Below the pieces are notes generated by a model, which worked only from the letters and a program-made list of their open reading frames with translations, was not told the DNA's origin and searched no databases. Positions 1 through 64,000 of a stretch of 64,000 nt of DNA are shown here, piece by piece. Location: assembly GCA_033391075.1 (NCBI GenBank), contig JAWPMV010000001.1, forward strand, positions 2,852,001-2,916,000, written 5' to 3'. Source of the stretch: Bacteroidia bacterium. GTDB lineage: Bacteria; Bacteroidota; Bacteroidia; J057. The translations under genes and the position numbers were made by a program. How positions within the stretch are numbered: the first letter of the stretch is position 1; the number at the start of each line of letters is the position of its first letter.

Positions 1-65
1 AAGTCATAGAAAGGTATTTCACAAATAGACCCAATAATTTCTTTTCTTCTTTAAGCTTCTAAGAC

Positions 66-73
66 TATATTTG
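66..73 (+). promoter_or_regulatory. Possible -7 promoter element
   Basis: TATATTTG fits the Bacteroidota -7 consensus TAnnTTTG. I see no clear TTG at the -33 distance. If used, transcription would start near position 80 and leave an approximately 80-nt leader before the gene at 161. Confidence 0.4.
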
Positions 74-100
74 TGAGGCAATTAAATAAATGGATGGCTC

Positions 101-135
101 AGGCGTTTTGTATTCAAGCTACATGAAAAACGCCT
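101..135 (+). terminator. Terminator-like hairpin in leader
   Basis: AGGCGTTTT (101-109) is complementary to AAAACGCCT (127-135), with a 17-nt loop, followed by a pyrimidine-rich TTCTCTTTTT. It may end an upstream transcript outside the window, or act as an attenuator just before the ribosome-binding site of the gene at 161. Confidence 0.5.
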
Positions 136-160
136 TTCTCTTTTTCAAATAAGGAGACGG

Positions 161-811
161 ATGGAAGAACACGGAAAATCTGGTGTAACCTTTGCGATTA
201 TTGTACTTGTTGTCCTTCATTATGTAGGTGTAATTGGATTTCACCTGGAGGATTACCGTGAGCTATTCGAGAGTTTAACTCCCATAAATTTGCTCATCTC
301 TGTAGGCGTGCTCGCCTACTTCCATAAAATCTGGAACCTCAACTTCGGTTTTTGGGTATTCGGCGTATTCTGGGGTGGATATCTCCTGGAGTTCGTAGGG
401 GTACATACAGGCCTTATTTTTGGGGATTACAGTTACGGCTCCACCCTGGGTCCTAAAGTAGCTGCAGTTCCTCCTATGATGGGGCTCCTGTGGGTAATGA
501 CTGCCTACATGGCCGGTATCCTGGCACAAAACATGACGACCAACCTTTGGTTGCGAGTTGTGATGGGCGCTTTACTCATGGTTATTCTCGACTTTCTGAT
601 TGAACCCGTTGCCATGGAATATGACTATTGGTATTGGGATGCCCATAGAGTTCCCATTTCCAATTACTTTACCTGGTTTATTGTAGGGGCCATCATGCAA
701 TACGTTTTCCATCAAATCCATCAGGAAAAAAGCAATCCCGTTGCTTATCCTCTCTACCTGATACAATTCGGATTTTTTGCTACCTTCCTGATCGTTGACC
801 TGGCCGGATAA
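161..811 (+). CDS. Carotenoid biosynthesis membrane protein (CruF/DUF422 family)
   Basis: This 216-residue protein has about six or seven hydrophobic segments. It carries the hallmarks of the Caroten_synth family (PF04240), which includes the CruF carotenoid 1',2'-hydratases and bisanhydrobacterioruberin hydratases: the segment around residues 73-94 with E-x-x-G-V-x-T-G and F-G-x-Y-x-Y, and a D-x-x-x-E-P-V-A segment near residue 145 followed by YWYW. The family adds water to the end of acyclic or monocyclic carotenoids in the membrane. The ATG has a good AAGGAGA ribosome-binding site 5-6 nt upstream, unusual for this genome. No other carotenoid gene is adjacent, so the substrate cannot be inferred. 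Family assignment is fairly secure; the exact reaction is inference. Confidence 0.8.
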   Translation: MEEHGKSGVTFAIIVLVVLHYVGVIGFHLEDYRELFESLTPINLLISVGVLAYFHKIWNLNFGFWVFGVFWGGYLLEFVGVHTGLIFGDYSYGSTLGPKVAAVPPMMGLLWVMTAYMAGILAQNMTTNLWLRVVMGALLMVILDFLIEPVAMEYDYWYWDAHRVPISNYFTWFIVGAIMQYVFHQIHQEKSNPVAYPLYLIQFGFFATFLIVDLAG

Positions 812-865
812 AAAGGCAAGGTTTTTTACCTATTTATTACGTCCAATTATTTCAATTTTTCATTC

Positions 866-1480
866 ATGGAAAAGAAACTACTATTCACGACTATTATTCT
901 ATGCTTTTTCAGCTTACAATCTTTTAGCCAGGGTTTTGGTGGAGGCCTGCATGTTGGATTAAATGCCAGTCAGGTTGACGGAGATGCTGTACAAGGTTTT
1001 AATAAAGCAGGTCTTAGCCTGGGAGCTTTTGTCAATTATGAAATTGGCGATAACATTTTCATACAACCGGAATTGTTATTCGAGCAATTGGGAAGTGCAT
1101 TTCAGGGCATCACCTTCGTCCAAACTTCACATATAACGCTTCCTGTGGTATTTAAAATCAATATTCCCGTCCAAATGGGTAATAGTACACAGGCTATTCA
1201 GCTACATGCGGGTCCTGCAGTTGGATTATTGATAGGAGCTAAAAATGATGTCGGCAATGACCTGAGTAATTTGCTGAAGAATTTTGATACACGCATTGTA
1301 GGCGGATTGAGCTATAGACTGGCTCCCGGCTTTAGTTTCATGCTGAGGTATGGATATTCTTTGGGTTCATTTATCGAAACCACAGCCCCTACTGCAGCCA
1401 ACCTTCTCGCCCCTGGAAAAACGGGTCTGGCTCATAATTATGTAAATATTGGACTGCGTGTTCATTTTACCGCCAATTAA
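866..1480 (+). CDS. Outer membrane beta-barrel protein (PorT-like)
   Basis: This is a 204-residue exported protein. A signal peptide covers about residues 1-21 (hydrophobic core, then SFSQ). The mature part alternates short amphipathic strands rich in glycine and aromatics, as in the small outer-membrane beta-barrel family seen throughout Bacteroidota (OMP_b-brl_2, PF13568). It begins with a typical G-G-G-L-H-x-G-L-N first strand and ends with a strand (N-Y-V-N-I-G-L-R-V-H-F) of the C-terminal barrel type. No catalytic motif is visible and the ligand or role is unknown. It lies 54 bp after the carotenoid gene on the same strand and could be cotranscribed. Confidence 0.75.
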   Translation: MEKKLLFTTIILCFFSLQSFSQGFGGGLHVGLNASQVDGDAVQGFNKAGLSLGAFVNYEIGDNIFIQPELLFEQLGSAFQGITFVQTSHITLPVVFKINIPVQMGNSTQAIQLHAGPAVGLLIGAKNDVGNDLSNLLKNFDTRIVGGLSYRLAPGFSFMLRYGYSLGSFIETTAPTAANLLAPGKTGLAHNYVNIGLRVHFTAN

Positions 1481-1551
1481 ATTTTCCAAATTCATAATGC
1501 TTTTGCGATATTCGTCCAAAATTTGAATACGTACTACAAAGCATTTTGGAC

Positions 1552-2043
1552 ATGACCATTAGGGTATTTGCGACCGGAGGGACCTTCGACAAGAATTATG
1601 ATTATATAAATGGGCGTCTGTTTTTTGAAGACACCCAGCTTCCTGAGATGTTTCGTCTCGGTAGAAACACCATTGACATCAACCTCAGGACGCTCATGAT
1701 GATTGATAGCCTGGAAATGACTGAAGAGGATAGATCGGTGATTGCACACAATTGCAAGACTTGCGAAGAAAAGCATATTATCATCACTCATGGAACAGAT
1801 ACCATGGTCGAAACAGCAAAAGTTGTAGCTCAATTGGGGTTGGAGAAAACCGTCGTTTTGACTGGAGCTATGGTACCTTACCGATTTGGTAGTTCTGATG
1901 GATTTTTCAATCTGGGTAGCGCACTGGCTTTTGCTCAAACCTTGGCTTCGGGCGTTTATGTCGTTATGAATGGACGCCACTTCAGCTGGGACAATGTTCG
2001 AAAAAATCGCCAGACCGGCTTTTTTGAAGAATTGAAAGCCTAG
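1552..2043 (+). CDS. Single-domain asparaginase-like protein
   Basis: This 163-residue protein matches only the N-terminal domain of type I/II L-asparaginases. It has T-G-G-T-F near residues 8-12 (first catalytic threonine), T-H-G-T-D-T-M near residue 80 (second catalytic threonine and aspartate) and L-T-G-A-M near residue 104. Full asparaginases are about 330 residues, and the C-terminal domain that completes the dimeric active site is absent here. Such half-length proteins recur in Bacteroidota and proteobacteria, so this is probably natural rather than a truncation. I start at ATG 1552; the upstream TTG at 1546 is less likely. Whether it hydrolyses asparagine is not established. Confidence 0.75.
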   Translation: MTIRVFATGGTFDKNYDYINGRLFFEDTQLPEMFRLGRNTIDINLRTLMMIDSLEMTEEDRSVIAHNCKTCEEKHIIITHGTDTMVETAKVVAQLGLEKTVVLTGAMVPYRFGSSDGFFNLGSALAFAQTLASGVYVVMNGRHFSWDNVRKNRQTGFFEELKA

Positions 2044-2167
2044 GGAACTTTTTAACCTCCATTGAACCTTTTTTACAGCAAGCCCCATTTCCCTTAATGC
2101 TCAGATTAATGAAAATGCGCTGCAAACTAAAGAAAAGGAAGATTGTGGGTTGCTTGCTTCCATTTTT

Positions 2168-2172
2168 TACTT
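2168..2172. repeat. Target-site duplication, left copy (TACTT)
   Basis: TACTT immediately precedes the left inverted repeat and is repeated exactly at 3491-3495 after the right inverted repeat. This is the expected footprint of transposition with a 5-bp staggered cut. Confidence 0.8.
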
Positions 2173-2218
2173 TGCCATGCGACATGTTGTTGTGTTTTAG
2201 GAATAGGGCAGAAGTTGT
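2173..2218 (+). repeat. IS left terminal inverted repeat
   Basis: The outer 13 bp (TGCCATGCGACAT) is identical to the complement of the right end. The following 33 bp match at about 21 positions, with a second conserved block near 2211-2217 (AAGTTGT). Confidence 0.85.
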
Positions 2219-2241
2219 ATCTTTTCTCAAACCCTTGACTC

Positions 2242-3433
2242 ATGGCAAAAAAAATCCCCTATAAGGTACGAGAAGGTATTATCTCAGATCGCTCATCTGG
2301 CATGAGCTATGATGCAATAGCTTCTAAATATGGATACTCTGTAAGTGGAGTAAAAAAGATCTACTACCGTTATAAGCGACGAGGCAAAGCAGGCCTCTCA
2401 GATAACTATCATCTTTGTGGGAGCAAACATGCCTATACTAAAGATATGCGGGCTTTAATCACATCCAGTCGTAAAGGAAAAGAAGGGGCACTCTTCATTC
2501 GCAGTGTTTTGCAAGAGAAATTCCCTGCTGAGCGAATTCCTCATGAACGCACGATTCAGCGTTGGTGGAAGTCATTGGGTCTAAATCAGCCTAAAGGTAG
2601 GCCCAAGAAAGGGAAGGCAAGTTGGACAACTGAGGCTCATGATACCTGGCAAATAGATGGTAAAGAGCGGATTGAGATGGGCAATGGAGAGCAGGTTAGT
2701 TGGATCAATACGGTAGATGAAGCAAGTATCTCTCAATTGGACACTAAGCTTTTTCCCCCGAAAAACGATGAGGCAGATTGCTCCCAAAGTAGCGATAGGA
2801 CAAATGAATAAGAATTTTGAGAGATGGGGAATGCCAAGGAAGATCAAAATAGATAATGGGCGTCCCTTTATAAATATGCGGCACAGAGATACGCCCACGC
2901 TTGCAATATTATGGTGGATAGGGCTTGGGATAGAAGTAATACAAAATAATCCCGCAAGCCCGCAAGAGAATGGAGCAGTTGAAAATTTACAGGCTACCTT
3001 GGCTCGATGGTCTCATCCCAAAACTCATACACGAATAGAGGATTTTCAAAAAGCGCTTGATGAAGCGGGAAGAATACAAAGAGAGGTATATATGGTATCA
3101 GCTAGGGGATATAAATCCAGAATATCATTGTTCCCGGAATTGAAAACTAACACTCGAGTGTTTAGCTATGAATGTTTCGATTTTCAAAGGGTAGAGCAAT
3201 ATCTTTCAGAGCGGGTATGGAGGCGAAAAATAAGACATAATGGGAGAATCAGATTTATGAGCAAGGAATTCCATATGGGAAGACCCTACGCAGGGAAAGA
3301 AGTATCTATCTCTTTTGATCCTATTGAAAAACTTTGGCTCATACATGATGCGGATGGAACACTCCTGAATCAAAGTAAAAGAGAGATCGTGTCACAAAGG
3401 GAAATCCTTGATTTTGCAAGATTGGACCAGTAA
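2242..3433 (+). pseudogene. DDE transposase, split by a +1 frameshift
   Basis: The N-terminal reading frame (2242-2811) encodes a helix-turn-helix region (residues 1-115) and the first catalytic Asp at residue 139 (W-Q-I-D-G). The rest of the integrase core lies in the next frame: the second Asp in K-I-D-N-G-R-P and the catalytic Glu in S-P-Q-E-N-G-A-V-E, ending at 3433. The natural crossover is at 2750-2765, a run of five T, five C, G and five A, where leaving frame 1 after Phe-Pro and skipping one base restores the family sequence (F-P-x-K-T-M-R-Q-I-A-P-K). All three catalytic residues are intact across the two frames. Either one base was gained in the homopolymer run and the element is inactive, or the product is made by programmed +1 frameshifting. 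IS481-like transposases are normally a single frame. Confidence 0.75.
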
Positions 3434-3444
3434 CAAAAAAGGGC

Positions 3445-3490
3445 ACAACTTACGCCTTATTGATAAGACCTGACTCAATGTCGCATGGCA
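3445..3490 (-). repeat. IS right terminal inverted repeat
   Basis: Its complement begins TGCCATGCGACAT, identical to the left end, and continues with similarity for about 46 bp. It starts about 11 bp after the transposase stop codon. Confidence 0.85.
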
Positions 3491-3495
3491 TACTT
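3491..3495. repeat. Target-site duplication, right copy (TACTT)
   Basis: Exact copy of 2168-2172, directly abutting the right inverted repeat. Confidence 0.8.
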
Positions 3496-3527
3496 AAAAA
3501 GGGGAACGGAATTCGCAGAGAAGGGTT

Positions 3528-4229
3528 TTACTCGCCCCTTTTGAGGATACTCTCCCCCAAAGCAATATCTTCAGGAGTCGTAATCTTTATATTGTCATAA
3601 CTTCCCTCACAAATGGCTACACTCCCTCCAAAGTCATCATATAGGCTAGCATCATCTGTAAAGTTATTGTGAGGTCTTTGGACAAATGCCTGCAGGATTG
3701 CTGTCAATGAGAAGGTCTGCGGAGTCTGCACATGATAAAAACGAGATCTGTCAACTGCCCGGCTTTTTCCTGCTTCATGAATCTCACGCATAGAGGATTT
3801 CACAGGAACACATACCAAAGAAGCTCCCTTTTCTTTCGCAAGCTCAAAAGCATGTTTAATTACCTCATCTTTCACAAAAGGCCTTACCCCATCATGAATC
3901 GCCACCCATACCTCTTCCAAGGAATCAAAATGTCTCTCCAATCTCAAAAGTCCCTGATGCACAGATTCGGTCCTGCTGGCTCCCCCTTCACCTACGATAA
4001 TGCGAGCGATCTGATCAAAGGACAGGTATTTAACTGAAAATTCTTCCCAAACCGCTAACTGATCCTTAGGCAATACCAAACTCAGGATCAATTCCGGATC
4101 ATGCGCTAAAAATCGTAGAAGAGTATGTATCAATATAGGCTTGTCCCCCAATAGCAGGAACTGCTTGGGTATCTCTGATCCCATCCGTTTGCCGGAACCA
4201 CCAGCAACGATGACCGCAGATTTTCGCAT
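3528..4229 (-). CDS. ispD: 2-C-methyl-D-erythritol 4-phosphate cytidylyltransferase
   Basis: IspD joins CTP to 2-C-methyl-D-erythritol 4-phosphate in the MEP pathway for isoprenoid precursors, in the cytoplasm. The 233-residue protein has the nucleotide-binding loop A-G-G-S-G-K-R-M-G near residues 9-17, then I-P-K-Q-F, which are diagnostic of the family. Later come H-D-G-V-R-P-F near residue 117 and T-P-Q-T-F near residue 170. Length is normal (about 230). The gene lies 6 bp downstream of queA in the same direction, suggesting cotranscription. The other MEP genes are not in the window. The insertion sequence ends 33 bp past its stop codon. Confidence 0.95.
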   Translation of the reverse strand: MRKSAVIVAGGSGKRMGSEIPKQFLLLGDKPILIHTLLRFLAHDPELILSLVLPKDQLAVWEEFSVKYLSFDQIARIIVGEGGASRTESVHQGLLRLERHFDSLEEVWVAIHDGVRPFVKDEVIKHAFELAKEKGASLVCVPVKSSMREIHEAGKSRAVDRSRFYHVQTPQTFSLTAILQAFVQRPHNNFTDDASLYDDFGGSVAICEGSYDNIKITTPEDIALGESILKRGE

Positions 4230-4235
4230 GAAGTT

Positions 4236-5282
4236 TTAGATAAGGAGCATAGCATCTCCAAAGCCATAGAAGCGATACTTCTCTTTCACCGCTTGCTCAT
4301 AACACTCCATCATAAACTCATACCCTCCAAAAGCAGCACTCATCATCATGGGTGTTGATTTAGGCTTATGGAAGTTTGTCAGGAATGCATTAGCAATATT
4401 GAACTCGAAAGGAGGATAAATAAATTTATCTGTCCATCCTTCGGCAGTGTTAAGCATCCTGCTAGCTGAAACGGAAGACTCCAGGGCACGCATCACAGAA
4501 GTACCTACCGCCAATACCCTTTGCTTTGTATTCTTGGCATTGTTGACCAAATCACGGGCATACTCAGGAATCACAAAATATTCAGAATCCATTCTATGCT
4601 TGGAAAGGTCTTCTACCTCAACGGGATTGAAAGCACCGATACCAACATGCAAGGTAAGTCTTGCTTCATCGATCCCTTTGAGTTCGAAACGCTTCAGGAG
4701 TTCACGGGTGAAATGAAGTCCTGCAGTTGGGGCTGCGACTGCTCCTACATTGGTAGCAAAAACCGTTTGATAGGCTTCGCGATCAGAATCCTCCACATCA
4801 CGATCTATATAGGGAGGGATAGGAGTCTTACCCAATTTATCAATGAGTTGGTGCAACTCTTCATTTTCCCCATCAAAGAGGAAACGGATGGTTCTTCCTC
4901 TTGAGGTAGTATTGTCAACTACTTCAGCAACGAGGTCGTTTTCTCCAAAGAAAAGTTTATTACCTACCCGTATCTTTCTGGCAGGTTCAACCAATACATC
5001 CCAGAGTTTTTGTTTGGGATTCAATTCGCGAAGAAGAAAAACCTCAATCTTAGCACCGGTTTTTTCTTTTTTGCCAAATAGTCTTGCAGGAAAAACTTTG
5101 GTATCATTGAATACTGCTACATCTCCCTCGTCAAAATATTCGAGAATATCTTTGAAGACTTTGTGCTCGATTTTACCAGTATCTTTATGAGCGACCAGCA
5201 GGCGGCTTTCATCTCTGGGTTCATGAGGATATTGTGCTGTGAGTTCTTCAGGAATCTCAAAGTTGAAAGCGGAAAGTTTCAT
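4236..5282 (-). CDS. queA: S-adenosylmethionine:tRNA ribosyltransferase-isomerase
   Basis: QueA transfers and isomerises the ribosyl part of S-adenosylmethionine onto 7-aminomethyl-7-deazaguanine in tRNA, giving epoxyqueuosine. The protein is about 348 residues from the chosen start ([14 protein letters not shown], the usual family N-terminus). Family blocks include P-R-D-x-[23 protein letters not shown] and [10 protein letters not shown]. An in-frame ATG two codons upstream (5288) is equally possible; the longer frame to 5327 would need a TTG start. Partner genes tgt (25108) and queG (49253) are elsewhere in the window. Confidence 0.95.
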
Positions 5283-5340
5283 TGCCATAAACGCCGAAAT
5301 TTGGTGGGTTTGCGAATTAGTGGGCAAAAATAGGTTGTCA

Positions 5341-5360
5341 ATCCCTGATTGTCAAGGGAT
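5341..5360. terminator. Weak hairpin between DUF4112 gene and queA
   Basis: ATCCCT (5341-5346) and AGGGAT (5355-5360) can pair around an 8-nt loop in the 100-bp gap. With only 6 bp of stem, a terminator role for the DUF4112 gene is uncertain. Confidence 0.3.
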
Positions 5361-5387
5361 AAGTAAGAGGAAATCAGATTTTGATGC

Positions 5388-5879
5388 CTATAATGTGCCT
5401 AAATACTCAAAGAATAAATCGAATAGCTTGTAGACGCCATAAATCAGGCCAAAAATAACGCCCATCGTAATAAAAAAAAGTCCCAACAGCATGCCTTTTC
5501 CGCTGCCAGTATGTTCGCCTTCCTCATAATGTTCAATCAAAAGTTGAACATTTCTGTTGTTTGCCTTGTATCCGATATCGAAAATGGTTCCTAAAATGGG
5601 GATAAAACTGATGACAACATCCAGCAGAATATTGCCGACCATTTTCAGATAAACTTTTCCACTGGCTCCATTTCTTTGCATTTGCCAAACCAGAAAAGCA
5701 GAAACCAGGTAGGTTCCAATATTGCCAACTCCCGGAATAAGACTCAGGATTGGGTCTAGTCCAAATCGAATACTTGTAAAGGGTATCTTAAAATTTGCAT
5801 CCATGAACCAGGCAAGTCGCTTGATCCACAAAACTTTGGGATTGTCTATCTTTTCTAATCCCGGAAATGCTTCATCCAT
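5388..5879 (-). CDS. DUF4112 membrane protein
   Basis: This is a 163-residue membrane protein of the DUF4112 family (PF13430), whose function is unknown. The family core is clear: a W-x-M-D-A-N-F-K-I-P-F-T-x-I-R-F-G-L-D-P segment near residues 24-43, then L-I-P-G-V-G-N and a second I-P-I-L-G-T-I-F-D-I-G-Y-K-A-N-x-R-N segment near residues 93-110. A C-terminal transmembrane helix lies at about residues 129-158. It sits 15 bp after a DinB-like gene on the same strand; the two may be cotranscribed. Confidence 0.85.
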   Translation of the reverse strand: MDEAFPGLEKIDNPKVLWIKRLAWFMDANFKIPFTSIRFGLDPILSLIPGVGNIGTYLVSAFLVWQMQRNGASGKVYLKMVGNILLDVVISFIPILGTIFDIGYKANNRNVQLLIEHYEEGEHTGSGKGMLLGLFFITMGVIFGLIYGVYKLFDLFFEYLGTL

Positions 5880-5894
5880 ATACGGAAAGGTTAA

Positions 5895-6377
5895 TTAGCC
5901 AGCTACGTTTTCCCATACCCTCATTTTTACCATACGGAAAATAGAGTATATGTGGTGGCTTTCGTGCAAAGTAAAAAATTCAAACCAGGCAATCACATCC
6001 ATACTTCCCAAGCGAGGGTGATTTCCCTTTCTACCCAATTCGCTCTCAGACAATTCTTTGAGATGCTTTTTGATCCGGATTCTAATCGTATTCATTTTGT
6101 CCCAAATTTCAGGCACACTCATAGGCTTCCATTCCGAAAATCCGGCATCCCATTCTGATTTATATCGCTCAAACATCGGGATTTCATCTTCCATGATTTG
6201 CCGGAGTCGTAAAAGAAATACTTCATGATACCTGCCAAGATGGGCCAAATGTAAACGTATAGACCACTTGCCTGATAGAGGATTGTAGTTTAGTTGATCT
6301 GCATTCAGGTCCTGAATGAGAATTTTCATCTCTTCTTCCTGAAGATCAAGCTTATCGAGTAATTGGGAGAGATTCAT
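5895..6377 (-). CDS. DinB-family protein (DinB_2)
   Basis: This 160-residue, mostly helical protein fits the DinB/YfiT-like metalloenzyme superfamily. Histidines that commonly form the metal site are visible: the H-L-A-H-L segment at residues 43-47 and H-E-S-H-H near residue 134. N-P-L-S-G-K-W-S-I before the first pair is the usual loop. Family members include thiol S-transferases and DNA-damage-inducible proteins, but the substrate of this one cannot be predicted. It is 16 bp downstream of the thioesterase gene and 15 bp upstream of the DUF4112 gene. Confidence 0.8.
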   Translation of the reverse strand: MNLSQLLDKLDLQEEEMKILIQDLNADQLNYNPLSGKWSIRLHLAHLGRYHEVFLLRLRQIMEDEIPMFERYKSEWDAGFSEWKPMSVPEIWDKMNTIRIRIKKHLKELSESELGRKGNHPRLGSMDVIAWFEFFTLHESHHIYSIFRMVKMRVWENVAG

Positions 6378-6393
6378 AGGCGAGGGAATTACC

Positions 6394-6831
6394 TTATGCT
6401 AATTCTGACTTTGCAGCTTCGTATTTTTCCATAAGTCCTGTTGGCATCGGTACAGGTCTTTTTCGGGTTAAATCAACGACATATCCCATTTGCTTTCCCC
6501 TGCAAAACACACGACTCTCAGAAGCGATTTCAAAACACATGATCCATTTTGCCCGACTGAAAGATTCTACCCAAAGCTTCCCGACTATCTTCTCCCCAAT
6601 TTTCAGGGGATATTTATAATCCGCCTCTGTTCGTGCAAGCACTGGAGACATATTATCCTCCAGCATTTGCTCATAAGGCCAGTATTGGGCCAGAAACTCA
6701 GTCCTAAGGTCTTCAAACCAGCGAATATAAACCTGATTGCTCACGATCCCCATGACGTCTATATCATAACCATAGATCCTGATGGGCATTTCTACCAACA
6801 TCAGTCTTGGACTTTCTTGCACTTTTGCCAT
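6394..6831 (-). CDS. Acyl-CoA thioesterase (4HBT hotdog fold)
   Basis: This 145-residue protein has the hotdog-fold signature of 4-hydroxybenzoyl-CoA-type thioesterases. The segment I-R-I-Y-G-Y-D-I-D-V-M-G-I-V-S-N-Q-V-Y-I-R-W-F-E-D near residues 17-41 holds the catalytic-type Asp and the N-x-x-Y-x-x-W-x-E helix start. These enzymes hydrolyse acyl-CoA esters; chain length cannot be told. It is probably the first gene of the run thioesterase, DinB-like, DUF4112. A related family is the FadM/YbgC thioesterases. Confidence 0.8.
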   Translation of the reverse strand: MAKVQESPRLMLVEMPIRIYGYDIDVMGIVSNQVYIRWFEDLRTEFLAQYWPYEQMLEDNMSPVLARTEADYKYPLKIGEKIVGKLWVESFSRAKWIMCFEIASESRVFCRGKQMGYVVDLTRKRPVPMPTGLMEKYEAAKSELA

Positions 6832-6934
6832 AATTCAATCTTACGAAACAATTAGGAAAAATCGATAGCTTAATTGTAATTTTCATACTAAAGCTCGGCT
6901 TTCATCACACTCCCTTCATAATAATCCCTGACTC

Positions 6935-7981
6935 ATGACTAAACTCAATCTCTTTTTAAGCATTTTTCTTGTCGCTCTTCTTTCCTGTAAACAGGAAAAT
7001 GAGAAGAGGGCATTAAGCAAGAAATCGCAGCTTCTGGAATTATTTCAGGAAGAAGGCTTCAATGGAAATTTTCTGTTTGCCGAAAAAGGAGAGAAGAAAA
7101 TCGAAATAAGTTTGGGATATCGGGATTTTGAAAGTCAAGACAGCTTGATTCAAAAGCATCAATTTTATCTGGCCTCGGTTTCCAAGCAGTTCACAGGCAT
7201 GGCTTGTCTCTTACTCGTACATGAAGGCAAACTAGATCTTGATGACAAACTTTCCTCTTTTTATCCCCAACTCTCCTATGCGGATTCAGTAAGCATACGT
7301 CAGATGCTACATCATAGCTCAGGGATACCTGATTATTATGGACTGGGAGTGTATAAGCCTGGTATGACAAATGAAGATGTCCTCAATGCCCTATTGAATG
7401 ATACACATTTGGATTTTGTGCCGGGAACGGAATTCAGGTATAGCAATTCGGCTTATGTCCTGCTCTCTTTGCTAGCCGAAAAAGCAAGTGGTACAACTTT
7501 CTCTGATTTGCTGGAAGAAAAGGTATTTAATCCATTAGGCATGAATAGCACCCTGGTTTATGACCGGGAAAAGGAGATGCCCGCTCGAGCGATTGGATAT
7601 AGTGAAGAAGGGGATAAAAAGGATTATCATGCCTTTACTACTGGCGGTGGAGGTTTATTCTCAAATATCCCGGATCTCTATACCTGGGAAAGAGCCCTTT
7701 ATACGGATAAATTGATTCCTCAAGACTTAATGAAGGAAGCCTATATCCCGGGCAAATTAGCGGAGCCCGAAATGACTAAATACGGTTTCGGTTGGTTTAT
7801 AGATAAGGACAATCCACACAGGGTATGGCATTCTGGATCTTTAGAAGGATTCCGTAACCTGATGAAAAGGGATATGAAGGATGAAATTCTCCTCCTTTAC
7901 CTGACCAATAATAGTTTTGGGAAATTGGCGGAACTGAGCGAAAAGGTAGAAGCGATTCTTTTTGAGGAAGTTAAACCTTAA
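6935..7981 (+). CDS. Serine hydrolase lipoprotein (class C beta-lactamase/PBP4* fold)
   Basis: This is a 348-residue lipoprotein: hydrophobic N-terminus with lipobox L-L-S-C (Cys18). The beta-lactamase-like serine hydrolase domain contains S81-V-S-K84 (nucleophile and general base), Y169-S-N171 and H299-S-G301, the three canonical motifs. Such proteins may be D-Ala-D-Ala peptidases, esterases or D-aminopeptidases; most Bacteroidota members are not true beta-lactamases. It is predicted to sit on the periplasmic or surface face of a membrane. Its last 11 bp overlap the 3' end of the convergent GNAT gene. Confidence 0.85.
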   Translation: MTKLNLFLSIFLVALLSCKQENEKRALSKKSQLLELFQEEGFNGNFLFAEKGEKKIEISLGYRDFESQDSLIQKHQFYLASVSKQFTGMACLLLVHEGKLDLDDKLSSFYPQLSYADSVSIRQMLHHSSGIPDYYGLGVYKPGMTNEDVLNALLNDTHLDFVPGTEFRYSNSAYVLLSLLAEKASGTTFSDLLEEKVFNPLGMNSTLVYDREKEMPARAIGYSEEGDKKDYHAFTTGGGGLFSNIPDLYTWERALYTDKLIPQDLMKEAYIPGKLAEPEMTKYGFGWFIDKDNPHRVWHSGSLEGFRNLMKRDMKDEILLLYLTNNSFGKLAELSEKVEAILFEEVKP

Positions 7982-8417
7982 GGTTATAGACGAAATAATC
8001 CTCTTCTTTTTTGTAACCCAGTTTTTCATACAAAGCCTGTGCATCGTAGTTCTCTTTACCGGTTTCCAACATCAGACCTTTTGAACGGGTATCTTCTGCT
8101 AATTCACGAGCCGTATTCATAAGAGAGGTGGCCACTCCTTTTTTTCTGTGTTTTGGATCAACAAAAAGATCATTGAGCACCCATAGTCTTTGCATAGATA
8201 CAGAAGAAAAGGAAGGATATAGCTGTGTAAATCCCATTGCTTCCCGCTGCCCTTCACTAAGGGCTAGAAATATGACGGATTCTTCTCTTTGGATGCGTGT
8301 GTGTAAAAAAGCTTTAACTTTTTCAGGATCAGCTTCCTGTTCATAAAATCGTCTGTATGCATCAAAAAGAGGCACAATAAGGTCCAGATCGGCTATTCCC
8401 GCTTTAATTATATTCAT
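7971..8417 (-). CDS. GNAT-family N-acetyltransferase
   Basis: This is a 148-residue single-domain GNAT acetyltransferase. The acetyl-CoA-binding motif A is visible near residues 93-107 (L-F-V-D-P-K-H-R-K-K-G-V-A-T-S-L), preceded by a strand (W-V-L-N-D-L) and followed by a motif-B segment with Y-x-x-x-G-Y (A-L-Y-E-K-L-G-Y-K). The acceptor is unknown. It overlaps the serine hydrolase gene tail to tail by 11 bp, so no separate terminators fit between them. Confidence 0.9.
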   Translation of the reverse strand: MNIIKAGIADLDLIVPLFDAYRRFYEQEADPEKVKAFLHTRIQREESVIFLALSEGQREAMGFTQLYPSFSSVSMQRLWVLNDLFVDPKHRKKGVATSLMNTARELAEDTRSKGLMLETGKENYDAQALYEKLGYKKEEDYFVYNLKV

Positions 8418-8474
8418 GAATCATTTGTCTTGCGTGAACTAATTTACAAAAAAACGGGTTTAGCTATGAGAAGA

Positions 8475-8502
8475 TTGTATCACATAATTAATTTGTAAAT
8501 TT
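8475..8502 (+). promoter_or_regulatory. Bacteroidota-type promoter for ygiQ
   Basis: TTG (8475-8477) and TAAATTTG (8495-8502) are separated by 17 bp, fitting the -33/-7 pattern of Bacteroidota sigma factor. The expected start site falls at or next to the ATG at 8508, which would make the message leaderless or nearly so. Confidence 0.55.
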
Positions 8503-8507
8503 GCGGC

Positions 8508-10361
8508 ATGGTAGCGCAAAGGCCCCTGACAGATTGGCTCCCCATTACGGCCAAAGAAGTACAGATGAGAGGATGGGAAGAATTGGATGTAGTCCTGATA
8601 TCCGGGGATGCCTATGTGGATCATCCCGCATTTGGTCCAGCCGTGATTGGAAGAATCATTGAACATGCAGGCTACCGGGTAGCCATTGTTCCTCAACCCA
8701 ATTGGCAGGATGATCTGAGAGATTTCAAAAAGTTTGGGAAACCTCGACTCTTTTTTGGGGTTACTTCCGGTTGCATGGATACCATGGTCAACCATTACAC
8801 AGCAGGAAAAAGAAGACGATCAACTGATGCCTATACGCCAGATGGCCAGGCAGGCTTTCGTCCAGATTATGCCCTGACCGTTTATACCCAAATTCTCAAA
8901 GATTTATATCCCGATGTACCGGTTTTGATAGGGGGCATAGAAGCATCTTTGCGAAGGGTTACTCATTATGATTATTGGGCAGACAAGCTTTTCCCAAGTA
9001 TTCTTGAAGATACCGGAGCCGATATGCTGGTTTATGGTATGGGAGAACAGGCTTTGCGGGAGATTCTCAAATTGCTGGACAAAGGCGTACCTTTTCATTC
9101 GCTCAAAACCATTCCCCAAACCGGTTTCCTACTGAATGAAGAAGAAAAACTTCCCAAGAACAAGAATTGGGAGGATGTGGAAATTGCCTCACATAACACC
9201 TGTCTGGAAGATAAAATAAAGTTCGCGGCTAACTTTAAGATCATTGAGCAAGAATCCAATAAAGTAAAGGCACGGCGAATTCTACAAGGAATAGATGCTA
9301 AAACTCTTGTGATCAATCCTCCATATCCTCCTATGGAAGAAGCTGAAATTGATCAGAGCTTTGATCTGGCCTACACCCGACTCCCCCACCCTAAATACAA
9401 GAAACGGGGGACGATTCCGGCATATGAAATGATCAAGTTTTCGATCAATATGCACAGAGGCTGTTTTGGCGGATGTAGTTTCTGTACCATTTCAGCACAC
9501 CAGGGGAAATTCATCGCTTCTCGCAGCAAGGAATCGATCATGAAAGAAGTCGATGCAGTGACTCAAATGCCGGACTTCAAAGGCTATATCAGCGATCTTG
9601 GAGGGCCTTCTGCCAATATGTATAAAATGAAAGGCAAGGTTCAGGAAATTTGCGATAAATGTACAGCACCTTCCTGCATCCACCCGGTCATATGCCATAA
9701 TCTGGATACCAATCATAAACCACTTACTGAGATTTATAAAGAAGCCACTAAACATGAGAAGGTAAAAAAGGCTTTTGTCAGCAGTGGAATCAGATACGAC
9801 CTCCTGGTCGATAGTTATAATAAAAAAGCCGATAGCAAAGATCTGGAAGACTACATGGACAATCTGGTTCAAAACCACGTAGCAGGCAGACTAAAAGTGG
9901 CTCCTGAGCATACTTCAGATGATACTTTGAGGGTAATGCGCAAACCTTCTTTCAAACATTTTCATGAGTTTAAAAAGAGGTTTGACCGCCTAAATAAAAA
10001 GCACAAAAAAGAACAACCTCTGATTCCCTACTTTATTTCGAGTCATCCGGGCAGTGAAGTGGAAGACATGGCAAATCTGGCTTGTGAGACCAAGGACATG
10101 GGTTTCAAATTGGAACAAGTCCAGGATTTCACCCCAACTCCTATGACGGTAGCAACCATCATTTATTATACAGGGGTTCATCCGTATACCTTAAAACCGG
10201 TTTATACGGCCAAAACGCGGGATGAGAAAAAAAATCAACACCTCTTTTTCTTTTGGTATAAATCAGAGAATCGATTGAAGATCCGGGAGAAATTACGGAA
10301 AGTAGGGCGCTTTGATATGATTGAAAAGCTTTTAGGAGGCAAACCAAAGAAGAAAAACTAA
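8508..10361 (+). CDS. ygiQ: YgiQ-family radical SAM protein
   Basis: This is a 617-residue member of the YgiQ (UPF0313) radical SAM family. The N-terminal part (about 1-290) carries the family-specific cobalamin-like or YgiQ N-terminal region (D-V-V-L-I-S-G-D-A-Y-V-D-H-P near residue 27). The iron-sulfur motif C319-x3-C323-x2-C326 (G-C-F-G-G-C-S-F-C) starts the radical SAM barrel. A basic C-terminal tail (K-K-K-N) ends the protein. The biochemical role of the family remains undefined. Its stop overlaps the stop of the convergent D-aminoacylase gene by 4 bp. The promoter-like element abutting its ATG suggests a very short leader. Confidence 0.93.
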   Translation: MVAQRPLTDWLPITAKEVQMRGWEELDVVLISGDAYVDHPAFGPAVIGRIIEHAGYRVAIVPQPNWQDDLRDFKKFGKPRLFFGVTSGCMDTMVNHYTAGKRRRSTDAYTPDGQAGFRPDYALTVYTQILKDLYPDVPVLIGGIEASLRRVTHYDYWADKLFPSILEDTGADMLVYGMGEQALREILKLLDKGVPFHSLKTIPQTGFLLNEEEKLPKNKNWEDVEIASHNTCLEDKIKFAANFKIIEQESNKVKARRILQGIDAKTLVINPPYPPMEEAEIDQSFDLAYTRLPHPKYKKRGTIPAYEMIKFSINMHRGCFGGCSFCTISAHQGKFIASRSKESIMKEVDAVTQMPDFKGYISDLGGPSANMYKMKGKVQEICDKCTAPSCIHPVICHNLDTNHKPLTEIYKEATKHEKVKKAFVSSGIRYDLLVDSYNKKADSKDLEDYMDNLVQNHVAGRLKVAPEHTSDDTLRVMRKPSFKHFHEFKKRFDRLNKKHKKEQPLIPYFISSHPGSEVEDMANLACETKDMGFKLEQVQDFTPTPMTVATIIYYTGVHPYTLKPVYTAKTRDEKKNQHLFFFWYKSENRLKIREKLRKVGRFDMIEKLLGGKPKKKN

Positions 10362-11932
10362 GGTTTTTTAGCTGGCCCATACAAAACTTGTCCGGCCTTT
10401 ATTCCCATAAACTTTTCATTATCCACTGCGACTTCTCCATTAATTATCACCCAGGGAATTCCACTGGAGTATTGATGTGGTTCAGAGAAAGTTGCCATTT
10501 CCTTGACCTTGGCCGGATCAAAAATGCTTATATCTGCCTTGTAGCCTTTTTTGAGTAAACCTCTATCCGACAGTCCCATTCTAAAAGCGGGAAGGCTGGT
10601 CATTTTACGGATCGCCTCTTCCAAACTCAGCACTTTGTCTTCTCTAACATATTTATCCAGGATGCGGCTAAAGGTGCCATAGGCTCTGGGATGAGGATGT
10701 CCCCTACCCGGTTCAGAAAGTCGACCATCAGAAGCGACCATTGTATAGGGATACTGCATGATTCGTACGACATCGGCTTCATCCATCGCATGATATATGG
10801 TACCGGTCCCCCCATTTAATTGAGCTTTGATCACCATGTCTGCTCCATTTTCCAGGCTGGGCTCTATACCTTCCATTATGCACCAGTCATACATGGTTTT
10901 GCCCTCTAATTCAGGTTTCCAGCTCACCCGGGAGAATTGAATTCTTTTCAAATCTGCTCCTCCCCGATCATTAATGATATTAAAAAGGATTTGTTTTTTT
11001 ATGCTATCCCTCAGCACAGGACTTTCTATACGCTTTGCAAATTCCTTGCGTCCTCCTGCCTGCGCCCAATTAGGGATAAGGATACTGATCCCGGTATGAC
11101 TGGCTGTATAGGGATATTGGTCTATCATAATATCCAATCCGACTTTACGAGCGGAATCTACGAGAAAGAGGGTCTGCTCGCTAGAGCCCCACATGGGCTT
11201 ACCTACAACTTTGTGATGCGTAAGTACTACAGGGATTTCTGCTTGCTCACTGATGACTATGGCCTCTTGAACACCCTCTAATAATCCTAGACCTTCTTCT
11301 CTTAAGTGAGAGGTATAAAAGCCGCCTTTTTCGGCTGCAACCCTCGAAAGCGCTATAACTTCTTCTACCTTGGAAAAGGTTCCGGGCAGGTATTTTAAAC
11401 CTGTTGAAATACCAAAGGCCCCTTCTTCCATTGCTACTTCAACTTGCCTTTTCATTTCTTCCAATTCCTCATTAGTCGGATCCCTGTTTTCCAGTTGCAT
11501 GACATTTTTTCGCAGCTGATTGTGGCCGGTGAGGTAGCCCACATTGAGGCCGATTCCTATTTCCTTCAGCGTATCCAGATAAGCACCAAATGGCCAGGGA
11601 CTTCTTCCATCTGGTCCACCGAGGGCCGTAGTCACTCCCTGTCGGATATGGCTTTCGCATTCCGATAGTTCCAAAATAGGATCCAAATGGGCGTGGAGGT
11701 CTATAAAACCTGGGGAGACAACCATCCCATTCGCATCTATGATCTTTTTTGACCTGGCTGATTTCAAATCTCCCAGTTCAATGATTTCATCTCCAACAAT
11801 TCCGATATCTGTAATACTCCCCTTTTCCCCATCTCCCACATAAACCATCCCATTTAGAATTACGATATCATACTCCTGCTGAGATTGGCAGGAAAAAAGG
11901 GAACCTATAAGTACTAATAGTAAATACCTCAT
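10358..11932 (-). CDS. N-acyl-D-amino-acid deacylase-like lipoprotein
   Basis: This 524-residue amidohydrolase superfamily protein resembles D-aminoacylases and N-acyl-D-glutamate deacylases. The metal site starts at F-I-D-L-H-A-H-L-D near residue 78, with further ligand segments T-S-H-L-R-E-E, L-T-H-H-K and V-A-S-D-G. The N-terminus is a signal peptide with lipobox S-L-F-S-C (Cys15), so the enzyme is exported and membrane-anchored, unlike cytoplasmic D-aminoacylases. It is the last gene of a tight run with the DUF1080/beta-lactamase fusion (4-bp gap) and gamma-glutamyltransferase, which suggests joint breakdown of D-amino-acid or gamma-glutamyl peptides outside the cytoplasm. The substrate is inference. 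Confidence 0.85.
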   Translation of the reverse strand: MRYLLLVLIGSLFSCQSQQEYDIVILNGMVYVGDGEKGSITDIGIVGDEIIELGDLKSARSKKIIDANGMVVSPGFIDLHAHLDPILELSECESHIRQGVTTALGGPDGRSPWPFGAYLDTLKEIGIGLNVGYLTGHNQLRKNVMQLENRDPTNEELEEMKRQVEVAMEEGAFGISTGLKYLPGTFSKVEEVIALSRVAAEKGGFYTSHLREEGLGLLEGVQEAIVISEQAEIPVVLTHHKVVGKPMWGSSEQTLFLVDSARKVGLDIMIDQYPYTASHTGISILIPNWAQAGGRKEFAKRIESPVLRDSIKKQILFNIINDRGGADLKRIQFSRVSWKPELEGKTMYDWCIMEGIEPSLENGADMVIKAQLNGGTGTIYHAMDEADVVRIMQYPYTMVASDGRLSEPGRGHPHPRAYGTFSRILDKYVREDKVLSLEEAIRKMTSLPAFRMGLSDRGLLKKGYKADISIFDPAKVKEMATFSEPHQYSSGIPWVIINGEVAVDNEKFMGIKAGQVLYGPAKKP

Positions 11933-11936
11933 AATC

Positions 11937-13718
11937 CTATTGTCTGGCGCTTAAAATGAGATTGAATAATTTTCCAGCTTCCTCACCGCTGACGCGATTT
12001 CCAGCTTCATCCGTATTTACCCGATGTACAATGACCAGATCATAAGCAGGAATAATCATTACATAGTGTCCACCTGCTCCTCGCGCGGAATAGCTACCTT
12101 CAGGAATATCAACATAGGGCAAATGCGGATACTTATTATGATCACGAGCTACCCACCACATATATCCGTAGCCGTCGCTTCCATATAGGGCAGCATCTGA
12201 ATGATAAGCCGTACTTTCTCTCACCCAATCCGCTGGTATGATTTGTTTACCCTTCCAATTGCCTTCATTGAGCATCAGCCAGCCGAAGCGAGCCAGATCA
12301 TGGGCGGAGATGCGGAAAGGATAAGCGGGGTGAATAGATTCTTCGCCCTCTACATACCAGCCATCCTTGGCTTCAAAATCTTCCATGCCTATAGGCTTGG
12401 CTATTTCAGCTTCTATAGATTCGAATATTTTTTTTCCAGTAAGCTTTTCGAATAGGGTTCCTGAGGCATTGAAATCCCAATTATTGTAGTACCAGTGGGT
12501 GCCTGCTTTCACAGTATGCCTTTCAGGTTTTAACGCTTTCATCCCCGCTGATTCATATAAGGCAGGGTGGTAAATTCCGCTTCTCGCTTTCAGACAATCT
12601 CTTAGCGTTGCTTTCAGTTCTTCTTCTGAAAGTGGAGGCTCATCATTGATGCCCAGCTCTTCCATACTTTGGTCCAGGTCAATGACTCCCTTTTTAACAT
12701 AATTTCCATAAAGGGCACTTAAAACACTTTTCCGGATAGAATGGGTCATAAATTTCTTTTTCACTTCTCCCCATTCATGAACGATCATTCCATCTTTGAT
12801 TATCGTAACAGCAGCTGTATTGATGCTTTTGCTATAGTCCTCAGCTGCTTTCAGGCCTTCCTTCGAAAAACCCAATTGCTCAGGATTTTCTACTTTCTCC
12901 CAGTTTTTTCCAGGGAAATGGACCTCTCCTTCTTCCAGTAACTCAAAGTCTGTCTCCGAACCCTCCAGATTTAATTCTTCTATCCAAATATTTCTGTACA
13001 GAACATTATGGCCTTCTGCCTGCAATTTCAATCCGCCGGGCGTATTCGTTATGCCTTTCCCCTTATCATTTCCCCCATCCAATCCAGAATTGGGTCCTCC
13101 CCATACCTGATTGATGTCCTGATTTCTATGGACTTTAATCCCATTGAAAAAAGTAGTTAGCTGAGCTTTAGCTACTCTTTTTCCATCCTCAAAGCGTGCA
13201 GCTTTAAAAGTTATGTCATAGGAATTCCACTTCCCCAATCCATTATAGGCATAATAGGGCGATTCTGTTTCATTGATGACAGCTGCCAGTCCATGCTTGG
13301 TAGAATCGCCATCCAGCACCTGGATTTCATAGCGATTTTGAAGATAAACTCCGGAATTCCCTCCAGGATTAGCAATCAGAAATTCGACATGCAGGCGAAA
13401 ATCTGTGTATTTCTTTTTGGTAACTAAATCAGCAGCTCCATAGAGCCCTCCTTTGGCAGCCGGGTCATTGCTGTTCATGACAGTACCGGCATCGACAGGA
13501 TCATCTACAATTTCCCATTTGACAGGGAGTTTTGCTTTCAATCGAGGCCCCTCCCAATAGGTCCAGTTTTTATGAAGGAGTTCCTGACTCCCATCAAATA
13601 GAATTTCAGCACCTGAAGGAGCTTTCATGCCCAGGGTTCTCTGCCCAAAAAGTTGAACAGATATAAAGAGGCAAAATGCCAGACAAATGGATGTGTAGTA
13701 GTAAGTAGTTTTCATCAT
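11937..13718 (-). CDS. DUF1080 domain fused to beta-lactamase-type serine hydrolase
   Basis: This 593-residue exported protein joins two domains. A signal peptide ends near residue 26. Residues about 35-250 form a DUF1080 (3-keto-disaccharide hydrolase) jelly-roll: L-F-D-G near 40, G-N-S-G-V-Y-L-Q near 120, the Y-E-I-Q-V-L-D strand near 130 and N-T-P-G-G-L-K-L-Q-A-E-G-H near 225. Residues about 270-590 form a serine beta-lactamase-like domain with S327-I-R-K330 and Y411-N-N413; the usual H/K-x-G third motif is replaced by a G-A-G-G-H-Y segment, as in some relatives. An alternative start lies one codon in (13715). Genes on both sides encode peptide or amide hydrolases. The two activities expected (glycan-side lyase/hydrolase and amidase/esterase) suggest work on a glycopeptide-like substrate, but that is inference. 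Confidence 0.85.
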   Translation of the reverse strand: MMKTTYYYTSICLAFCLFISVQLFGQRTLGMKAPSGAEILFDGSQELLHKNWTYWEGPRLKAKLPVKWEIVDDPVDAGTVMNSNDPAAKGGLYGAADLVTKKKYTDFRLHVEFLIANPGGNSGVYLQNRYEIQVLDGDSTKHGLAAVINETESPYYAYNGLGKWNSYDITFKAARFEDGKRVAKAQLTTFFNGIKVHRNQDINQVWGGPNSGLDGGNDKGKGITNTPGGLKLQAEGHNVLYRNIWIEELNLEGSETDFELLEEGEVHFPGKNWEKVENPEQLGFSKEGLKAAEDYSKSINTAAVTIIKDGMIVHEWGEVKKKFMTHSIRKSVLSALYGNYVKKGVIDLDQSMEELGINDEPPLSEEELKATLRDCLKARSGIYHPALYESAGMKALKPERHTVKAGTHWYYNNWDFNASGTLFEKLTGKKIFESIEAEIAKPIGMEDFEAKDGWYVEGEESIHPAYPFRISAHDLARFGWLMLNEGNWKGKQIIPADWVRESTAYHSDAALYGSDGYGYMWWVARDHNKYPHLPYVDIPEGSYSARGAGGHYVMIIPAYDLVIVHRVNTDEAGNRVSGEEAGKLFNLILSARQ

Positions 13719-13745
13719 GTATTCTTTTAAAAACGCAAGCAGAAT

Positions 13746-15431
13746 CTAGTATCCTGCTGCATGACCATCTTTTCTGAATTCAGAGGCACCATAATACACC
13801 CCTTCTTTGGGGTCGTACATGATCGCCTGATAGCCTCCATAGGCTCCTCCAAGCGTCACCTCATGCCCTATAAAGACCAGTTTTTTGATTTCGATCATAT
13901 CAAAGCCACTTTCAAAATGGATTTTCCCTCCATTCATCATCTTGCGAGGACCGGCTGGATCGGTAGAACCTTCATGCCGAATCCTGGGAGCGTCTCCTGC
14001 TTCTTGCAGATTCATCCCAAAATCGATCATATTAACCAATACCTGCACATGCCCTTGAGGTTGCATGGAACCACCCATGACTCCAAAGCTCATAAAAGGT
14101 TTTCCATCCTTTGTTACAAAGGCAGGGATAATTGTATGAAAAGGTCTTTTGCCCGGCTCATATACATTGTAGTGCCCTTCCTCCAAGCTGAACAATGCTC
14201 CTCTATCTTGTAGCATAAATCCCAATTCTCCCGGAATGACACCTGAGCCCATTCCTTTATAATTACTTTGAATAAGAGAAACCATATTTCCCTCCTTATC
14301 AGCTACTGTGAGATAGATGGTATCTCCATCCTTTAGTATACCTGCAGGATAACTTCTTGCTGCCCTCTTCCCCATCAACTTTCTGCGCTCATCAGCATAG
14401 GATTTAGAAATCAATTTATCTACAGGGATTTCATTAAAGGCTGGATCTGCATAAAATTTTGCACGATCTTCAAAAGCCAGCTTTTTAGCCTCCACCAGCG
14501 TATGGATATATTCGGCAGAGCCAAAGCCCATAGAAGCAATGTCAAACTTTTCCAAAATATTGAGCATCTGCAAAGCGGCTATCCCCTGACCATTGGGAGG
14601 TAATTCCCAGACATCATAGCCCCGGTAGTTGGTAGAAACAGGATCCACCCATTCTGATTCATGATTTTTGAAATCTTCTAAACTCAGGAAGCCACCGGCT
14701 TCCTGCATATGGGCCACAATCTTTTTCGCTATCTCTCCTTTATAAAAAGCCTTTCTTCCTTTATCAGCAATCAGTTCAAGGGTGTTTGCTAAACGAGGAT
14801 TTTTGAAAAGCTCTCCTTTTTTGGGAGTATGCCCTCGTGGCATATAGGTACTGGCAAAATGAGGTTCTCTCGCAAAACGGGCGGATGCCATTTCCATATA
14901 TAGAGAAATCAATTCTGATACCGGAAATCCTTCTCTGGCATAATTGATAGCTGGAGCTAATAAAACCTCCATAGGAAGCTTTCCAAACTTTCCATGCAAC
15001 TCAAACCAACCATCTACTGCTCCCGGCACAGAAACACTCAAAGGACCATAAAAAGGAATTTGTTCCATCCCTTTTTCCTTGAAATAACTCAGGCTAAGAG
15101 ATTCTGGAGATCGACCGCTGGCATTTAAGCCATACAATTGTTCGCTTTTTGCATCCCAAACAATAGCAAAAAGATCTCCTCCTATGCCACAGCCTGTAGG
15201 TTCCATCAAGCCCAAAGTTGCATTGGCTGCTATAGCTGCATCGACCGCCGTACCTCCTTGTTTCAGAATATCCAAAGCCACCTGTGTAGCCAAGGGTTGA
15301 GAAGTAGCAGCCATCCCATTAGGTGCAATTACCTCAGAGCGGGAAGCGAAATTAAAACTGCTAATGCGATCCTGAGAAAAAAGGGATGAACATATAAAAA
15401 ATGAAAGGAAAATCAGGCTATAGCTTCTCAT
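13746..15431 (-). CDS. ggt: Gamma-glutamyltransferase (Ntn hydrolase, exported)
   Basis: This 561-residue gamma-glutamyltransferase family protein has a signal peptide (residues 1-19, ending L-F-S-Q). The precursor cleaves itself into two subunits at a catalytic Thr, here the T in G-D-T-I-Y-L-T-V-A-D-K-E-G-N near residue 352. The usual T-T-H is T-I-Y, as in the YwrD-like branch. The substrate pocket segments S-N-Y-K-G-M-G-S-G and F-G-V-M-G-G-S-M-Q-P-Q-G-H are present. It can hydrolyse or transfer gamma-glutamyl groups of glutathione-like peptides. It is the promoter-proximal gene of a three-gene run, 27 bp before the fusion gene. Confidence 0.9.
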   Translation of the reverse strand: MRSYSLIFLSFFICSSLFSQDRISSFNFASRSEVIAPNGMAATSQPLATQVALDILKQGGTAVDAAIAANATLGLMEPTGCGIGGDLFAIVWDAKSEQLYGLNASGRSPESLSLSYFKEKGMEQIPFYGPLSVSVPGAVDGWFELHGKFGKLPMEVLLAPAINYAREGFPVSELISLYMEMASARFAREPHFASTYMPRGHTPKKGELFKNPRLANTLELIADKGRKAFYKGEIAKKIVAHMQEAGGFLSLEDFKNHESEWVDPVSTNYRGYDVWELPPNGQGIAALQMLNILEKFDIASMGFGSAEYIHTLVEAKKLAFEDRAKFYADPAFNEIPVDKLISKSYADERRKLMGKRAARSYPAGILKDGDTIYLTVADKEGNMVSLIQSNYKGMGSGVIPGELGFMLQDRGALFSLEEGHYNVYEPGKRPFHTIIPAFVTKDGKPFMSFGVMGGSMQPQGHVQVLVNMIDFGMNLQEAGDAPRIRHEGSTDPAGPRKMMNGGKIHFESGFDMIEIKKLVFIGHEVTLGGAYGGYQAIMYDPKEGVYYGASEFRKDGHAAGY

Positions 15432-15575
15432 CTGTTTAATTTTATTCTAATCTAAGCAGGGGAAATTGAGTTAGCAAGAAGCGTTATGGGGATTATTTAC
15501 GTTCTAAGGAGAAATGAAGCAAAAGTGGACAGGATTTCCCCTTGCCTTGCTCCTCTCTTTCGCCTAATTTTGATG

Positions 15576-15583
15576 TATATTTG
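15576..15583 (+). promoter_or_regulatory. Possible -7 promoter element for FKBP operon
   Basis: TATATTTG fits TAnnTTTG, 33 bp before the ATG at 15616, in the divergent region with the gamma-glutamyltransferase gene. No TTG sits at ideal -33 distance, so this is tentative. Confidence 0.45.
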
Positions 15584-15615
15584 TGGGACTATGTCTCCTA
15601 ACCAAAAACACCTTT

Positions 15616-16098
15616 ATGCTAGCATTAAAAAAAGTATTCTTTTTCCCCCTCATAATTATCGGATTGTTTTTTGCCTCCTGTGACGATAGAGTAACCTTTG
15701 AACAGCAGCAGAAAATCGACAAAGACATTATCGATGAATATGTGGCCGACAATAATCTCGATGGATTTTATACCGAAAACAATATTTTCATCGCATTTGA
15801 AAAAGAAGGTACAGGCACGGAAACTCCTACTGCTTTGTCTACCATTGAGATCATCTATACTGGCTACCTATTAGACGGTACCGAATTTGATTCTTCTGCA
15901 GGTTTCCCCAGAGAATTTCAGGTATGGAGACTGATTCAGGGATGGCAGGAAGGCATGCAGGAATTCAAGACGGGTGCTAAAGGAACCATGATTATTCCTT
16001 CTCGTTTTGCTTACAGAACCGCGGGAACTCCTGATGGTAGTGTTCCTCCCGATGCGGTAATTGCTTTTGACATTGAACTCCTAAGTTTCAGAGATTAA
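15616..16098 (+). CDS. FKBP-type peptidyl-prolyl isomerase lipoprotein
   Basis: This 160-residue lipoprotein (lipobox F-F-A-S-C near residue 21) carries one FKBP domain in its C-terminal 100 residues. Residues that form the FKBP pocket are kept: Tyr in I-Y-T-G, F-D in T-E-F-D-S-S, L-I-Q-G-W (pocket Trp), Tyr in F-A-Y and the final A-F-D-I-E-L strand. It should therefore be an active proline isomerase in the periplasm, like GldI- or FkpA-type proteins. I use ATG 15616 rather than the upstream GTG at 15583. The stop TAA is immediately followed by the TTG start of the next FKBP gene, so the two are probably translationally coupled. Confidence 0.88.
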   Translation: MLALKKVFFFPLIIIGLFFASCDDRVTFEQQQKIDKDIIDEYVADNNLDGFYTENNIFIAFEKEGTGTETPTALSTIEIIYTGYLLDGTEFDSSAGFPREFQVWRLIQGWQEGMQEFKTGAKGTMIIPSRFAYRTAGTPDGSVPPDAVIAFDIELLSFRD

Positions 16099-16605
16099 TT
16101 GAAATTAAGAATCACATATTATATCATAGGCTGCCTTCTTGGCGGCCTGTTTTTTCCTTCCTGTGGCCAGATTGAAGTTCCCAGTGACTTTGAATTGATC
16201 GAAGCAGACCGCCCCCTAATCCTGGCCTATGCAGAGGCCAATAATTTAGATGGTCTTTTCAATTTCCAGGGAGTATATGTGGTAACCGAAACTGAAGGCG
16301 ATACTGCCACTTCCTTTCCTTCCAGCAGTTCCCGAGTCGATCTTTTGTATCAGGGGAGTCTTCTGACAGGTGAAGTTTTCAATTCTACCGCTTCAGACAG
16401 CCTCAGAACCCCTGCTGGTGAATGGCCTCGGCTGAGTGAATTGATTTCCGGCCTGGAAAGTGGAGTAAAATTATTTCGCAAAGGAGGAAGGGGAACCCTG
16501 ATTATCCCTTCTGCCCTTGCCTATGAAGAGCATGGAAGCACAGATGGCAAAGTCCCACCCAATGCCATTCTGAGGTTTGATTTTGAATTGGTGGATTTTG
16601 AGTAG
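16099..16605 (+). CDS. Second FKBP-type lipoprotein, pocket partly degenerate
   Basis: This 168-residue lipoprotein (lipobox F-F-P-S-C near residue 22) is a paralogue of the preceding gene. No ATG precedes the signal peptide; TTG at 16099, right after the preceding TAA, is the only start that keeps it. Relative to FKBP12 numbering, the pocket Asp37 is Asn (V-F-N-S) and the Trp59 position is Leu (L-I-S-G-L-E-S-G), while the Tyr82-type residue is kept (L-A-Y-E-E-H-G). This suggests low or no isomerase activity and perhaps a chaperone or scaffold role. It is followed after 5 bp by the SGNH-like gene. Confidence 0.85.
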   Translation: MKLRITYYIIGCLLGGLFFPSCGQIEVPSDFELIEADRPLILAYAEANNLDGLFNFQGVYVVTETEGDTATSFPSSSSRVDLLYQGSLLTGEVFNSTASDSLRTPAGEWPRLSELISGLESGVKLFRKGGRGTLIIPSALAYEEHGSTDGKVPPNAILRFDFELVDFE

Positions 16606-16610
16606 TTTTT

Positions 16611-17648
16611 ATGGAGAAAGGCAAGAGAAAGAAAATCCTCTATTATATCTATCTCCTACTCATTTTTGCTCCCTGCCTGGAAATTGCCCTGAGGGTACTT
16701 CAATATGAGCCCTATCGGCAAGAGGAATTCCACATCAATTCCTCTCCTTCTCAATGCCTGATTCCACACCCTTACCTGGGTTTTGCCCTGAATCCGGGAA
16801 GCTTTGAAGTACAAATCAATCAGGCAAGACCTTATAAAGTAACGCATGGTTCAGATTCTCTCCGAATCAGCCATCCTGCCATTCTTCCAGATTCTTTGGA
16901 GAAAATATTTCTACTGGGCTGCAGCTATACCTATGGAATGGGGGTCGATGATGAGGATAGCTTTGCGTATTTACTTCAAACAGCCTTTCCAACCTATCAC
17001 ATCAAAAACTTCGGAGTGCCGGGATTTGGCAACGTCCAAAGCTATCTGCAATTGGAAGCAGAAATAAAAAAGGGAAATGTGCCAAAAATTGTGATCTTGA
17101 ATCTGGTAGATTTCCATCTCGATCGCAATGTCCTGACTCCTGATTACAGAAAGAACCTTCAATTGGGATTTGCCCGATCCAGCGAAGAAATCAAAAATCA
17201 GATGAAACCGGGAAGAATTCCATTTATCTTATCTAACAAAGGAGAATTGATCTTTAAGTGGGAAAGTTGGGATAGTGTGTACCAAAACTGGAGAGGAAGG
17301 GAAGATTGGGCTAGTGTAAATCTCTTCCAGAGCCTTGCGGATAAATGGGAAAGAGATAATATGCAGCCGATAGATCAAAGCCTCCAATTGTATAAAGCTT
17401 TTCAGGATTTATGCGAAAAAAATGGAATACATTTCTGTATTAGCAATCTGAGAGCAAACAAAAAGAGCGAAGAACTGTTGGAAGCCATATCAGGCATTGG
17501 GATTGATACCCTCGAAATGGGATTAGACCTCTTAAGCACAGACTTTTCTTCATTACCTGAGGATTCACATCCAAATTCGTCTGCTCATAGACATTATTTT
17601 CAGAAGATAAGTAGCTATTTGAGAAAAATTTCACCCACAAGAGAATAA
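16611..17648 (+). CDS. SGNH/GDSL-like hydrolase
   Basis: This 345-residue protein has an N-terminal membrane helix (about residues 8-25, followed by C-L-E) and an SGNH-like domain. Block I is L-L-G-C-S-Y-T-Y-G-M-G-V near residues 97-108, where serine in G-x-S would be the nucleophile. N-F-G-V-P-G-F-G-N near 133 fits block II with the oxyanion Gly/Asn. D-S-H-P-N near residue 322 fits block V with the catalytic Asp-x-x-His. Typical substrates are acetyl or acyl esters on glycans or lipids; this one is unknown. It lies in a run with two FKBP lipoproteins and an RND transporter, suggesting envelope work. Confidence 0.75.
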   Translation: MEKGKRKKILYYIYLLLIFAPCLEIALRVLQYEPYRQEEFHINSSPSQCLIPHPYLGFALNPGSFEVQINQARPYKVTHGSDSLRISHPAILPDSLEKIFLLGCSYTYGMGVDDEDSFAYLLQTAFPTYHIKNFGVPGFGNVQSYLQLEAEIKKGNVPKIVILNLVDFHLDRNVLTPDYRKNLQLGFARSSEEIKNQMKPGRIPFILSNKGELIFKWESWDSVYQNWRGREDWASVNLFQSLADKWERDNMQPIDQSLQLYKAFQDLCEKNGIHFCISNLRANKKSEELLEAISGIGIDTLEMGLDLLSTDFSSLPEDSHPNSSAHRHYFQKISSYLRKISPTRE

Positions 17649-17687
17649 AAGGTTTCTCCGGAACAGCTGAAAAGGCAGATCTTATTT

Positions 17688-19979
17688 ATGCATATACCCG
17701 AGAAATATCGTCCAGGGGTTTTCATTTTCATTGGGATTTTCACCCTCATAAATATCGTGGGCCTGTTCTCTTTGAGATTTGATTTTGAGATAGAACAGCT
17801 ATTTCCAAAAAATGATCCTGATCTTCAATTTTACCAGGAAAAAATTCTTGCCTATCAGCCGGACAAAAGCTACCTCCTGATTGCAGTTGAAAGTCAGGAT
17901 GGTGTATTCAATCCTGACTTCCTAAGGGAAATTGAATATCTGAGGACTGAGTTAGATAGCATTTTTTTTGTAAAGTCAGCCTCGGCCCTTACAAATTTGA
18001 ATTACTTCAAATTAGGGCCTTTCTTAAATCCCATTCATGCTAAATTTTTCGATTTAGAACCGGATCGGTCTCTGGGGAAGGACTCTGCTTTTTTTCGCGC
18101 TTATACAGATGCATGGGAAAAATTCATGTCAGTAGATGGAAAAGCAAGCGCTTTGTATCTCGAACTTGATCCTATCAGAAAGCAGGAGGAAGCTTCTTTT
18201 CAGTTAAAAAAGATCAAGTCTACCCTCGCCTCTTATGCTTTTAAAGATTATCACCTTTCAGGAAGCATCGATGCCAAAGATGGAGTTATTAGTCAACTAA
18301 AAAAGGAACTGGCCTTACTTTTTAGCCTATCCTTTTTATTTATAGTCGCTGTTCTCTTTTACACCTTTCGTTCCAAAGGAGGGATTTTCATTCCTTTGCT
18401 TGTAATCATGCTCTCTGTAGTATGGACGCTCGGAAGTATGGCATTAGCAGGAGTAGCTATCAATACCATGACGGTATTGGTGCCCACTATCGTCTTGATT
18501 GTTGCCCTCAGTGATGTGATACATATCATGTCGCGCTTTAAAGAAGAAATTCATGCTTCGATAAGTGCGAGGGAAGCCATGAAGATGGCCATGAAAGATA
18601 TAGGGAGAGCCATCCTACTAACCTCTATAACTACAGCCATAGGGTTTCTCAGCCTGGCCTATGCCAATATCCAACCCTTTGTGGAATTTGGGATTTTCAC
18701 AGCTTTGGGAGTTTTGTATGCCTATTTGCTGGCTCTGTTTTTATTGCCCCAACTCATTATCCTCAGCCCTAATTTTCATGTGAGAAGCAGCGGACGATAT
18801 AAAAAATGGGCACATAAACTATATCAAGCCAGTATTCATCGTCCAGGCCTGGTATTGAGTCTGGCAGCCGGCATGATTTTGACTTCTATTGCAGGGATTT
18901 CTCAGTTGAAAGTAGACTCTCAAATGTATGAGGAAATTTCCTCAGCAGATGATTATAGCATGAGTCTCCACTTCCTCGACAATAATTTCAGAGGGATCAG
19001 ACCGGTGGAAATCTATATTTCCGCTCGGGATACCAGCAGGAATATGCTGGCCCTGGAAGAAATGCAAAAGCTGGATCAATTGGGACAATACCTGGAAGGG
19101 CCTTATATGGCAAATTCTGTTTACTCTGTAGTAGTCCAGGCGAAAAGACTCAATCGCGTTTATCGACAAGGAAATCCGGAAGCCTTTGAGTTGCCGGCAG
19201 ATACAAATATCCATAAATTGATTTACCAGGTACTGGATAGCAATTATTGGGATATGGAGCTCAATAATATCCTTTCAGATGACTATCGATCTACCCTGGT
19301 TCAGGCAAAAATCGAAGACATCGGCAGCCATGCAATTGCCAAAAAGAATGAAGCCTTACTCGCCTTTGGGCAAGAACTCTTTCCACCGGAAGAATATCAA
19401 TTCAAAATTACCGGCAAGGCACAAATCCTTGATAAAAGCAATGAGCTCATTACCCAGAATTTAGGAATTGGATTGATGGTAGCTCTATTGATTGTTGCCT
19501 TAATCATGGGGCTTTTATTCAAATCGGCAGGAATAGTTGCCTTAGCTTTTATCCCAAATATTCTTCCCCTCCTGCTGATTGCAGGATTGATGGGTTTACT
19601 AGGTATCGGTTTAAAAATGTCAACTGCCATCATCTATAGCATTGCATTCGGTATTGCCGTTGATGATACCATCCATTTCCTGAGCAGATTGAAATTTGAA
19701 TGGAAAGAAGGCGTAAGCATCGAACAAGCCCTGGAGAAAACCTATCTATCAACCGGAAAGGCAATCATCATTACTTCTATGATCCTGATCATGGGATTTG
19801 GCATCCTCCTTTTCTCCGGTTTTCAGGCAACCTTCATCAGTGGCCTTTTTATAAGTCTTGCCTTACTTTTTGCAGTATTTGCTGACCTCATCTTGCTTCC
19901 GGTATTATTACTCAAAGCCTATAAGAAAAAGGAAGTAAAAAAAAGAGGGGAAGCCAAAGCTCCCCCTGCCTATAATTAA
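17688..19979 (+). CDS. RND/MMPL-family transporter
   Basis: This 763-residue polytopic protein has the two-fold repeat of the MmpL/patched-like RND superfamily. There is one N-terminal transmembrane segment, a periplasmic loop (about 35-205), five or six helices (about 215-360), a second helix plus a large loop (about 390-580), then the last five helices. Each half has the hallmark D-x-x-x-H or D-D-x-x-H segment in a helix: S-D-V-I-H-I-M-S-R near 282 and D-D-T-I-H-F-L-S-R near 652. Relatives move lipids, hopanoids or other envelope molecules. It is 39 bp after the SGNH-like gene, and its 3' end faces a convergent TonB receptor across an 8-bp tandem repeat region. Confidence 0.88.
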   Translation: MHIPEKYRPGVFIFIGIFTLINIVGLFSLRFDFEIEQLFPKNDPDLQFYQEKILAYQPDKSYLLIAVESQDGVFNPDFLREIEYLRTELDSIFFVKSASALTNLNYFKLGPFLNPIHAKFFDLEPDRSLGKDSAFFRAYTDAWEKFMSVDGKASALYLELDPIRKQEEASFQLKKIKSTLASYAFKDYHLSGSIDAKDGVISQLKKELALLFSLSFLFIVAVLFYTFRSKGGIFIPLLVIMLSVVWTLGSMALAGVAINTMTVLVPTIVLIVALSDVIHIMSRFKEEIHASISAREAMKMAMKDIGRAILLTSITTAIGFLSLAYANIQPFVEFGIFTALGVLYAYLLALFLLPQLIILSPNFHVRSSGRYKKWAHKLYQASIHRPGLVLSLAAGMILTSIAGISQLKVDSQMYEEISSADDYSMSLHFLDNNFRGIRPVEIYISARDTSRNMLALEEMQKLDQLGQYLEGPYMANSVYSVVVQAKRLNRVYRQGNPEAFELPADTNIHKLIYQVLDSNYWDMELNNILSDDYRSTLVQAKIEDIGSHAIAKKNEALLAFGQELFPPEEYQFKITGKAQILDKSNELITQNLGIGLMVALLIVALIMGLLFKSAGIVALAFIPNILPLLLIAGLMGLLGIGLKMSTAIIYSIAFGIAVDDTIHFLSRLKFEWKEGVSIEQALEKTYLSTGKAIIITSMILIMGFGILLFSGFQATFISGLFISLALLFAVFADLILLPVLLLKAYKKKEVKKRGEAKAPPAYN

Positions 19980-19999
19980 GTCGTAGATGAATCTTAAAG

Positions 20000-20165
20000 T
20001 GTTTGTGTGTTAAGGTATTAGGGAGAGTATTAGGGTATTAGGGTATTAGGGTATTAGGGTATTAGGGTATTAGGGTATTAGGGTATTAGGGTTACGAATC
20101 ATTATTTTCTCAAAAACACTAACACACTAACACACTAACATACTAACACACTAACATACTAACAC
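20000..20165. repeat. 8-bp-periodic inverted repeat, site A (telomere-like TATTAGGG array)
   Basis: The left arm has eight perfect consecutive copies of TATTAGGG (20028-20091), plus one offset copy at 20016-20023. The right arm has six consecutive copies of ACTAACAY (20118-20165). The complement of the right unit resembles the left unit at about six of eight positions, so the arms can pair imperfectly around a short A/T-rich centre. The site lies between convergent genes (RND transporter and TonB receptor) and could act as a bidirectional terminator. It is not a telomere, since the chromosome continues on both sides. Confidence 0.9.
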
Positions 20166-20186
20166 CCATTTATCCCAACACTCGCC

Positions 20187-22589
20187 CTAAAACCTCAAGG
20201 CCACATTAAACAAGGCATTTGTTCCCGCCTGTGGATAGTAGTAGTTGAAAGTATTCAACTCCTGTCCCAGGAAGAAGCTAAACGTATAACCATTGGGTTC
20301 ATACTGAACATCAAAGAGGTTATTTACCAATAAGCCTAATCGAACCTCTTTCGCCCATTTGGTTTTAAAGCTATAATTGATCCGAAGGTCATTGATAAAA
20401 AAGGCATCTATCGCCCTATTCTCATTGGAAGTATTATCCAAAAATTGCTGCCCGACATATTTACTGATCAGGTTGATCTCCATATTCTTTACGGGCATAT
20501 AAGTCAAAGTAGCTCCTCCGATCACATTGGGGGAAAAGGAGATATCGGTGTTTTCAAAATCATTCACAATTACTTCAAAGGGATCATAGTTGTAGAGTAC
20601 TTCTGCAAAGTTCTTGATCTTGTTTTGACTCAAAGCCAAATTCGCTGATACTCTGAAAGTTGGAGCTAGTAACACAGATCCCACCAACTCTAATCCTGCA
20701 CGATAACTATCTTTTACATTCTGTCGGATATTAGAACCCACATCATTAAGTTCTCCCGTCAGGACCAGTTGATTATCATAATCCATATAGTATCCTACTG
20801 CTTCGAAGCTGGCTTTCTTTCCCCCAAACCTATAGCCCAATTCCAGATCATAGAGGGTTTCAGCTTCCGGGATCGTTCCTTCCGGCGCATCGATGAAGTC
20901 ATTCCTCACAGGTTCTCGATTGGCCACACTATAAGAGATATAGACATTGCTTTTCTCGCTTAGTTGGTAGGTTAAACCGGCTTTAGGGTTAAAGAAAGTG
21001 AAGTTCTGATCTCCTTGAATTTCTCTTAAGTCAGAATCTATTCCAGGCCTTTCTAAGCTTTCATCTCCCCAGACATAATCGATATTCCTGATTTGCAGGT
21101 CAACATATGCGCTCAATTTTGGATTGAGTTGCAAAATTGCTTTCGCATAAGTGTTGAAATCTCTTTTGCGCGCATCATTGTCATAATAGCGTCCTCTAAT
21201 CTCTGAATCTCCGGAAAATCGGGCCCAGATCACCTCACCAAAATGGGCTCCATCGTATTGATTGGCCGCTCCTCCTATGCTCAATTGAAAATTGCTTTGG
21301 GGGCTATAGTTCAATGAATAAATCATCCCGAAAAGATCATTGTCCAACCACCTTCTTCTGATCAAATCAGTTGTGCTTAGCGTATCTCCATTAAAAACCG
21401 CCTGGCTAAATCCAATATTTGGATAATCAGCAAAATCATCTTCTTCTCGAAATTGCTCAAAATATCCCTGGCCTTTGGTATAATGAAGAGAAGCATTGAA
21501 GTTCAATTCGGGATTGATCTCCTGACCGAAATGTAATTGATAATGGGTTTGGCGATAATTGTCCACCTCATTTTCGTAGGTATAAAAATTGGAGTTCCGA
21601 GTCTCGGGATCGTCCAATAAGGATTCTTCAGTTCCCCACCAGGATTGATAGGTGATTTCTCGTCCTGAAAAGATGTTAAATTTTAGAAAATTCTTTTTCC
21701 CATAAATCCCTCCGGAAACAAAAAAGGATTTCAAATCAGAAGAAGCTCTGTCAACCCAGCCATCTGAAGTGATATTGGACAGGCGCAGGTCTAAGGCAAA
21801 TTTATCATTGATCAATCCAGTGCCCGCCTCCACCGTATTTTTCCAACTATTGAAAGAACCATAGCTATTTGACAGCTCAGCATAAGGCTCATAGTTCAGG
21901 GTATTGGTTTGAATATTGATACTTGCGCCAAAGGCTCCCGCTCCATTTGTTGATGTACCGACTCCTCTTTGGACCTGGATGTTGTTGATGGAGGAGGAAA
22001 GGTCAGGCGTATTTACCCAAAAAACCCCATGGCTCTCAGGATCATTGAGGGGCACGCCATTAATGGTAACATTGGTACGGCTTGCATCACTCCCTCTGAT
22101 CCGGATTCCCGTATATCCTATTCCCGCTCCAGCATCTGAATTAACAACTGTACCAGGCACCTGATCCAAAAGAAAAGGAATATCCTGTCCAAAGTTTTCC
22201 TTACGGATTTCATCCTTGGAAATATCCGTATAGGTGGTAGCCGTCTTTTCAGAAGCTCTCAGGGAAGTAATGATTACCTCTTCGGTTATCGTTTTTGTAG
22301 CGATGAGTTCAAAATCCAGCCTACTGTCTTCAACGAGATTTAGGCTCTGCTCAATGCTTTGAAAATTGTCCTTGCGGACTTGAATGGTATAATTGCCAGA
22401 AGGCAAATCAGAAAAATAATAGGAACCATCTTCACGAGTGATGGCTAGTTTTTCCAGTTGAAGGATTCTTACCTCCACTGCAGAAAGACTTTCGGCTGAA
22501 TAATCAGCTTTTACGGTACCAGTCAGAGTAAATTGCGCCATAAGACTAAACGGCAGCAATAAGCTCCACAATACTAAAATAGACTTCAT
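20187..22589 (-). CDS. TonB-dependent receptor under a TPP riboswitch (likely thiamine uptake)
   Basis: This approximately 800-residue outer-membrane receptor has a signal peptide (M-K-S-I-L-V-L-W start, ending L-M-A-Q), then an N-terminal carboxypeptidase-like beta-sandwich (about residues 22-100). A plug domain follows (about 105-215) with I-R-I-R-G-S-D-A-S-R and N-G-V-P-L-N-D-P. The rest is a 22-strand-type barrel ending in a terminal strand with F. An upstream ATG at 22619 would add ten residues and is less signal-peptide-like. A TPP riboswitch lies directly upstream, so the receptor is most simply an importer of thiamine or a thiamine precursor, driven by TonB-ExbB-ExbD. It is last in the run DUF423, PnuC, kinase, riboswitch, receptor. 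Confidence 0.9.
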   Translation of the reverse strand: MKSILVLWSLLLPFSLMAQFTLTGTVKADYSAESLSAVEVRILQLEKLAITREDGSYYFSDLPSGNYTIQVRKDNFQSIEQSLNLVEDSRLDFELIATKTITEEVIITSLRASEKTATTYTDISKDEIRKENFGQDIPFLLDQVPGTVVNSDAGAGIGYTGIRIRGSDASRTNVTINGVPLNDPESHGVFWVNTPDLSSSINNIQVQRGVGTSTNGAGAFGASINIQTNTLNYEPYAELSNSYGSFNSWKNTVEAGTGLINDKFALDLRLSNITSDGWVDRASSDLKSFFVSGGIYGKKNFLKFNIFSGREITYQSWWGTEESLLDDPETRNSNFYTYENEVDNYRQTHYQLHFGQEINPELNFNASLHYTKGQGYFEQFREEDDFADYPNIGFSQAVFNGDTLSTTDLIRRRWLDNDLFGMIYSLNYSPQSNFQLSIGGAANQYDGAHFGEVIWARFSGDSEIRGRYYDNDARKRDFNTYAKAILQLNPKLSAYVDLQIRNIDYVWGDESLERPGIDSDLREIQGDQNFTFFNPKAGLTYQLSEKSNVYISYSVANREPVRNDFIDAPEGTIPEAETLYDLELGYRFGGKKASFEAVGYYMDYDNQLVLTGELNDVGSNIRQNVKDSYRAGLELVGSVLLAPTFRVSANLALSQNKIKNFAEVLYNYDPFEVIVNDFENTDISFSPNVIGGATLTYMPVKNMEINLISKYVGQQFLDNTSNENRAIDAFFINDLRINYSFKTKWAKEVRLGLLVNNLFDVQYEPNGYTFSFFLGQELNTFNYYYPQAGTNALFNVALRF

Positions 22590-22621
22590 GTAAATTGGTA
22601 GAAATTTATGGTTACACATAT

Positions 22622-22641
22622 GGGAGCAGGGGATAGCTCCC
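22622..22641 (-). promoter_or_regulatory. Hairpin between TPP aptamer and receptor start
   Basis: GGGAGC and GCTCCC can pair around an 8-nt loop, directly in front of the upstream ATG (22619) and about 32 nt before the preferred ATG (22589). It has no U-tract, so a translational rather than terminator expression platform is more likely. This is inferred. Confidence 0.45.
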
Positions 22642-22659
22642 GAATCATGTAATGACCAT

Positions 22660-22746
22660 ACCTAGAACTCCCTTCGCCCGCATAATCGGGATCAGGTTCT
22701 AAGGGTATAATCTCAGCCTGTCCTCAAGACAGGCACCCCTGTTTAG
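22660..22746 (-). ncRNA. TPP (THI-box) riboswitch
   Basis: Read on the minus strand, all conserved THI-box blocks appear in order: GGGGTGCC, then a variable P3 hairpin (CCTGTCTTGAGGACAGG), CTGAGA, ATACCC, GAACCTGATC and GCGAAGGGA. An imperfect P1 stem pairs CTAAAC near 22741-22746 with GTTCTAG near 22662-22668, with one bulge. Thiamine pyrophosphate binding would lower expression of the downstream TonB receptor. The riboswitch is placed after the PnuC and kinase genes, so it would not directly control them unless they share a transcript. Confidence 0.95.
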
Positions 22747-22773
22747 TCGGCACAAAGGTATAGAGAAGCTTTT

Positions 22774-23295
22774 TTACTTTGCAAGTATTCTTTGATTTAT
22801 TTCAGAAACTGCAAACTTCAAGCGTTCTTCTTTTGTACCTCGGATGATACTAAATGAAAGTCCTAATTGCCTGAGGGAGTGGTGATAAATGTTGAAAAGC
22901 TCTACTCTTTGTTCGGGATGTTCTCGCAAAGGATCAAAGCTCCAGGCTATGTCGGTATCGCAAAGAAAATAGTGTCTGTATTCTTCGAAATTATATAATT
23001 CTTCCAGGGCGGGATCCGCATTCCCGTATTTAAATTCAGACCAGATCTTTATGACAAGGAGGTTAGTATCGCAAATCAAGAAAGATGGATTATTAGCCAA
23101 TAGTTTTTCCTCTAGTTGGAGTTGCCCCAAAGCGATTTCGATCAAATCGCTCTGTCCATATGGCCTGGCTAAATTTTCCAGATATTTCCGGGCATATTCT
23201 TCTACCCAGGGAAGATCGTAATGAGCAGCCAGATCCTTTGCCAAACTACTTTTTCCGGTAGATTCAGGACCAACTATGGCAATTTTCGGAATCAT
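22774..23295 (-). CDS. NadR-like P-loop nucleoside/vitamin kinase
   Basis: This 173-residue P-loop protein of the AAA_28/NadR-NRK type has Walker A G-P-E-S-T-G-K-S-S (residues 9-17) and W-V-E-E-Y-A-R-K-Y-L, the typical NadR ribosylnicotinamide kinase segment. I-C-D-T-N-L-L near residue 73 is the second acidic motif. It lacks the NadR adenylyltransferase and DNA-binding domains. Its start overlaps the PnuC stop (ATGA), so the kinase is cotranslated with a PnuC-type transporter and probably traps the transported compound by phosphorylation. Given the downstream TPP riboswitch, the substrate may be thiamine rather than nicotinamide riboside; both are possible. Confidence 0.85.
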   Translation of the reverse strand: MIPKIAIVGPESTGKSSLAKDLAAHYDLPWVEEYARKYLENLARPYGQSDLIEIALGQLQLEEKLLANNPSFLICDTNLLVIKIWSEFKYGNADPALEELYNFEEYRHYFLCDTDIAWSFDPLREHPEQRVELFNIYHHSLRQLGLSFSIIRGTKEERLKFAVSEINQRILAK

Positions 23296-23930
23296 ACAGC
23301 CAACGCTTTTTCAGCTTCCTCTTCCTTATATTTTTTCTTCCATTCCATATACCCCATAATAGCAAGCGCAGTAAACACCAGGAATTGGATACTCGTCAAG
23401 GTCAATCCTTTGTAAATGTATAAAGGCACAGAAACCAAATCGCCAATGATCCAATAAACCCAGTTTTCTACTTTCTTCCGAGCCATTTCCCACATACCTA
23501 CAAAGAAAATAGAGGTGGTAAAAGCATCTATATATGGGACTGTAGAAGGAGTGAAATTCACCAAGACAAAAGCTAAAGTCAGGTAGAAGAGAACAAAAAG
23601 CGAAATACTCAGGATGCGTTCTTGTCTAGTATGCATACTGATGGGCAAAACTGCTTTTTCTTCAGCAGGGCGGGTCCACATATACCAACCAAAAATGCTC
23701 ATGGCAAAGTAATAGGCATTGATCCCCATGTCTCCAAACAGACCTGCTGTATAGCATACATAGACATAAATCCCCGTAGAAATCAATCCTGTAGGGTACA
23801 CCAGAATATTCTCCCGCATTGCAAAGTAAACACTCAAAAGGCCAAAAATTACCCCAATTACTTCCAGCCATATATCCAACTGGCTGTATTCAGCATAAGG
23901 AGCAAACAAGAACTCCACTATCTCAGTCAT
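23292..23930 (-). CDS. PnuC-family vitamin transporter (PnuC/PnuT)
   Basis: This is a 212-residue membrane protein with about seven or eight helices and a basic-acidic C-terminal tail. PnuC hallmarks are present: Y-P-T-G-L-I-S-T-G-I-Y near residues 46-56, F-G-W-Y-M-W near 79-84 and the I-I-G-D-L-V-S-V-P-L-Y-I-Y-K-G segment near 161-175. Homologues facilitate uptake of nicotinamide riboside (PnuC), thiamine (PnuT) or riboflavin (PnuX); specificity is set by few residues. Location beside a NadR-like kinase and a TPP-riboswitch-controlled outer-membrane receptor favours thiamine. It overlaps DUF423 by 8 bp and the kinase by 4 bp. Confidence 0.88.
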   Translation of the reverse strand: MTEIVEFLFAPYAEYSQLDIWLEVIGVIFGLLSVYFAMRENILVYPTGLISTGIYVYVCYTAGLFGDMGINAYYFAMSIFGWYMWTRPAEEKAVLPISMHTRQERILSISLFVLFYLTLAFVLVNFTPSTVPYIDAFTTSIFFVGMWEMARKKVENWVYWIIGDLVSVPLYIYKGLTLTSIQFLVFTALAIMGYMEWKKKYKEEEAEKALAV

Positions 23931-24300
23931 TTCTTTTCAACTTTATGGCCCAAAATAAAATGAGGCCCCAACCCACAATCAGGATACTTCCACCGATAGG
24001 CGTAACTATACCCAGCTTAATGGGCGTTAGGACTAGCAGGTAAATGGACCCGGAAAATAATAGCGTCCCCAGGATGCTCGCATAGGTCGCGTATTTGAGT
24101 TGGGCACTTTCATATTTCTCCATCACAATTCCCAATAGGAACAAAAGGAGCGCATGGTACATTTGAAAGCGAACAGCTGTTTCAAAAGAATCCAGCAAAT
24201 CAGCACTCAGGCTTTTTTCCAGGGCATGGGCTGCCATTGCTCCCAAAATCACAGCCGTCAAGCCATATATTGCGGCAATTATATAAGCTAATTTTGACAT
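23923..24300 (-). CDS. DUF423 membrane protein
   Basis: This 125-residue protein with four hydrophobic helices matches the small DUF423/YgdD family. It has G-A-M-A-A-H-A-L-E-K near residues 21-30, then Y-H-A-L-L-L-F-L-L-G and the final P-I-G-G-x-x-x-I-x-G-W segment near residues 100-111. The function of the family is unknown. Its 3' end overlaps the PnuC start by 8 bp, so it begins the vitamin-transport run, perhaps without functional relation. Confidence 0.85.
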   Translation of the reverse strand: MSKLAYIIAAIYGLTAVILGAMAAHALEKSLSADLLDSFETAVRFQMYHALLLFLLGIVMEKYESAQLKYATYASILGTLLFSGSIYLLVLTPIKLGIVTPIGGSILIVGWGLILFWAIKLKRND

Positions 24301-24436
24301 CTTTTTTAGTAAGGCAAGAATGTTAATTTTCTCCTAAGATCTTTCGGCAAGTAAACACATTCCTATCAAAAACCGTATCATTTCTTGAAGAAAGCTTTGT
24401 AATCCCTATCTTGTAGATAATTCACAAGCCTCATAA

Positions 24437-25018
24437 ATGAAACTAGAATATAATTCCCCTGTTATTCTGACCTATGCATTGATTTGCACAGCGGTACTTG
24501 GGATTCAACTGTATACTCCTGTGGAGATCATGGGTTATTTCACCATTTTCCCGGAGTTTGACCTTGCCAATCCTTTTTGGTACCTGCGTTTGTTCACCCA
24601 TGTGATCGGACATGGAGATTGGGCGCATTTGGTTGGTAACTTTACCCTGATTCTACTAATCGGGCCTATATTGGAAGAAAAATACGGTTCCTATGACCTA
24701 TTGTTCATGATCCTGGTTACGGCCTTTGTTACAGGTCTCCTGCAAATCGCTTTTTTCGATGAAGCCTTGTTGGGTGCCAGCGGGGTTGCCTTTATGTTGA
24801 TCTTATTGAGTTCTTATACCAATTCACGTTCCGGTGGAATTCCCTTGACTTTTATTCTGGTCATAGTGCTTTTCCTGGGGAAAGAAGTGATCAGTTCACT
24901 GGATGCAGATAATGTTTCTCAATTTGCCCACATCATTGGAGGTATTTTGGGAGGAGTTTTTGGATTCTTCCTACAGCGATCCCAACAGAAACGAATGAAA
25001 AATCCTGTCAGTTCCTAA
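24437..25018 (+). CDS. Rhomboid intramembrane serine protease
   Basis: This is a 193-residue membrane protein with six helices. The catalytic dyad is visible: Ser115 in G-A-S-G (residues 113-116) and His165 in Q-F-A-H-I-I-G-G. H-G-D-W-A-H-L-V-G-N-F near residues 59-69 is the conserved rhomboid loop and helix-2 region with the oxyanion Asn. It lacks extra domains, so this is a minimal bacterial rhomboid. The substrate is unknown. A strong intrinsic terminator follows its stop codon. Confidence 0.9.
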   Translation: MKLEYNSPVILTYALICTAVLGIQLYTPVEIMGYFTIFPEFDLANPFWYLRLFTHVIGHGDWAHLVGNFTLILLIGPILEEKYGSYDLLFMILVTAFVTGLLQIAFFDEALLGASGVAFMLILLSSYTNSRSGGIPLTFILVIVLFLGKEVISSLDADNVSQFAHIIGGILGGVFGFFLQRSQQKRMKNPVSS

Positions 25019-25041
25019 AACGGGAGATATGAAATAGAATC

Positions 25042-25067
25042 GGGCATGCATTGCATGCCCTTTTTTT
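25042..25067 (+). terminator. Rho-independent terminator after rhomboid gene
   Basis: GGGCATGC and GCATGCCC pair with a 3-nt loop (25042-25060), followed by seven T residues. It separates the rhomboid gene from tgt. Confidence 0.93.
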
Positions 25068-25107
25068 GTCCCTATTTATAAGAAATTGCGTAGTTTCGCT
25101 GCCTGAT

Positions 25108-26238
25108 ATGAAATTTACCCTCAAACATACCGATCCCGAATCACAAGCCAGAGCTGGACTCATAGAAACAGATCATGGCAAGATAGAAACACCGATTTTT
25201 ATGCCGGTAGGGACAGTAGGTAGTGTAAAGTCTGTACCCCAGGAAGCGCTCAAAAATGATATCAAGGCACATATCATTTTGGGAAATACTTATCATCTCT
25301 TTCTTAGACCAGGGACAGATGTACTGGAAAAAGCAGGGGGACTGCATAAGTTTATGAATTGGGACAAACCCATTCTAACCGATAGTGGTGGCTACCAGGT
25401 TTACAGCCTCGCTCACAAAAGAAGGCTGACAGAAGAAGGGGTAACTTTCAGCAATCATATTGACGGACGCAAACATTTATTTACTCCAGAGCGGGTTGTG
25501 GATATTCAACATTCCATTGGATCTGATATCATGATGGTTCTGGACGAATGTCCCCCCTACCCTTGTGATCGTCGCTATGCAGAGGAATCCATGCAATTGA
25601 CGCATCGTTGGGCTGAAAGATGTAAAATTCATCACCAGGGCAAAGAAGGGAAATATGGCTATACCCAGAACCTTTTCCCCATTGTACAGGGCGGAACCTA
25701 TAAAGATTTGCGTACAGCCTCCACGGAGTTCGTAGCGGGTCTTGACCTGCCAGGCAATGCTATAGGTGGTCTTTCTGTTGGAGAGCCCCACGACATCATG
25801 TACGAGCTTACAGAGCTTTCCTGCGGAATCCTACCTAAAGACAAGCCACGATACCTTATGGGGGTAGGTACTCCGATGAATTTACTAGAGTGTATCTCTC
25901 TGGGAGTAGATATGTTTGACTGTGTACTCCCGACCCGGAATGCACGCCATGGTCTCTTGTATACCTGGAAAGGTATTCGAAATATGAAAAACAAGAAATA
26001 CGAAGATGATTTCACGCCCCTTGATCCGGATAGTGATTGCTTCGTAGATCAAAATTATAGCAAGGCTTATGTACGTCATTTGTTTAAAGCCCAGGAATTA
26101 CTGGCTGCCTACATCATGAGCATACATAACCTACATTTCTTTTTATCTTTGGTACAAGAAGCCCGAGCACAAATCCTCGCTGGCACATTCAGAAGCTGGA
26201 AGGATGAAATGATGAAGACTTTGGGCACCAGACTTTAA
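25108..26238 (+). CDS. tgt: tRNA-guanine transglycosylase
   Basis: Tgt replaces guanine 34 in Asp, Asn, His and Tyr tRNAs with preQ1. The 376-residue protein has the catalytic segments T-D-S-G-G-Y-Q-V near residue 91 and H-R-W near residue 153, V-Q-G-G near residue 193, and M-G-V-G-T-P near residue 252, followed by D-x-F-D-C-V-L-P-T-R-N-A-R-H-G near residues 269-283 (nucleophile Asp in D-C). The zinc-binding C-x-C-x2-C motif usual in bacterial Tgt is replaced by D-C-F-V-D-Q-N-Y near residue 310, so the zinc site looks altered. Start: ATG 25108, because the frame 5' to it runs through the rhomboid terminator. Partners queA and queG lie elsewhere in the window. Confidence 0.93.
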   Translation: MKFTLKHTDPESQARAGLIETDHGKIETPIFMPVGTVGSVKSVPQEALKNDIKAHIILGNTYHLFLRPGTDVLEKAGGLHKFMNWDKPILTDSGGYQVYSLAHKRRLTEEGVTFSNHIDGRKHLFTPERVVDIQHSIGSDIMMVLDECPPYPCDRRYAEESMQLTHRWAERCKIHHQGKEGKYGYTQNLFPIVQGGTYKDLRTASTEFVAGLDLPGNAIGGLSVGEPHDIMYELTELSCGILPKDKPRYLMGVGTPMNLLECISLGVDMFDCVLPTRNARHGLLYTWKGIRNMKNKKYEDDFTPLDPDSDCFVDQNYSKAYVRHLFKAQELLAAYIMSIHNLHFFLSLVQEARAQILAGTFRSWKDEMMKTLGTRL

Positions 26239-26244
26239 ACAAAT

Positions 26245-26799
26245 ATGGCAAGAACTCCTTCAAATATGTTGGCATTGGGTACACAGGCACCAGCCTTCTC
26301 TTTGCCAGATACCCGTAGTGGAAAAACCCTCAGCCTGGACAGCCTGGCTTCAGAAAAGGCCAGTCTGGTCATGTTCATCTGCAATCATTGTCCTTTTGTG
26401 ATTCATGTACTACCCGAATTGAAAAGACTTGCAGCAGATTATCAATCCAAGGGGGTGAGCATCATTGCTATCAGTTCAAATGATGTTGAAAATTACCCAC
26501 AGGATGGACCGGACAAGATGAAAAGCCTGGCTGAAGATCAAGGCTGGACTTTCCCCTATTTGTATGATGAAAGCCAGGAAGTAGCCAAAGCTTATGAAGC
26601 AGCCTGTACGCCTGACTTTTATCTATTTGATAAAGACCTTAGCCTGGTATACAGAGGACAATTGGATGGATCAAGGCCGGGAAACCAGGTAGAACTTAAT
26701 GGGTCCGATCTACGTGCTGCATTGGATGCTGTTTTGAGCGGTGAATCTGTAAATGAGCATCAAATGCCCAGCCTGGGTTGCAATATCAAATGGAAATAA
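26245..26799 (+). CDS. Thioredoxin-like peroxiredoxin-family protein
   Basis: This is a 184-residue thioredoxin-fold protein of the AhpC-TSA/redoxin group. The active site is C46-N-H-C49, followed by P-F-V. G-T-Q-A-P-A-F-S-L-P-D is the usual opening, and a cis-Pro lies in C-T-P-D-F-Y-L-F near residue 113. No signal peptide is apparent, so it is probably cytoplasmic. Family members with the CNHC centre are common in Bacteroidota and their substrates are not defined. It starts 6 bp after the tgt stop codon, consistent with cotranscription. Confidence 0.88.
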   Translation: MARTPSNMLALGTQAPAFSLPDTRSGKTLSLDSLASEKASLVMFICNHCPFVIHVLPELKRLAADYQSKGVSIIAISSNDVENYPQDGPDKMKSLAEDQGWTFPYLYDESQEVAKAYEAACTPDFYLFDKDLSLVYRGQLDGSRPGNQVELNGSDLRAALDAVLSGESVNEHQMPSLGCNIKWK

Positions 26800-26817
26800 T
26801 TTTAAACTGAAATAACT

Positions 26818-27426
26818 ATGAGAAGCACAGCAACTATCTTATTCAGTATCCTGTTCATCTTTTCAGGATTTCTGCAAGCGCAACCGGAAGCTACAGAAGA
26901 AAACCTGAGTGCTACCCTTACAGAATATATTTCTCTGGTTGAAAATATGGATTTGGGTGGGACAGTAGAATATCTGCATCCCAAACTCTTTGAGATGGCT
27001 CCCAAAGAAATGCTCAAACAAGCCATGGAGCAAGCCTTTGCGGATAGCAGCATTAGTTTTCGGATGTATGATGGAGAGATTAGTAAAATTCATGATATCC
27101 TGACAGTCGAAGAAGGTAGCTATGCCCTGGTTGATTATAAATTCACCATGGATATGCAGTTTAAACTAGATGAGAGTAATCCGGACTCTGTCGATAGCGA
27201 TCTTGAATCCATAGAGATGACCGGTTCAATTCTGGCAATGCAACATGGAGAAGAAAATGTAAGCCTGGATAAAGAAAGTCGAACCCTTACCATTACGGCC
27301 AACAATACCATGTATGCCATTTTGGAAGATGGATTTGATAGCTGGAAATTTCTTGAGAAAAAACCCAATATGATGGGTCTTTTAGATCAGATCATCCCTG
27401 AATCTGTAAAAGAAAAACTGGAGTGA
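26818..27426 (+). CDS. Exported protein of unknown function
   Basis: I do not recognise this 202-residue protein. A signal peptide (about residues 1-20, ending L-Q-A-Q) is clear. The rest is mixed helix and strand without cysteines. An early helix (E-N-L-S-A-T-L-T-E-Y-I-S-L-V-E) followed by a hydrophobic, aromatic strand pattern is reminiscent of NTF2-like small domains, but this is only suggestive. It sits 18 bp after the thioredoxin-like gene and before the HD hydrolase, all on one strand. Confidence 0.6.
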   Translation: MRSTATILFSILFIFSGFLQAQPEATEENLSATLTEYISLVENMDLGGTVEYLHPKLFEMAPKEMLKQAMEQAFADSSISFRMYDGEISKIHDILTVEEGSYALVDYKFTMDMQFKLDESNPDSVDSDLESIEMTGSILAMQHGEENVSLDKESRTLTITANNTMYAILEDGFDSWKFLEKKPNMMGLLDQIIPESVKEKLE

Positions 27427-27447
27427 AGAGCAGCTGGAGAAAGCCCC

Positions 27448-28089
27448 ATGCTGAAAAAACGCTTTACCGAACTCTTGCTCGAAATAGGAGCAAGCATTGA
27501 ACAGGCAGACACTGCCTGGGAAGAACTTTCAACCTTATATCAGGAAAAAGGGAGGGCTTATCATAGTCTTTCTCACATCTCTCATATGCTCGCCTTGATG
27601 GATGAGCATATTTCAGAAAAATCCAGAAGTATTGAGCTGGAATTGGCCATTTGGTATCACGATGTGATTTATGATCCGCTTAGCAAGGAAAATGAGGTTC
27701 GAAGTGCTGATTTGGCGAAAAGGAGACTATCTAGTTACAGCATTCTTTCAGATGAAAGCCTGGATAATATTTATCTTTTAATCCTTTCAACCCAGGGCCA
27801 TATAGCAAGGATCGATGGAGAAGGAAGCTTGCAAAATGAATGGATGCTTGACCTTGACCTGAGTATTTTGGGCGCGGAAAAAGAAGGATATAAACTTTAC
27901 ACTCAACAGATCAGGCAGGAGTATCATATGTATTCTCCCGAAGATTATAAAACAGGAAGAAGTCTGGTACTCAAATCTTTCCTCCAAAGAAAAGAGATAT
28001 ACTTTAGCGACCTATTTAAGCAGCTTTTTGAAGAAAAGGCACGAGAAAATCTGAGGAATGAAATAGAAGACTTAAGTACAGATCCCTAG
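27448..28089 (+). CDS. HD-superfamily metal-dependent phosphohydrolase
   Basis: This 213-residue protein matches the predicted metal-dependent HD hydrolases (COG4339). Y-H-S-L-S-H-I-S-H-M near residues 38-47 provides an early histidine, and W-Y-H-D-V-I-Y-D-P near residues 68-76 is the HD doublet. D-L-D-L-S-I-L-G near residue 135 provides a later Asp. The substrate (a nucleotide or phosphomonoester) is unknown. It faces the metallo-hydrolase gene tail to tail across only 3 bp. Confidence 0.8.
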   Translation: MLKKRFTELLLEIGASIEQADTAWEELSTLYQEKGRAYHSLSHISHMLALMDEHISEKSRSIELELAIWYHDVIYDPLSKENEVRSADLAKRRLSSYSILSDESLDNIYLLILSTQGHIARIDGEGSLQNEWMLDLDLSILGAEKEGYKLYTQQIRQEYHMYSPEDYKTGRSLVLKSFLQRKEIYFSDLFKQLFEEKARENLRNEIEDLSTDP

Positions 28090-28092
28090 GTC

Positions 28093-29220
28093 TTATTCTA
28101 TCGTGGACCACCAGTCCTTTGACTGCATTGAATCACTCACAGCAAATCTTTCACCCACGATGGGCGTAAACATTTGTGCGCCCAGTTCTCTTGCCTTCTT
28201 TCCCGCACGCTCTATGGGGTCTTTCCAGCTATGAGGAGCCAGATTGAAAGCGCCCCAATGTATAGGCATCATCACCTTGCCTTTGAGGTCTAGATGTGCC
28301 TGAACACTTTCTTCAGGCATCATATGGATTTGAGCCCACTGCGTATTGTACTGACCACATTCTATCATGGTGAAATCAAAGGGGCCATATCTATCCCCAA
28401 TTTCTTTAAAGCCTTTGAAATAGCCTCCATCTCCACTAAAAAATAGTTTTTGCCATTTACCCAAAATCACCCAGGAAGCCCAGAAGGTTTTATCCCGATT
28501 TGAGACTCCCCTACCCGAAAAATGACGAGCAGGTGTAGCAACAAATGTTAGGGGTCCTGCTTCTGCACTTTCCCACCAATCTAATTCCGTAATTCTCTCT
28601 GGCTCAATCCCCCAACTTTCAAAATGAGCACCCATACCCAGAGGCATGTAGAAATGTGCTACCTTATCTTTGATTCTTTCGACAGTAGGATAGTCAAGGT
28701 GGTCATAATGATCATGGGAATAGATCACCGCATCTATACGATCGGGAATAAGGGAAAAATCTATGTTTTTCTTAAAAGGAAACCTTTCGCCAAAAAATGA
28801 AACGGGAGCTGCATATTCGCCCAACATAGGATCAATCAGAATATTGAATCCATCGATTTCAAGCAAGAAAGCAGAATGCCCAAACCAGCTTAGGTAGGCT
28901 AAAGAATCTATCCTTTCATCTTCCCCTTCTCCATATTTTGTAGGCAGAGCTTCTTCGGGTATGGTATGCTCAGCGGTAAAGAAATCACTAAGAATCTTTC
29001 CAAGATCTCCATCTTCTCCTGCTTTCGTAGGCACCTCATTTTCAAACTTCCCTTCTTTAAAATGAGTGGAGGCAGAAATGCGGTCCAATCTTTCCCCTTC
29101 AGGATCTGCACCAAATTGAGGAGAGGTATTGATAAAGATGGCACTTCCAATAAATACCAGCAGCACCAAAGTCAGCAATCCCAACATGAAATAGAGAAAA
29201 GCTTTAAAGACCTTTTTCAT
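28093..29220 (-). CDS. MBL-fold metallo-hydrolase (NAPE-PLD/UlaG-like)
   Basis: This is a 375-residue protein with an N-terminal transmembrane anchor (about residues 5-27) and a metallo-beta-lactamase fold. The metal motif is Y-S-H-D-H-Y-D-H-L-D (HxHxDH), with G-H-S-A-F-L-L-E at the fold start and I-H-W-G-A-F near the end. The layout is like N-acyl-phosphatidylethanolamine phospholipase D and UlaG relatives, which hydrolyse phosphodiester or lactone bonds. The active site should face the periplasm. Start: ATG 29220; upstream in-frame starts are GTG (29265) or ATG (29229). Confidence 0.85.
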   Translation of the reverse strand: MKKVFKAFLYFMLGLLTLVLLVFIGSAIFINTSPQFGADPEGERLDRISASTHFKEGKFENEVPTKAGEDGDLGKILSDFFTAEHTIPEEALPTKYGEGEDERIDSLAYLSWFGHSAFLLEIDGFNILIDPMLGEYAAPVSFFGERFPFKKNIDFSLIPDRIDAVIYSHDHYDHLDYPTVERIKDKVAHFYMPLGMGAHFESWGIEPERITELDWWESAEAGPLTFVATPARHFSGRGVSNRDKTFWASWVILGKWQKLFFSGDGGYFKGFKEIGDRYGPFDFTMIECGQYNTQWAQIHMMPEESVQAHLDLKGKVMMPIHWGAFNLAPHSWKDPIERAGKKARELGAQMFTPIVGERFAVSDSMQSKDWWSTIE

Positions 29221-29243
29221 AAATAGCATTGTATGAATTGGAA

Positions 29244-29260
29244 TGAATCCCTGGGATTCA
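29244..29260. promoter_or_regulatory. 17-bp palindrome before the metallo-hydrolase gene
   Basis: TGAATCCC and GGGATTCA flank a single central T, a near-perfect palindrome 24 bp upstream of the metallo-hydrolase ATG and about 30 bp past the stop codon of the E1 gene. As DNA it fits an operator for a dimeric regulator; as RNA, a shorter 6-bp stem is possible. Confidence 0.4.
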
Positions 29261-29291
29261 AACACTTCTTCAGGACAAAGGTTTTGCTACA

Positions 29292-31709
29292 CTAGGTAAA
29301 AAGCGGATAAGAAGCAGGATCAGCTTCATGCATGATCTCGTATGCAGCCTGACAAATATGCTCAAGCTGAGGCTTGGACCAATAATCACCATCATCGCCA
29401 TAAGCAGGTCTGTGTGCCTGGCTACTCAGGGTCTTAGGCTCTGAATCCAGGTATTGGAAGGCCGCTTGCTTTTCGACAACTTCCTGCATCATATAGGCTG
29501 TGGCTCCCCCCGGGACATCCTCATCTAAAAACAACACTCGATTCGTTTTTTTGATGGATTCCAGGATTTGATGTTCGCGGTCGAAGGGAAGTAGGCATTG
29601 AACATCTATGATTTCAACATCTATATCCATTTCTTCCAGCAGTTCGGCAGCTTCCATAGCCAATTTGCAACAGGCTCCATAGGTAACCAGGGTAATATCA
29701 CTTCCTTCCCGGATTACTTCGGGAATCCCTGGCCTAATGGTAATCTCACCCAAATTCTCCGGCAAGGCCTCTTTAAGCCTATATCCATTTAAAACCTCAA
29801 CAATTATCGCAGGATCATCTCCCTTCAGGAAGGTATTATAAAAAGCTGCAGCCTTGGTCATATTTCTCGGCACAGCAATATGAATTCCTCTTAAGGTAGA
29901 CAACATCATGGCCATGGGTGAACCACTATGCCAGATTCCTTCTAACCTATGCCCACGCGTACGAATAATTGCCGGAGCCTTTTGTCCTCCAGCCGTTCGG
30001 TAATGCAGGGTAGCCAGATCATCCGTCAAAGGTTGTAAACCATATATGAGGTAATCGAGGTACTGAATTTCAGCTATCGGCCTGAATCCTCTGACGGATA
30101 AACCGATGGCCTGTCCCATGATGCTAAGTTCACGGATACCGGTATCCATGATACGTTCAGTTCCATGTTTGGCTTGCAAATCCGCAAAACCCTGATTTAC
30201 ATCTCCCAGATGTCCAACATCTTCCCCAAAGGCAAGTGCCTGTTTATTTCTTTCAAAAATGAGGTCGAAATTCCGATTGATGATCTCAAAGCCATTCAAC
30301 ATTTCGGGATCCTCGCTATACTGCGGCTTTACTTCTTCTAATAGTAAAGGAGAATGGGCAGACTGGCTGTATTGATGACTGCTATATAATTGGTTCCCTT
30401 TCTCAGAGAGTTCTCTTCGCCATTTTTTCAATGCCGAAATAGCTGGGTGATCAAGGCCCTGGCTAAGCATAAGCGCCCGGTAACTGACTTGCATAAAGTC
30501 TCTCCGACTCAAGGTCTGGATTTTTCTAACTTCATCTATCAATTGCTTGAGCTTTGCTTTTTCGGGGAGCACAGCTCCAAGATTTTCCATCAGAGCCAAA
30601 AATTCTCTTCGCTCTTCTTTTAAGGGATTCTGGAATGAACTCCAGGCTTCCTGTTTTACCTTCCTTACCAATTTCAGGTCCTCTGCCTCCCAGGCCTGAA
30701 TTTCTTCTTCAGTAGCGAATTTTTTATCCAGTAAATAAGAGCGGAGTTTACTCAGACAATCATAATCTTTTTCCCAGTTCAGGCGTTCTTCACTCTTATA
30801 GCGTTCATGGCTGCCTGAGGTTGAATGTCCTTGGGGCTGTGTTAACTCCTGTACATGTATAATAGAAGGAATATGTTCATCTCTGGCTAATTTGACAGCA
30901 TAGGAATAGGTTTTAATCAAGCTCTCATAATCCCAACCATTAACAGATAATACTTCAAAGCCCTTCTCCGTAGTTGTGCGCTGAAAGCCCTGCAACATTT
31001 CTGAAAGGCTGCTTTTCATGAACTGAAAATCATTGGGGACAGAAATTCCGTATCCATCATCCCAGATAGACATCACCAAAGGTCCCTGTATTACCCCTAC
31101 TGCATTTAGGGTTTCCCAAAAATGTCCTTCTGCACAACTGGCATTTCCAATAGTCCCAAAAACAACTTCATTTCCATTATTTGAGAAGTCCTTCAAATGA
31201 GCCAATCGCGGATTGTTCCTATAGAGTTTGGATGCCTGAACTAGACCTGCAATCCGCGGCATTTGAGAAGCGGTACAGGACATATCCGAATGAGTGACTT
31301 TTTTATCTGTCATGCTTAACCACTCTCCTTTTTCATCCAAAAAACGAGTGGCGAAGTGTGTATTCATTTGTCTTCCACCAGAAAAAGGCTCTGCTTCTAA
31401 ATCTGCATGTGCATACAGTTGAGCAAAAAATTGCTGATAAGTCGAGATACCTAATTCAAATGCCAGGGTCTGATCCCGATAATAGCCGGATCGAATATCC
31501 CCATTTCTAAAATAGCGGGCCATTACAATTTGAGGCAACTCCTTCCCATCTCCAAAAATGCCAAATTTGGCCTTTCCCGTCAATACTTCTCGCCTACCCA
31601 AATAACTGATCTGGCGGCTTCTATAACAAGCCCTGTAATCCTGTATGGCCTCTTTTTTACTTACTAATTCTATATTAAGGTCAAGGAGATCTTGAGAATC
31701 TAAGCTCAT
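29292..31709 (-). CDS. 2-oxoacid dehydrogenase E1 component, alpha-beta fusion
   Basis: This approximately 805-residue protein joins E1 alpha (about residues 1-400) and E1 beta (about 470-800) of a thiamine-diphosphate-dependent branched-chain or pyruvate-type dehydrogenase in one chain. The alpha part shows Y-Y-R-D-Q near residue 72, G-G-R-Q-M-N near residue 106 and the thiamine-diphosphate motif region G-N-A-S-C-A-E-G-H-F-W-E-T-L-N. The beta part has G-E-D-V-G near 508, T-G-I-R-E-L-S-I-M-G-Q-A-I-G-L-S near 540 and R-T-R-G-H-R near 590. E2 and E3 are not adjacent. I start at ATG 31709; the longer frame to 31778 uses TTG. The thiamine-uptake locus at 20 kb would supply its cofactor, but no regulatory link is seen. 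Confidence 0.88.
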   Translation of the reverse strand: MSLDSQDLLDLNIELVSKKEAIQDYRACYRSRQISYLGRREVLTGKAKFGIFGDGKELPQIVMARYFRNGDIRSGYYRDQTLAFELGISTYQQFFAQLYAHADLEAEPFSGGRQMNTHFATRFLDEKGEWLSMTDKKVTHSDMSCTASQMPRIAGLVQASKLYRNNPRLAHLKDFSNNGNEVVFGTIGNASCAEGHFWETLNAVGVIQGPLVMSIWDDGYGISVPNDFQFMKSSLSEMLQGFQRTTTEKGFEVLSVNGWDYESLIKTYSYAVKLARDEHIPSIIHVQELTQPQGHSTSGSHERYKSEERLNWEKDYDCLSKLRSYLLDKKFATEEEIQAWEAEDLKLVRKVKQEAWSSFQNPLKEERREFLALMENLGAVLPEKAKLKQLIDEVRKIQTLSRRDFMQVSYRALMLSQGLDHPAISALKKWRRELSEKGNQLYSSHQYSQSAHSPLLLEEVKPQYSEDPEMLNGFEIINRNFDLIFERNKQALAFGEDVGHLGDVNQGFADLQAKHGTERIMDTGIRELSIMGQAIGLSVRGFRPIAEIQYLDYLIYGLQPLTDDLATLHYRTAGGQKAPAIIRTRGHRLEGIWHSGSPMAMMLSTLRGIHIAVPRNMTKAAAFYNTFLKGDDPAIIVEVLNGYRLKEALPENLGEITIRPGIPEVIREGSDITLVTYGACCKLAMEAAELLEEMDIDVEIIDVQCLLPFDREHQILESIKKTNRVLFLDEDVPGGATAYMMQEVVEKQAAFQYLDSEPKTLSSQAHRPAYGDDGDYWSKPQLEHICQAAYEIMHEADPASYPLFT

Positions 31710-31995
31710 AAGCATACAAATATTTCCCGATTTAATCGGGAGGGTTCCTTTATTTAAGATTACCAAAAATGTCCCCAAATAGCTGGCTTCAACCTATCTT
31801 AGGTAGAACAAGGGAAAAGATAAAAATTGTTAGAAATAGCTGTCCGAAAGCTCTTAGTCTGGCGGTTAGGTAGTAGTCCTCGATGTTAATTTGGGCCAGC
31901 ATGACGGGGTAATCTTAAACATAGGCCATTAGGCCTAAAGTCAAAGTTAGCAATTATTATCTAATTCCAAAATTGAACAAATATTAAAAATATTC
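31710..31995. other. Gene-free stretch (286 bp) upstream of E1 gene
   Basis: No gene is apparent. It contains an inverted repeat TAGGCC-ATTA-GGCCTA at 31922-31937 and otherwise unremarkable A/T-rich sequence, presumably including the E1 promoter and the end of the GT39 transcript. Confidence 0.6.
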
Positions 31996-33918
31996 CTAAG
32001 GCAGCTTCTCAACCAGTCCATACAGCCAGGGATTTCCCTCTTCGACACGGACGCTATACCTTTTAATAGAGTAGCTTTCTAGGCCAGGATTCCAAATATA
32101 GATTTTGAGTTTTCCTTTGCTTTCTTTGATCCCCAGATGCTGAAGTCTTCTATAAAAATGAATCCTGTTCCAGCCTAAAGGATCACTTATGTATTGGGTC
32201 GCCGGACTTGCAAACCATTGACGCTTCGCTGAAGGAGGAAGGTATTCTACGACCACTTTGATTTCGGTCTGATTCTCCTCTGTTTTTAGTTCAAAATCTG
32301 CCCAAAGTTCATCAGTGGCCATTAGCTTTTGTTCTTCAAGAGAGAGTTCCAGGTAAGGGCCGAATTCCTGAGTTGTCCTCCAACTTGATTGCTCAGCGTG
32401 TTTCCCTGATTTATTTTCCTCTATCCTTAATTCAGAAACTAGATTTCCCTCATCCTTTTCTTCAATGAATTTGATTTTTTGTTCTTTTAGGGAATCTTTG
32501 GAGAATAGCCAGGATTCAGAAATAAAGAAATTTTCTCTTTGCTCTATTCCTGGATAAAACTCCCGCAAAACGGGAATAAAGTAATCCGGCAAGGCTTTAC
32601 TCAGCCAAGCCAAACTAATCATATCAGCCTCCGAATTCTTCAAATATGTTCGCAGCCCTTTCACTCCTCCCAATTCTTCAAGATTATAGCTTTTTATCGA
32701 AGGTCTGGCGGTGGATTTATCAAAATAATAATCTGCATAATAAGGACTATGAAGTTGAAGGAAGTGCTCGATTTTTCTCTCTTTAAATCTTTCTTCGCTT
32801 TCCTTTATCTTTTCTGTCAAAGCTTCTGCCGAACGATTATAGAAAAGTTTATAGTGCTGTCGGTCATCTATCAAGGTCCATACACTGAGCAATAACAGAC
32901 AGCCTGTAAACAAAGCTTTCTGGAAGTCATTCAGGTTTGGGACAAAAGAGAAAATGAATAAGAGGAAGAAAGGAAAACTGGCAAGCAGGCCATTGGAGTG
33001 AAGAACCGGAGCTCGCCATACTGAATAAAGGTAGCCCAATCCCAGGGGTAGCAGGAAAAGAGCAGCAGAAATAATCCGGAACTTATTCCATTCCTTTTTT
33101 GCTCCTCTTCCTTTCCATAGGTATAGTCCAAGAACTGAGAGCAGAATAAAGGATACTAGTAGAAAAGAAAAATGGAAGGCATAAGAGAAATAATTCGCCA
33201 AAAAGCTTGCATCCGGTTTTCCGATCCATTCACTTCCTCCTTTTTCAAGATGATGAATAAAAATGCCAAGATGTGGAAGATAAAGGATGGGAATCAGTAT
33301 CAGACTAAGAAAGAGCTTTTTCTTCTTTTTGCCCGAAACAAAAAGCAGGCCCATAAGTGCTGAGCTACCAACCAAGAGGAAACTAAAATAGTGGAAATAC
33401 AAGCAGAGAACTGAAAAGCATGCATAAGCAATGTATACCCAATTGGCAGTTTCTGACTCCTTGATGATGCGGGTCAGAAAATAGATCATGGCCATACTAA
33501 AGCACAACACTATCGCATAGGGTCGCGCATATACGCCCAGGGTGATGAAATATTGGAGACTGGCCATGCATGCGGCTGTCAGCAGTCCACTTTCTTCCGA
33601 AAACCAGCTGGCTCCTAATTTAAAGGCAAGAAAAATGCTTAAAAGCCCAGCCAGGAGAAAAGGAAAACGCAAGGCAAGGGGAGAATCCCCAAAAATCCCG
33701 CTCCAGTAATACGCCAGAACTTGTATCCCGGCAGGATGTACATCAGCTTTTACCCCTTCCAGGATCAGCTCAGAAAATGAATCGTACTGGATTCTTGCAA
33801 GCACGCTGAGTTCATCATTCCCCAGAGATAATTCAGAGAAATTGAATAACCGTAAGCTCAGTCCCAATAATAGGATTAGCAGTAGTAGTATCGTGGTAAA
33901 TGAGAAGGTTTTTCTCAT
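31996..33918 (-). CDS. GT39-type membrane glycosyltransferase
   Basis: This 640-residue polytopic protein has about 10-12 helices in residues 1-360 and a soluble C-terminal part (about 370-640). The N-terminal loop L-S-L-G-N-D-E-L-S-V-L near residues 31-41 carries the acidic pair used by GT39/ArnT-type transferases, and D-V-H-P-A-G near residue 59 is the second conserved loop. Relatives transfer sugars from lipid-linked donors (dolichyl- or undecaprenyl-phosphate sugars) to proteins or lipids on the outer face of the inner membrane. The acceptor is unknown. It is 8 bp downstream of the beta-helix lipoprotein gene and likely cotranscribed with it. Confidence 0.75.
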   Translation of the reverse strand: MRKTFSFTTILLLLILLLGLSLRLFNFSELSLGNDELSVLARIQYDSFSELILEGVKADVHPAGIQVLAYYWSGIFGDSPLALRFPFLLAGLLSIFLAFKLGASWFSEESGLLTAACMASLQYFITLGVYARPYAIVLCFSMAMIYFLTRIIKESETANWVYIAYACFSVLCLYFHYFSFLLVGSSALMGLLFVSGKKKKKLFLSLILIPILYLPHLGIFIHHLEKGGSEWIGKPDASFLANYFSYAFHFSFLLVSFILLSVLGLYLWKGRGAKKEWNKFRIISAALFLLPLGLGYLYSVWRAPVLHSNGLLASFPFFLLFIFSFVPNLNDFQKALFTGCLLLLSVWTLIDDRQHYKLFYNRSAEALTEKIKESEERFKERKIEHFLQLHSPYYADYYFDKSTARPSIKSYNLEELGGVKGLRTYLKNSEADMISLAWLSKALPDYFIPVLREFYPGIEQRENFFISESWLFSKDSLKEQKIKFIEEKDEGNLVSELRIEENKSGKHAEQSSWRTTQEFGPYLELSLEEQKLMATDELWADFELKTEENQTEIKVVVEYLPPSAKRQWFASPATQYISDPLGWNRIHFYRRLQHLGIKESKGKLKIYIWNPGLESYSIKRYSVRVEEGNPWLYGLVEKLP

Positions 33919-33926
33919 GCAAAGGA

Positions 33927-35456
33927 TCAGGGAATAAACTCATAGGCGCCTATATCAAAGCTGCCTGTACGCAAGCTATCCATTTTACCTCGAAAATCAT
34001 CATCATAGCCTGTTGATCCAATGGGGAAATTAATTCCTGCATCTATGGCAGGACTTCCTTCCTGAAGTCGGTAATTTCGAGTGAAGAAGTCTGCAAATAA
34101 AGGATCGAGGTTTAAGCTATTTGTTAGGTGGGGATCCATAAAAGGTTGAAACTCTTCTCCTACCCGAACAATGCTATGATCAAAATTGAGCAGATCATAG
34201 GGTGCGCCTTGCAAGGTATCAAGCACCACTTCATCCTCCTCACTTCCCCATACGATACAATTGGTAAACTGAGTAAAGCTTTCAATTTGGACAGCACTCA
34301 CGCCATCAAAGCTAAACCAATTGCTGATTCGGACTTGGGGAGTTCTTCGGGAGAAACGCCGAATGGAATAATTGGCAAAAGTTGAATTATAGAAATTGTA
34401 CTTGCCTCCGCCCAGGATATAGACTGTATGTAATTTGCAGGAACTCACAATGGAATTTTCCATGAGGATGGACGGAGGTCCATTGGCTATCGCTCCATTG
34501 GGGGCAACCCCCACTCCTACTACTCCATGCACCCCCATATTCCGGATATGGGTATTCTGAATAGTAACCTTAGGGAAAAGATTGAGGGAGATAGAATCTA
34601 CCTCCACGCCTATTAAGGCATTTTTTATTCGTGTATGTCTAAGCAGATTATCGGTACTACTAGGCAGAAAGCGAATTCCTCTCCATTGTGCTGGGTTTTC
34701 TTTAAAAAGGGTATCCTGTAGTCGGCTGCTGGTGAAAGTAATCGGCTGTTCTGCGGTGCCATCGGCGATCAGTGTTCCTCCGACAATAAGCCAGGAATAG
34801 AAGCCAAAAGTTGGCAGTCCATTGCTATCCTTTACTCCAAAACGATAGGGAGTATAAAATATCTCCGTTCCAGGTTCTACACGAACCGTAACCCCTTCCG
34901 GAATGAAGATAGGCCCATCCATAATGATGGGTTTATCGGGAGTCAGAATGGTATCTTGTCTGAAAAAGAAACTGCCCGGATCAAGGTTGAGAAAATCATC
35001 TTCCTGTTGCAATCGGGCGGTTAGAAAATAGGCATCTACTATCCATGCCTGCACCAGAACTCTCTGTATATCGTCTCCTACCTGAAAGTTGATATATTCC
35101 TCCGCATACCCATCTCTTTCTTTGGATTTCAGGTTGACAAATATATGCATACTGTCATCCTGAGCAATCGCCAGGTCTGAAACATCATTGGCCTGAATCC
35201 CATCAACAATCATCATGAATTCCGATTCATCTCCATTTTCCAACCAGACCCTGTCCACAGCTATATCATTGTCTTCGCGATTGCTGACAATCAGGCGCTC
35301 ACTGGGAGTGAGCAGGGTTGTAAAAATGGAATCGAACTTAACAGTATCCTGATCAAAAGTCAGCACACCTTCCGGTATCGGATTGATTGCTTGTTCACAA
35401 CTTGCCCATACTAAAAGAGAAATTGTGGCAAAGAATAAGGTCAACTTGAGCTTCAT
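33927..35456 (-). CDS. Parallel beta-helix lipoprotein with choice-of-anchor Q end
   Basis: This 509-residue lipoprotein has a lipobox (V-W-A-S-C near residue 20). After an approximately 120-residue N-terminal domain with immunoglobulin-like strands, the central region holds right-handed parallel beta-helix coils (repeating short strands with N and V-rich turns, about residues 175-430). The C-terminus ends D-F-R-G-K and F-D-I-G-A-Y-E-F, the choice-of-anchor Q signature common in Bacteroidota surface proteins. The ligand or enzyme activity is unknown; polysaccharide binding is plausible for the fold. It is upstream of the GT39 gene in the same operon. Confidence 0.75.
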   Translation of the reverse strand: MKLKLTLFFATISLLVWASCEQAINPIPEGVLTFDQDTVKFDSIFTTLLTPSERLIVSNREDNDIAVDRVWLENGDESEFMMIVDGIQANDVSDLAIAQDDSMHIFVNLKSKERDGYAEEYINFQVGDDIQRVLVQAWIVDAYFLTARLQQEDDFLNLDPGSFFFRQDTILTPDKPIIMDGPIFIPEGVTVRVEPGTEIFYTPYRFGVKDSNGLPTFGFYSWLIVGGTLIADGTAEQPITFTSSRLQDTLFKENPAQWRGIRFLPSSTDNLLRHTRIKNALIGVEVDSISLNLFPKVTIQNTHIRNMGVHGVVGVGVAPNGAIANGPPSILMENSIVSSCKLHTVYILGGGKYNFYNSTFANYSIRRFSRRTPQVRISNWFSFDGVSAVQIESFTQFTNCIVWGSEEDEVVLDTLQGAPYDLLNFDHSIVRVGEEFQPFMDPHLTNSLNLDPLFADFFTRNYRLQEGSPAIDAGINFPIGSTGYDDDFRGKMDSLRTGSFDIGAYEFIP

Positions 35457-35508
35457 TGCGCAAACCTACGCAGGCTCCCGCAATAAAACCAGTGCAAAAT
35501 ACAGTAGC

Positions 35509-36336
35509 TTAAAACCTGTTCATCAGGCGCCAGTATTTGCTTTCGTCTATCCCGATTGCCAGGATGCTTACCTTATCTTTATTGTGCATATGGGAACGCC
35601 AGGGAAGATATACCCCGCTTCGGATCTCAAGTCTTTTTGCCAGACTTTCTTCACAACTGACAATATATCGGACTTTTAATTTCCCATCTATGATTTGATG
35701 GTAGTATTCCTGTACATGAAAATCTCGGCTTCTCCCCAGATTAAAGACCCGTTTTCCAACGGCAGCTTTCAAGGAATCCAAATTTGTGTTCCAGGACATA
35801 TCCCCGATGGTCAGCATGAAAGATCCGGAAAATTTATATTGCTCAACATCTTCGTACCAGTATACCCCATCTGTATCATTGAGCATATCAATGGCTTTCT
35901 TCATCAAAGCAACATCTGAAAAACTGATTCTTGACCAGGGTATTTTGGAGGAACCGGTTTTTAATCGTTCAAACTCTTTGGGATTGAAGTCATAGGAAAG
36001 GCCATCATAGGTAGCATATCCACAATAGAGATTGAGAGTAATGGTTCTAACCAATTCTCTTCCCTTATAAAATTTCAATGCATAGTGATAGTCGCACTTA
36101 TCATCGAAAGTCATTTCCAGGTCCCAACCTTGTTGGATTTCCTGCATAAGTGAAATATCCTTACTGATAAAAGTACTAAGTTCTTCCTGGATAGGAAGCT
36201 TCTTATAGTTGTGGAGGGGAACCCCGACCATAGCCCAATCGCCTTTGGTAAAATCTAAATCTCCAATGATTTTTTCAGCATGGAGAAAAGTAGAGCTTAG
36301 CAAAATGAGAACTAACAAACTGCTAATACGTTTCAT
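35509..36336 (-). CDS. Exported protein of unknown function
   Basis: I do not recognise this 275-residue protein. It has a signal peptide (about residues 1-20, ending F-L-H-A). The mature part contains several cysteines (residues near 84, 105 and 227), W-rich segments and no known motif. It is 52 bp upstream of the beta-helix lipoprotein gene on the same strand and may be part of that operon. Confidence 0.55.
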   Translation of the reverse strand: MKRISSLLVLILLSSTFLHAEKIIGDLDFTKGDWAMVGVPLHNYKKLPIQEELSTFISKDISLMQEIQQGWDLEMTFDDKCDYHYALKFYKGRELVRTITLNLYCGYATYDGLSYDFNPKEFERLKTGSSKIPWSRISFSDVALMKKAIDMLNDTDGVYWYEDVEQYKFSGSFMLTIGDMSWNTNLDSLKAAVGKRVFNLGRSRDFHVQEYYHQIIDGKLKVRYIVSCEESLAKRLEIRSGVYLPWRSHMHNKDKVSILAIGIDESKYWRLMNRF

Positions 36337-36449
36337 GAATGCGGTTTTTTTCTAGTGAATGTTAAGGAACGGTAAATGAGCCCCAATCATCAGGTTCCAA
36401 AGCAAAAGTACAAAGCTTATACCAAGATTTGTAAATTTCGGGCACGAGA

Positions 36450-37355
36450 TTATAAATCTTCCTCCTGTTCGGTCTCTTCTGCCTCCTGAATCAGAACCCG
36501 TGCTTCTATTTCTCGCGCAGTTGGTGTGTCAGCAATGCCTCCCAGAGCTGTTTCTTTGTACTTTTCTTCCATAGAAGCTCCTACTTCTCCCATTGCGTCA
36601 ATGACCTCATCCACGGGTATAACCGCAGAATCACCGGCTAGTGCCATTTGCGCAGAAGCAAAAGCAATCACACTGGCAGATCCATTTCTTTTGACACAGG
36701 GTATCTCAACCAGGCCCGCTACGGGATCGCAAATCAGACCCAACATATTCATAATTGTGATTGCCACAGATTCAAAGACCTGATTAATATCACCTCCCAG
36801 ACAATAGACTATGGCCCCAGCTCCCATAGCTGCAGCTGTACCCGTTTCCGCCTGACAGCCCCCAACCGCACCTGCAATGGATGCTCTTTGCTCAATAATC
36901 AAAGCAATACCTGCAGAGACCAACATGCTTTCCAATAATCTCCGCTTGGGAATATCGTGCAGCTCCTCTACCATGGTCAATACTCCCGGCATAATCCCAC
37001 TTGCTCCAGCTGTAGGAGCAGCTACGATCCGGCCCATACAGGAATTGACTTCTTTAGCAGCCATAGTATATGAAAGCAATTGTTTAAATTCTTTCCCCAA
37101 GACCTCTATTTCACAATCTCTCACTTTTTTTGCTCCATTATTGATCATGCCGCTTATTGAGCGCATATCCTCAGAAAGTCCTGTCTGTACAGCATCTTTC
37201 ATTACTGCATAAGCCTGGGCTAGTTTTTCCCAGATTTCTTCCTCTGATTTTCCTCTTTGCTCCACTTCATATTCCATCACAGGTCTCCAAATAGCAGTGT
37301 CATGCAATTGGGCATAAGATTTCCACTCTGAAAAATTGTCAAACAAAATTCCCAT
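36450..37355 (-). CDS. sdaAA: L-serine ammonia-lyase, iron-sulfur type, alpha subunit
   Basis: This 301-residue protein matches the alpha (catalytic) domain of the iron-sulfur L-serine dehydratase, which deaminates serine to pyruvate. Motifs: G-R-I-V-A-A-P-T-A-G-A-S-G near residues 108-120, and cysteines in S-C-M-G-R, C-Q-A-E-T-G-T-A-A-A-M-G and I-C-D-P-V-A-G-L-V-E-I-P-C, positioned to hold a [4Fe-4S] cluster. The beta domain found in fused SdaA proteins is not present and no sdaAB is beside it, so the partner must lie elsewhere or be dispensable. It is divergent from the amidohydrolase gene. Confidence 0.9.
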   Translation of the reverse strand: MGILFDNFSEWKSYAQLHDTAIWRPVMEYEVEQRGKSEEEIWEKLAQAYAVMKDAVQTGLSEDMRSISGMINNGAKKVRDCEIEVLGKEFKQLLSYTMAAKEVNSCMGRIVAAPTAGASGIMPGVLTMVEELHDIPKRRLLESMLVSAGIALIIEQRASIAGAVGGCQAETGTAAAMGAGAIVYCLGGDINQVFESVAITIMNMLGLICDPVAGLVEIPCVKRNGSASVIAFASAQMALAGDSAVIPVDEVIDAMGEVGASMEEKYKETALGGIADTPTAREIEARVLIQEAEETEQEEDL

Positions 37356-37507
37356 AAACAGAAGTATTAATTGAGATCAGGCTAAAATTAGCTTAGCAAT
37401 TTCGGTGATTTTTCTCACATTTCAGGACATTGAATGATAAAAAAGTATCTTGCTAAGTAATTTAAAAGGAGTGAATGGCTCCAAAGATAAACACACTAAT
37501 TAATGCT

Positions 37508-39205
37508 ATGAAACTAAGACTACTATCCCTAAGTATAGGTCTCTTATTTGTCATTTCCTGTGAGGGTCCCCAAAAGGATACCCAAATGGCTGATATGATC
37601 ATTTATAATGGGCCTATTTATACCATGGATGAAAATCAACCCACAGCCGAAGCTGTAGCTAGTCGGGATGGAGAAATCATTTATGTAGGAGATATGAAGG
37701 GAGCTGAAGAATTAAAAGCTCCTTCTACTGAAATGATGGATTTGGATGGAAACACCATGCTTCCCGGCTTGATTGAAAGCCACGCCCACATGATGGGAAT
37801 TGGTTATGGTAAGCTAAGCCTTGATTTGACTCAGGTAGCTAATTATGATGAATTGGTTGCTAAAGTAGCTGAAGCTGTAAAAAACACCCCAAAAGGAGAA
37901 TGGATACTAGGAAGAGGTTGGCACCAAAGCAAATGGACCCCAGCACCTGCGACTATGGTAAAGGGTTACCAAAGCCATGAGGCACTAAGTGCTGTCTCTC
38001 CGGATCATCCTGTATTTCTTACCCACGCCAGTGGACATGCTTCATTTGCTAATGCAAAGGCTATGGAAATTGCCGGGATAAAAAATGCTCAGAAATACGA
38101 TGGAGAAGATGGAGAAATCATCCTTCATCCAGACGGCAAACCTACGGGTGTTTTCAGTGAAAGAGCTGGAGGTCTGATTCAGAAACATATTCCCGAAACA
38201 ACTCCTGAAAGAGCTCGCCAGGCATTGGAGCTTGCTATAGAAGAATGTTTGGCAAATGGAATCACCAGTTTTCATGACGCAGGTGCCGGGCAGGCGACTA
38301 TTGATTTATACAATTCCTTTAAAGAAGAAGGTAAAATGGATGTAAGAATTTGGGTCATGCTGAGTGGTGGCAATGCAGATCTTCTGGAAGACTGGTATAA
38401 AAAAGGGCCAGTAAAAGATGATTATGTAAGTGTTGGGGGAATTAAACTCTATTCTGATGGAGCCCTGGGATCCAGAGGCGCCTGGTTATTGGAAGAGTAC
38501 TCTGATAGAAAAGGTCATGTTGGTAATCCTATCATGCCTTTGGAACAAATGCATGGAATTGCAGTGAAAGGACTGGAACATGATTTCCAGGTTTGTGTTC
38601 ACGCAATCGGAGATAAAGCCAATCAGGAGGTGCTCAATCAATTTGAAAAAGCGATCAAAGCACATAGTGATCCGAATAAAGAGCACCGCTTCCGAATTGA
38701 GCATGCCCAACATTTGGATTTGGAAGATATACCTCGTTTCGCAGAACTAGGCGTAATAGCTTCTATGCAGGGAATTCATATGTCTTCAGACAGGCCCTGG
38801 GCGATAGATAGACTTGGTGAGAAACGCATTATAGATGGAGCTTATGTTTGGCAAAAGCTGCTACAATCCGGTGCAGTTGTGATCAATGGTACGGATTCAC
38901 CAGTTGAACCTGTGAGCCCTATCGCCAGTTTCTATGCATCCGTTACCCGGAGAACTCTGGCAGGAACTCCTGAAGAAGGATATGAAGCCAATCAAAAAAT
39001 GAGCCGTGAGCAAGCTCTAAGGAGTTATACCCTCGATGCAGCTTATGGAGCTTTTCAGGAAAATCAAAAAGGATCAATAGAAAAAGGAAAGTTTGCAGAC
39101 TTCACAATTTTGTCCCAGGATTTGATGAAAGTAGCCGATGATAAAATTCTGGAAACTAAGATTATGGGCACTATTGTTGGGGGTAAATTAAAATACAAAC
39201 CCTAA
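37508..39205 (+). CDS. Exported amidohydrolase (YtcJ-like), lipoprotein
   Basis: This approximately 565-residue amidohydrolase-superfamily protein resembles YtcJ and N-substituted formamide deformylases. The metal-site start is I-E-S-H-A-H-M near residue 88, and D-G-A-L-G-S-R-G-A-W-L near residue 317 and V-H-A-I-G-D-K-A-N near residue 364 are family blocks. A lipobox (V-I-S-C, Cys17 from ATG 37508) makes it an exported lipoprotein. An upstream ATG at 37475 has a GGAG-like sequence close to it but would put 11 extra residues before the signal peptide. Substrate unknown. Confidence 0.82.
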   Translation: MKLRLLSLSIGLLFVISCEGPQKDTQMADMIIYNGPIYTMDENQPTAEAVASRDGEIIYVGDMKGAEELKAPSTEMMDLDGNTMLPGLIESHAHMMGIGYGKLSLDLTQVANYDELVAKVAEAVKNTPKGEWILGRGWHQSKWTPAPATMVKGYQSHEALSAVSPDHPVFLTHASGHASFANAKAMEIAGIKNAQKYDGEDGEIILHPDGKPTGVFSERAGGLIQKHIPETTPERARQALELAIEECLANGITSFHDAGAGQATIDLYNSFKEEGKMDVRIWVMLSGGNADLLEDWYKKGPVKDDYVSVGGIKLYSDGALGSRGAWLLEEYSDRKGHVGNPIMPLEQMHGIAVKGLEHDFQVCVHAIGDKANQEVLNQFEKAIKAHSDPNKEHRFRIEHAQHLDLEDIPRFAELGVIASMQGIHMSSDRPWAIDRLGEKRIIDGAYVWQKLLQSGAVVINGTDSPVEPVSPIASFYASVTRRTLAGTPEEGYEANQKMSREQALRSYTLDAAYGAFQENQKGSIEKGKFADFTILSQDLMKVADDKILETKIMGTIVGGKLKYKP

Positions 39206-39278
39206 TTTGTTTTGGCATAGGGGATTGTCTATCCTTGTACACTTATAATTAGCAATTCATTAAAACATTGAACCACAA

Positions 39279-39980
39279 ATGAAACGAATTTTTATCTACC
39301 TCTTGTCCACATGCTTATTGAGCATGATGAGTTGCCTGGACATAGAAGAGGAAATCACCATCAATACGGATGGCTCTGGTATGTATGAAGTAAGAATGGA
39401 CATGACAGAGGCAGTGAAAATGATCATGGCTATGGCTCCCGATTCTGTAAAAGAAGAAGGGATGACTGAAGACGATATTTTGCAGGCGATGGCTGATTCG
39501 CAAGGAGCCACTGATGAAATGCAGGCGGCTATCGATGCTCTCAATGAAAAAGACGGAATCAGCAATGCTTCTCAAAGTCTCGAAGGGGGAGTATTTACCA
39601 TGAGTTATAATTTCAGGGATTTTACTACCCTTAGTTCTGCATTAAAAGATAATGGAGAAGGAGGCGGAATCGATAATCCATTTGGAATGACTCAGCCTGA
39701 ATTCAGTGGAAAAAAAGGCCTCTTTTCCAGAAGCCAAAGTTCTGAAGAAGCCGCTGAACAAGATGAAGAAATGGCTCAAGCCATGGAGATGATGGAAATG
39801 ATGATGGGAGATGCAACTTATACTACCATCTATAACTTCCCTGGAAAAATCAAGAAATCAACGAATAAAGAAGCATCCTACTCTAATGGTAACAAAACCA
39901 TCACGGTTAAAGCTAAGTTCTTGGACCTCTTGGATGATCCTTCTATTTTAGACAATACGATCAAGTATAAGAAGAAATAA
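39279..39980 (+). CDS. Lipoprotein of unknown function
   Basis: I do not recognise this 233-residue lipoprotein (lipobox M-M-S-C, Cys19). Its opening (L-D-I-E-E-E-I-T-I-N-T-D-G-S-G) is a strand-turn pattern seen in LppM/DUF3153-like lipoproteins, but similarity is only general. A methionine- and glutamate-rich stretch (M-E-M-M-E-M-M-M) lies near residue 175. It is followed by a hairpin at 39989-40031. Confidence 0.5.
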   Translation: MKRIFIYLLSTCLLSMMSCLDIEEEITINTDGSGMYEVRMDMTEAVKMIMAMAPDSVKEEGMTEDDILQAMADSQGATDEMQAAIDALNEKDGISNASQSLEGGVFTMSYNFRDFTTLSSALKDNGEGGGIDNPFGMTQPEFSGKKGLFSRSQSSEEAAEQDEEMAQAMEMMEMMMGDATYTTIYNFPGKIKKSTNKEASYSNGNKTITVKAKFLDLLDDPSILDNTIKYKKK

Positions 39981-39988
39981 AAAACTCA

Positions 39989-40031
39989 TGCAGAATCTTC
40001 TTTTTCGGAAATGGTAAAGGAAGATTCTGCA
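39989..40031 (+). terminator. Hairpin terminator after unknown lipoprotein gene
   Basis: TGCAGAATCTTC and GAAGATTCTGCA form a perfect 12-bp stem around a 19-nt loop, ending 51 bp past the stop codon of the lipoprotein gene. It is followed by ACTCTTTACT. Confidence 0.65.
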
Positions 40032-40053
40032 ACTCTTTACTAAAAATGTCGTC

Positions 40054-40076
40054 CTTAGAAACAAAGTGTTTCTAAG
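40054..40076. other. Second hairpin in the 39981-40211 gap
   Basis: CTTAGAAACA and TGTTTCTAAG form a perfect 10-bp stem with a 3-nt loop (AAG). With the preceding 12-bp hairpin it makes two consecutive stems in a 231-bp gap. The remainder of the gap (to 40211) is A/T-rich and presumably carries the promoter of the M43 protease gene. Confidence 0.6.
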
Positions 40077-40211
40077 ATTTACAAACCTTAAAAATCCCGG
40101 CCTATAGATTTATATATACCCTGAATTTTTGCATACATAAAACAAGCATTGCCTTAATGTATGCGAGCCGTTTGTTTAGTCTTTGGAATCATCGCTACAT
40201 AAACCTTTGCC

Positions 40212-42080
40212 ATGATACTTTACCATTGTTCCAAGCACCGAGGGTCCGGGATCTGCAGTTTCTTGCTGCTTTTAGCTATTAGTATATTTTCATTTTCTCC
40301 TGTGCAGGCTCAACGAACCTGTGGCACCAGTGAGTATATGGACAACATGATGAAGTCCAATCCTAACCTCAGGTACAGGCTTCGGGCAGTTGAAGATCAA
40401 ACCAAGGAAAATGTAAAATCCAGCATCGCAAGGGTTCAGGGTGAAATCGTAATTCCTGTTGTTGTTCATGTAGTGTATTTAAACCAGGAACAAAACATCA
40501 GCGATGCACAAATCAAATCTCAGTTAAAAGTCCTAAATGACGACTTTCAAAGACGGAACACGGATAGAGATCAGACCCCTGCCATTTTCCGTTCGGTAGC
40601 TGCCAGTACCGGCATCCGCTTTCAGCTCGCAGATAGAGATCCTCAAGGAAATCCAACTTCGGGCATCACCCGAAAGAAAACCTATAAAGCTTCCTTTTAT
40701 ACCAATGATAATGACGTAAAGTATGAGGCCATGGGCGGCGTTGATCCCTGGCCCACTGACCAATATCTCAACATCTGGGTTTGTAACCTGGGATTGGGTA
40801 TCCTTGGATATAGTCAATTTCCCGGAGGCCCTTCAGAAACAGATGGAGTAGTTATTGGATATAAGTTTTTTGGTACTATAGGAAACTTAAAGGCTCCTTT
40901 CAACCTCGGCAGAACTACCACACATGAAGTAGGACACTGGTTAAACCTCAGACACATCTGGGGCGACGGTCCTTGTGGAGTGGATGATCATGTTTCAGAT
41001 ACGCCAGCAGCAGATGCCCCGAATCAAGGTTGCTCCTTCGGACATTCTTCTTGTGGATCGGTAAACATGACCCAAAACTTCATGGATTATACCGATGATG
41101 TCTGTATGAATCTTTTTACCAAAGGCCAGGCAGACAGAATGCGTGCACTCTTTGCCCTTGGAGGTCAGAGACATTCACTCATGAACTCAAAGGCAATAGA
41201 CAAGCAGCCAGAAGTTCTGCCTGAAGCTCCAGTCGTAAGCCTGGATTTCCCGGATGAATTGAATGTAGCAGATGTCAGCAAAAGTTCCGCTTTTCTGAGC
41301 TGGACAGAAGTTGATCTTGCCGATGAATATCTGGCAAGGATGCGAAGAAAGGGAAACAGCAAATGGACCCCAAGAAAGTTTGAAAAAACCTACGTAAATG
41401 CGACAGGTCTAAGATCCTGTACCGAATATGAGTTCCAATTGGCCAGTGTAATGGGAAGTAAAAAGAGTAGCTTCTCCCCTTCTTATATTTTCAAAACAGA
41501 AGGTTGCGACATTGGCACTCCTACAGCATCCAAAGCTCCTAAAGGACTGGGAAGTCAACAAATAGGAAATAGTCAGGTAAAAATTAGCTGGGCTCCCGTA
41601 AATGGAGCTGTCAGTTATAAAGTACAATACAAAATAGCGGGCCGAAAGGGTATCCGCTCTCAATTGGTTAGCAGTACCCAAATCCAAATCCCAAATGTCC
41701 GCCCGGGCCTGAGATATATCTATAGAGTTAAAGCTCATTTCAATAGCTCTACAGGTCCCTGGTCTTCCATCGGTAATTTTAAACTTCGATCTGCAGCTGT
41801 CGCCCGTTTAGCTAACAGTCCGGATGTCCCGTTCATGAGAATTAAAAACTCTTCTGTTAGCGATCGACTTCACATACTCCTGGATATAGATAAAACTCAG
41901 AGAGTAAGAGTAGCCATCAGGGATGAGGCAGGAGATGCGGTAAAAACTTATGGCTTCATGGAGCTTGAAGCCGGTAGAGGCATACAGTTAAACATTAGCA
42001 GCCTGGAAAGTGGTAACTATCAAGCCATCATCACGGATGAGGATGCCTTTGAATACAAAGCAGATTTCGTAAAAAGATAG
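40212..42080 (+). CDS. M43-family metalloprotease with fibronectin III domains
   Basis: This 622-residue exported protein has a signal peptide ending at residue 34 (V-Q-A-Q) and a pappalysin-like M43 domain (about 75-325) with zinc motif H238-E-V-G-H242-W-L-N-L-R-H248 and Met-turn Met291 (N-F-M-D-Y). The cysteines around C255, C274 and C298 are typical. Two fibronectin type III-like repeats follow (about 345-430 and 440-535), then an approximately 80-residue C-terminal domain (about 540-622) with strands ending K-A-D-F-V-K-R. This end resembles a T9SS sorting domain but lacks the usual Y-P-N-P start. The gene is 66 bp before a T9SS Asp-box protein. Confidence 0.88.
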   Translation: MILYHCSKHRGSGICSFLLLLAISIFSFSPVQAQRTCGTSEYMDNMMKSNPNLRYRLRAVEDQTKENVKSSIARVQGEIVIPVVVHVVYLNQEQNISDAQIKSQLKVLNDDFQRRNTDRDQTPAIFRSVAASTGIRFQLADRDPQGNPTSGITRKKTYKASFYTNDNDVKYEAMGGVDPWPTDQYLNIWVCNLGLGILGYSQFPGGPSETDGVVIGYKFFGTIGNLKAPFNLGRTTTHEVGHWLNLRHIWGDGPCGVDDHVSDTPAADAPNQGCSFGHSSCGSVNMTQNFMDYTDDVCMNLFTKGQADRMRALFALGGQRHSLMNSKAIDKQPEVLPEAPVVSLDFPDELNVADVSKSSAFLSWTEVDLADEYLARMRRKGNSKWTPRKFEKTYVNATGLRSCTEYEFQLASVMGSKKSSFSPSYIFKTEGCDIGTPTASKAPKGLGSQQIGNSQVKISWAPVNGAVSYKVQYKIAGRKGIRSQLVSSTQIQIPNVRPGLRYIYRVKAHFNSSTGPWSSIGNFKLRSAAVARLANSPDVPFMRIKNSSVSDRLHILLDIDKTQRVRVAIRDEAGDAVKTYGFMELEAGRGIQLNISSLESGNYQAIITDEDAFEYKADFVKR

Positions 42081-42096
42081 CGCAATGATAGGATGA

Positions 42097-42136
42097 TTAG
42101 GTTCTTACTACACCTATAGGTGTACTTCTAACCTAA
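42097..42136. promoter_or_regulatory. Nested palindrome between protease and Asp-box gene
   Basis: The 16-bp perfect palindrome TACACCTATAGGTGTA (42109-42124) is nested in an outer pair TTAGGTT (42097-42103) and AACCTAA (42130-42136), with 5-nt spacers on both sides. It lies 10 bp upstream of the next ATG (42147), so it may be an operator or an RNA hairpin that controls the second gene. No U-tract follows. Confidence 0.55.
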
Positions 42137-42146
42137 CAAAACGATC

Positions 42147-44720
42147 ATGTCCAAAGCACTATCTCTGCTTGCGCTTGTCGCTGGATTCGCGCTATGCATC
42201 TATTTAGCTTACCCAGAGCAACAATTCCCCAATGAAAAAGTAGACAAAAAGGTATCAGGAGCCTATCAGGCACTTGATTTCTTTGGAATGTCCAGAACCT
42301 ATCCGGATACGCGTTTACCGGCAAAGGCCCACTTTGATGCCTGGGCTCGCTTACAAAAAGACCCTTCCAATCGGACCAAGAATTTTGACGTAGCTCCCTG
42401 GGAGGCTTTAGGTCCGCTAAATATTTCAGGAAGGACGCTCAAAATGGTATTCAATCCTCAAAACCCCAACACCCTTTTTGCAGGTTCAGCCAGTGGAGGT
42501 TTATGGAAAAGCACTACCGGAGGAGTGGGAGAAGCTGCATGGGAATATGTCCCCACTGGTTTTCCAGTCCTGGGGGTTTCCGCTATTACCTTCAATCCCG
42601 AAGACTCCATGACCCTATACATTGGCACAGGAGAAGTCTATAACTATGAGGCAGCAGGTACCGGGGCAGCTTATAGATCTACTCGAGGAAGTTATGGCAT
42701 GGGCATACTAAAATCCACAGATGGTGGGAATAGCTGGAGTATGAGCCTTGATTGGAGCTACCAACAGAATGAAGGAATTTGGGACATCAAGATTTCTCAG
42801 CAAAATCCTAATATCGTTTATGCAGCCACAACAAAAGGGGTATACAAAAGTACCGATGCAGGTCAAAACTGGAGTCAGGTTCTCAATGTGTTAATGGCTA
42901 ATTCTTTAATCATTCATCCAGATAATGATGAACTTGTCCTGGCCGGCTGTGGGAATTTTCAATCTCCCGGCTTTGGTATTTATAAGAGTATCAATGGCGG
43001 AAACAATTGGGTACAGCTGACTAGTGGTTTACCGCCTAATTTTTCAGGCAAAATTCAACTGGAATATGCCCCTTCAAATCCTGAGACAGTATATGCCAGT
43101 ATTGGAAATGGTTTTGGCTTTAGTGATGGAGCTTCCTGGATTTGCAAATCCACTGACTTTGGAAATCAATGGAACATTACCGGAACCAAAGATTATTCTC
43201 TTTGGCAGGGATGGTTTGCCCATGATTTGGCGGTCAATCCATTAGATGAGAATAAACTGGCGATTGTTGGAATCACTGTTTGGAAATCCAATAATTCTGG
43301 TGCCTTTTTAGATTCACTTACCCGAGGGGGAGTTGGCTTTTCAAATCCTCCAATTGGAGGCCCGGATGCTCCCGGAGACCAGGTTCACTCAGATGCCCAT
43401 GACGTCATCTACCATCCTGTAGATACCAATGTTTGGTATGTAGCTAATGATGGAGGTATTCATAGAACGACAAATGGAGGACAGAGCTTTCAATCCATAA
43501 ATGGGGGTTACCAAACGGTACAGTTTTACAATGGTTTCTCCAATTCCTGGCAGGATTCTGTTTATAGTTTAGGAGGTCTTCAGGATAATGGAACTATTCA
43601 ATGGACGGGAACTCCTCGTTGGCGAAGGGTATTTGGAGGAGATGGTTCCTGGACTGCAATCAACCAAAGTAATGACCAGATCAACTACATATCTTACCAG
43701 AACCTCAATATGTTCCGTTCGCCAGACCGTTCTGACAATTTTGATTATGTTGCACCTCCCGTCGACAATGAAAATACTTCCTTTATCGCCCCTTTTGTTA
43801 TTGCTCCCAGCAATCCCAATGTTGTATATGCAGGAAGAGGAAGAGTTTATAGAAGTGAAAATGGAGGAGTAAATTGGTCGGCAACTTCGACATCGAATTT
43901 CCCTCAAGTTGTAAATCCCATTCTGAGCCTGGATGTATCTACCCAAAGTAGCAGTGTTGTTTATGCTGCATCTGCCCCTACCAGCCTCTTTGGTGGAAGT
44001 CGAGGAAATGTCTATGTAACTCAAAATGATGGAGCAAGCTGGACGGATGTTACAGCAAATCTGCCAGATAGATTTCCTATGGATATACGGGTAGATCCCA
44101 CCGATGATGCCACCGCCTATATCGCCTTTTCGGGCTTTGGTACAGGGCATGTTTTCAAAACGACTGATTATGGACAAAACTGGAATGACATCAGCGGAAA
44201 CTTGCCTGACGTACCTGCAAATGCCATTGAAGTTGATCCCCTTTTCCCAGCCCATATCTATGTGGGAAATGATTTGGGGGTATTCGTATCAACTAATGCT
44301 GGCAATAGCTGGGAGCCTTATATGGAGGGATTGTTTGATGCGACCATGATATTTGATTTAAAAATCTCGCCCAGCAATCGAAAATTAAGGGCGGCCACTC
44401 ATGGAAATGGTGCCTTTCAAAGAAGTCTAATTGAGACCTTTGTCAATGTGGATGACCTGGAAGCCTTTTCCCTTCAAGTATATCCCAATCCTGTAAGCAA
44501 TCTATTGAATCTAAATTTCGAACTGGATAGCAGTGAAAATATTCAAGGCGAGATATTCGATATACAGGGAAAACTGGTCGAAAGGCTTTTTAGTGGACAA
44601 AGAGTCCCGGGCATCCATAGACTCATTTTCAACCTGAGACATCTTTCGCCTGGGGTTTATAATCTCAGACTTAGCAATGGAGAAATAGCCAATAACCAGA
44701 AATTGGTCATTCAGCACTAA
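42147..44720 (+). CDS. Asp-box (BNR/sortilin-like) repeat protein, T9SS-sorted
   Basis: This 857-residue secreted protein has a signal peptide (about residues 1-20) and a long beta-propeller region (about 85-770). I count about nine Asp-box motifs of the form S/T-x-D/N-x-G-x-x-W/F, for example K-S-T-D-G-G-N-S-W and K-T-T-D-Y-G-Q-N-W. The C-terminal domain (about 785-857) opens with Y-P-N-P and ends L-V-I-Q-H, a type A T9SS sorting signal. Such propellers are seen in sialidases, sortilin-like receptors and glycan-binding or glycosyl hydrolase family 74-type proteins; no sialidase R-I-P motif is visible. Function is not assigned. It follows the M43 protease gene. Confidence 0.88.
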   Translation: MSKALSLLALVAGFALCIYLAYPEQQFPNEKVDKKVSGAYQALDFFGMSRTYPDTRLPAKAHFDAWARLQKDPSNRTKNFDVAPWEALGPLNISGRTLKMVFNPQNPNTLFAGSASGGLWKSTTGGVGEAAWEYVPTGFPVLGVSAITFNPEDSMTLYIGTGEVYNYEAAGTGAAYRSTRGSYGMGILKSTDGGNSWSMSLDWSYQQNEGIWDIKISQQNPNIVYAATTKGVYKSTDAGQNWSQVLNVLMANSLIIHPDNDELVLAGCGNFQSPGFGIYKSINGGNNWVQLTSGLPPNFSGKIQLEYAPSNPETVYASIGNGFGFSDGASWICKSTDFGNQWNITGTKDYSLWQGWFAHDLAVNPLDENKLAIVGITVWKSNNSGAFLDSLTRGGVGFSNPPIGGPDAPGDQVHSDAHDVIYHPVDTNVWYVANDGGIHRTTNGGQSFQSINGGYQTVQFYNGFSNSWQDSVYSLGGLQDNGTIQWTGTPRWRRVFGGDGSWTAINQSNDQINYISYQNLNMFRSPDRSDNFDYVAPPVDNENTSFIAPFVIAPSNPNVVYAGRGRVYRSENGGVNWSATSTSNFPQVVNPILSLDVSTQSSSVVYAASAPTSLFGGSRGNVYVTQNDGASWTDVTANLPDRFPMDIRVDPTDDATAYIAFSGFGTGHVFKTTDYGQNWNDISGNLPDVPANAIEVDPLFPAHIYVGNDLGVFVSTNAGNSWEPYMEGLFDATMIFDLKISPSNRKLRAATHGNGAFQRSLIETFVNVDDLEAFSLQVYPNPVSNLLNLNFELDSSENIQGEIFDIQGKLVERLFSGQRVPGIHRLIFNLRHLSPGVYNLRLSNGEIANNQKLVIQH

Positions 44721-44721
44721 G

Positions 44722-45492
44722 CTAGGCTTTTAGGGTAAAGAATAAGGCAAGAAAAGAGAATATCACCACCAGCGCCAGGAAAACCAGGATTCCGATGATC
44801 CCTTGTACCAATGCTTTGGCATACGTCTTTAGCTTTCCCTCTCCAAAAGTCTGAGAAAATACGTAGCCATTGTATACAAAACCCAGGATAAAGTTTGTCG
44901 GAAGAAAAGCGAGAAAAAGTACAGGAAAGACATAAGCAATCACCATAAAAATTGAACTGAGGAATGCCTGCTGTCCCATACAGTAGGCATTCACTATAAG
45001 GTGCTCTCCGTAGTTTTTTCCGGCCTTTCCAAATAGCCATCGACTACTAAGTGCATTGACAGGCAATAATAGGAGTACCAGGACATTAAGCCAGCTATCA
45101 AATTTCATATCGGCCTCACTCACATTGCTACTCCCCATTTGCGCTTCCAGTTCCTCGGGCTGGAAAGTTGCTTGCATCAGGTCATCGATCCCAATAAGAA
45201 AGCCCACAAGCAGGTTGAATCCCAGGAGGATAATTAGAAATCGAAATGGATTGTAATAGATTTTGGTCCGGCCTCTCCAATAATCATTGATAAGCTCTCC
45301 GGGCTTGCCTAGAAGGCTTTGAAGGGTATAAATGAATCCTGATTCTATATTGGTCAGCTGGCTAAAAAATTGCTCTACCAATAAAGAAAGGGTCCATCTG
45401 CTACGAATATGTTTTTGTCCGCAATTATGACATACAGGACCATTCAAATGGGTACTACAATTGGCACATGCAGTCTTGCTAGTAGTTTCCAT
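44722..45492 (-). CDS. DUF3667 membrane protein with zinc-ribbon
   Basis: This 256-residue protein starts with a C-x2-C (residues 9-12) and C-x2-C (about 21-24, H-N-C-G-Q-K-H) zinc-ribbon-like segment. A family segment F-F-S-Q-L-T-N-I-E-S-G-F-I-Y-T-L near residues 43-58 and L-G-K-P-G-E-L-I-N-D-Y-W-R-G-R-T-K-I-Y near 62-80 follow, and then four or five transmembrane helices. These features define DUF3667, a Bacteroidota membrane family of unknown function. It is convergent with the Asp-box gene, with a 1-bp gap. Confidence 0.85.
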   Translation of the reverse strand: METTSKTACANCSTHLNGPVCHNCGQKHIRSRWTLSLLVEQFFSQLTNIESGFIYTLQSLLGKPGELINDYWRGRTKIYYNPFRFLIILLGFNLLVGFLIGIDDLMQATFQPEELEAQMGSSNVSEADMKFDSWLNVLVLLLLPVNALSSRWLFGKAGKNYGEHLIVNAYCMGQQAFLSSIFMVIAYVFPVLFLAFLPTNFILGFVYNGYVFSQTFGEGKLKTYAKALVQGIIGILVFLALVVIFSFLALFFTLKA

Positions 45493-45528
45493 AAAGGAAA
45501 TCTAACAAAATCTCAGAAAAGTAACAGA

Positions 45529-46740
45529 CTAACCTGCCAAAGTTGTATTGACTTTGATTTCAGAATGAAGTGTTCGATGAACCGGACAACGATCTGCAAT
45601 TTCAACTAAACGAGCCCTTTGCTTTTCATCCAAATCTCCTTCCAGTTCCAGGACTCTTTCAATCGTATCGATCTTACTTTTGGGATTTTCTGAATCCCCA
45701 CAATCCTGGCAATGCTCCTTGCTATGTTGCAGGTGAACACGTACCTCTTGCAAATCCCAGCCCTTGCGATCTGCATACATTCGCAATGTCATACTTGTAC
45801 AGGTCCCTAAGGCAGCTACTAAGAGATCATAGGGAGAAGGCCCAAGGTCAGCTCCTCCTACACTTGCTGGCTCATCCGCTATAAAACTATGTTTCCCGGT
45901 TCGAACTTCCGTAGTATAGCCTATCGGCCCTGTTCTGACAGCTGCTTGCTTATTAGTTAATAAGGGTTCTTTCTCCTCCAGATCAATATATCTGGCAGCC
46001 CATGCAGCAATGGTTTTCCCTGTATAAAGGGAATCTTCCTTTTTCAACAACAAATGATCTGCGCCATCTAAAGAAACAAAGCTTTTGGGATGCCAGGCCT
46101 GCGAATAAATCTTCTGCGCATTTTCGATCCCTACTACTGTATCCTGAGGTGAATGCATGACCAGTAGAGGCTTTCTCAAACTTTTGATCACGCTTCCCAA
46201 ATCCGTTTGCTGGATATCTTCGAGGAAATGTCTTTGAATTAAGAAGGGTCTGCCCCCAATATGGACTTGTGCTTCTCCCTCCTGGCTAATTCTATCTTCA
46301 ATGGCTTGAAAAAGATGAGCCACATGGGCAGGTTCAGCAGGCGCTCCTACCGTTGCAACAGCTTTTACAAAATCCAATCTACTGGCAGCCATTAAAGAAG
46401 CTGCTCCTCCCAAAGAATGTCCAATGATCAGTTGAGGGGCTTCATAATTTTTCGCCAGAAAGCTTGCCGCATCTTCCAGGTCTTTAACATTACTGGAAAA
46501 ATTGGTTTTATAAAACTCTCCTTCACTTTGCCCCAAACCGGTAAAATCAAAACGAAAAACAGCAAAGCCCTCCTGAGTTAATGCCAGGCTTATATTTCTT
46601 TCTCCTCTCAGGTTTTTGCCACAAGTAAAACAATGAGCAAATACTGCATAGGCTTTAGGTTTTTCGCCTAAGGGAAGGTCAAGGCTGGCTGAAAGCTGCA
46701 GACCATTTCTATTTTCAAAGCTCAGTTTCAGAGATTTCAT
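45529..46740 (-). CDS. Alpha/beta-hydrolase fused to OsmC peroxidase-like domain
   Basis: This 403-residue protein (from ATG 46740) joins an alpha/beta-hydrolase (about residues 1-255) with an OsmC/Ohr-type domain (about 275-400). The hydrolase has the nucleophile elbow G-H-S-L-G-G-A near residue 110, and D and H motifs later (H-S-P-Q-D-T-V near 196 and G-A-D-H near 227). The OsmC part keeps both redox cysteines: L-G-T-C-T-S-M near residue 318 and R-C-P-V-H-R near residue 388. Such fusions are recurrent in bacteria. A peroxide- or ester-detoxifying role is the family-based guess. An alternative upstream ATG is at 46785. Confidence 0.88.
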   Translation of the reverse strand: MKSLKLSFENRNGLQLSASLDLPLGEKPKAYAVFAHCFTCGKNLRGERNISLALTQEGFAVFRFDFTGLGQSEGEFYKTNFSSNVKDLEDAASFLAKNYEAPQLIIGHSLGGAASLMAASRLDFVKAVATVGAPAEPAHVAHLFQAIEDRISQEGEAQVHIGGRPFLIQRHFLEDIQQTDLGSVIKSLRKPLLVMHSPQDTVVGIENAQKIYSQAWHPKSFVSLDGADHLLLKKEDSLYTGKTIAAWAARYIDLEEKEPLLTNKQAAVRTGPIGYTTEVRTGKHSFIADEPASVGGADLGPSPYDLLVAALGTCTSMTLRMYADRKGWDLQEVRVHLQHSKEHCQDCGDSENPKSKIDTIERVLELEGDLDEKQRARLVEIADRCPVHRTLHSEIKVNTTLAG

Positions 46741-46825
46741 AAAATGCGTGTGAATATTTTGGGTCAAAGCTAAGCCATGATACATCCCTTACTTGCTATT
46801 CACAAGACATTTCCCCGAAAAAGAT

Positions 46826-47872
46826 CTACTTATACTTTTCTATGAATGAGGAAACAAGCTGCACAAAAGCAATCGCTTCCGTATCCATAGGACTATGACC
46901 CGAATTATTGAGAATATGAATCTCCTTTTCCGTAGTACCTACTCTTTCAAAAGCGGATTGTGCCAAACGTGGAGGCACCACAAAGTCATATTTACCAGAG
47001 AGGAAAAGGGAAGGAATTTGAATTTTCCCCAATTCTGAAGTTAAGCTTGCCGCTTCAGTTTCTGCCTGAATTCCCCCAGCGGTAATATTTCCACTCAACA
47101 TAGCTGCCGGAGCAATAGGTGAACTCAAAAAGGCCCATTTTCTGGGATTTTCTGTTGCCCCGGAATCTGATCCTTGTACTAAATATGATTCGGCATCAAA
47201 GCCAAAGGAATTGATCTGGCCTCCATCTTCCATACTCACATTCAGGCTATCTATTCCTTCTACAAAGTCCAGAATTTCCTGCCATTCCGACACAAAATTT
47301 CCCTTTTCAATTTCTTCTTTGGCGTATTTATGAAACATGCTAATGGCATAGCGATTTAGCAAAGGAATATCATGCGCACCATCCCATTCCATCCATCCTT
47401 TCAAATTTGCCTGTACATCGGTATTGACTAAAGCATGGCTTCCCGTCAAACCACCCCAACTATGTCCTGCCAGAAACAAACTGATATTCTCTCCATATTT
47501 TTTCTTCAACATCTGAGCAACGGCTGCTATATCATCCGAAAAAAGTTGCAGGCTCAACTCCCCACTATCATAAGATCCCTGGGATGCCCCCTGCCCTCTT
47601 TGATCTAAATACACCATGGCATATTTCTCTTCCAAAAGCTCTGAATAAATTCCAGTATTGTATTCGTGCCCACTCCCTCCCGGACCTCCATGCAAGAGTA
47701 GAACAAATACATCACTCGAAATATTCCCATCTACCTGGATAGCCAGATCAGCTCCTTTATGGCGAAAGAAAAAACGTTCGTCTGTATCCGGTTCAATCAC
47801 TTCATTGCAAGCAAAAAAACTAAGGCTAACAAGTAGGAATATGACTCCTTTATATATTCGATTTACGTTCAT
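46826..47872 (-). CDS. Alpha/beta-hydrolase lipoprotein (proline iminopeptidase-like)
   Basis: This 348-residue lipoprotein (lipobox F-F-A-C, Cys22) has an alpha/beta-hydrolase fold with the oxyanion segment L-H-G-G-P-G-G near residue 61, typical of proline iminopeptidases, and nucleophile elbow A-G-H-S-W-G-G near residue 141. Later S-G-K-Y-D-F-V-V-P-P and N-S-G-H-S-P supply the Asp and His. It may cleave N-terminal prolines or esters outside the cytoplasm. It is 12 bp downstream of an outer-membrane-like gene and 40 bp upstream of the fused hydrolase. Confidence 0.85.
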   Translation of the reverse strand: MNVNRIYKGVIFLLVSLSFFACNEVIEPDTDERFFFRHKGADLAIQVDGNISSDVFVLLLHGGPGGSGHEYNTGIYSELLEEKYAMVYLDQRGQGASQGSYDSGELSLQLFSDDIAAVAQMLKKKYGENISLFLAGHSWGGLTGSHALVNTDVQANLKGWMEWDGAHDIPLLNRYAISMFHKYAKEEIEKGNFVSEWQEILDFVEGIDSLNVSMEDGGQINSFGFDAESYLVQGSDSGATENPRKWAFLSSPIAPAAMLSGNITAGGIQAETEAASLTSELGKIQIPSLFLSGKYDFVVPPRLAQSAFERVGTTEKEIHILNNSGHSPMDTEAIAFVQLVSSFIEKYK

Positions 47873-47884
47873 GATTTTCTCGAT

Positions 47885-48457
47885 TTATTTGTTGAAATAG
47901 AAGCCCAATTCAAGCATAGGGTGCAGCAAAAAACTGTCATTATAGGGCATTTGTACCTGGGTGCGGAATGTTGCATAGGGAATCAGCCGCTTTTCTCTAT
48001 TGACCGGAGAAGGACCACCGATTCCTAAGCCAAAGCCAGGCAGTGCTGACCAATTCCCAGCTCCTCTAACTGTATTCAGATTGCCACTTTCATCCAATTG
48101 GTAGGTACTGATCAGGTGTTGGGTGCGCATAAGCCCCATACTGGCAAAAAGGCTAATAGATTTTCCCTTTTTTCCGCTTCTTCGCAATCCAGCCGAAAAG
48201 CTGGTATTCAGGTAGAGGTTGTTTTGGAAATGAGCATAAGTCCCCAGTTCCAGGGAAAGGAAGGGATGAATTTTCTTTGATTTCTTGCCGTAATTGACTC
48301 CTGTGCTTCTAAAATAGCTTCTTTCAGCCTTTATGATTAAACCCGGCTGATAGCCGTAGGCCGAATAATAACCCAATGCAAATGAATTTGCCGGGCCTTT
48401 TTGTGCATGTATCTGTAAACTAAAGCTTAGGGATACAAGGAATAATAGGTATCTCAT
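47885..48457 (-). CDS. Exported beta-barrel-like protein of unknown function
   Basis: This 190-residue protein has a signal peptide (residues 1-18, ending I-H-A-Q) and alternating aromatic strand pattern through to a final N-terminal-out barrel-type strand (L-E-L-G-F-Y-F-N-K). It looks like a small outer-membrane beta-barrel or secreted beta-rich protein. I recognise no family. Confidence 0.55.
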   Translation of the reverse strand: MRYLLFLVSLSFSLQIHAQKGPANSFALGYYSAYGYQPGLIIKAERSYFRSTGVNYGKKSKKIHPFLSLELGTYAHFQNNLYLNTSFSAGLRRSGKKGKSISLFASMGLMRTQHLISTYQLDESGNLNTVRGAGNWSALPGFGLGIGGPSPVNREKRLIPYATFRTQVQMPYNDSFLLHPMLELGFYFNK

Positions 48458-48510
48458 ATCTCGATTTTGAGATAAAGACAGAGGGATGGAGGATATCCCC
48501 TATGGAGGTT

Positions 48511-48626
48511 GGGGAAAAATGTGTTTTAGTGTTGTAGTGTTGTAGTGTTGAAGTGTTGTGGTTATTACTGTGGTTCATATCCGAAATCAACTCCCCAATC
48601 AAAACACCAGAACACAAGAACACTTT
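48511..48626. repeat. 8-bp-periodic inverted repeat, site B
   Basis: The left arm has three copies of TAGTGTTG and one AAGTGTTG (48527-48558), preceded by GTGTTT. The right arm has three 8-bp units AACACCAG, AACACAAG and AACACTTT (48603-48626). The arms are complementary over much of their length (GTGTT with AACAC every 8 bp), around an approximately 44-bp centre. The site lies in the gap between two minus-strand genes, just after the stop codon at 48633, and could end transcription of that gene. Confidence 0.85.
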
Positions 48627-48632
48627 CCTCCC

Positions 48633-49172
48633 CTAATGCAGTATCACTACCCAGGGTCGGTGTATAATGCACCATTTATTATTTACATAAACCAGCACAT
48701 CATAGGCGCTGCCCAATTTCCTTCCAGGCTGGATGAATTTGAATCTGTAAAATTCAAAATTGGGATTCATATAGTCGGCCAGTTCCCGATAACCACCGGG
48801 AAAGTTGCGGGCATCTGAACTGGTGTAGTTTGAAATTGCTTCCTGATTTGCGCCCCAGAAAACATATTCGGTCTGATCTTTTAATAGGGGGCGAATGACC
48901 AGGTTTACTTCGCGTTTCAATCTTCTTTGGTATTTATATACCCGACTTGCGATTCGTTCATCAAAGACAGCTTCACAGTCTGTTAGATCGGGGCGCAACC
49001 AGGCAGAGAGGGCTTTCCTTTCCTTATTTGATGCTGTCAAGATAAATTGAAGCATTTCTTCCACGCCTTTTTTTCCAGGGGGAAAATCAAATTCTTTTTC
49101 TTGCCCAAATAATGGATGTGAGAGGAAGCAAGCGAGAAGGAGCAGTAAGAAAAACCTTTTACCCTTTAACAT
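48633..49172 (-). CDS. Exported protein of unknown function
   Basis: This 179-residue protein has a signal peptide (about residues 1-23, ending P-L-F-G-Q) and no recognised motif. It is rich in Arg and Lys (R-R-L-K-R near residue 90) with aromatic residues throughout. It is followed after its stop by the repeat site B. Confidence 0.5.
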   Translation of the reverse strand: MLKGKRFFLLLLLACFLSHPLFGQEKEFDFPPGKKGVEEMLQFILTASNKERKALSAWLRPDLTDCEAVFDERIASRVYKYQRRLKREVNLVIRPLLKDQTEYVFWGANQEAISNYTSSDARNFPGGYRELADYMNPNFEFYRFKFIQPGRKLGSAYDVLVYVNNKWCIIHRPWVVILH

Positions 49173-49184
49173 ACCCTGTTTTCA

Positions 49185-49213
49185 TTGATTTGATGCCCTA
49201 AAGTATATATTTG
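49185..49213 (+). promoter_or_regulatory. Bacteroidota-type promoter for queG
   Basis: TTG (49185-49187) and TATATTTG (49206-49213) are 18 bp apart, as in the Bacteroidota -33/-7 pattern. The start site would fall near 49220, leaving an approximately 33-nt leader before the ATG at 49253. Confidence 0.6.
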
Positions 49214-49252
49214 TAGATTGAATTCCAGTACCGCCTACGCAATTTTTATTAC

Positions 49253-50188
49253 ATGGATAGAAAAAAACTCAGTTTTCAAATTAAAAAGTTCGGTGAAGAA
49301 CTGGGTTTTGATATGCTGGGAATCTCCAAAGCTGAATTTCTGGAAGAAGAAGCCTCTGATCTCGAAAAATGGTTGAAGGGCAATCTGAATGGAAAAATGC
49401 AGTATATGGAGAACTATTTCGATAAAAGACTGGATCCCAGATTATTGGTACCCGGCGCAAAATCTGTAATTAGCGTCATCCACAACTATTATCCCAAAGC
49501 ACCAAATTTTCAAAAAGGTGTTCCCAAGATCTCCCGTTATGCCTGGGGAGAAGATTATCATAAAGTACTGAAAAGGAAACTTTATGAACTTTTCAAACAA
49601 ATTCATAATTGGATGGATGCTGAAATTCCCGGACGGGTTTTTGTTGATTCTGCTCCCGTACTGGATAAAGCCTGGGCAAAACGTTCCGGTCTGGGTTGGA
49701 TTGGCAAGCACACCAATTTGATCAGTCCGCAGAAAGGCTCCTGGTTTTTTATAGGAGAAATCATTTTGGATTTGGAACTGGAATATGATGGACCGATAAA
49801 AGACTATTGTGGAACCTGCACGCGCTGTATAGATGCTTGTCCTACAGAAGCTCTGAGTCCTTATCAAATCGACGCCAATAAATGCATCTCATATCTGACC
49901 ATAGAGTTGAGAGAAGAAACTGATAGCGAATACCAGGACAAAATGGAAGGCTGGATGTATGGTTGTGATATCTGTCAGGAAGTCTGTCCCTGGAATAGAT
50001 TTTCAAAAGTGCATGAAGGCGAAGAATTTAGCCCCAAAGGTTATCAGACCTGGACGGCGGAAGATTGGGAAGAAATAGACGAAAGAGCTTTTAAAAAGCT
50101 GACAAAAAAGACGGCCATGAATCGCATCTCCTGGGAGAAAATGAAAAGTAATCTCAGGATATGGAAAGAAAATATTCAATCACCTTAA
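49253..50188 (+). CDS. queG: Epoxyqueuosine reductase
   Basis: QueG reduces epoxyqueuosine to queuosine in tRNA, using cobalamin and two [4Fe-4S] clusters. The 311-residue protein has the cluster motif C186-G-T-C189-T-R-C192-I-D-A-C196-P, the second motif C238-D-I-C241-Q-E-V-C245-P, and the V-D-S-A-P segment near 131-135 with the catalytic Asp132. It is slightly shorter than E. coli QueG, lacking the C-terminal HEAT-like part. Its stop overlaps the HD phosphohydrolase stop by 4 bp in convergent arrangement. The other Q genes are separate. Confidence 0.95.
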   Translation: MDRKKLSFQIKKFGEELGFDMLGISKAEFLEEEASDLEKWLKGNLNGKMQYMENYFDKRLDPRLLVPGAKSVISVIHNYYPKAPNFQKGVPKISRYAWGEDYHKVLKRKLYELFKQIHNWMDAEIPGRVFVDSAPVLDKAWAKRSGLGWIGKHTNLISPQKGSWFFIGEIILDLELEYDGPIKDYCGTCTRCIDACPTEALSPYQIDANKCISYLTIELREETDSEYQDKMEGWMYGCDICQEVCPWNRFSKVHEGEEFSPKGYQTWTAEDWEEIDERAFKKLTKKTAMNRISWEKMKSNLRIWKENIQSP

Positions 50189-52419
50189 TACGGCTGTTGC
50201 TCAGGATATTTGATCCGGGCATGGTAAATACTCAACAACTGTCTCAAACAAACTTCTCTGATAATCTTCAAATCCTTGAAGGTCAGGTTTGAATTATCCA
50301 ACTGATTGAATTTGATCTTATAGTCGATGATGGTATTGACCAACTGCTCTAGTTTTTCAGGAGTAGGGTCCGGAATCGATCGGGAAGCAGCTTCTATAGA
50401 ATCGGCAATCATAAGAACAGCCATCTCTTTACTGGTTGGTAAAGGGCCGGGATAGCGGAACATTTCTTCTCCTTCAGGTTCCTTGCATCTTTCTTCTTCC
50501 AGAAACTGTCGATAGAAAAACTCTACCCGGGTTGTGCCATGATGCGATTCTATAAATTGGATGATTTCTTTTGGCAGGTGGTTTTCCTTTGCGATCCGTA
50601 TGCCTTCGGTAACATGCCCAATAATGATACGTGCGCTTTCTTTACAATTGATCTTGTCATGAGGATTGGCTCTCTTTTCTTCCTCGGACATATTCTCAAT
50701 GAAGTATTTGTGATTGGTGAGCTTACCGATATCATGGTATAAAGCGGCAACATGAATGAGGAGCGCATTCCCCCCAATCTCATTTATAGTAGCCTCCGCA
50801 ATAGAAGCTACCTGAAGGCTATGCTGAAAGGTTCCCGGTACTTTTCGGGAAAGTTCTTTCAATAAAGGATGATTGGTATCCAGTAATTCCAGGAAGGTGA
50901 TATCCGAAGTTTGCTTGAATAACTGCTCGAATATATAAATGAGGTTATAGGCAATCACCGTAAAAACCACATTGATCAGGAAAAGCAAAATGGTTTGAGG
51001 AGAGGTACCTGCCCAGCTTCCTTTGCTAAAGAGGTTGAAAGCGAAATAGGAAAGTGTATAGGCGATCAGAATATATCCCAGGGTAAAGAAAAACTCTTCC
51101 CTTTCTCTCAAATTTCGTAAGCTATAGACCGCCACAGTACCCGCTATGATCTGAACAAAAACAAATTCAAGGCTTTGCTGTATAAGAACTCCGCCATAAA
51201 GAGCAACCAGAATATTGCTGACATAAGCAGTTCGGGTACCAAAGAAATTGAGCATAAATATAGCAACCGCACAGGCTGGAGCCATATAGATATAGGTCAG
51301 ATTTAGATTGGGTCCCAATAAATCCGTCAACTGATCCGTGATCACATTTAATTTACTACTCACCACCATAGTCAGCACCACAATGAAAAGAGTCGTAAGT
51401 ACCAGTCCCAGTTTAGACAAATCAAAATAGATTCTTGGGCGATTGATCTGAAGGAAAGCAAGTAATATGGAGGTGATCATGACCACAACCATAAACTGTC
51501 CAAAGATCAGCCAGCCCCGACTTTTGCTACCAAAGCGGGTTTCTTCTTCCCGGATAAGTGAACTTATTTTTTCGGCAATATCATTATCAACAAGCTCTCC
51601 TTTTTTGACAATGAGGTCTCCTTTACTTACAATTCCTTTGGTAGGCGAAACCAGCTTACTTCTGGCCTCTTTAGCGATACGGGTGAGGTCAGCATCGAAA
51701 TAGAAATTGGGGTTCAGGTAAAGGGAAAAAGCAGAAGCCAGCAATCGATCCTGTCCCTTACTCAAGTCCAGACCCTGAGCTTGTACTTTGGCAAGAAGTT
51801 CTGTTTCTGATTTCAGCACTCGATTTACTGAAATTTGGTCTTCTCTTGCTGCCGCTGTTCGCAAAGAAATTATAGTGCCTGCAGTATCCAGGCGAGTGTC
51901 CCGGATATATACTTCATTATAAAGCTTTTTAGACAGCTCACTTGCTCGGTTCCAGAATACCGCCCGCTTGGCAGTATCTGTTATGATTGGATTTAGGTCA
52001 GCAAGCTTCTGATCCGGAAATAAGGTATTTAATTCATCCAGAATTCGTTGAGGATTGCCAGAGTTTTTATTGGTGTTTTGATAAATTTCTGCCTTTTCAA
52101 AAAAGGCATTGAGATTCTCAAAAACCCTTTGCTCCTGCAGTTCCCGACTTTCTTTTACATAAATATCCGGAACCTCAGCAGCGATAATCTGCCTTTCGAA
52201 CTCCAGGCTATCCGGATCTTTAAAAATAGAATAGTCATAAGCCGCCTGCAGATCTTCTTCCACCCAACTTTTGCCAACCTGATACTGGTACTGTAATCTG
52301 AAATTACGCGGCATGATCAGGCTCAGGAGCGCAACATACAGCAACACCAGACCTGTTCTTTTTAGATAGCGGACACTTTTTAGCTTCCGGAGGAAATGAA
52401 TCTTTCTCGCTCTACTCAT
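50185..52419 (-). CDS. 7TM-HD phosphohydrolase (PgpH-like)
   Basis: This approximately 744-residue protein has the PgpH/YqfF architecture: an N-terminal membrane helix (about residues 20-38), a large extracytoplasmic region (about 40-300), a seven-helix membrane domain (about 305-500) and a cytoplasmic HD domain. The HD motif is H-V-A-A-L-Y-H-D-I-G-K near residue 555, preceded by H-S-L-Q-V-A near residue 530. In Listeria PgpH this domain degrades cyclic di-AMP; the same may hold here. I start at ATG 52419 (M-S-R-A-R-K); upstream starts would overlap the divergent acyl-CoA dehydrogenase start. Confidence 0.88.
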   Translation of the reverse strand: MSRARKIHFLRKLKSVRYLKRTGLVLLYVALLSLIMPRNFRLQYQYQVGKSWVEEDLQAAYDYSIFKDPDSLEFERQIIAAEVPDIYVKESRELQEQRVFENLNAFFEKAEIYQNTNKNSGNPQRILDELNTLFPDQKLADLNPIITDTAKRAVFWNRASELSKKLYNEVYIRDTRLDTAGTIISLRTAAAREDQISVNRVLKSETELLAKVQAQGLDLSKGQDRLLASAFSLYLNPNFYFDADLTRIAKEARSKLVSPTKGIVSKGDLIVKKGELVDNDIAEKISSLIREEETRFGSKSRGWLIFGQFMVVVMITSILLAFLQINRPRIYFDLSKLGLVLTTLFIVVLTMVVSSKLNVITDQLTDLLGPNLNLTYIYMAPACAVAIFMLNFFGTRTAYVSNILVALYGGVLIQQSLEFVFVQIIAGTVAVYSLRNLREREEFFFTLGYILIAYTLSYFAFNLFSKGSWAGTSPQTILLFLINVVFTVIAYNLIYIFEQLFKQTSDITFLELLDTNHPLLKELSRKVPGTFQHSLQVASIAEATINEIGGNALLIHVAALYHDIGKLTNHKYFIENMSEEEKRANPHDKINCKESARIIIGHVTEGIRIAKENHLPKEIIQFIESHHGTTRVEFFYRQFLEEERCKEPEGEEMFRYPGPLPTSKEMAVLMIADSIEAASRSIPDPTPEKLEQLVNTIIDYKIKFNQLDNSNLTFKDLKIIREVCLRQLLSIYHARIKYPEQQPY

Positions 52420-52503
52420 AAATCTTTTCTCCTTACACCAGTCTTGGGAATCAACGCCAAAAGTGCGAACTTTGAGGTTCCCGAGAAACAAAGATACGTG
52501 AAT

Positions 52504-53709
52504 ATGATCGCCAAAGAAAAAAATAGTAGTAAGACCGCTCATCCCTTCGAAGCTCCAGATTATTATATGCTCGACGACTTGCTCTCAGAAGAGTATATTT
52601 TGATCCGGAACAGCACCCGCGATTGGATGAACACTCACATATCTCCCTTTATCAATGACTGGGCACAGAATAACGAATGTCCGACTCATTTGGTACAGGA
52701 AATGGGTGCACAAGGCTTTTTTGGTCCTTCATTGCCAGAATCTTATGGATGTCCTGGGCTGGATGAAATTTCTTATGGTCTCATCATGCAGGAGATTGAA
52801 AGAGTGGATTCAGGCATCAGATCTATGGCTTCTGTACAAGGTTCCCTTGTTATGTATCCGATTTACAAATACGGATCAGAGGAGCAAAAACAAAAGTACC
52901 TTCCCAAGCTCGCCAGTGGTGAACTTATGGGATGTTTTGGATTGACAGAGCCGGATCATGGTTCAAATCCCGGAGGAATGCTCAGCAATTTCCGAGATAT
53001 GGGAGATCATTACCTCCTGAATGGTTCCAAAACCTGGATTTCCAATTCCCCATTTGCAGATATCGCTGTGGTATGGGCAAAAAATGAAAACGGAAGAGTT
53101 CAAGGGTTGATTTTGGAAAGAGGAATGGAAGGCCTTTCCACGCCAAAAATTGATAACAAATGGTCCTTGAGAGCTTCACATACCGGTGAGTTGGTCTTTG
53201 ATAATGTAAAAGTTCCCAAAGAGAATCTTCTGCCTAATGTAATTGGATTGAAAGGTCCTTTAGGTTGCCTGGATAAAGCTCGATACGGCATCAGTTGGGG
53301 AGCCATTGGAGCTGCTATGGATTGTTATTATACCGCTTTGAGGTATGCGAAAGAAAGAATCCAGTTTGATAAGCCGATTGCGGGCTATCAATTGCAGCAA
53401 AAGAAGCTTGCCGAAATGGTAACTGAGATCACCAAAATGCAATTGCTTGCCTATCGTTTGGGACAACTGATGAATGAAGGGAAAGCAACTACGCAGCAGA
53501 TTTCTATGGCCAAGCGGAACAATGTTGCCGGAGCTTTGGAAATCGCCAGAGAATCCCGTCAGATTTTAGGAGGCATGGGCATTACGGGAGATTATTCTAT
53601 GATGCGCCATATGATGAATCTTGAATCTGTGATTACCTATGAAGGAACCCACGATATTCACCTGCTCATTACAGGTATGGATATTACCGGGATTTCTGCT
53701 TTTAGGTAG
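52504..53709 (+). CDS. Acyl-CoA dehydrogenase (glutaryl-CoA dehydrogenase-like)
   Basis: This 401-residue flavoenzyme matches the acyl-CoA dehydrogenase family and closest by eye the glutaryl-CoA branch. G-C-F-G-L-T-E-P-D-H-G-S near residue 141, K-T-W-I-S-N-S near residue 176 and the catalytic-base segment Y-E-G-T-H-D-I-H near residue 380 (Glu before Gly) are present, and the C-terminus ends T-G-I-S-A-F. Glutaryl-CoA dehydrogenase oxidises and decarboxylates glutaryl-CoA to crotonyl-CoA in lysine and tryptophan breakdown. Start: ATG 52504; a longer frame from 52396 would overlap the HD gene. A strong bidirectional terminator follows. Confidence 0.85.
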   Translation: MIAKEKNSSKTAHPFEAPDYYMLDDLLSEEYILIRNSTRDWMNTHISPFINDWAQNNECPTHLVQEMGAQGFFGPSLPESYGCPGLDEISYGLIMQEIERVDSGIRSMASVQGSLVMYPIYKYGSEEQKQKYLPKLASGELMGCFGLTEPDHGSNPGGMLSNFRDMGDHYLLNGSKTWISNSPFADIAVVWAKNENGRVQGLILERGMEGLSTPKIDNKWSLRASHTGELVFDNVKVPKENLLPNVIGLKGPLGCLDKARYGISWGAIGAAMDCYYTALRYAKERIQFDKPIAGYQLQQKKLAEMVTEITKMQLLAYRLGQLMNEGKATTQQISMAKRNNVAGALEIARESRQILGGMGITGDYSMMRHMMNLESVITYEGTHDIHLLITGMDITGISAFR

Positions 53710-53723
53710 TAAAAATTACAATC

Positions 53724-53757
53724 AAAAAGGGCGTCATATTTCTATGACGCCCTTTTT
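53724..53757. terminator. Bidirectional intrinsic terminator
   Basis: AAAAAGGGCGTCATA and TATGACGCCCTTTTT form a perfect 15-bp stem with a 4-nt loop (TTTC). Runs of A and T on the two sides give U-tracts in both directions, serving the acyl-CoA dehydrogenase and the convergent tail-collar gene. Confidence 0.95.
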
Positions 53758-53767
53758 GCATTTTTTC

Positions 53768-54583
53768 CTAATGGTCAATTTGCCCCCCTATTTGCCCTAC
53801 GCTTGTACTGGGTAATCCAGGTCCTGAGCCTGGACCAACTATTACTCTCCCTCTCAAATCCGGCAGTCCGAAAGTTGTACGACCGTCTCCTCCATAAATC
53901 GTTCCCAATAGAGAAAATAAAGCCTGATTTGAATTGATGGGCAATAGCTGACCTTCGCAAAAGGCCCAACCTCCCGGTGCAAAATTTCCACCAAATAATT
54001 TTATTTCCCCCAAAAGTGTTGTCCCTGGATCATTGCCCGTCCTACTTGGAAAAGTTCCCTGCAACGCAATAATATAATGTACAGCCAAATAAGGCTGATA
54101 ATTGGTCTTATTTACCGTAAGGGCTACATCTGCCTGGCCGGCGGTAGTTGCACGATTGGCTAGGGTCGCGATATCTGAGCTGGCAGCTTTGTTTGCATAA
54201 AGAGCATAAGGCGTACTGATCATCTGACTAGATCCGTTGATTGTATAATTAGTACCTCCAGCCGGATCGGATTCCGTTTGTAGAAAAAATGGCCCATTTC
54301 CCCAATCAATTGTATTGAAATCCCCACTTATCAATGTTCCCGCTCCGATTTCAATACTTAACAATCCATTTATATTGGTCGTAGGCAAATGGCTTTCTTC
54401 GTAAACGGCTGTACCTGTAGTACTTCCTTGAAGGATACTCACTTTCATTCCAATTGCCTGTGAGCCCAATAAGTTTCCCGCATTATCTCGCATAACGGCT
54501 TGATAACTCATTTTATTAGGGGCCTGAGCAAATATCCCCAGGCAAATAAAAGTCAATGATATAGAGAGAAGTATTTTTTTCAT
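53768..54583 (-). CDS. Exported protein with phage tail-collar domain
   Basis: This 271-residue protein has a signal peptide (about 1-19, ending G-I-F-A-Q). An N-terminal region (M-S-Y-Q-A-V-M-R-D-x-x-G near residues 25-36) is the type common at the start of Bacteroidota secreted structural proteins. Residues about 190-271 match the phage tail-collar domain (PF07484): G-E-I-K-L-F-G-G-N-F-A-P-G-G-W-A-F-C-E-G, T-x-Y-G-G-D-G-R-T-T-F-G-L-P-D-L-R-G-R. There are no phage neighbours and the signal peptide points to secretion, so this is a cell-surface or exported protein, not a prophage. A T9SS small protein lies 53 bp upstream on the same strand. Confidence 0.82.
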   Translation of the reverse strand: MKKILLSISLTFICLGIFAQAPNKMSYQAVMRDNAGNLLGSQAIGMKVSILQGSTTGTAVYEESHLPTTNINGLLSIEIGAGTLISGDFNTIDWGNGPFFLQTESDPAGGTNYTINGSSQMISTPYALYANKAASSDIATLANRATTAGQADVALTVNKTNYQPYLAVHYIIALQGTFPSRTGNDPGTTLLGEIKLFGGNFAPGGWAFCEGQLLPINSNQALFSLLGTIYGGDGRTTFGLPDLRGRVIVGPGSGPGLPSTSVGQIGGQIDH

Positions 54584-54636
54584 TAGTGTGTTGTTATGTG
54601 TGAAAAGCTGGGTCTATAGAAAAATTAGATATAGGC

Positions 54637-55113
54637 TTATTCAATGATAATTTGATGTGCATGCAAGACTTTATCCTTGCTTTGAATGAGTAGAAAATAA
54701 AGACCGGGACTTAGATCTTTAATATCAATCAGGTTTTCCGACTCTTTAATTATTGTAGTTCTGAGTTTTTCGCCTTTCATAGAAAACAGACTAATTTTTC
54801 GCTCCTGATCCAGATCGGGATAAATTAGCTTGATATAATTTCGGGCGGGATTAGGGTAAATTTCAATTCCTTCTTCTTCAAACCAGACAGATACAAGGAC
54901 TGAAATTTCTTTAGGTTGCTGTAGGCCTTCTATGATACTGAAATCGCCGGCTGACAAACTATTATACCCTAGCTGGCCTAATGAGAAGCTTTGGCTACCT
55001 CCAGGACCTGTGATATCTCCTCCGGAACTTAGGATTTGGTTTTGAGAAAATGTGCAAAGTGAGAACCCTGTTAATAGGCAGAGAGAAAACAGAGAATGAA
55101 GTAGTAGTTTCAT
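54637..55113 (-). CDS. Small T9SS-sorted exported protein
   Basis: This 158-residue protein has a signal peptide (about residues 1-23), a short G/S-rich segment with an E-G-L-Q-Q-P-K-E-I motif near residues 63-71 and a C-terminal type A sorting domain (Y-P-N-P near residue 86; L-Y-F-L-L-I near 139). It is nearly all sorting domain. The Q-Q-P-x-E-I segment is familiar in small Bacteroidota T9SS proteins. It likely accompanies the tail-collar gene; function unknown. Confidence 0.75.
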   Translation of the reverse strand: MKLLLHSLFSLCLLTGFSLCTFSQNQILSSGGDITGPGGSQSFSLGQLGYNSLSAGDFSIIEGLQQPKEISVLVSVWFEEEGIEIYPNPARNYIKLIYPDLDQERKISLFSMKGEKLRTTIIKESENLIDIKDLSPGLYFLLIQSKDKVLHAHQIIIE

Positions 55114-55194
55114 GGGTATAGTTTTTCCAGAATCCTTAATAGCTATCCTAAGGATCTTGTTATTCTAATTTAGAGGGATTAAGCAGGAAAACAA

Positions 55195-55234
55195 ATTGGG
55201 GATGAAAAGTAATTCAATACTTTTCATCCCCAAT
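55195..55234 (-). terminator. 17-bp stem-loop after acyl-CoA dehydrogenase gene
   Basis: ATTGGGGATGAAAAGTA and TACTTTTCATCCCCAAT pair perfectly with a 6-nt loop, 24 bp after the stop codon of the minus-strand acyl-CoA dehydrogenase gene. A T-rich stretch follows on the minus strand (TTTGTTTTCC), so it acts as its terminator. Confidence 0.85.
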
Positions 55235-55257
55235 ATTTATCTTTTATTGTCTACTAA

Positions 55258-56451
55258 CTAGCTCATAGGCTCCATTTTCTTTGGAATAGGCGCATTATAC
55301 TCTTTGCCATCAATCACCATTTTGGCAATGATCTCACAAAGAATCTCAGAAGTACCTCCACCTATGGGTCCCAGACGACTATCTCTGAACAAGCGGGCCA
55401 TCGGATATTCTTCCATGTAACCATAGCCGCCCAGCATTTGCAGGCATTTATATATGACTTCATCCGCCATTTTGGTGCTATTGAGTTTGGCCATGGTAGC
55501 TTCTTTCACCACATATTCTCCCTCATTCAATCGCTCAGTAACATGGTAGTTGAATTGCTTATGCATTTCAATCTGGCTAGCCATTTCAGCTACCCTGTGT
55601 CGCAGAACCTGGAACTGATTGATGCTTTTCCCAAAGGCTTTTCTTTCTTCCATATATCCCAGGGCATACTCCAGGGCAAACTCCGATCTTGCAGAGGCGT
55701 TAATGGCCATGATGAGGCGTTCTAAGGCTAGATGTTGCATGAGGTAAAGAAAGCCTTTGTTTTCCTCTCCCATGAGGTTCTCTACCGGGATGCGGACGTC
55801 AGAGAAAGAAATCTCTCCTGTATCAGAAGCTCTCCATCCCAGTTTTTCCAGTTTGGTGGCAGATACACCCGGAGTATCTCTGTCGATCAGGAACATACTG
55901 ATGCCTTTGCCGCCCAGCTCAGGATTAGTTTTCGCAGAAACAACGAGATAATCGCTATATACCCCGTTTGTGATAAAGGTTTTTGAACCATTGATCACAT
56001 ATTCATCTCCTTCCTTCACCGCAGTTGTTCTCATGCCGCCTACGTCTGATCCAGCGAAAGGCTCTGTAATACAGAGACAACCAATTTTCTTTCCTTCTAT
56101 GCTGGGAGTCAGATATTCTCTTTTAATTCTTTCATCCCCTTCCGCATTGAGGTGTTGCATAGCGAGGTAGGCATGGGCCCACATAGCAGCTGCAAAGCCT
56201 CCACTATTGATGCGTTGTAATTCTTCGAGGAAAATAACCGTGTAGAAAAGGTCCAATCCCAATCCGCCATAGGCTTCAGGATAAGCGATACCGAAGTATC
56301 CCATTTCCCCAAACTTTTCCCATATAAAACGATCTATAGTCCCTGTCTTTTCCCATTCCTCTATATAAGGCACCACTTCTCTCTTCAGAAACTCACGAAA
56401 ACCTTCTCTGAACATTTGGTGCTCTTCTGTAAAATATCTGGAGTATGTCAT
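55258..56451 (-). CDS. Acyl-CoA dehydrogenase
   Basis: This 397-residue acyl-CoA dehydrogenase has the FAD- and substrate-binding blocks C-I-T-E-P-F-A-G-S-D near residue 134 and S-K-T-F-I-T-N-G near 170. It ends with a Y-G-Y-M-E-E-Y-P near residue 350 and G-G-T-S-E-I near residue 377. The Glu base of short/medium-chain enzymes in helix G is not obvious as Y-E-G-T; G-G-T-S-E-I is at the equivalent C-terminal place. The substrate is unknown. It is separate from the glutaryl-type enzyme, but both lie in the same region as a biotin-dependent carboxylase. Confidence 0.88.
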   Translation of the reverse strand: MTYSRYFTEEHQMFREGFREFLKREVVPYIEEWEKTGTIDRFIWEKFGEMGYFGIAYPEAYGGLGLDLFYTVIFLEELQRINSGGFAAAMWAHAYLAMQHLNAEGDERIKREYLTPSIEGKKIGCLCITEPFAGSDVGGMRTTAVKEGDEYVINGSKTFITNGVYSDYLVVSAKTNPELGGKGISMFLIDRDTPGVSATKLEKLGWRASDTGEISFSDVRIPVENLMGEENKGFLYLMQHLALERLIMAINASARSEFALEYALGYMEERKAFGKSINQFQVLRHRVAEMASQIEMHKQFNYHVTERLNEGEYVVKEATMAKLNSTKMADEVIYKCLQMLGGYGYMEEYPMARLFRDSRLGPIGGGTSEILCEIIAKMVIDGKEYNAPIPKKMEPMS

Positions 56452-56614
56452 ATAGCTAATTGCTGGCTGTTTGTTTTTATTTATACTAACGTGTTTTTTG
56501 AGCGAATAGTTAAATTTATTGGCTACTTTCTCAATTAATACGCAAATAACATAAAGCTAGGGACAATCACCATGAAAATCCCGTCAATTTTTGACCTTAT
56601 CTAGCTTGCTAATC

Positions 56615-58414
56615 CTAGTTCAATCCTGCGAGATGTGCCTGTTTTGAATAGGCACCATCCTGGAGATTCAGGAGCTCCTCATGCCGACCTTTTTCAACAA
56701 TCTTACCTTCATCCAAAACAAAAATACAGTCTACATCCTTGATGGTACTGAGTCTGTGAGCTATGATGATAGAGGTTCTGCCTTCCATGAGTTTTTCCAG
56801 GGCATCCTGCACGATTTTTTCAGATTCTGCATCCAGGGCGCTGGTAGCCTCATCTAACAATAAGATTGCCGGATCTTTCAGAATCGCACGTGCAATGGCT
56901 ATACGTTGCCTTTGCCCGCCGGAGAGTTTGACTCCCCTTTCGCCAACCAAGGTATCCAGTCCTTCCGGAAAGTTTTCAATAAACTCCCAGCTATTGGATT
57001 TTTTGGCTGCTTCTATCACTTCTTCTTCTGTAGCTTCTTCCCTTCCATACAGAATATTTTCTTTGATCGTTCCCCCAAACAGGATCACATCCTGGGGCAC
57101 CAAAGCCATTTTATTTCTCAACTCACGAAGATCGTAATCGTAAATGCTTTTACCATCCACTTTTATATCTCCTTGCTGAATGGGATAAAACTGAAGTAAA
57201 AGTTGGATAATGGTGGATTTCCCTACACCACTGGGACCTACCAGGGCTACTTTCTGTCCACTTTGAATATCTAAATCGACTCCCTGCAGAACCGGAATAT
57301 CCGTCCGGGTCGGGTAGCGGAATTGTACATGTTCAAAGCTGATTTTTCCTTTTATGGAAATGGGATTGATCGGAATATCTTCTCCCAGTTCAACTTCATT
57401 ATCTGTGTTAAGTATTTCCCGTACTCGCTCTGTAGCTCCTACCGCGCCAAAAAGTTCTGTGGTAAAATTTCCTAAACTGGCGATTGAGCCTCCAATGATA
57501 AAGGTATAGGTAACGAAAGAGATCAATTGACCTGAGGTAATGGTTCCGTCCTGAACCATAATTGCTCCTTGCCAGATGATGAAGAATATTGCGCCGAAAA
57601 ATATGCTGATGATAAAGACTGCAAAAAGGGCTCTGGCATTGGCATACTTTAATCCGATCCCAACAACTTCCCAAATAGACTTGTAATAGCGACGGATTTC
57701 GAACCACTCATTTGCATAAGCTTTAACGATACTGATAGATTGCACCGTTTCAGAAAGCATGGAGTTTGAATCCGCCAATTTTTCCTGGCGGGATTTAGAA
57801 TACTTCCGAATATATCGCCCAAAAAAGAATCCACTCACGACCACAACCGGTATGGTAAGGATCATGATTAAGGATAATTTGGGGGTGGTAATAGCGAGGA
57901 ATAAAATTCCGACGATCAGGGTCAGAATCTGGCGAAGAAATTCGGCCAGGGTAACTGAAAATATACCAAAAAGCTTGGAGATATCTGCGGTGATTCGGCT
58001 AATCAAATCCCCCGTTTTATTTTCTTCAAAAAAGGTAATTGGCAAAGAGATTAACTTCTTATACATCGACTTGCGCATATCCGCAATCGCTTTCTCACTC
58101 ACAATGGCAAACAGAATAACGCGAAAATAGGAGATCAAGCCCTGGATTGGTAAAGCAATCAATAAAAACCATCCTATTTCACTTAAGCTCAGTCCCAACA
58201 TCCCTCTTCCTTCAGCTGTATCAACCAGATCACCCATCAGGAAAGGGAAGATCATAAAGAGATTGCTTGAGATGAATAACATGATCAATCCCCCAATGAA
58301 GTACCATTTATAGGGTTTGATAAATTCAAATGCTTTCAAGCCCTCCTTGAAACTTGCCCAGCTCATTTTGGGCCTTTCTTTCTTCTCCGAATTATCTCTT
58401 TTTCTTCCAAACAT
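56615..58414 (-). CDS. ABC exporter, fused permease and ATPase (MsbA-like)
   Basis: This is a 599-residue half-transporter: six membrane helices (about residues 35-320) and a nucleotide-binding domain (about 345-590). Walker A is G-P-S-G-V-G-K-S-T, the signature L-S-G-G-Q-R-Q-R, Walker B I-L-L-L-D-E-A-T-S-A-L-D and the H-loop A-H-R-L-S-T-I. It is predicted to work as a homodimer in the inner membrane and to export lipids or drugs, as MsbA or BmrA do; the cargo cannot be told. No adjacent partner gene is seen. Confidence 0.92.
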   Translation of the reverse strand: MFGRKRDNSEKKERPKMSWASFKEGLKAFEFIKPYKWYFIGGLIMLFISSNLFMIFPFLMGDLVDTAEGRGMLGLSLSEIGWFLLIALPIQGLISYFRVILFAIVSEKAIADMRKSMYKKLISLPITFFEENKTGDLISRITADISKLFGIFSVTLAEFLRQILTLIVGILFLAITTPKLSLIMILTIPVVVVSGFFFGRYIRKYSKSRQEKLADSNSMLSETVQSISIVKAYANEWFEIRRYYKSIWEVVGIGLKYANARALFAVFIISIFFGAIFFIIWQGAIMVQDGTITSGQLISFVTYTFIIGGSIASLGNFTTELFGAVGATERVREILNTDNEVELGEDIPINPISIKGKISFEHVQFRYPTRTDIPVLQGVDLDIQSGQKVALVGPSGVGKSTIIQLLLQFYPIQQGDIKVDGKSIYDYDLRELRNKMALVPQDVILFGGTIKENILYGREEATEEEVIEAAKKSNSWEFIENFPEGLDTLVGERGVKLSGGQRQRIAIARAILKDPAILLLDEATSALDAESEKIVQDALEKLMEGRTSIIIAHRLSTIKDVDCIFVLDEGKIVEKGRHEELLNLQDGAYSKQAHLAGLN

Positions 58415-58486
58415 ATCTCAGTGAAAATTCCGCTGCGAAGCTACGGGTATTTGAGGGATTCTCCGCTATTGGGGGGAAAAAATTCC

Positions 58487-60316
58487 CTACCAGGTATCAA
58501 CAAATCCTCGACCTTCAGGCTTTTGTTTCTTCCTGTTGGATGCCAGGCCTTTGACTATCCACTTCCTGGATTCAGCGGGATCGATGACTTCATCAATTTC
58601 TAAATAGGCAGCTGTATTAATCGCTCTCCCATGTCGATAAGCCTTTGCCACCATTTTTTCATACATCGCCTGCCTTTTGATTGGATCCTCAATGGCTTCA
58701 AGTTCCTTCCTATATCCCAGTCTGACTGCTCCTTCCAGTCCCATGCCTCCAAATTCACCTGTTGGCCATGAGAGACAAAAGAAAGGCGCATGCATACTGC
58801 CTCCTGCCATTGCCATCGAGCCCAAACCATAGGCCTTCCTCAGCACAATGGTAAAAATCGGAACCTCCAATTTAGCTCCAATGGTAAACATACGGCTGGC
58901 ATGGCGAACGGTTCCTCCTTTCTCTGCATCCGGACCTACCATAAATCCCGGTGTATCACAAAGGGAGAGGATGGGAATGCCGAATACATTGCACAACTGC
59001 ATAAAGCGACTGGCTTTATCAGCAGTCAATGAATCAATAGCTCCACCCAAATGTTTAGGATTATTAGCGATTAGCCCCAGAGGTTTGCCTTCGATACGGA
59101 TAAATGCCGTAATCATGCCTGGAGCAAAGTTGGGTCTGAGCTCCAATACAGAATCCTTATCTGCAAGTGTATGAATGAGGGCATGAATATCGTATATCCG
59201 TTTTCTATTTTCCGGTATTGCCTCTCTCAACTTCTCCTGTTCCTCTGCTTCCCAGTCTTTAATTTCTCCCTGAAAATAAGAGAGGTATTTCTTCGCAGCA
59301 GCTACTGCTTCTATTTCATCTTTCACCAGCACATCAATCACTCCATTTTTATCCTGTATTTCCGAAGGACCAACTTCTTTAGGATGAAAAACGCCCAAGC
59401 CACCTCCTTCTATCATGGCAGGACCTCCCATTCCGAGCGAACTGTTCTCCGTAGCTATAATCACATCCGCACAACCCGCTAAAGCGGCATTTCCTGCAAA
59501 GCAATAGCCCGCCACGATTGTGACCCTTGGCACTACCCCATTTAATCCGGCAAATAGAGCGAAAGTCATCACATCCAATCCGCCCACTCCCTGAAAATCA
59601 GTATCTCCAGGTCTTCCCCCACCACCTTCTGCAAAGAGTATCACCGGGATTTCTGACTCTTTAGCTACATGCAGAACTCGATCTGTCTTTTTATGGCCAA
59701 ACATCCCCTGCGTTCCTGCCAAAACTGTGTAGTCATAGGCCAGAATCATACACTGGCTTTCTTCTTCTCCAAACAAATGGGTGTTTACCCCACCCACACC
59801 AGTAATAATTCCATCAGCAGGGGTATTGGCAATCAGTTCCTCTTCTTTTCTCCTCCTTCTCTGAGCTGCAATAATCAGAGAACCATATTCCCTGAAATCA
59901 GCTCCCTCACAAAGGTCCGCTATATTTTCTCTTGCAGTTCGAAATCCTTTTGATTTCCGCTTTGCAATAGCTGTAGGACGAGCTTCATCCTGGGTGAAAT
60001 ATTTCCGTTCTTTTAACTCAGTCAGGTCTTTTCTTTCAGCTTTTTGTTTGCCTGTTTCCCCATGTTCCTCCTGCTCTTCTCCCTCATCTGACATTTTCAA
60101 GCGAAGCAACACTTGTTTATCCTCAACTACCTCTCCCTGATTCACATGGATCGCATCTACGATACCTGCCTGATCTGCTACGATCACAGACTCCATCTTC
60201 ATAACTTCGATGGCTAGAAGAGCATCTCCCTTCTTTATCCGATCTCCAACTTGAACAAGAATACTGGCAATGATCCCGGGCATCGGGGCTTTAAAGGAGG
60301 TGAAATTTGCAGACAT
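58487..60316 (-). CDS. Acyl-CoA carboxylase: biotinyl domain fused to carboxyltransferase
   Basis: This 609-residue protein starts with a biotinyl/lipoyl domain (residues 8-78), with biotin on Lys40 in E-V-M-K-M. It continues through an acidic linker (about 80-110) into a carboxyltransferase domain of the propionyl/methylcrotonyl-CoA carboxylase beta type (about 115-605): G-G-V-N-T-H-L-F-G, G-G-G-R-P-G-D, G-G-P-A-M-I-E-G-G-G-L-G and the D-T-P-G-F-M-V-G-P segment. The order biotinyl domain first, then carboxyltransferase, is unusual; acyl-CoA carboxylases generally put the carrier on the biotin-carboxylase chain. No biotin carboxylase gene is adjacent. Confidence 0.88.
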   Translation of the reverse strand: MSANFTSFKAPMPGIIASILVQVGDRIKKGDALLAIEVMKMESVIVADQAGIVDAIHVNQGEVVEDKQVLLRLKMSDEGEEQEEHGETGKQKAERKDLTELKERKYFTQDEARPTAIAKRKSKGFRTARENIADLCEGADFREYGSLIIAAQRRRRKEEELIANTPADGIITGVGGVNTHLFGEEESQCMILAYDYTVLAGTQGMFGHKKTDRVLHVAKESEIPVILFAEGGGGRPGDTDFQGVGGLDVMTFALFAGLNGVVPRVTIVAGYCFAGNAALAGCADVIIATENSSLGMGGPAMIEGGGLGVFHPKEVGPSEIQDKNGVIDVLVKDEIEAVAAAKKYLSYFQGEIKDWEAEEQEKLREAIPENRKRIYDIHALIHTLADKDSVLELRPNFAPGMITAFIRIEGKPLGLIANNPKHLGGAIDSLTADKASRFMQLCNVFGIPILSLCDTPGFMVGPDAEKGGTVRHASRMFTIGAKLEVPIFTIVLRKAYGLGSMAMAGGSMHAPFFCLSWPTGEFGGMGLEGAVRLGYRKELEAIEDPIKRQAMYEKMVAKAYRHGRAINTAAYLEIDEVIDPAESRKWIVKGLASNRKKQKPEGRGFVDTW

Positions 60317-60411
60317 GAGTGAATATTTATCAGCAAGTTAAAAGGGAAAAGGGAATTTTGGGAGGAAACTGCCTGTATTTGTATATTCCTTAAACTACTA
60401 TTATAAACGTC

Positions 60412-61935
60412 ATGTTCAAGCCTTACTTTCCTTATGTCCTGATCCCTATATTTTTTTTCCTTTCATGTAGCGAAAATCTAAAAGAAAAGGAAACAAATAA
60501 GCAGCAACCCAATATTCTTTTTCTTATTGCTGATGACTGGTCCTATCCACATGCAGGTATACTAGGTGATCCTCAGGTCAAAACCCCAACTTTTGATCAT
60601 TTAGCAAAAGAAGGAGCCCTCTTTCATCATGCCTATACTGCCAGTCCCTCTTGCTCCCCTTCACGGGCCTCTATTTTGACAGGAAGGTATCCCCATCAAA
60701 ATGAAGGAGGGGGAAATCTATGGTCCGTTTTTCCAGGAAAATTCCCAACCTGGGTAAATGGTCTGGAAGATGCGGGTTATTTCTGTGGAAAGACCAGAAA
60801 AGGCTGGGCACCCGGCAATTTTAAGAAAAGTGGATACAAGCATAATCCGGCAGGGCAAGATTTCGATAGCTTTGAAGAATTCTATGCCCAAAAGGAAGAA
60901 GGCAGTCCATTTTCTTTTTGGTTTGGGAGCTCAGATCCGCATAGGCGCTACGAACCCAATACGGGAGTTAAAACAGGTATGCGAGCCGACTTGGTTGAGG
61001 TTCCGGGATTTATGCCTGCTTTGGCTTGCGTCCAAAACGATATCCTGGATTATTATTTTGAGGTTGAGCGTTTTGACAGGGAATGTGGACAGATCATCCG
61101 ATTTCTTGAAGAGAAGGGCGAATTAGAAAACACCCTCATTATCATGACCAGCGACAATGGAATGCCATTCCCTCGAGCAAAAGCAAATTTATATGATTAT
61201 GGAACTCGCATGCCACTGGCGATTTACTGGGACGGGGAAATTAAGGCAGGTACAGTAGCACATGATTTTGTAAACTTTGTGGATTTTGCTCCTACAATAT
61301 TATCTGCAGCTGGAGTGGATATTCCTGAGTCTTTTTCAGGAAAAAATCTAATTCAGCCAGATGGAAGCATCATGGGAAAAGATCGGGTCATATTGGAAAG
61401 AGAACGACATGCCAATGTTCGAAAAGGCGACCTAAGCTATCCGATGCGTGGCCTTAGAAATCATGAGTATTTATACATTCGAAACTTTATGCCTGACCGT
61501 TGGCCGGCAGGTGATCCCACAGTTCATCGATCCGTGGGGCAATTTGGAGATGTGGACAATTCCATTTCTAAATTCCTGGTTATGAATCTTGAGGGGAAAG
61601 AAGGGAAAATTGACTATTTCAATCTGACTTTCGCCAAGCGTCCGATAGAAGAATTATATAGAGTTGAGGATGATCCTTTCCAATTGAACAATCTTGCTGC
61701 TGATCCGGCTTTTGCAAAAATCAAACAGGAACTCTCCGAAGAACTCCTGAATTGGATGAAAGAGCAAGGAGACATACGAGCATCAGAGCCTCAAAGCATT
61801 TACTATGATACCGTAGAGTACACCATCGAGTATCAGTTTGAAAATTATGATTTGGCTGAAAAGATCGATGCGTATAGCATGTTGAAAATGGATGCCAGAA
61901 TGAGGTTTGTGGAAGTGGAGTGTTTGGAAGAATAA
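60412..61935 (+). CDS. Sulfatase lipoprotein, cysteine type
   Basis: This 507-residue lipoprotein (lipobox F-L-S-C, Cys19) is a sulfatase of the type I (formylglycine) family. Cys81 in C81-S-P-S-R85 is the residue converted to formylglycine, and A-D-D-W at residues 40-43 and D-N-G near residue 248 supply calcium ligands. The closest relatives by layout are heparan N-sulfatase-like or other polysaccharide sulfatases. The enzyme should cleave sulfate esters or sulfamates on glycans in the periplasm. It needs an anaerobic or aerobic formylglycine-generating enzyme encoded elsewhere. It is convergent with DUF1501 across repeat site C. Confidence 0.9.
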   Translation: MFKPYFPYVLIPIFFFLSCSENLKEKETNKQQPNILFLIADDWSYPHAGILGDPQVKTPTFDHLAKEGALFHHAYTASPSCSPSRASILTGRYPHQNEGGGNLWSVFPGKFPTWVNGLEDAGYFCGKTRKGWAPGNFKKSGYKHNPAGQDFDSFEEFYAQKEEGSPFSFWFGSSDPHRRYEPNTGVKTGMRADLVEVPGFMPALACVQNDILDYYFEVERFDRECGQIIRFLEEKGELENTLIIMTSDNGMPFPRAKANLYDYGTRMPLAIYWDGEIKAGTVAHDFVNFVDFAPTILSAAGVDIPESFSGKNLIQPDGSIMGKDRVILERERHANVRKGDLSYPMRGLRNHEYLYIRNFMPDRWPAGDPTVHRSVGQFGDVDNSISKFLVMNLEGKEGKIDYFNLTFAKRPIEELYRVEDDPFQLNNLAADPAFAKIKQELSEELLNWMKEQGDIRASEPQSIYYDTVEYTIEYQFENYDLAEKIDAYSMLKMDARMRFVEVECLEE

Positions 61936-61940
61936 CAAGC

Positions 61941-61985
61941 GTGTTCTGGTGTTCGCAGAAAAACAGCAATAGAGCACCAGAACAC
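61941..61985. repeat. Inverted repeat, site C (intergenic hairpin)
   Basis: GTGTTCTGGTG (61941-61951) and CACCAGAACAC (61975-61985) form a perfect 11-bp stem around a 23-nt loop, between convergent sulfatase and DUF1501 genes. The G/T- and C/A-rich arms have the same style as sites A, B and D, with one 8-bp-spaced GTGTT repeat on the left. Confidence 0.8.
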
Positions 61986-61993
61986 ATCTTGCC

Positions 61994-63436
61994 CTAACTC
62001 AATATCTCCTTGACCACATTTCCATGCACATCAGTCAAGCGATAACGCCTTCCCTGATGTTTAAAAGTCAGGCGTTCATGGTCCATCCCCATAAGGTGGA
62101 GCAAGGTAGCCTGAAAGTCATGTACGTGAACAGGATCCTGTATGATGTTATAGCCAAAGTCATCAGTCATGCCATAGCTAAAGCCTTTTTTCACTCCGGC
62201 TCCTGCCATAAAGAGCGTATAGCATTTGGGATGATGGTCGCGACCGTAATTGGTTTTGGTGAGTTTACCTTGGGAGTAGGCAGTTCGCCCGAATTCTCCG
62301 CCCCATATGACAAGGGTATCGTCTAAAAGGCCTCTTTGCTTAAGGTCTCTAATCAAAGCAGCGCTGGCCTGGTCGGTTTCTTTCGCTTGATTCTTAATTG
62401 CACTGGGGAGATTTCCATGTTGGTCCCATCCCTGGTGGTAAAGCTGTATGAATTTCACTCCGCGTTCTGCCAATCTTCTTGCCAATAGACAGTTAGCGGC
62501 AAATGTACCCGGCTGGCGACTATCTTCCCCATACATATCATAGATATAATCCGGCTCTTCATTTGTATCCATGATCTCAGGGACGGAAGTTTGCATACGA
62601 AAGGCCATTTCATATTGAGCCATTCTTGCCAGAATTTCCGGATCTCCTAATTCCTCATGATTGAGTTCTTCGAGCTGTTTCAGGTATTGCAATTGCTCCT
62701 GACGACTTTCTTCACTCACCCCTGGAGGATTACTTAAGTACAAAACCGGATTTTTACCAGCCCTGAACTGAACTCCCTGGTGTTGAGAAGGCAGAAAGCC
62801 ATTGCCCCAAAGCCTTGAGTATAAGGGTTGTCCGAACTTATTTTTGGTAACCAGAACTACAAATGAGGGAAGATTCTCATTATCAGACCCCAATCCATAA
62901 CTCAACCAGGAACCTATGGAAGGTCTGCCTGGAAATTGTGAACCGGTTTGAATAAAGGTAGCCGCCGGGTCGTGGTTGATTGCCTCGGTATGCATACTTT
63001 TGATGAAGCAAAGCTCATCCACTATTTTGGCCGTATGGGGCATCAATTCACTTACCCAGGCTCCACTTTTCCCATGTCGCTTAAAATCAAAAACTGAACC
63101 AGCAAGCGGAAATCGGGTTTGTCCTGCCGACATACCCGTAAGCCTTTGGCCCTTGCGAATACTTTCCGGAAGATCATCCCCGTTCATTTTTTGTAGCAGG
63201 GGTTTATGATCAAAGAGATCATGCTGTGAAGGCCCACCACTCTGAAAGAGATAGATCACTCTTTTTACTTTAGGAGAAAAATGGGGCCCGATCGGATCGG
63301 CAGCCGTCATAGGATTCGCTCCCATCAAAGACTGGGGGTTCATTAAACCCGCTAGTGAAATCGCTCCCAGTCCCAGAGAAGTTTTCGTTAGAAAATCCCT
63401 TCTTGAATAGTTCTTTTTTTCGTTTCCGCAGTTCAT
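61994..63436 (-). CDS. DUF1501 protein with Tat-type signal
   Basis: This 480-residue protein belongs to DUF1501, an alkaline-phosphatase-like fold family often found with DUF1553/DUF1549 (PSD) proteins and sulfatases in Planctomycetes, Verrucomicrobia and marine Bacteroidota. A twin-arginine motif S-R-R-D-F-L-T-K near residues 11-18 is followed by a hydrophobic stretch. G-G-P-S-Q-H-D-L-F-D-H-K near residues 71-82 and G-G-E-F-G-R-T near 377-383 are typical blocks. It is presumed periplasmic; the substrate is unknown. It is the second gene of the module, 87 bp downstream of the DUF1553 gene. Confidence 0.88.
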   Translation of the reverse strand: MNCGNEKKNYSRRDFLTKTSLGLGAISLAGLMNPQSLMGANPMTAADPIGPHFSPKVKRVIYLFQSGGPSQHDLFDHKPLLQKMNGDDLPESIRKGQRLTGMSAGQTRFPLAGSVFDFKRHGKSGAWVSELMPHTAKIVDELCFIKSMHTEAINHDPAATFIQTGSQFPGRPSIGSWLSYGLGSDNENLPSFVVLVTKNKFGQPLYSRLWGNGFLPSQHQGVQFRAGKNPVLYLSNPPGVSEESRQEQLQYLKQLEELNHEELGDPEILARMAQYEMAFRMQTSVPEIMDTNEEPDYIYDMYGEDSRQPGTFAANCLLARRLAERGVKFIQLYHQGWDQHGNLPSAIKNQAKETDQASAALIRDLKQRGLLDDTLVIWGGEFGRTAYSQGKLTKTNYGRDHHPKCYTLFMAGAGVKKGFSYGMTDDFGYNIIQDPVHVHDFQATLLHLMGMDHERLTFKHQGRRYRLTDVHGNVVKEILS

Positions 63437-63444
63437 AGGGAAAA

Positions 63445-63520
63445 GTTTTGTAGTGTTGTAGTTCTGCAGTTTTGTGGTTTCATTTTACTCCCAACTTCCA
63501 AACTACAACACTAAAACACA
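63445..63520. repeat. 8-bp-periodic inverted repeat, site D
   Basis: The left arm is four 8-bp units of the GTKTTGTA/G type (63445-63476). The right arm is three units of the ACTNNAAN type (63494-63517). A 13-bp perfect stem is formed by TAGTGTTGTAGTT (63451-63463) and AACTACAACACTA (63501-63513). The unit is nearly the same as at site B. It lies between the DUF1553 and DUF1501 genes. Confidence 0.85.
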
Positions 63521-63523
63521 TAA

Positions 63524-64000
63524 TTATCTTTTCATATAAGCCTCATCATGATTGAGGATGGTACTTGACACTACTGCTAATGCAGCAGTCTTCGGTATTT
63601 CCAGCTTTGTATTGCCGGCATATTCACCATAAGCAAGCAATTCTTTTGCTTTGGAGGGATCGTTTTGGAAGCGATCCAATTGTTTCTCATACAACTCTTT
63701 GAGCAATTTGATTTCTTCAGGCTTTGCTTTGCGGCCTGTGCTCAGTCTAAAAGCATATAAAATCTGTTCCTCCAGATCGCCTTCTTTTTCCAGTTGAATT
63801 CGCTCGGCGAGCACGCGAGCAGCTTCAACAAATTGGGGGTCATTAAGTAACACCAATGCCTGCAAGGGTGTATTGGTATTTTCTCTCTTGACTACACAAA
63901 TATCTCTGTTAGGAGCATCGAAAGCTGTCATGGATGGATGTGGAGAGGTACGCTTGACAAAGGTGTATAAACTCCGTCGATACAGACTATCTCCCCTGGT
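63524..64000 (-). CDS. DUF1553 (PSD1-type) protein, C-terminal part, runs off the window
   Basis: The reading frame is open to the end of the window, giving at least 158 residues of a DUF1553 C-terminus. Signature blocks: L-Y-R-R-S-L-Y-T-F-V-K-R, P-S-M-T-A-F-D-A-P-N-R-D-I-C-V-V-K-R and N-T-P-L-Q-A-L-V-L-L-N-D-P-Q-F-V-E-A-A-R, as in planctomycete-type PSD1 proteins that pair with DUF1501. It ends at 63524 with D-E-A-Y-M-K-R. The N-terminal DUF1549 and any c-type cytochrome domain lie outside the window. Confidence 0.9.
   Translation of the reverse strand, partial: TRGDSLYRRSLYTFVKRTSPHPSMTAFDAPNRDICVVKRENTNTPLQALVLLNDPQFVEAARVLAERIQLEKEGDLEEQILYAFRLSTGRKAKPEEIKLLKELYEKQLDRFQNDPSKAKELLAYGEYAGNTKLEIPKTAALAVVSSTILNHDEAYMKR

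Follow-up and report, generated by a model that had tools for sequence, protein, structure and literature searches.

The window analysed here is a stretch of 64,000 nucleotides from a Bacteroidia bacterium (contig JAWPMV010000001.1). On its minus strand, a DUF423 gene, pnuC, an AAA_28 kinase gene, a TPP aptamer and a TonB receptor gene follow one another (Table 1). The DUF423 gene and pnuC overlap by 8 nt and pnuC and the kinase gene by 4 nt, so these three genes look like one operon. pnuC is on the strand of the receptor gene and one gene away from it. The kinase gene encodes 173 amino acids, which make up the kinase domain alone, and its stop codon is 23 nt ahead of the aptamer. The receptor has plug, barrel and carboxypeptidase-like domains in Pfam. 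An earlier note on this DNA had assigned the interval 22589-24300 to PnuC, the kinase and the switch; the interval does cover all three, and the DUF423 gene also lies inside it. Besides the window, a DUF423 gene ahead of pnuC was seen only in G081 (locus L046), a relative of the same family.

Table 1. Features of the locus, with positions numbered along the window
Feature	Position	Strand	Evidence
DUF423 membrane protein gene, first of the upstream set	23923..24300	-	Pfam PF04241, E 2e-25
PnuC-family inner-membrane transporter, read as PnuT (thiamine)	23292..23930	-	PF04973, E 5.6e-61
Stand-alone NadR-RNK-like P-loop kinase, predicted thiamine kinase	22774..23295	-	PF13521 (AAA_28), E 6.7e-35
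Possible -33 element TTG, 21 nt spacer, within the last kinase codons	22782..22784	-	Weak alone
Bacteroidota -7 promoter box TACCTTTG, consensus TAnnTTTG	22753..22760	-	Consensus and position from PMC9723704
TPP riboswitch aptamer (THI element)	22652..22750	-	RF00059, 69.7 bits
Hairpin GGGAGC-TATCCCCT-GCTCCC in the aptamer-to-start-codon interval; possible expression platform	22622..22641	-	Sequence and fold
TonB-dependent outer-membrane receptor, OMthi/omr1 type	20187..22589	-	Pfam plug and beta-barrel matches

The aptamer matches RF00059 over the full model (1-105; Infernal) with 69.7 bits vs a cut-off of 54.3 and an E-value of 1.2e-11, and it is the sole TPP riboswitch in the 9.49 Mb genome. 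Together with the gene coordinates, this bears out the earlier placement of a TPP aptamer directly before the TonB receptor gene and after the PnuC and kinase genes. No terminator was called between the aptamer and the receptor start codon. The hairpin in this interval is not terminator-like because it has no U-run, and a conserved terminator as the expression platform was dropped since no U-run hairpin precedes the start codon. A loop complementary to the GGGG strand of the aptamer, over 6 nt in the window and 10 nt in G001, was striking at first; across 37 loci, however, this complementarity was not above that of shuffled sequences, so loop pairing is not claimed. The transcript level of OMthi in Bacteroides thetaiotaomicron is unchanged (PMC5613172), which suggests translational control. 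Binding of TPP to the riboswitch would lower production of the receptor, probably at translation, and we infer that the element is an off-switch for receptor expression.

Relatives were compared in a sample of 119 Bacteroidia genomes, with the class judged by named relatives and gene content, and 100 loci were fetched. Of 40 classified switches, 38 are directly followed by the same receptor family and the other two by a PnuC gene. The kinase gene is at most 1 kb upstream of the switch in 20 of the 62 kinase-bearing genomes, from many families, and downstream of it in none of the 62. pnuC and the kinase gene overlap or are at most 30 nt apart in 49 of 51 cases. Scanning named genomes with a single sequence gave 8 loci. 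The full order pnuC-kinase-switch-receptor was found in three contigs of named organisms (a Roseivirga, a Cytophagia MAG and a Flavobacteriales MAG) with a kinase-aptamer gap of 33-37 nt. The gene order of the window is not a peculiarity of this genome. The kinase-switch-receptor arrangement is kept with pnuC far away in G001, G008, G049 and G084, and switch-receptor stands alone with pnuC-kinase elsewhere in G002, G004, G006, G021, G032, G040, G063, G067, G081, G082, G083 and G111. Thus pnuC-kinase and switch-receptor are separable modules, often far apart in relatives, and the description of the switch as placed inside one run is not the most fitting. Two genomes, G031 and G069, have the Bacteroides order switch-receptor-PnuC-pyrophosphokinase; receptor profile scores are 965-978 in these and 1150 in the window. 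Kinases encoded before switches do not form a phylogenetic branch of their own; they are scattered through the tree, in keeping with a single function and a reshuffled gene order.

Other neighbours of these modules were also seen. ThiC-less genomes have, at about 11 loci, a degenerate ThiE/TenI-like gene directly before pnuC-kinase (L087, 4303-4938; also L053, L068, L067, L071 and L096, among others), a further neighbour of thiamine type. In family f39 (L036, 5569-6642; L049, 3877-4965; L041, 3854-4975), the gene after a TPP-switched PnuC gene overlaps or abuts it, and its product resembles acyl-CoA dehydrogenase/flavin monooxygenase and is possibly a thiamine-related oxidoreductase. In G106 of this family, the receptor gene stands between the TPP switch and the PnuC gene.

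In Flavobacterium psychrophilum, a TAnnTTTG -7 box is located at -12 to -5 of transcription starts (PMC9723704). Of 41 loci, 30 have such a box within 20 nt before the aptamer (-20 to -4); dinucleotide-shuffled sequences yielded a mean of 0.4 and a maximum of 3. Where the kinase stop codon is at most 60 nt from the aptamer, the box is present in 9 of 10 loci, the window included, and the tenth has a TTCG form of it. In the window, transcription would be expected to start near 22748, at the 5' end of the aptamer. The frequent promoter box directly ahead of the aptamer suggests that two transcription units adjoin here, a reading that suits the array better than one continuous run. Since a promoter right ahead of the aptamer would serve the receptor gene, PnuT and the kinase would escape the switch, and consensus matching suggests that the promoter-switch-receptor unit alone is under TPP control. 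The earlier note had held that only the receptor is strictly controlled by the switch, and this fits with the receptor family after 38 of 40 switches, the kinase never downstream and the promoter box. It is rather unlikely that a single mRNA runs from the DUF423 gene to the receptor gene with the switch as an internal operon element acting on the receptor only. Although the aptamer begins so soon after the kinase stop codon and no terminator was called in the interval between them, such an mRNA accounts neither for the box in 30 of 41 loci and 9 of 10 close-stop loci nor for the switch-receptor unit being free-standing in many genomes. Read-through from upstream may nevertheless add to the local promoter.

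For the AF2 model of the kinase (pLDDT 94.9), the best structural match is the ribosylnicotinamide-kinase (RNK) domain of NadR (8X7F; Z 22.6, rmsd 1.8 A over 172 residues, 23% identity), followed by thymidylate and deoxycytidine kinases. A profile search also puts the NadR RNK domain as the nearest solved relative, and the model has a P-loop RNK fold. The NMN-adenylyltransferase (NMNAT) domain is absent from the kinase, which scores 76.9 against TIGR01526 (NadR) vs a cut-off of 341 bits. Its sole Pfam match is PF13521, and PF04263, the catalytic domain of thiamine pyrophosphokinase, is not in it. Stand-alone kinases mostly carry the motifs DT....K(I/V)W and W..DPLRE(H/N)P, and in NMNAT-fused members and E. 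coli NadR, the first motif mostly has TT or TQ and the second DG. In the tree, the NMNAT-fused forms group loosely, together with the kinases of G062 and G095, with modest support. NadR-like fusions of NMN adenylyltransferase and kinase occur in G094 (L048), G014 (L056) and G055 (L149), those of G094 and G014 adjoining pnuC, and probably represent true nicotinamide riboside (NR) pathways in the same class. G014 and G055 have a separate stand-alone kinase in addition to the fused NadR, and the copy before the switch in G055 is the stand-alone one.

The genome of the window is 99.2% complete, and a genome-wide search found no ThiC, ThiE or thiamine pyrophosphokinase (PF04263) in it. Thiamine must therefore be imported, and an enzyme other than PF04263 must phosphorylate it. 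The genome keeps ThiL (312 bits) and has one AAA_28 kinase and one PnuC. The survey across genomes covered the presence of ThiC, ThiE, ThiL, PnuC, the kinase and the pyrophosphokinase. Among the 80 ThiC-less genomes of the 119, 58 have the kinase only, 18 the pyrophosphokinase only, none both and 4 neither. The 30 genomes with ThiC but with neither pyrophosphokinase nor PnuC all lack the kinase. Four ThiC genomes do have a kinase: that of G094 is an NMNAT-fused true NadR, those of G062 and G095 have a C-terminal extension, and G038 remains. The extension in G062 and G095 (L072 and L078) is about 500 amino acids long, and these kinases stand beside ThiC and pyrophosphokinase as an exception to the exclusion. 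In 326 genomes, the kinase was found in 188 and the pyrophosphokinase in 69, and both occurred in 6 vs 39.8 expected; in the 207 genomes outside the first sample, both occurred in 4 vs 26.8 expected. The six genomes with both enzymes come from two families. Counted by family (30 kinase-only, 16 pyrophosphokinase-only, 3 both), the p-value is just 0.004, so the exclusion partly reflects shared ancestry. Near-exclusion is what a replacement of one enzyme by the other would produce, and it supports well the earlier suggestion that the kinase may phosphorylate thiamine.

PnuC is present in 74 of 80 ThiC-less vs 9 of 39 ThiC genomes. NCBIfam TIGR01528 labels the PnuC of the window an NR transporter. 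Given a single PnuC and the lack of ThiC, ThiE and pyrophosphokinase, however, thiamine transport is the economical reading, and the protein is best read as the thiamine transporter PnuT. In its last helix, TM6, it has Asp in WIIGD, where the NR transporter 4QTN and that of E. coli have Asn. Asp is also found in the switch-linked PnuT of G031 and G069; since the N-to-D change is not universal, this single residue was dropped as a marker of thiamine-type PnuC.

We propose, with a probability of roughly 0.83, that the locus is a system for thiamine uptake and activation. The TonB receptor would bring thiamine across the outer membrane, PnuT would pass it over the inner membrane and the NadR-RNK-like kinase would trap it as thiamine monophosphate, which ThiL, encoded elsewhere in the genome, would turn into TPP; the riboswitch would act on the receptor only. 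The analysis shows the parts and their recurring order, the promoter box, the exclusion between kinase and pyrophosphokinase and the fold; we infer the substrates, the monophosphate product, the ThiL step and the direction of control.

Three other roles of the kinase were weighed. The kinase may be bispecific for thiamine and NR, in keeping with its descent from an NR-kinase fold. Both compounds are cationic aromatic alcohols. This is doubtful, as the phyletic pattern tracks thiamine only and the host genomes would need an NMN-adenylylating partner. Direct formation of TPP by pyrophosphate transfer, with no need for ThiL, is improbable. The kinase replaces thiamine pyrophosphokinase one for one, and nearly all genomes retain ThiL, including those with pyrophosphokinase and without ThiE, where it is seemingly unneeded; a direct transfer thus stays conceivable, and retention of ThiL was dropped as proof of the monophosphate route because pyrophosphokinase genomes keep it too. 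Yet ThiL is in every kinase genome of the sample, and the known P-loop kinases of the RNK fold transfer one phosphate. Least probable is that PnuC and the kinase are the NR salvage pair that TIGR01528 and the nearest solved relative of the kinase suggest, merely beside an unrelated thiamine receptor unit: a role in NAD synthesis predicts neither the absence of the kinase from all 18 ThiC-less pyrophosphokinase genomes nor that from the 30 ThiC genomes without PnuC, it would leave 58 genomes that depend on thiamine with no known enzyme to phosphorylate it, the kinase stays with the switch in the four genomes where pnuC has moved, and the true, NMNAT-fused NadR is a separate protein with a different signature.

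Many Bacteroidota from the environment are unable to synthesise vitamin B1, and a recent survey found several of them without any described B1 system (PMC10881298). The kinase of the window, which usually goes under the name of a vitamin B3 kinase, is most likely the thiamine kinase that is missing in many Bacteroidota. We consider it probable that in more than half of the sampled Bacteroidia, imported thiamine is phosphorylated by this so far unrecognised stand-alone family, which derives from the NadR RNK fold, at present carries the annotation of an ATPase or NR kinase, is paired with PnuT and lies outside the TPP switch. If true, about half of the class (188 of 326 genomes) would receive a corrected annotation, the life of these auxotrophs on external thiamine would be explained, and PnuC-kinase pairs would no longer be counted as vitamin B3 salvage. 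The locus would also be a clear case of a riboswitch restricting only the energy-driven outer-membrane step.

The window resembles PnuC with NadR RNK (H. influenzae 1LW7, L. lactis 6GYE and 8X7F) in transporter family and kinase fold (Z 20-22.6). Unlike NadR, however, its kinase has neither an NMN-adenylyltransferase nor an HTH domain, carries WxxDPLRE(H/N)P and K(I/V)W where NadR has WxxDG and TTQ, is linked to a TPP switch and has a distribution that tracks thiamine genes. ThiK (YcfN) is the thiamine kinase of enterobacteria and works with ThiL; the window kinase would likewise make the monophosphate that ThiL turns into TPP. ThiK has an aminoglycoside-phosphotransferase-like fold, different from the RNK fold, and a thiamine kinase of the window type would be an independent invention. 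Melnick 2004 is cited on ThiK in PMC8552899. We found no report of a NadR-like thiamine kinase in the open literature, where the assignment appears unreported; subscription papers and curated subsystems may hold one. The receptor, PnuT and TPP switch are of a known kind (PMC5613172, PMC6977713). Thiamine uptake in Bacteroides thetaiotaomicron is carried out by OMthi (BT2390) and pnuT-tnr3 (BT2396-2397) (PMC5613172). Like that system, the window has a TPP riboswitch before a TonB receptor gene, a PnuC-family transporter and a predicted thiamine-activating enzyme encoded with the transporter. It differs in that biosynthesis genes are missing, an RNK-fold kinase stands in place of the thiamine pyrophosphokinase tnr3, and the transporter and kinase genes are located upstream of the switch, apparently outside its control.
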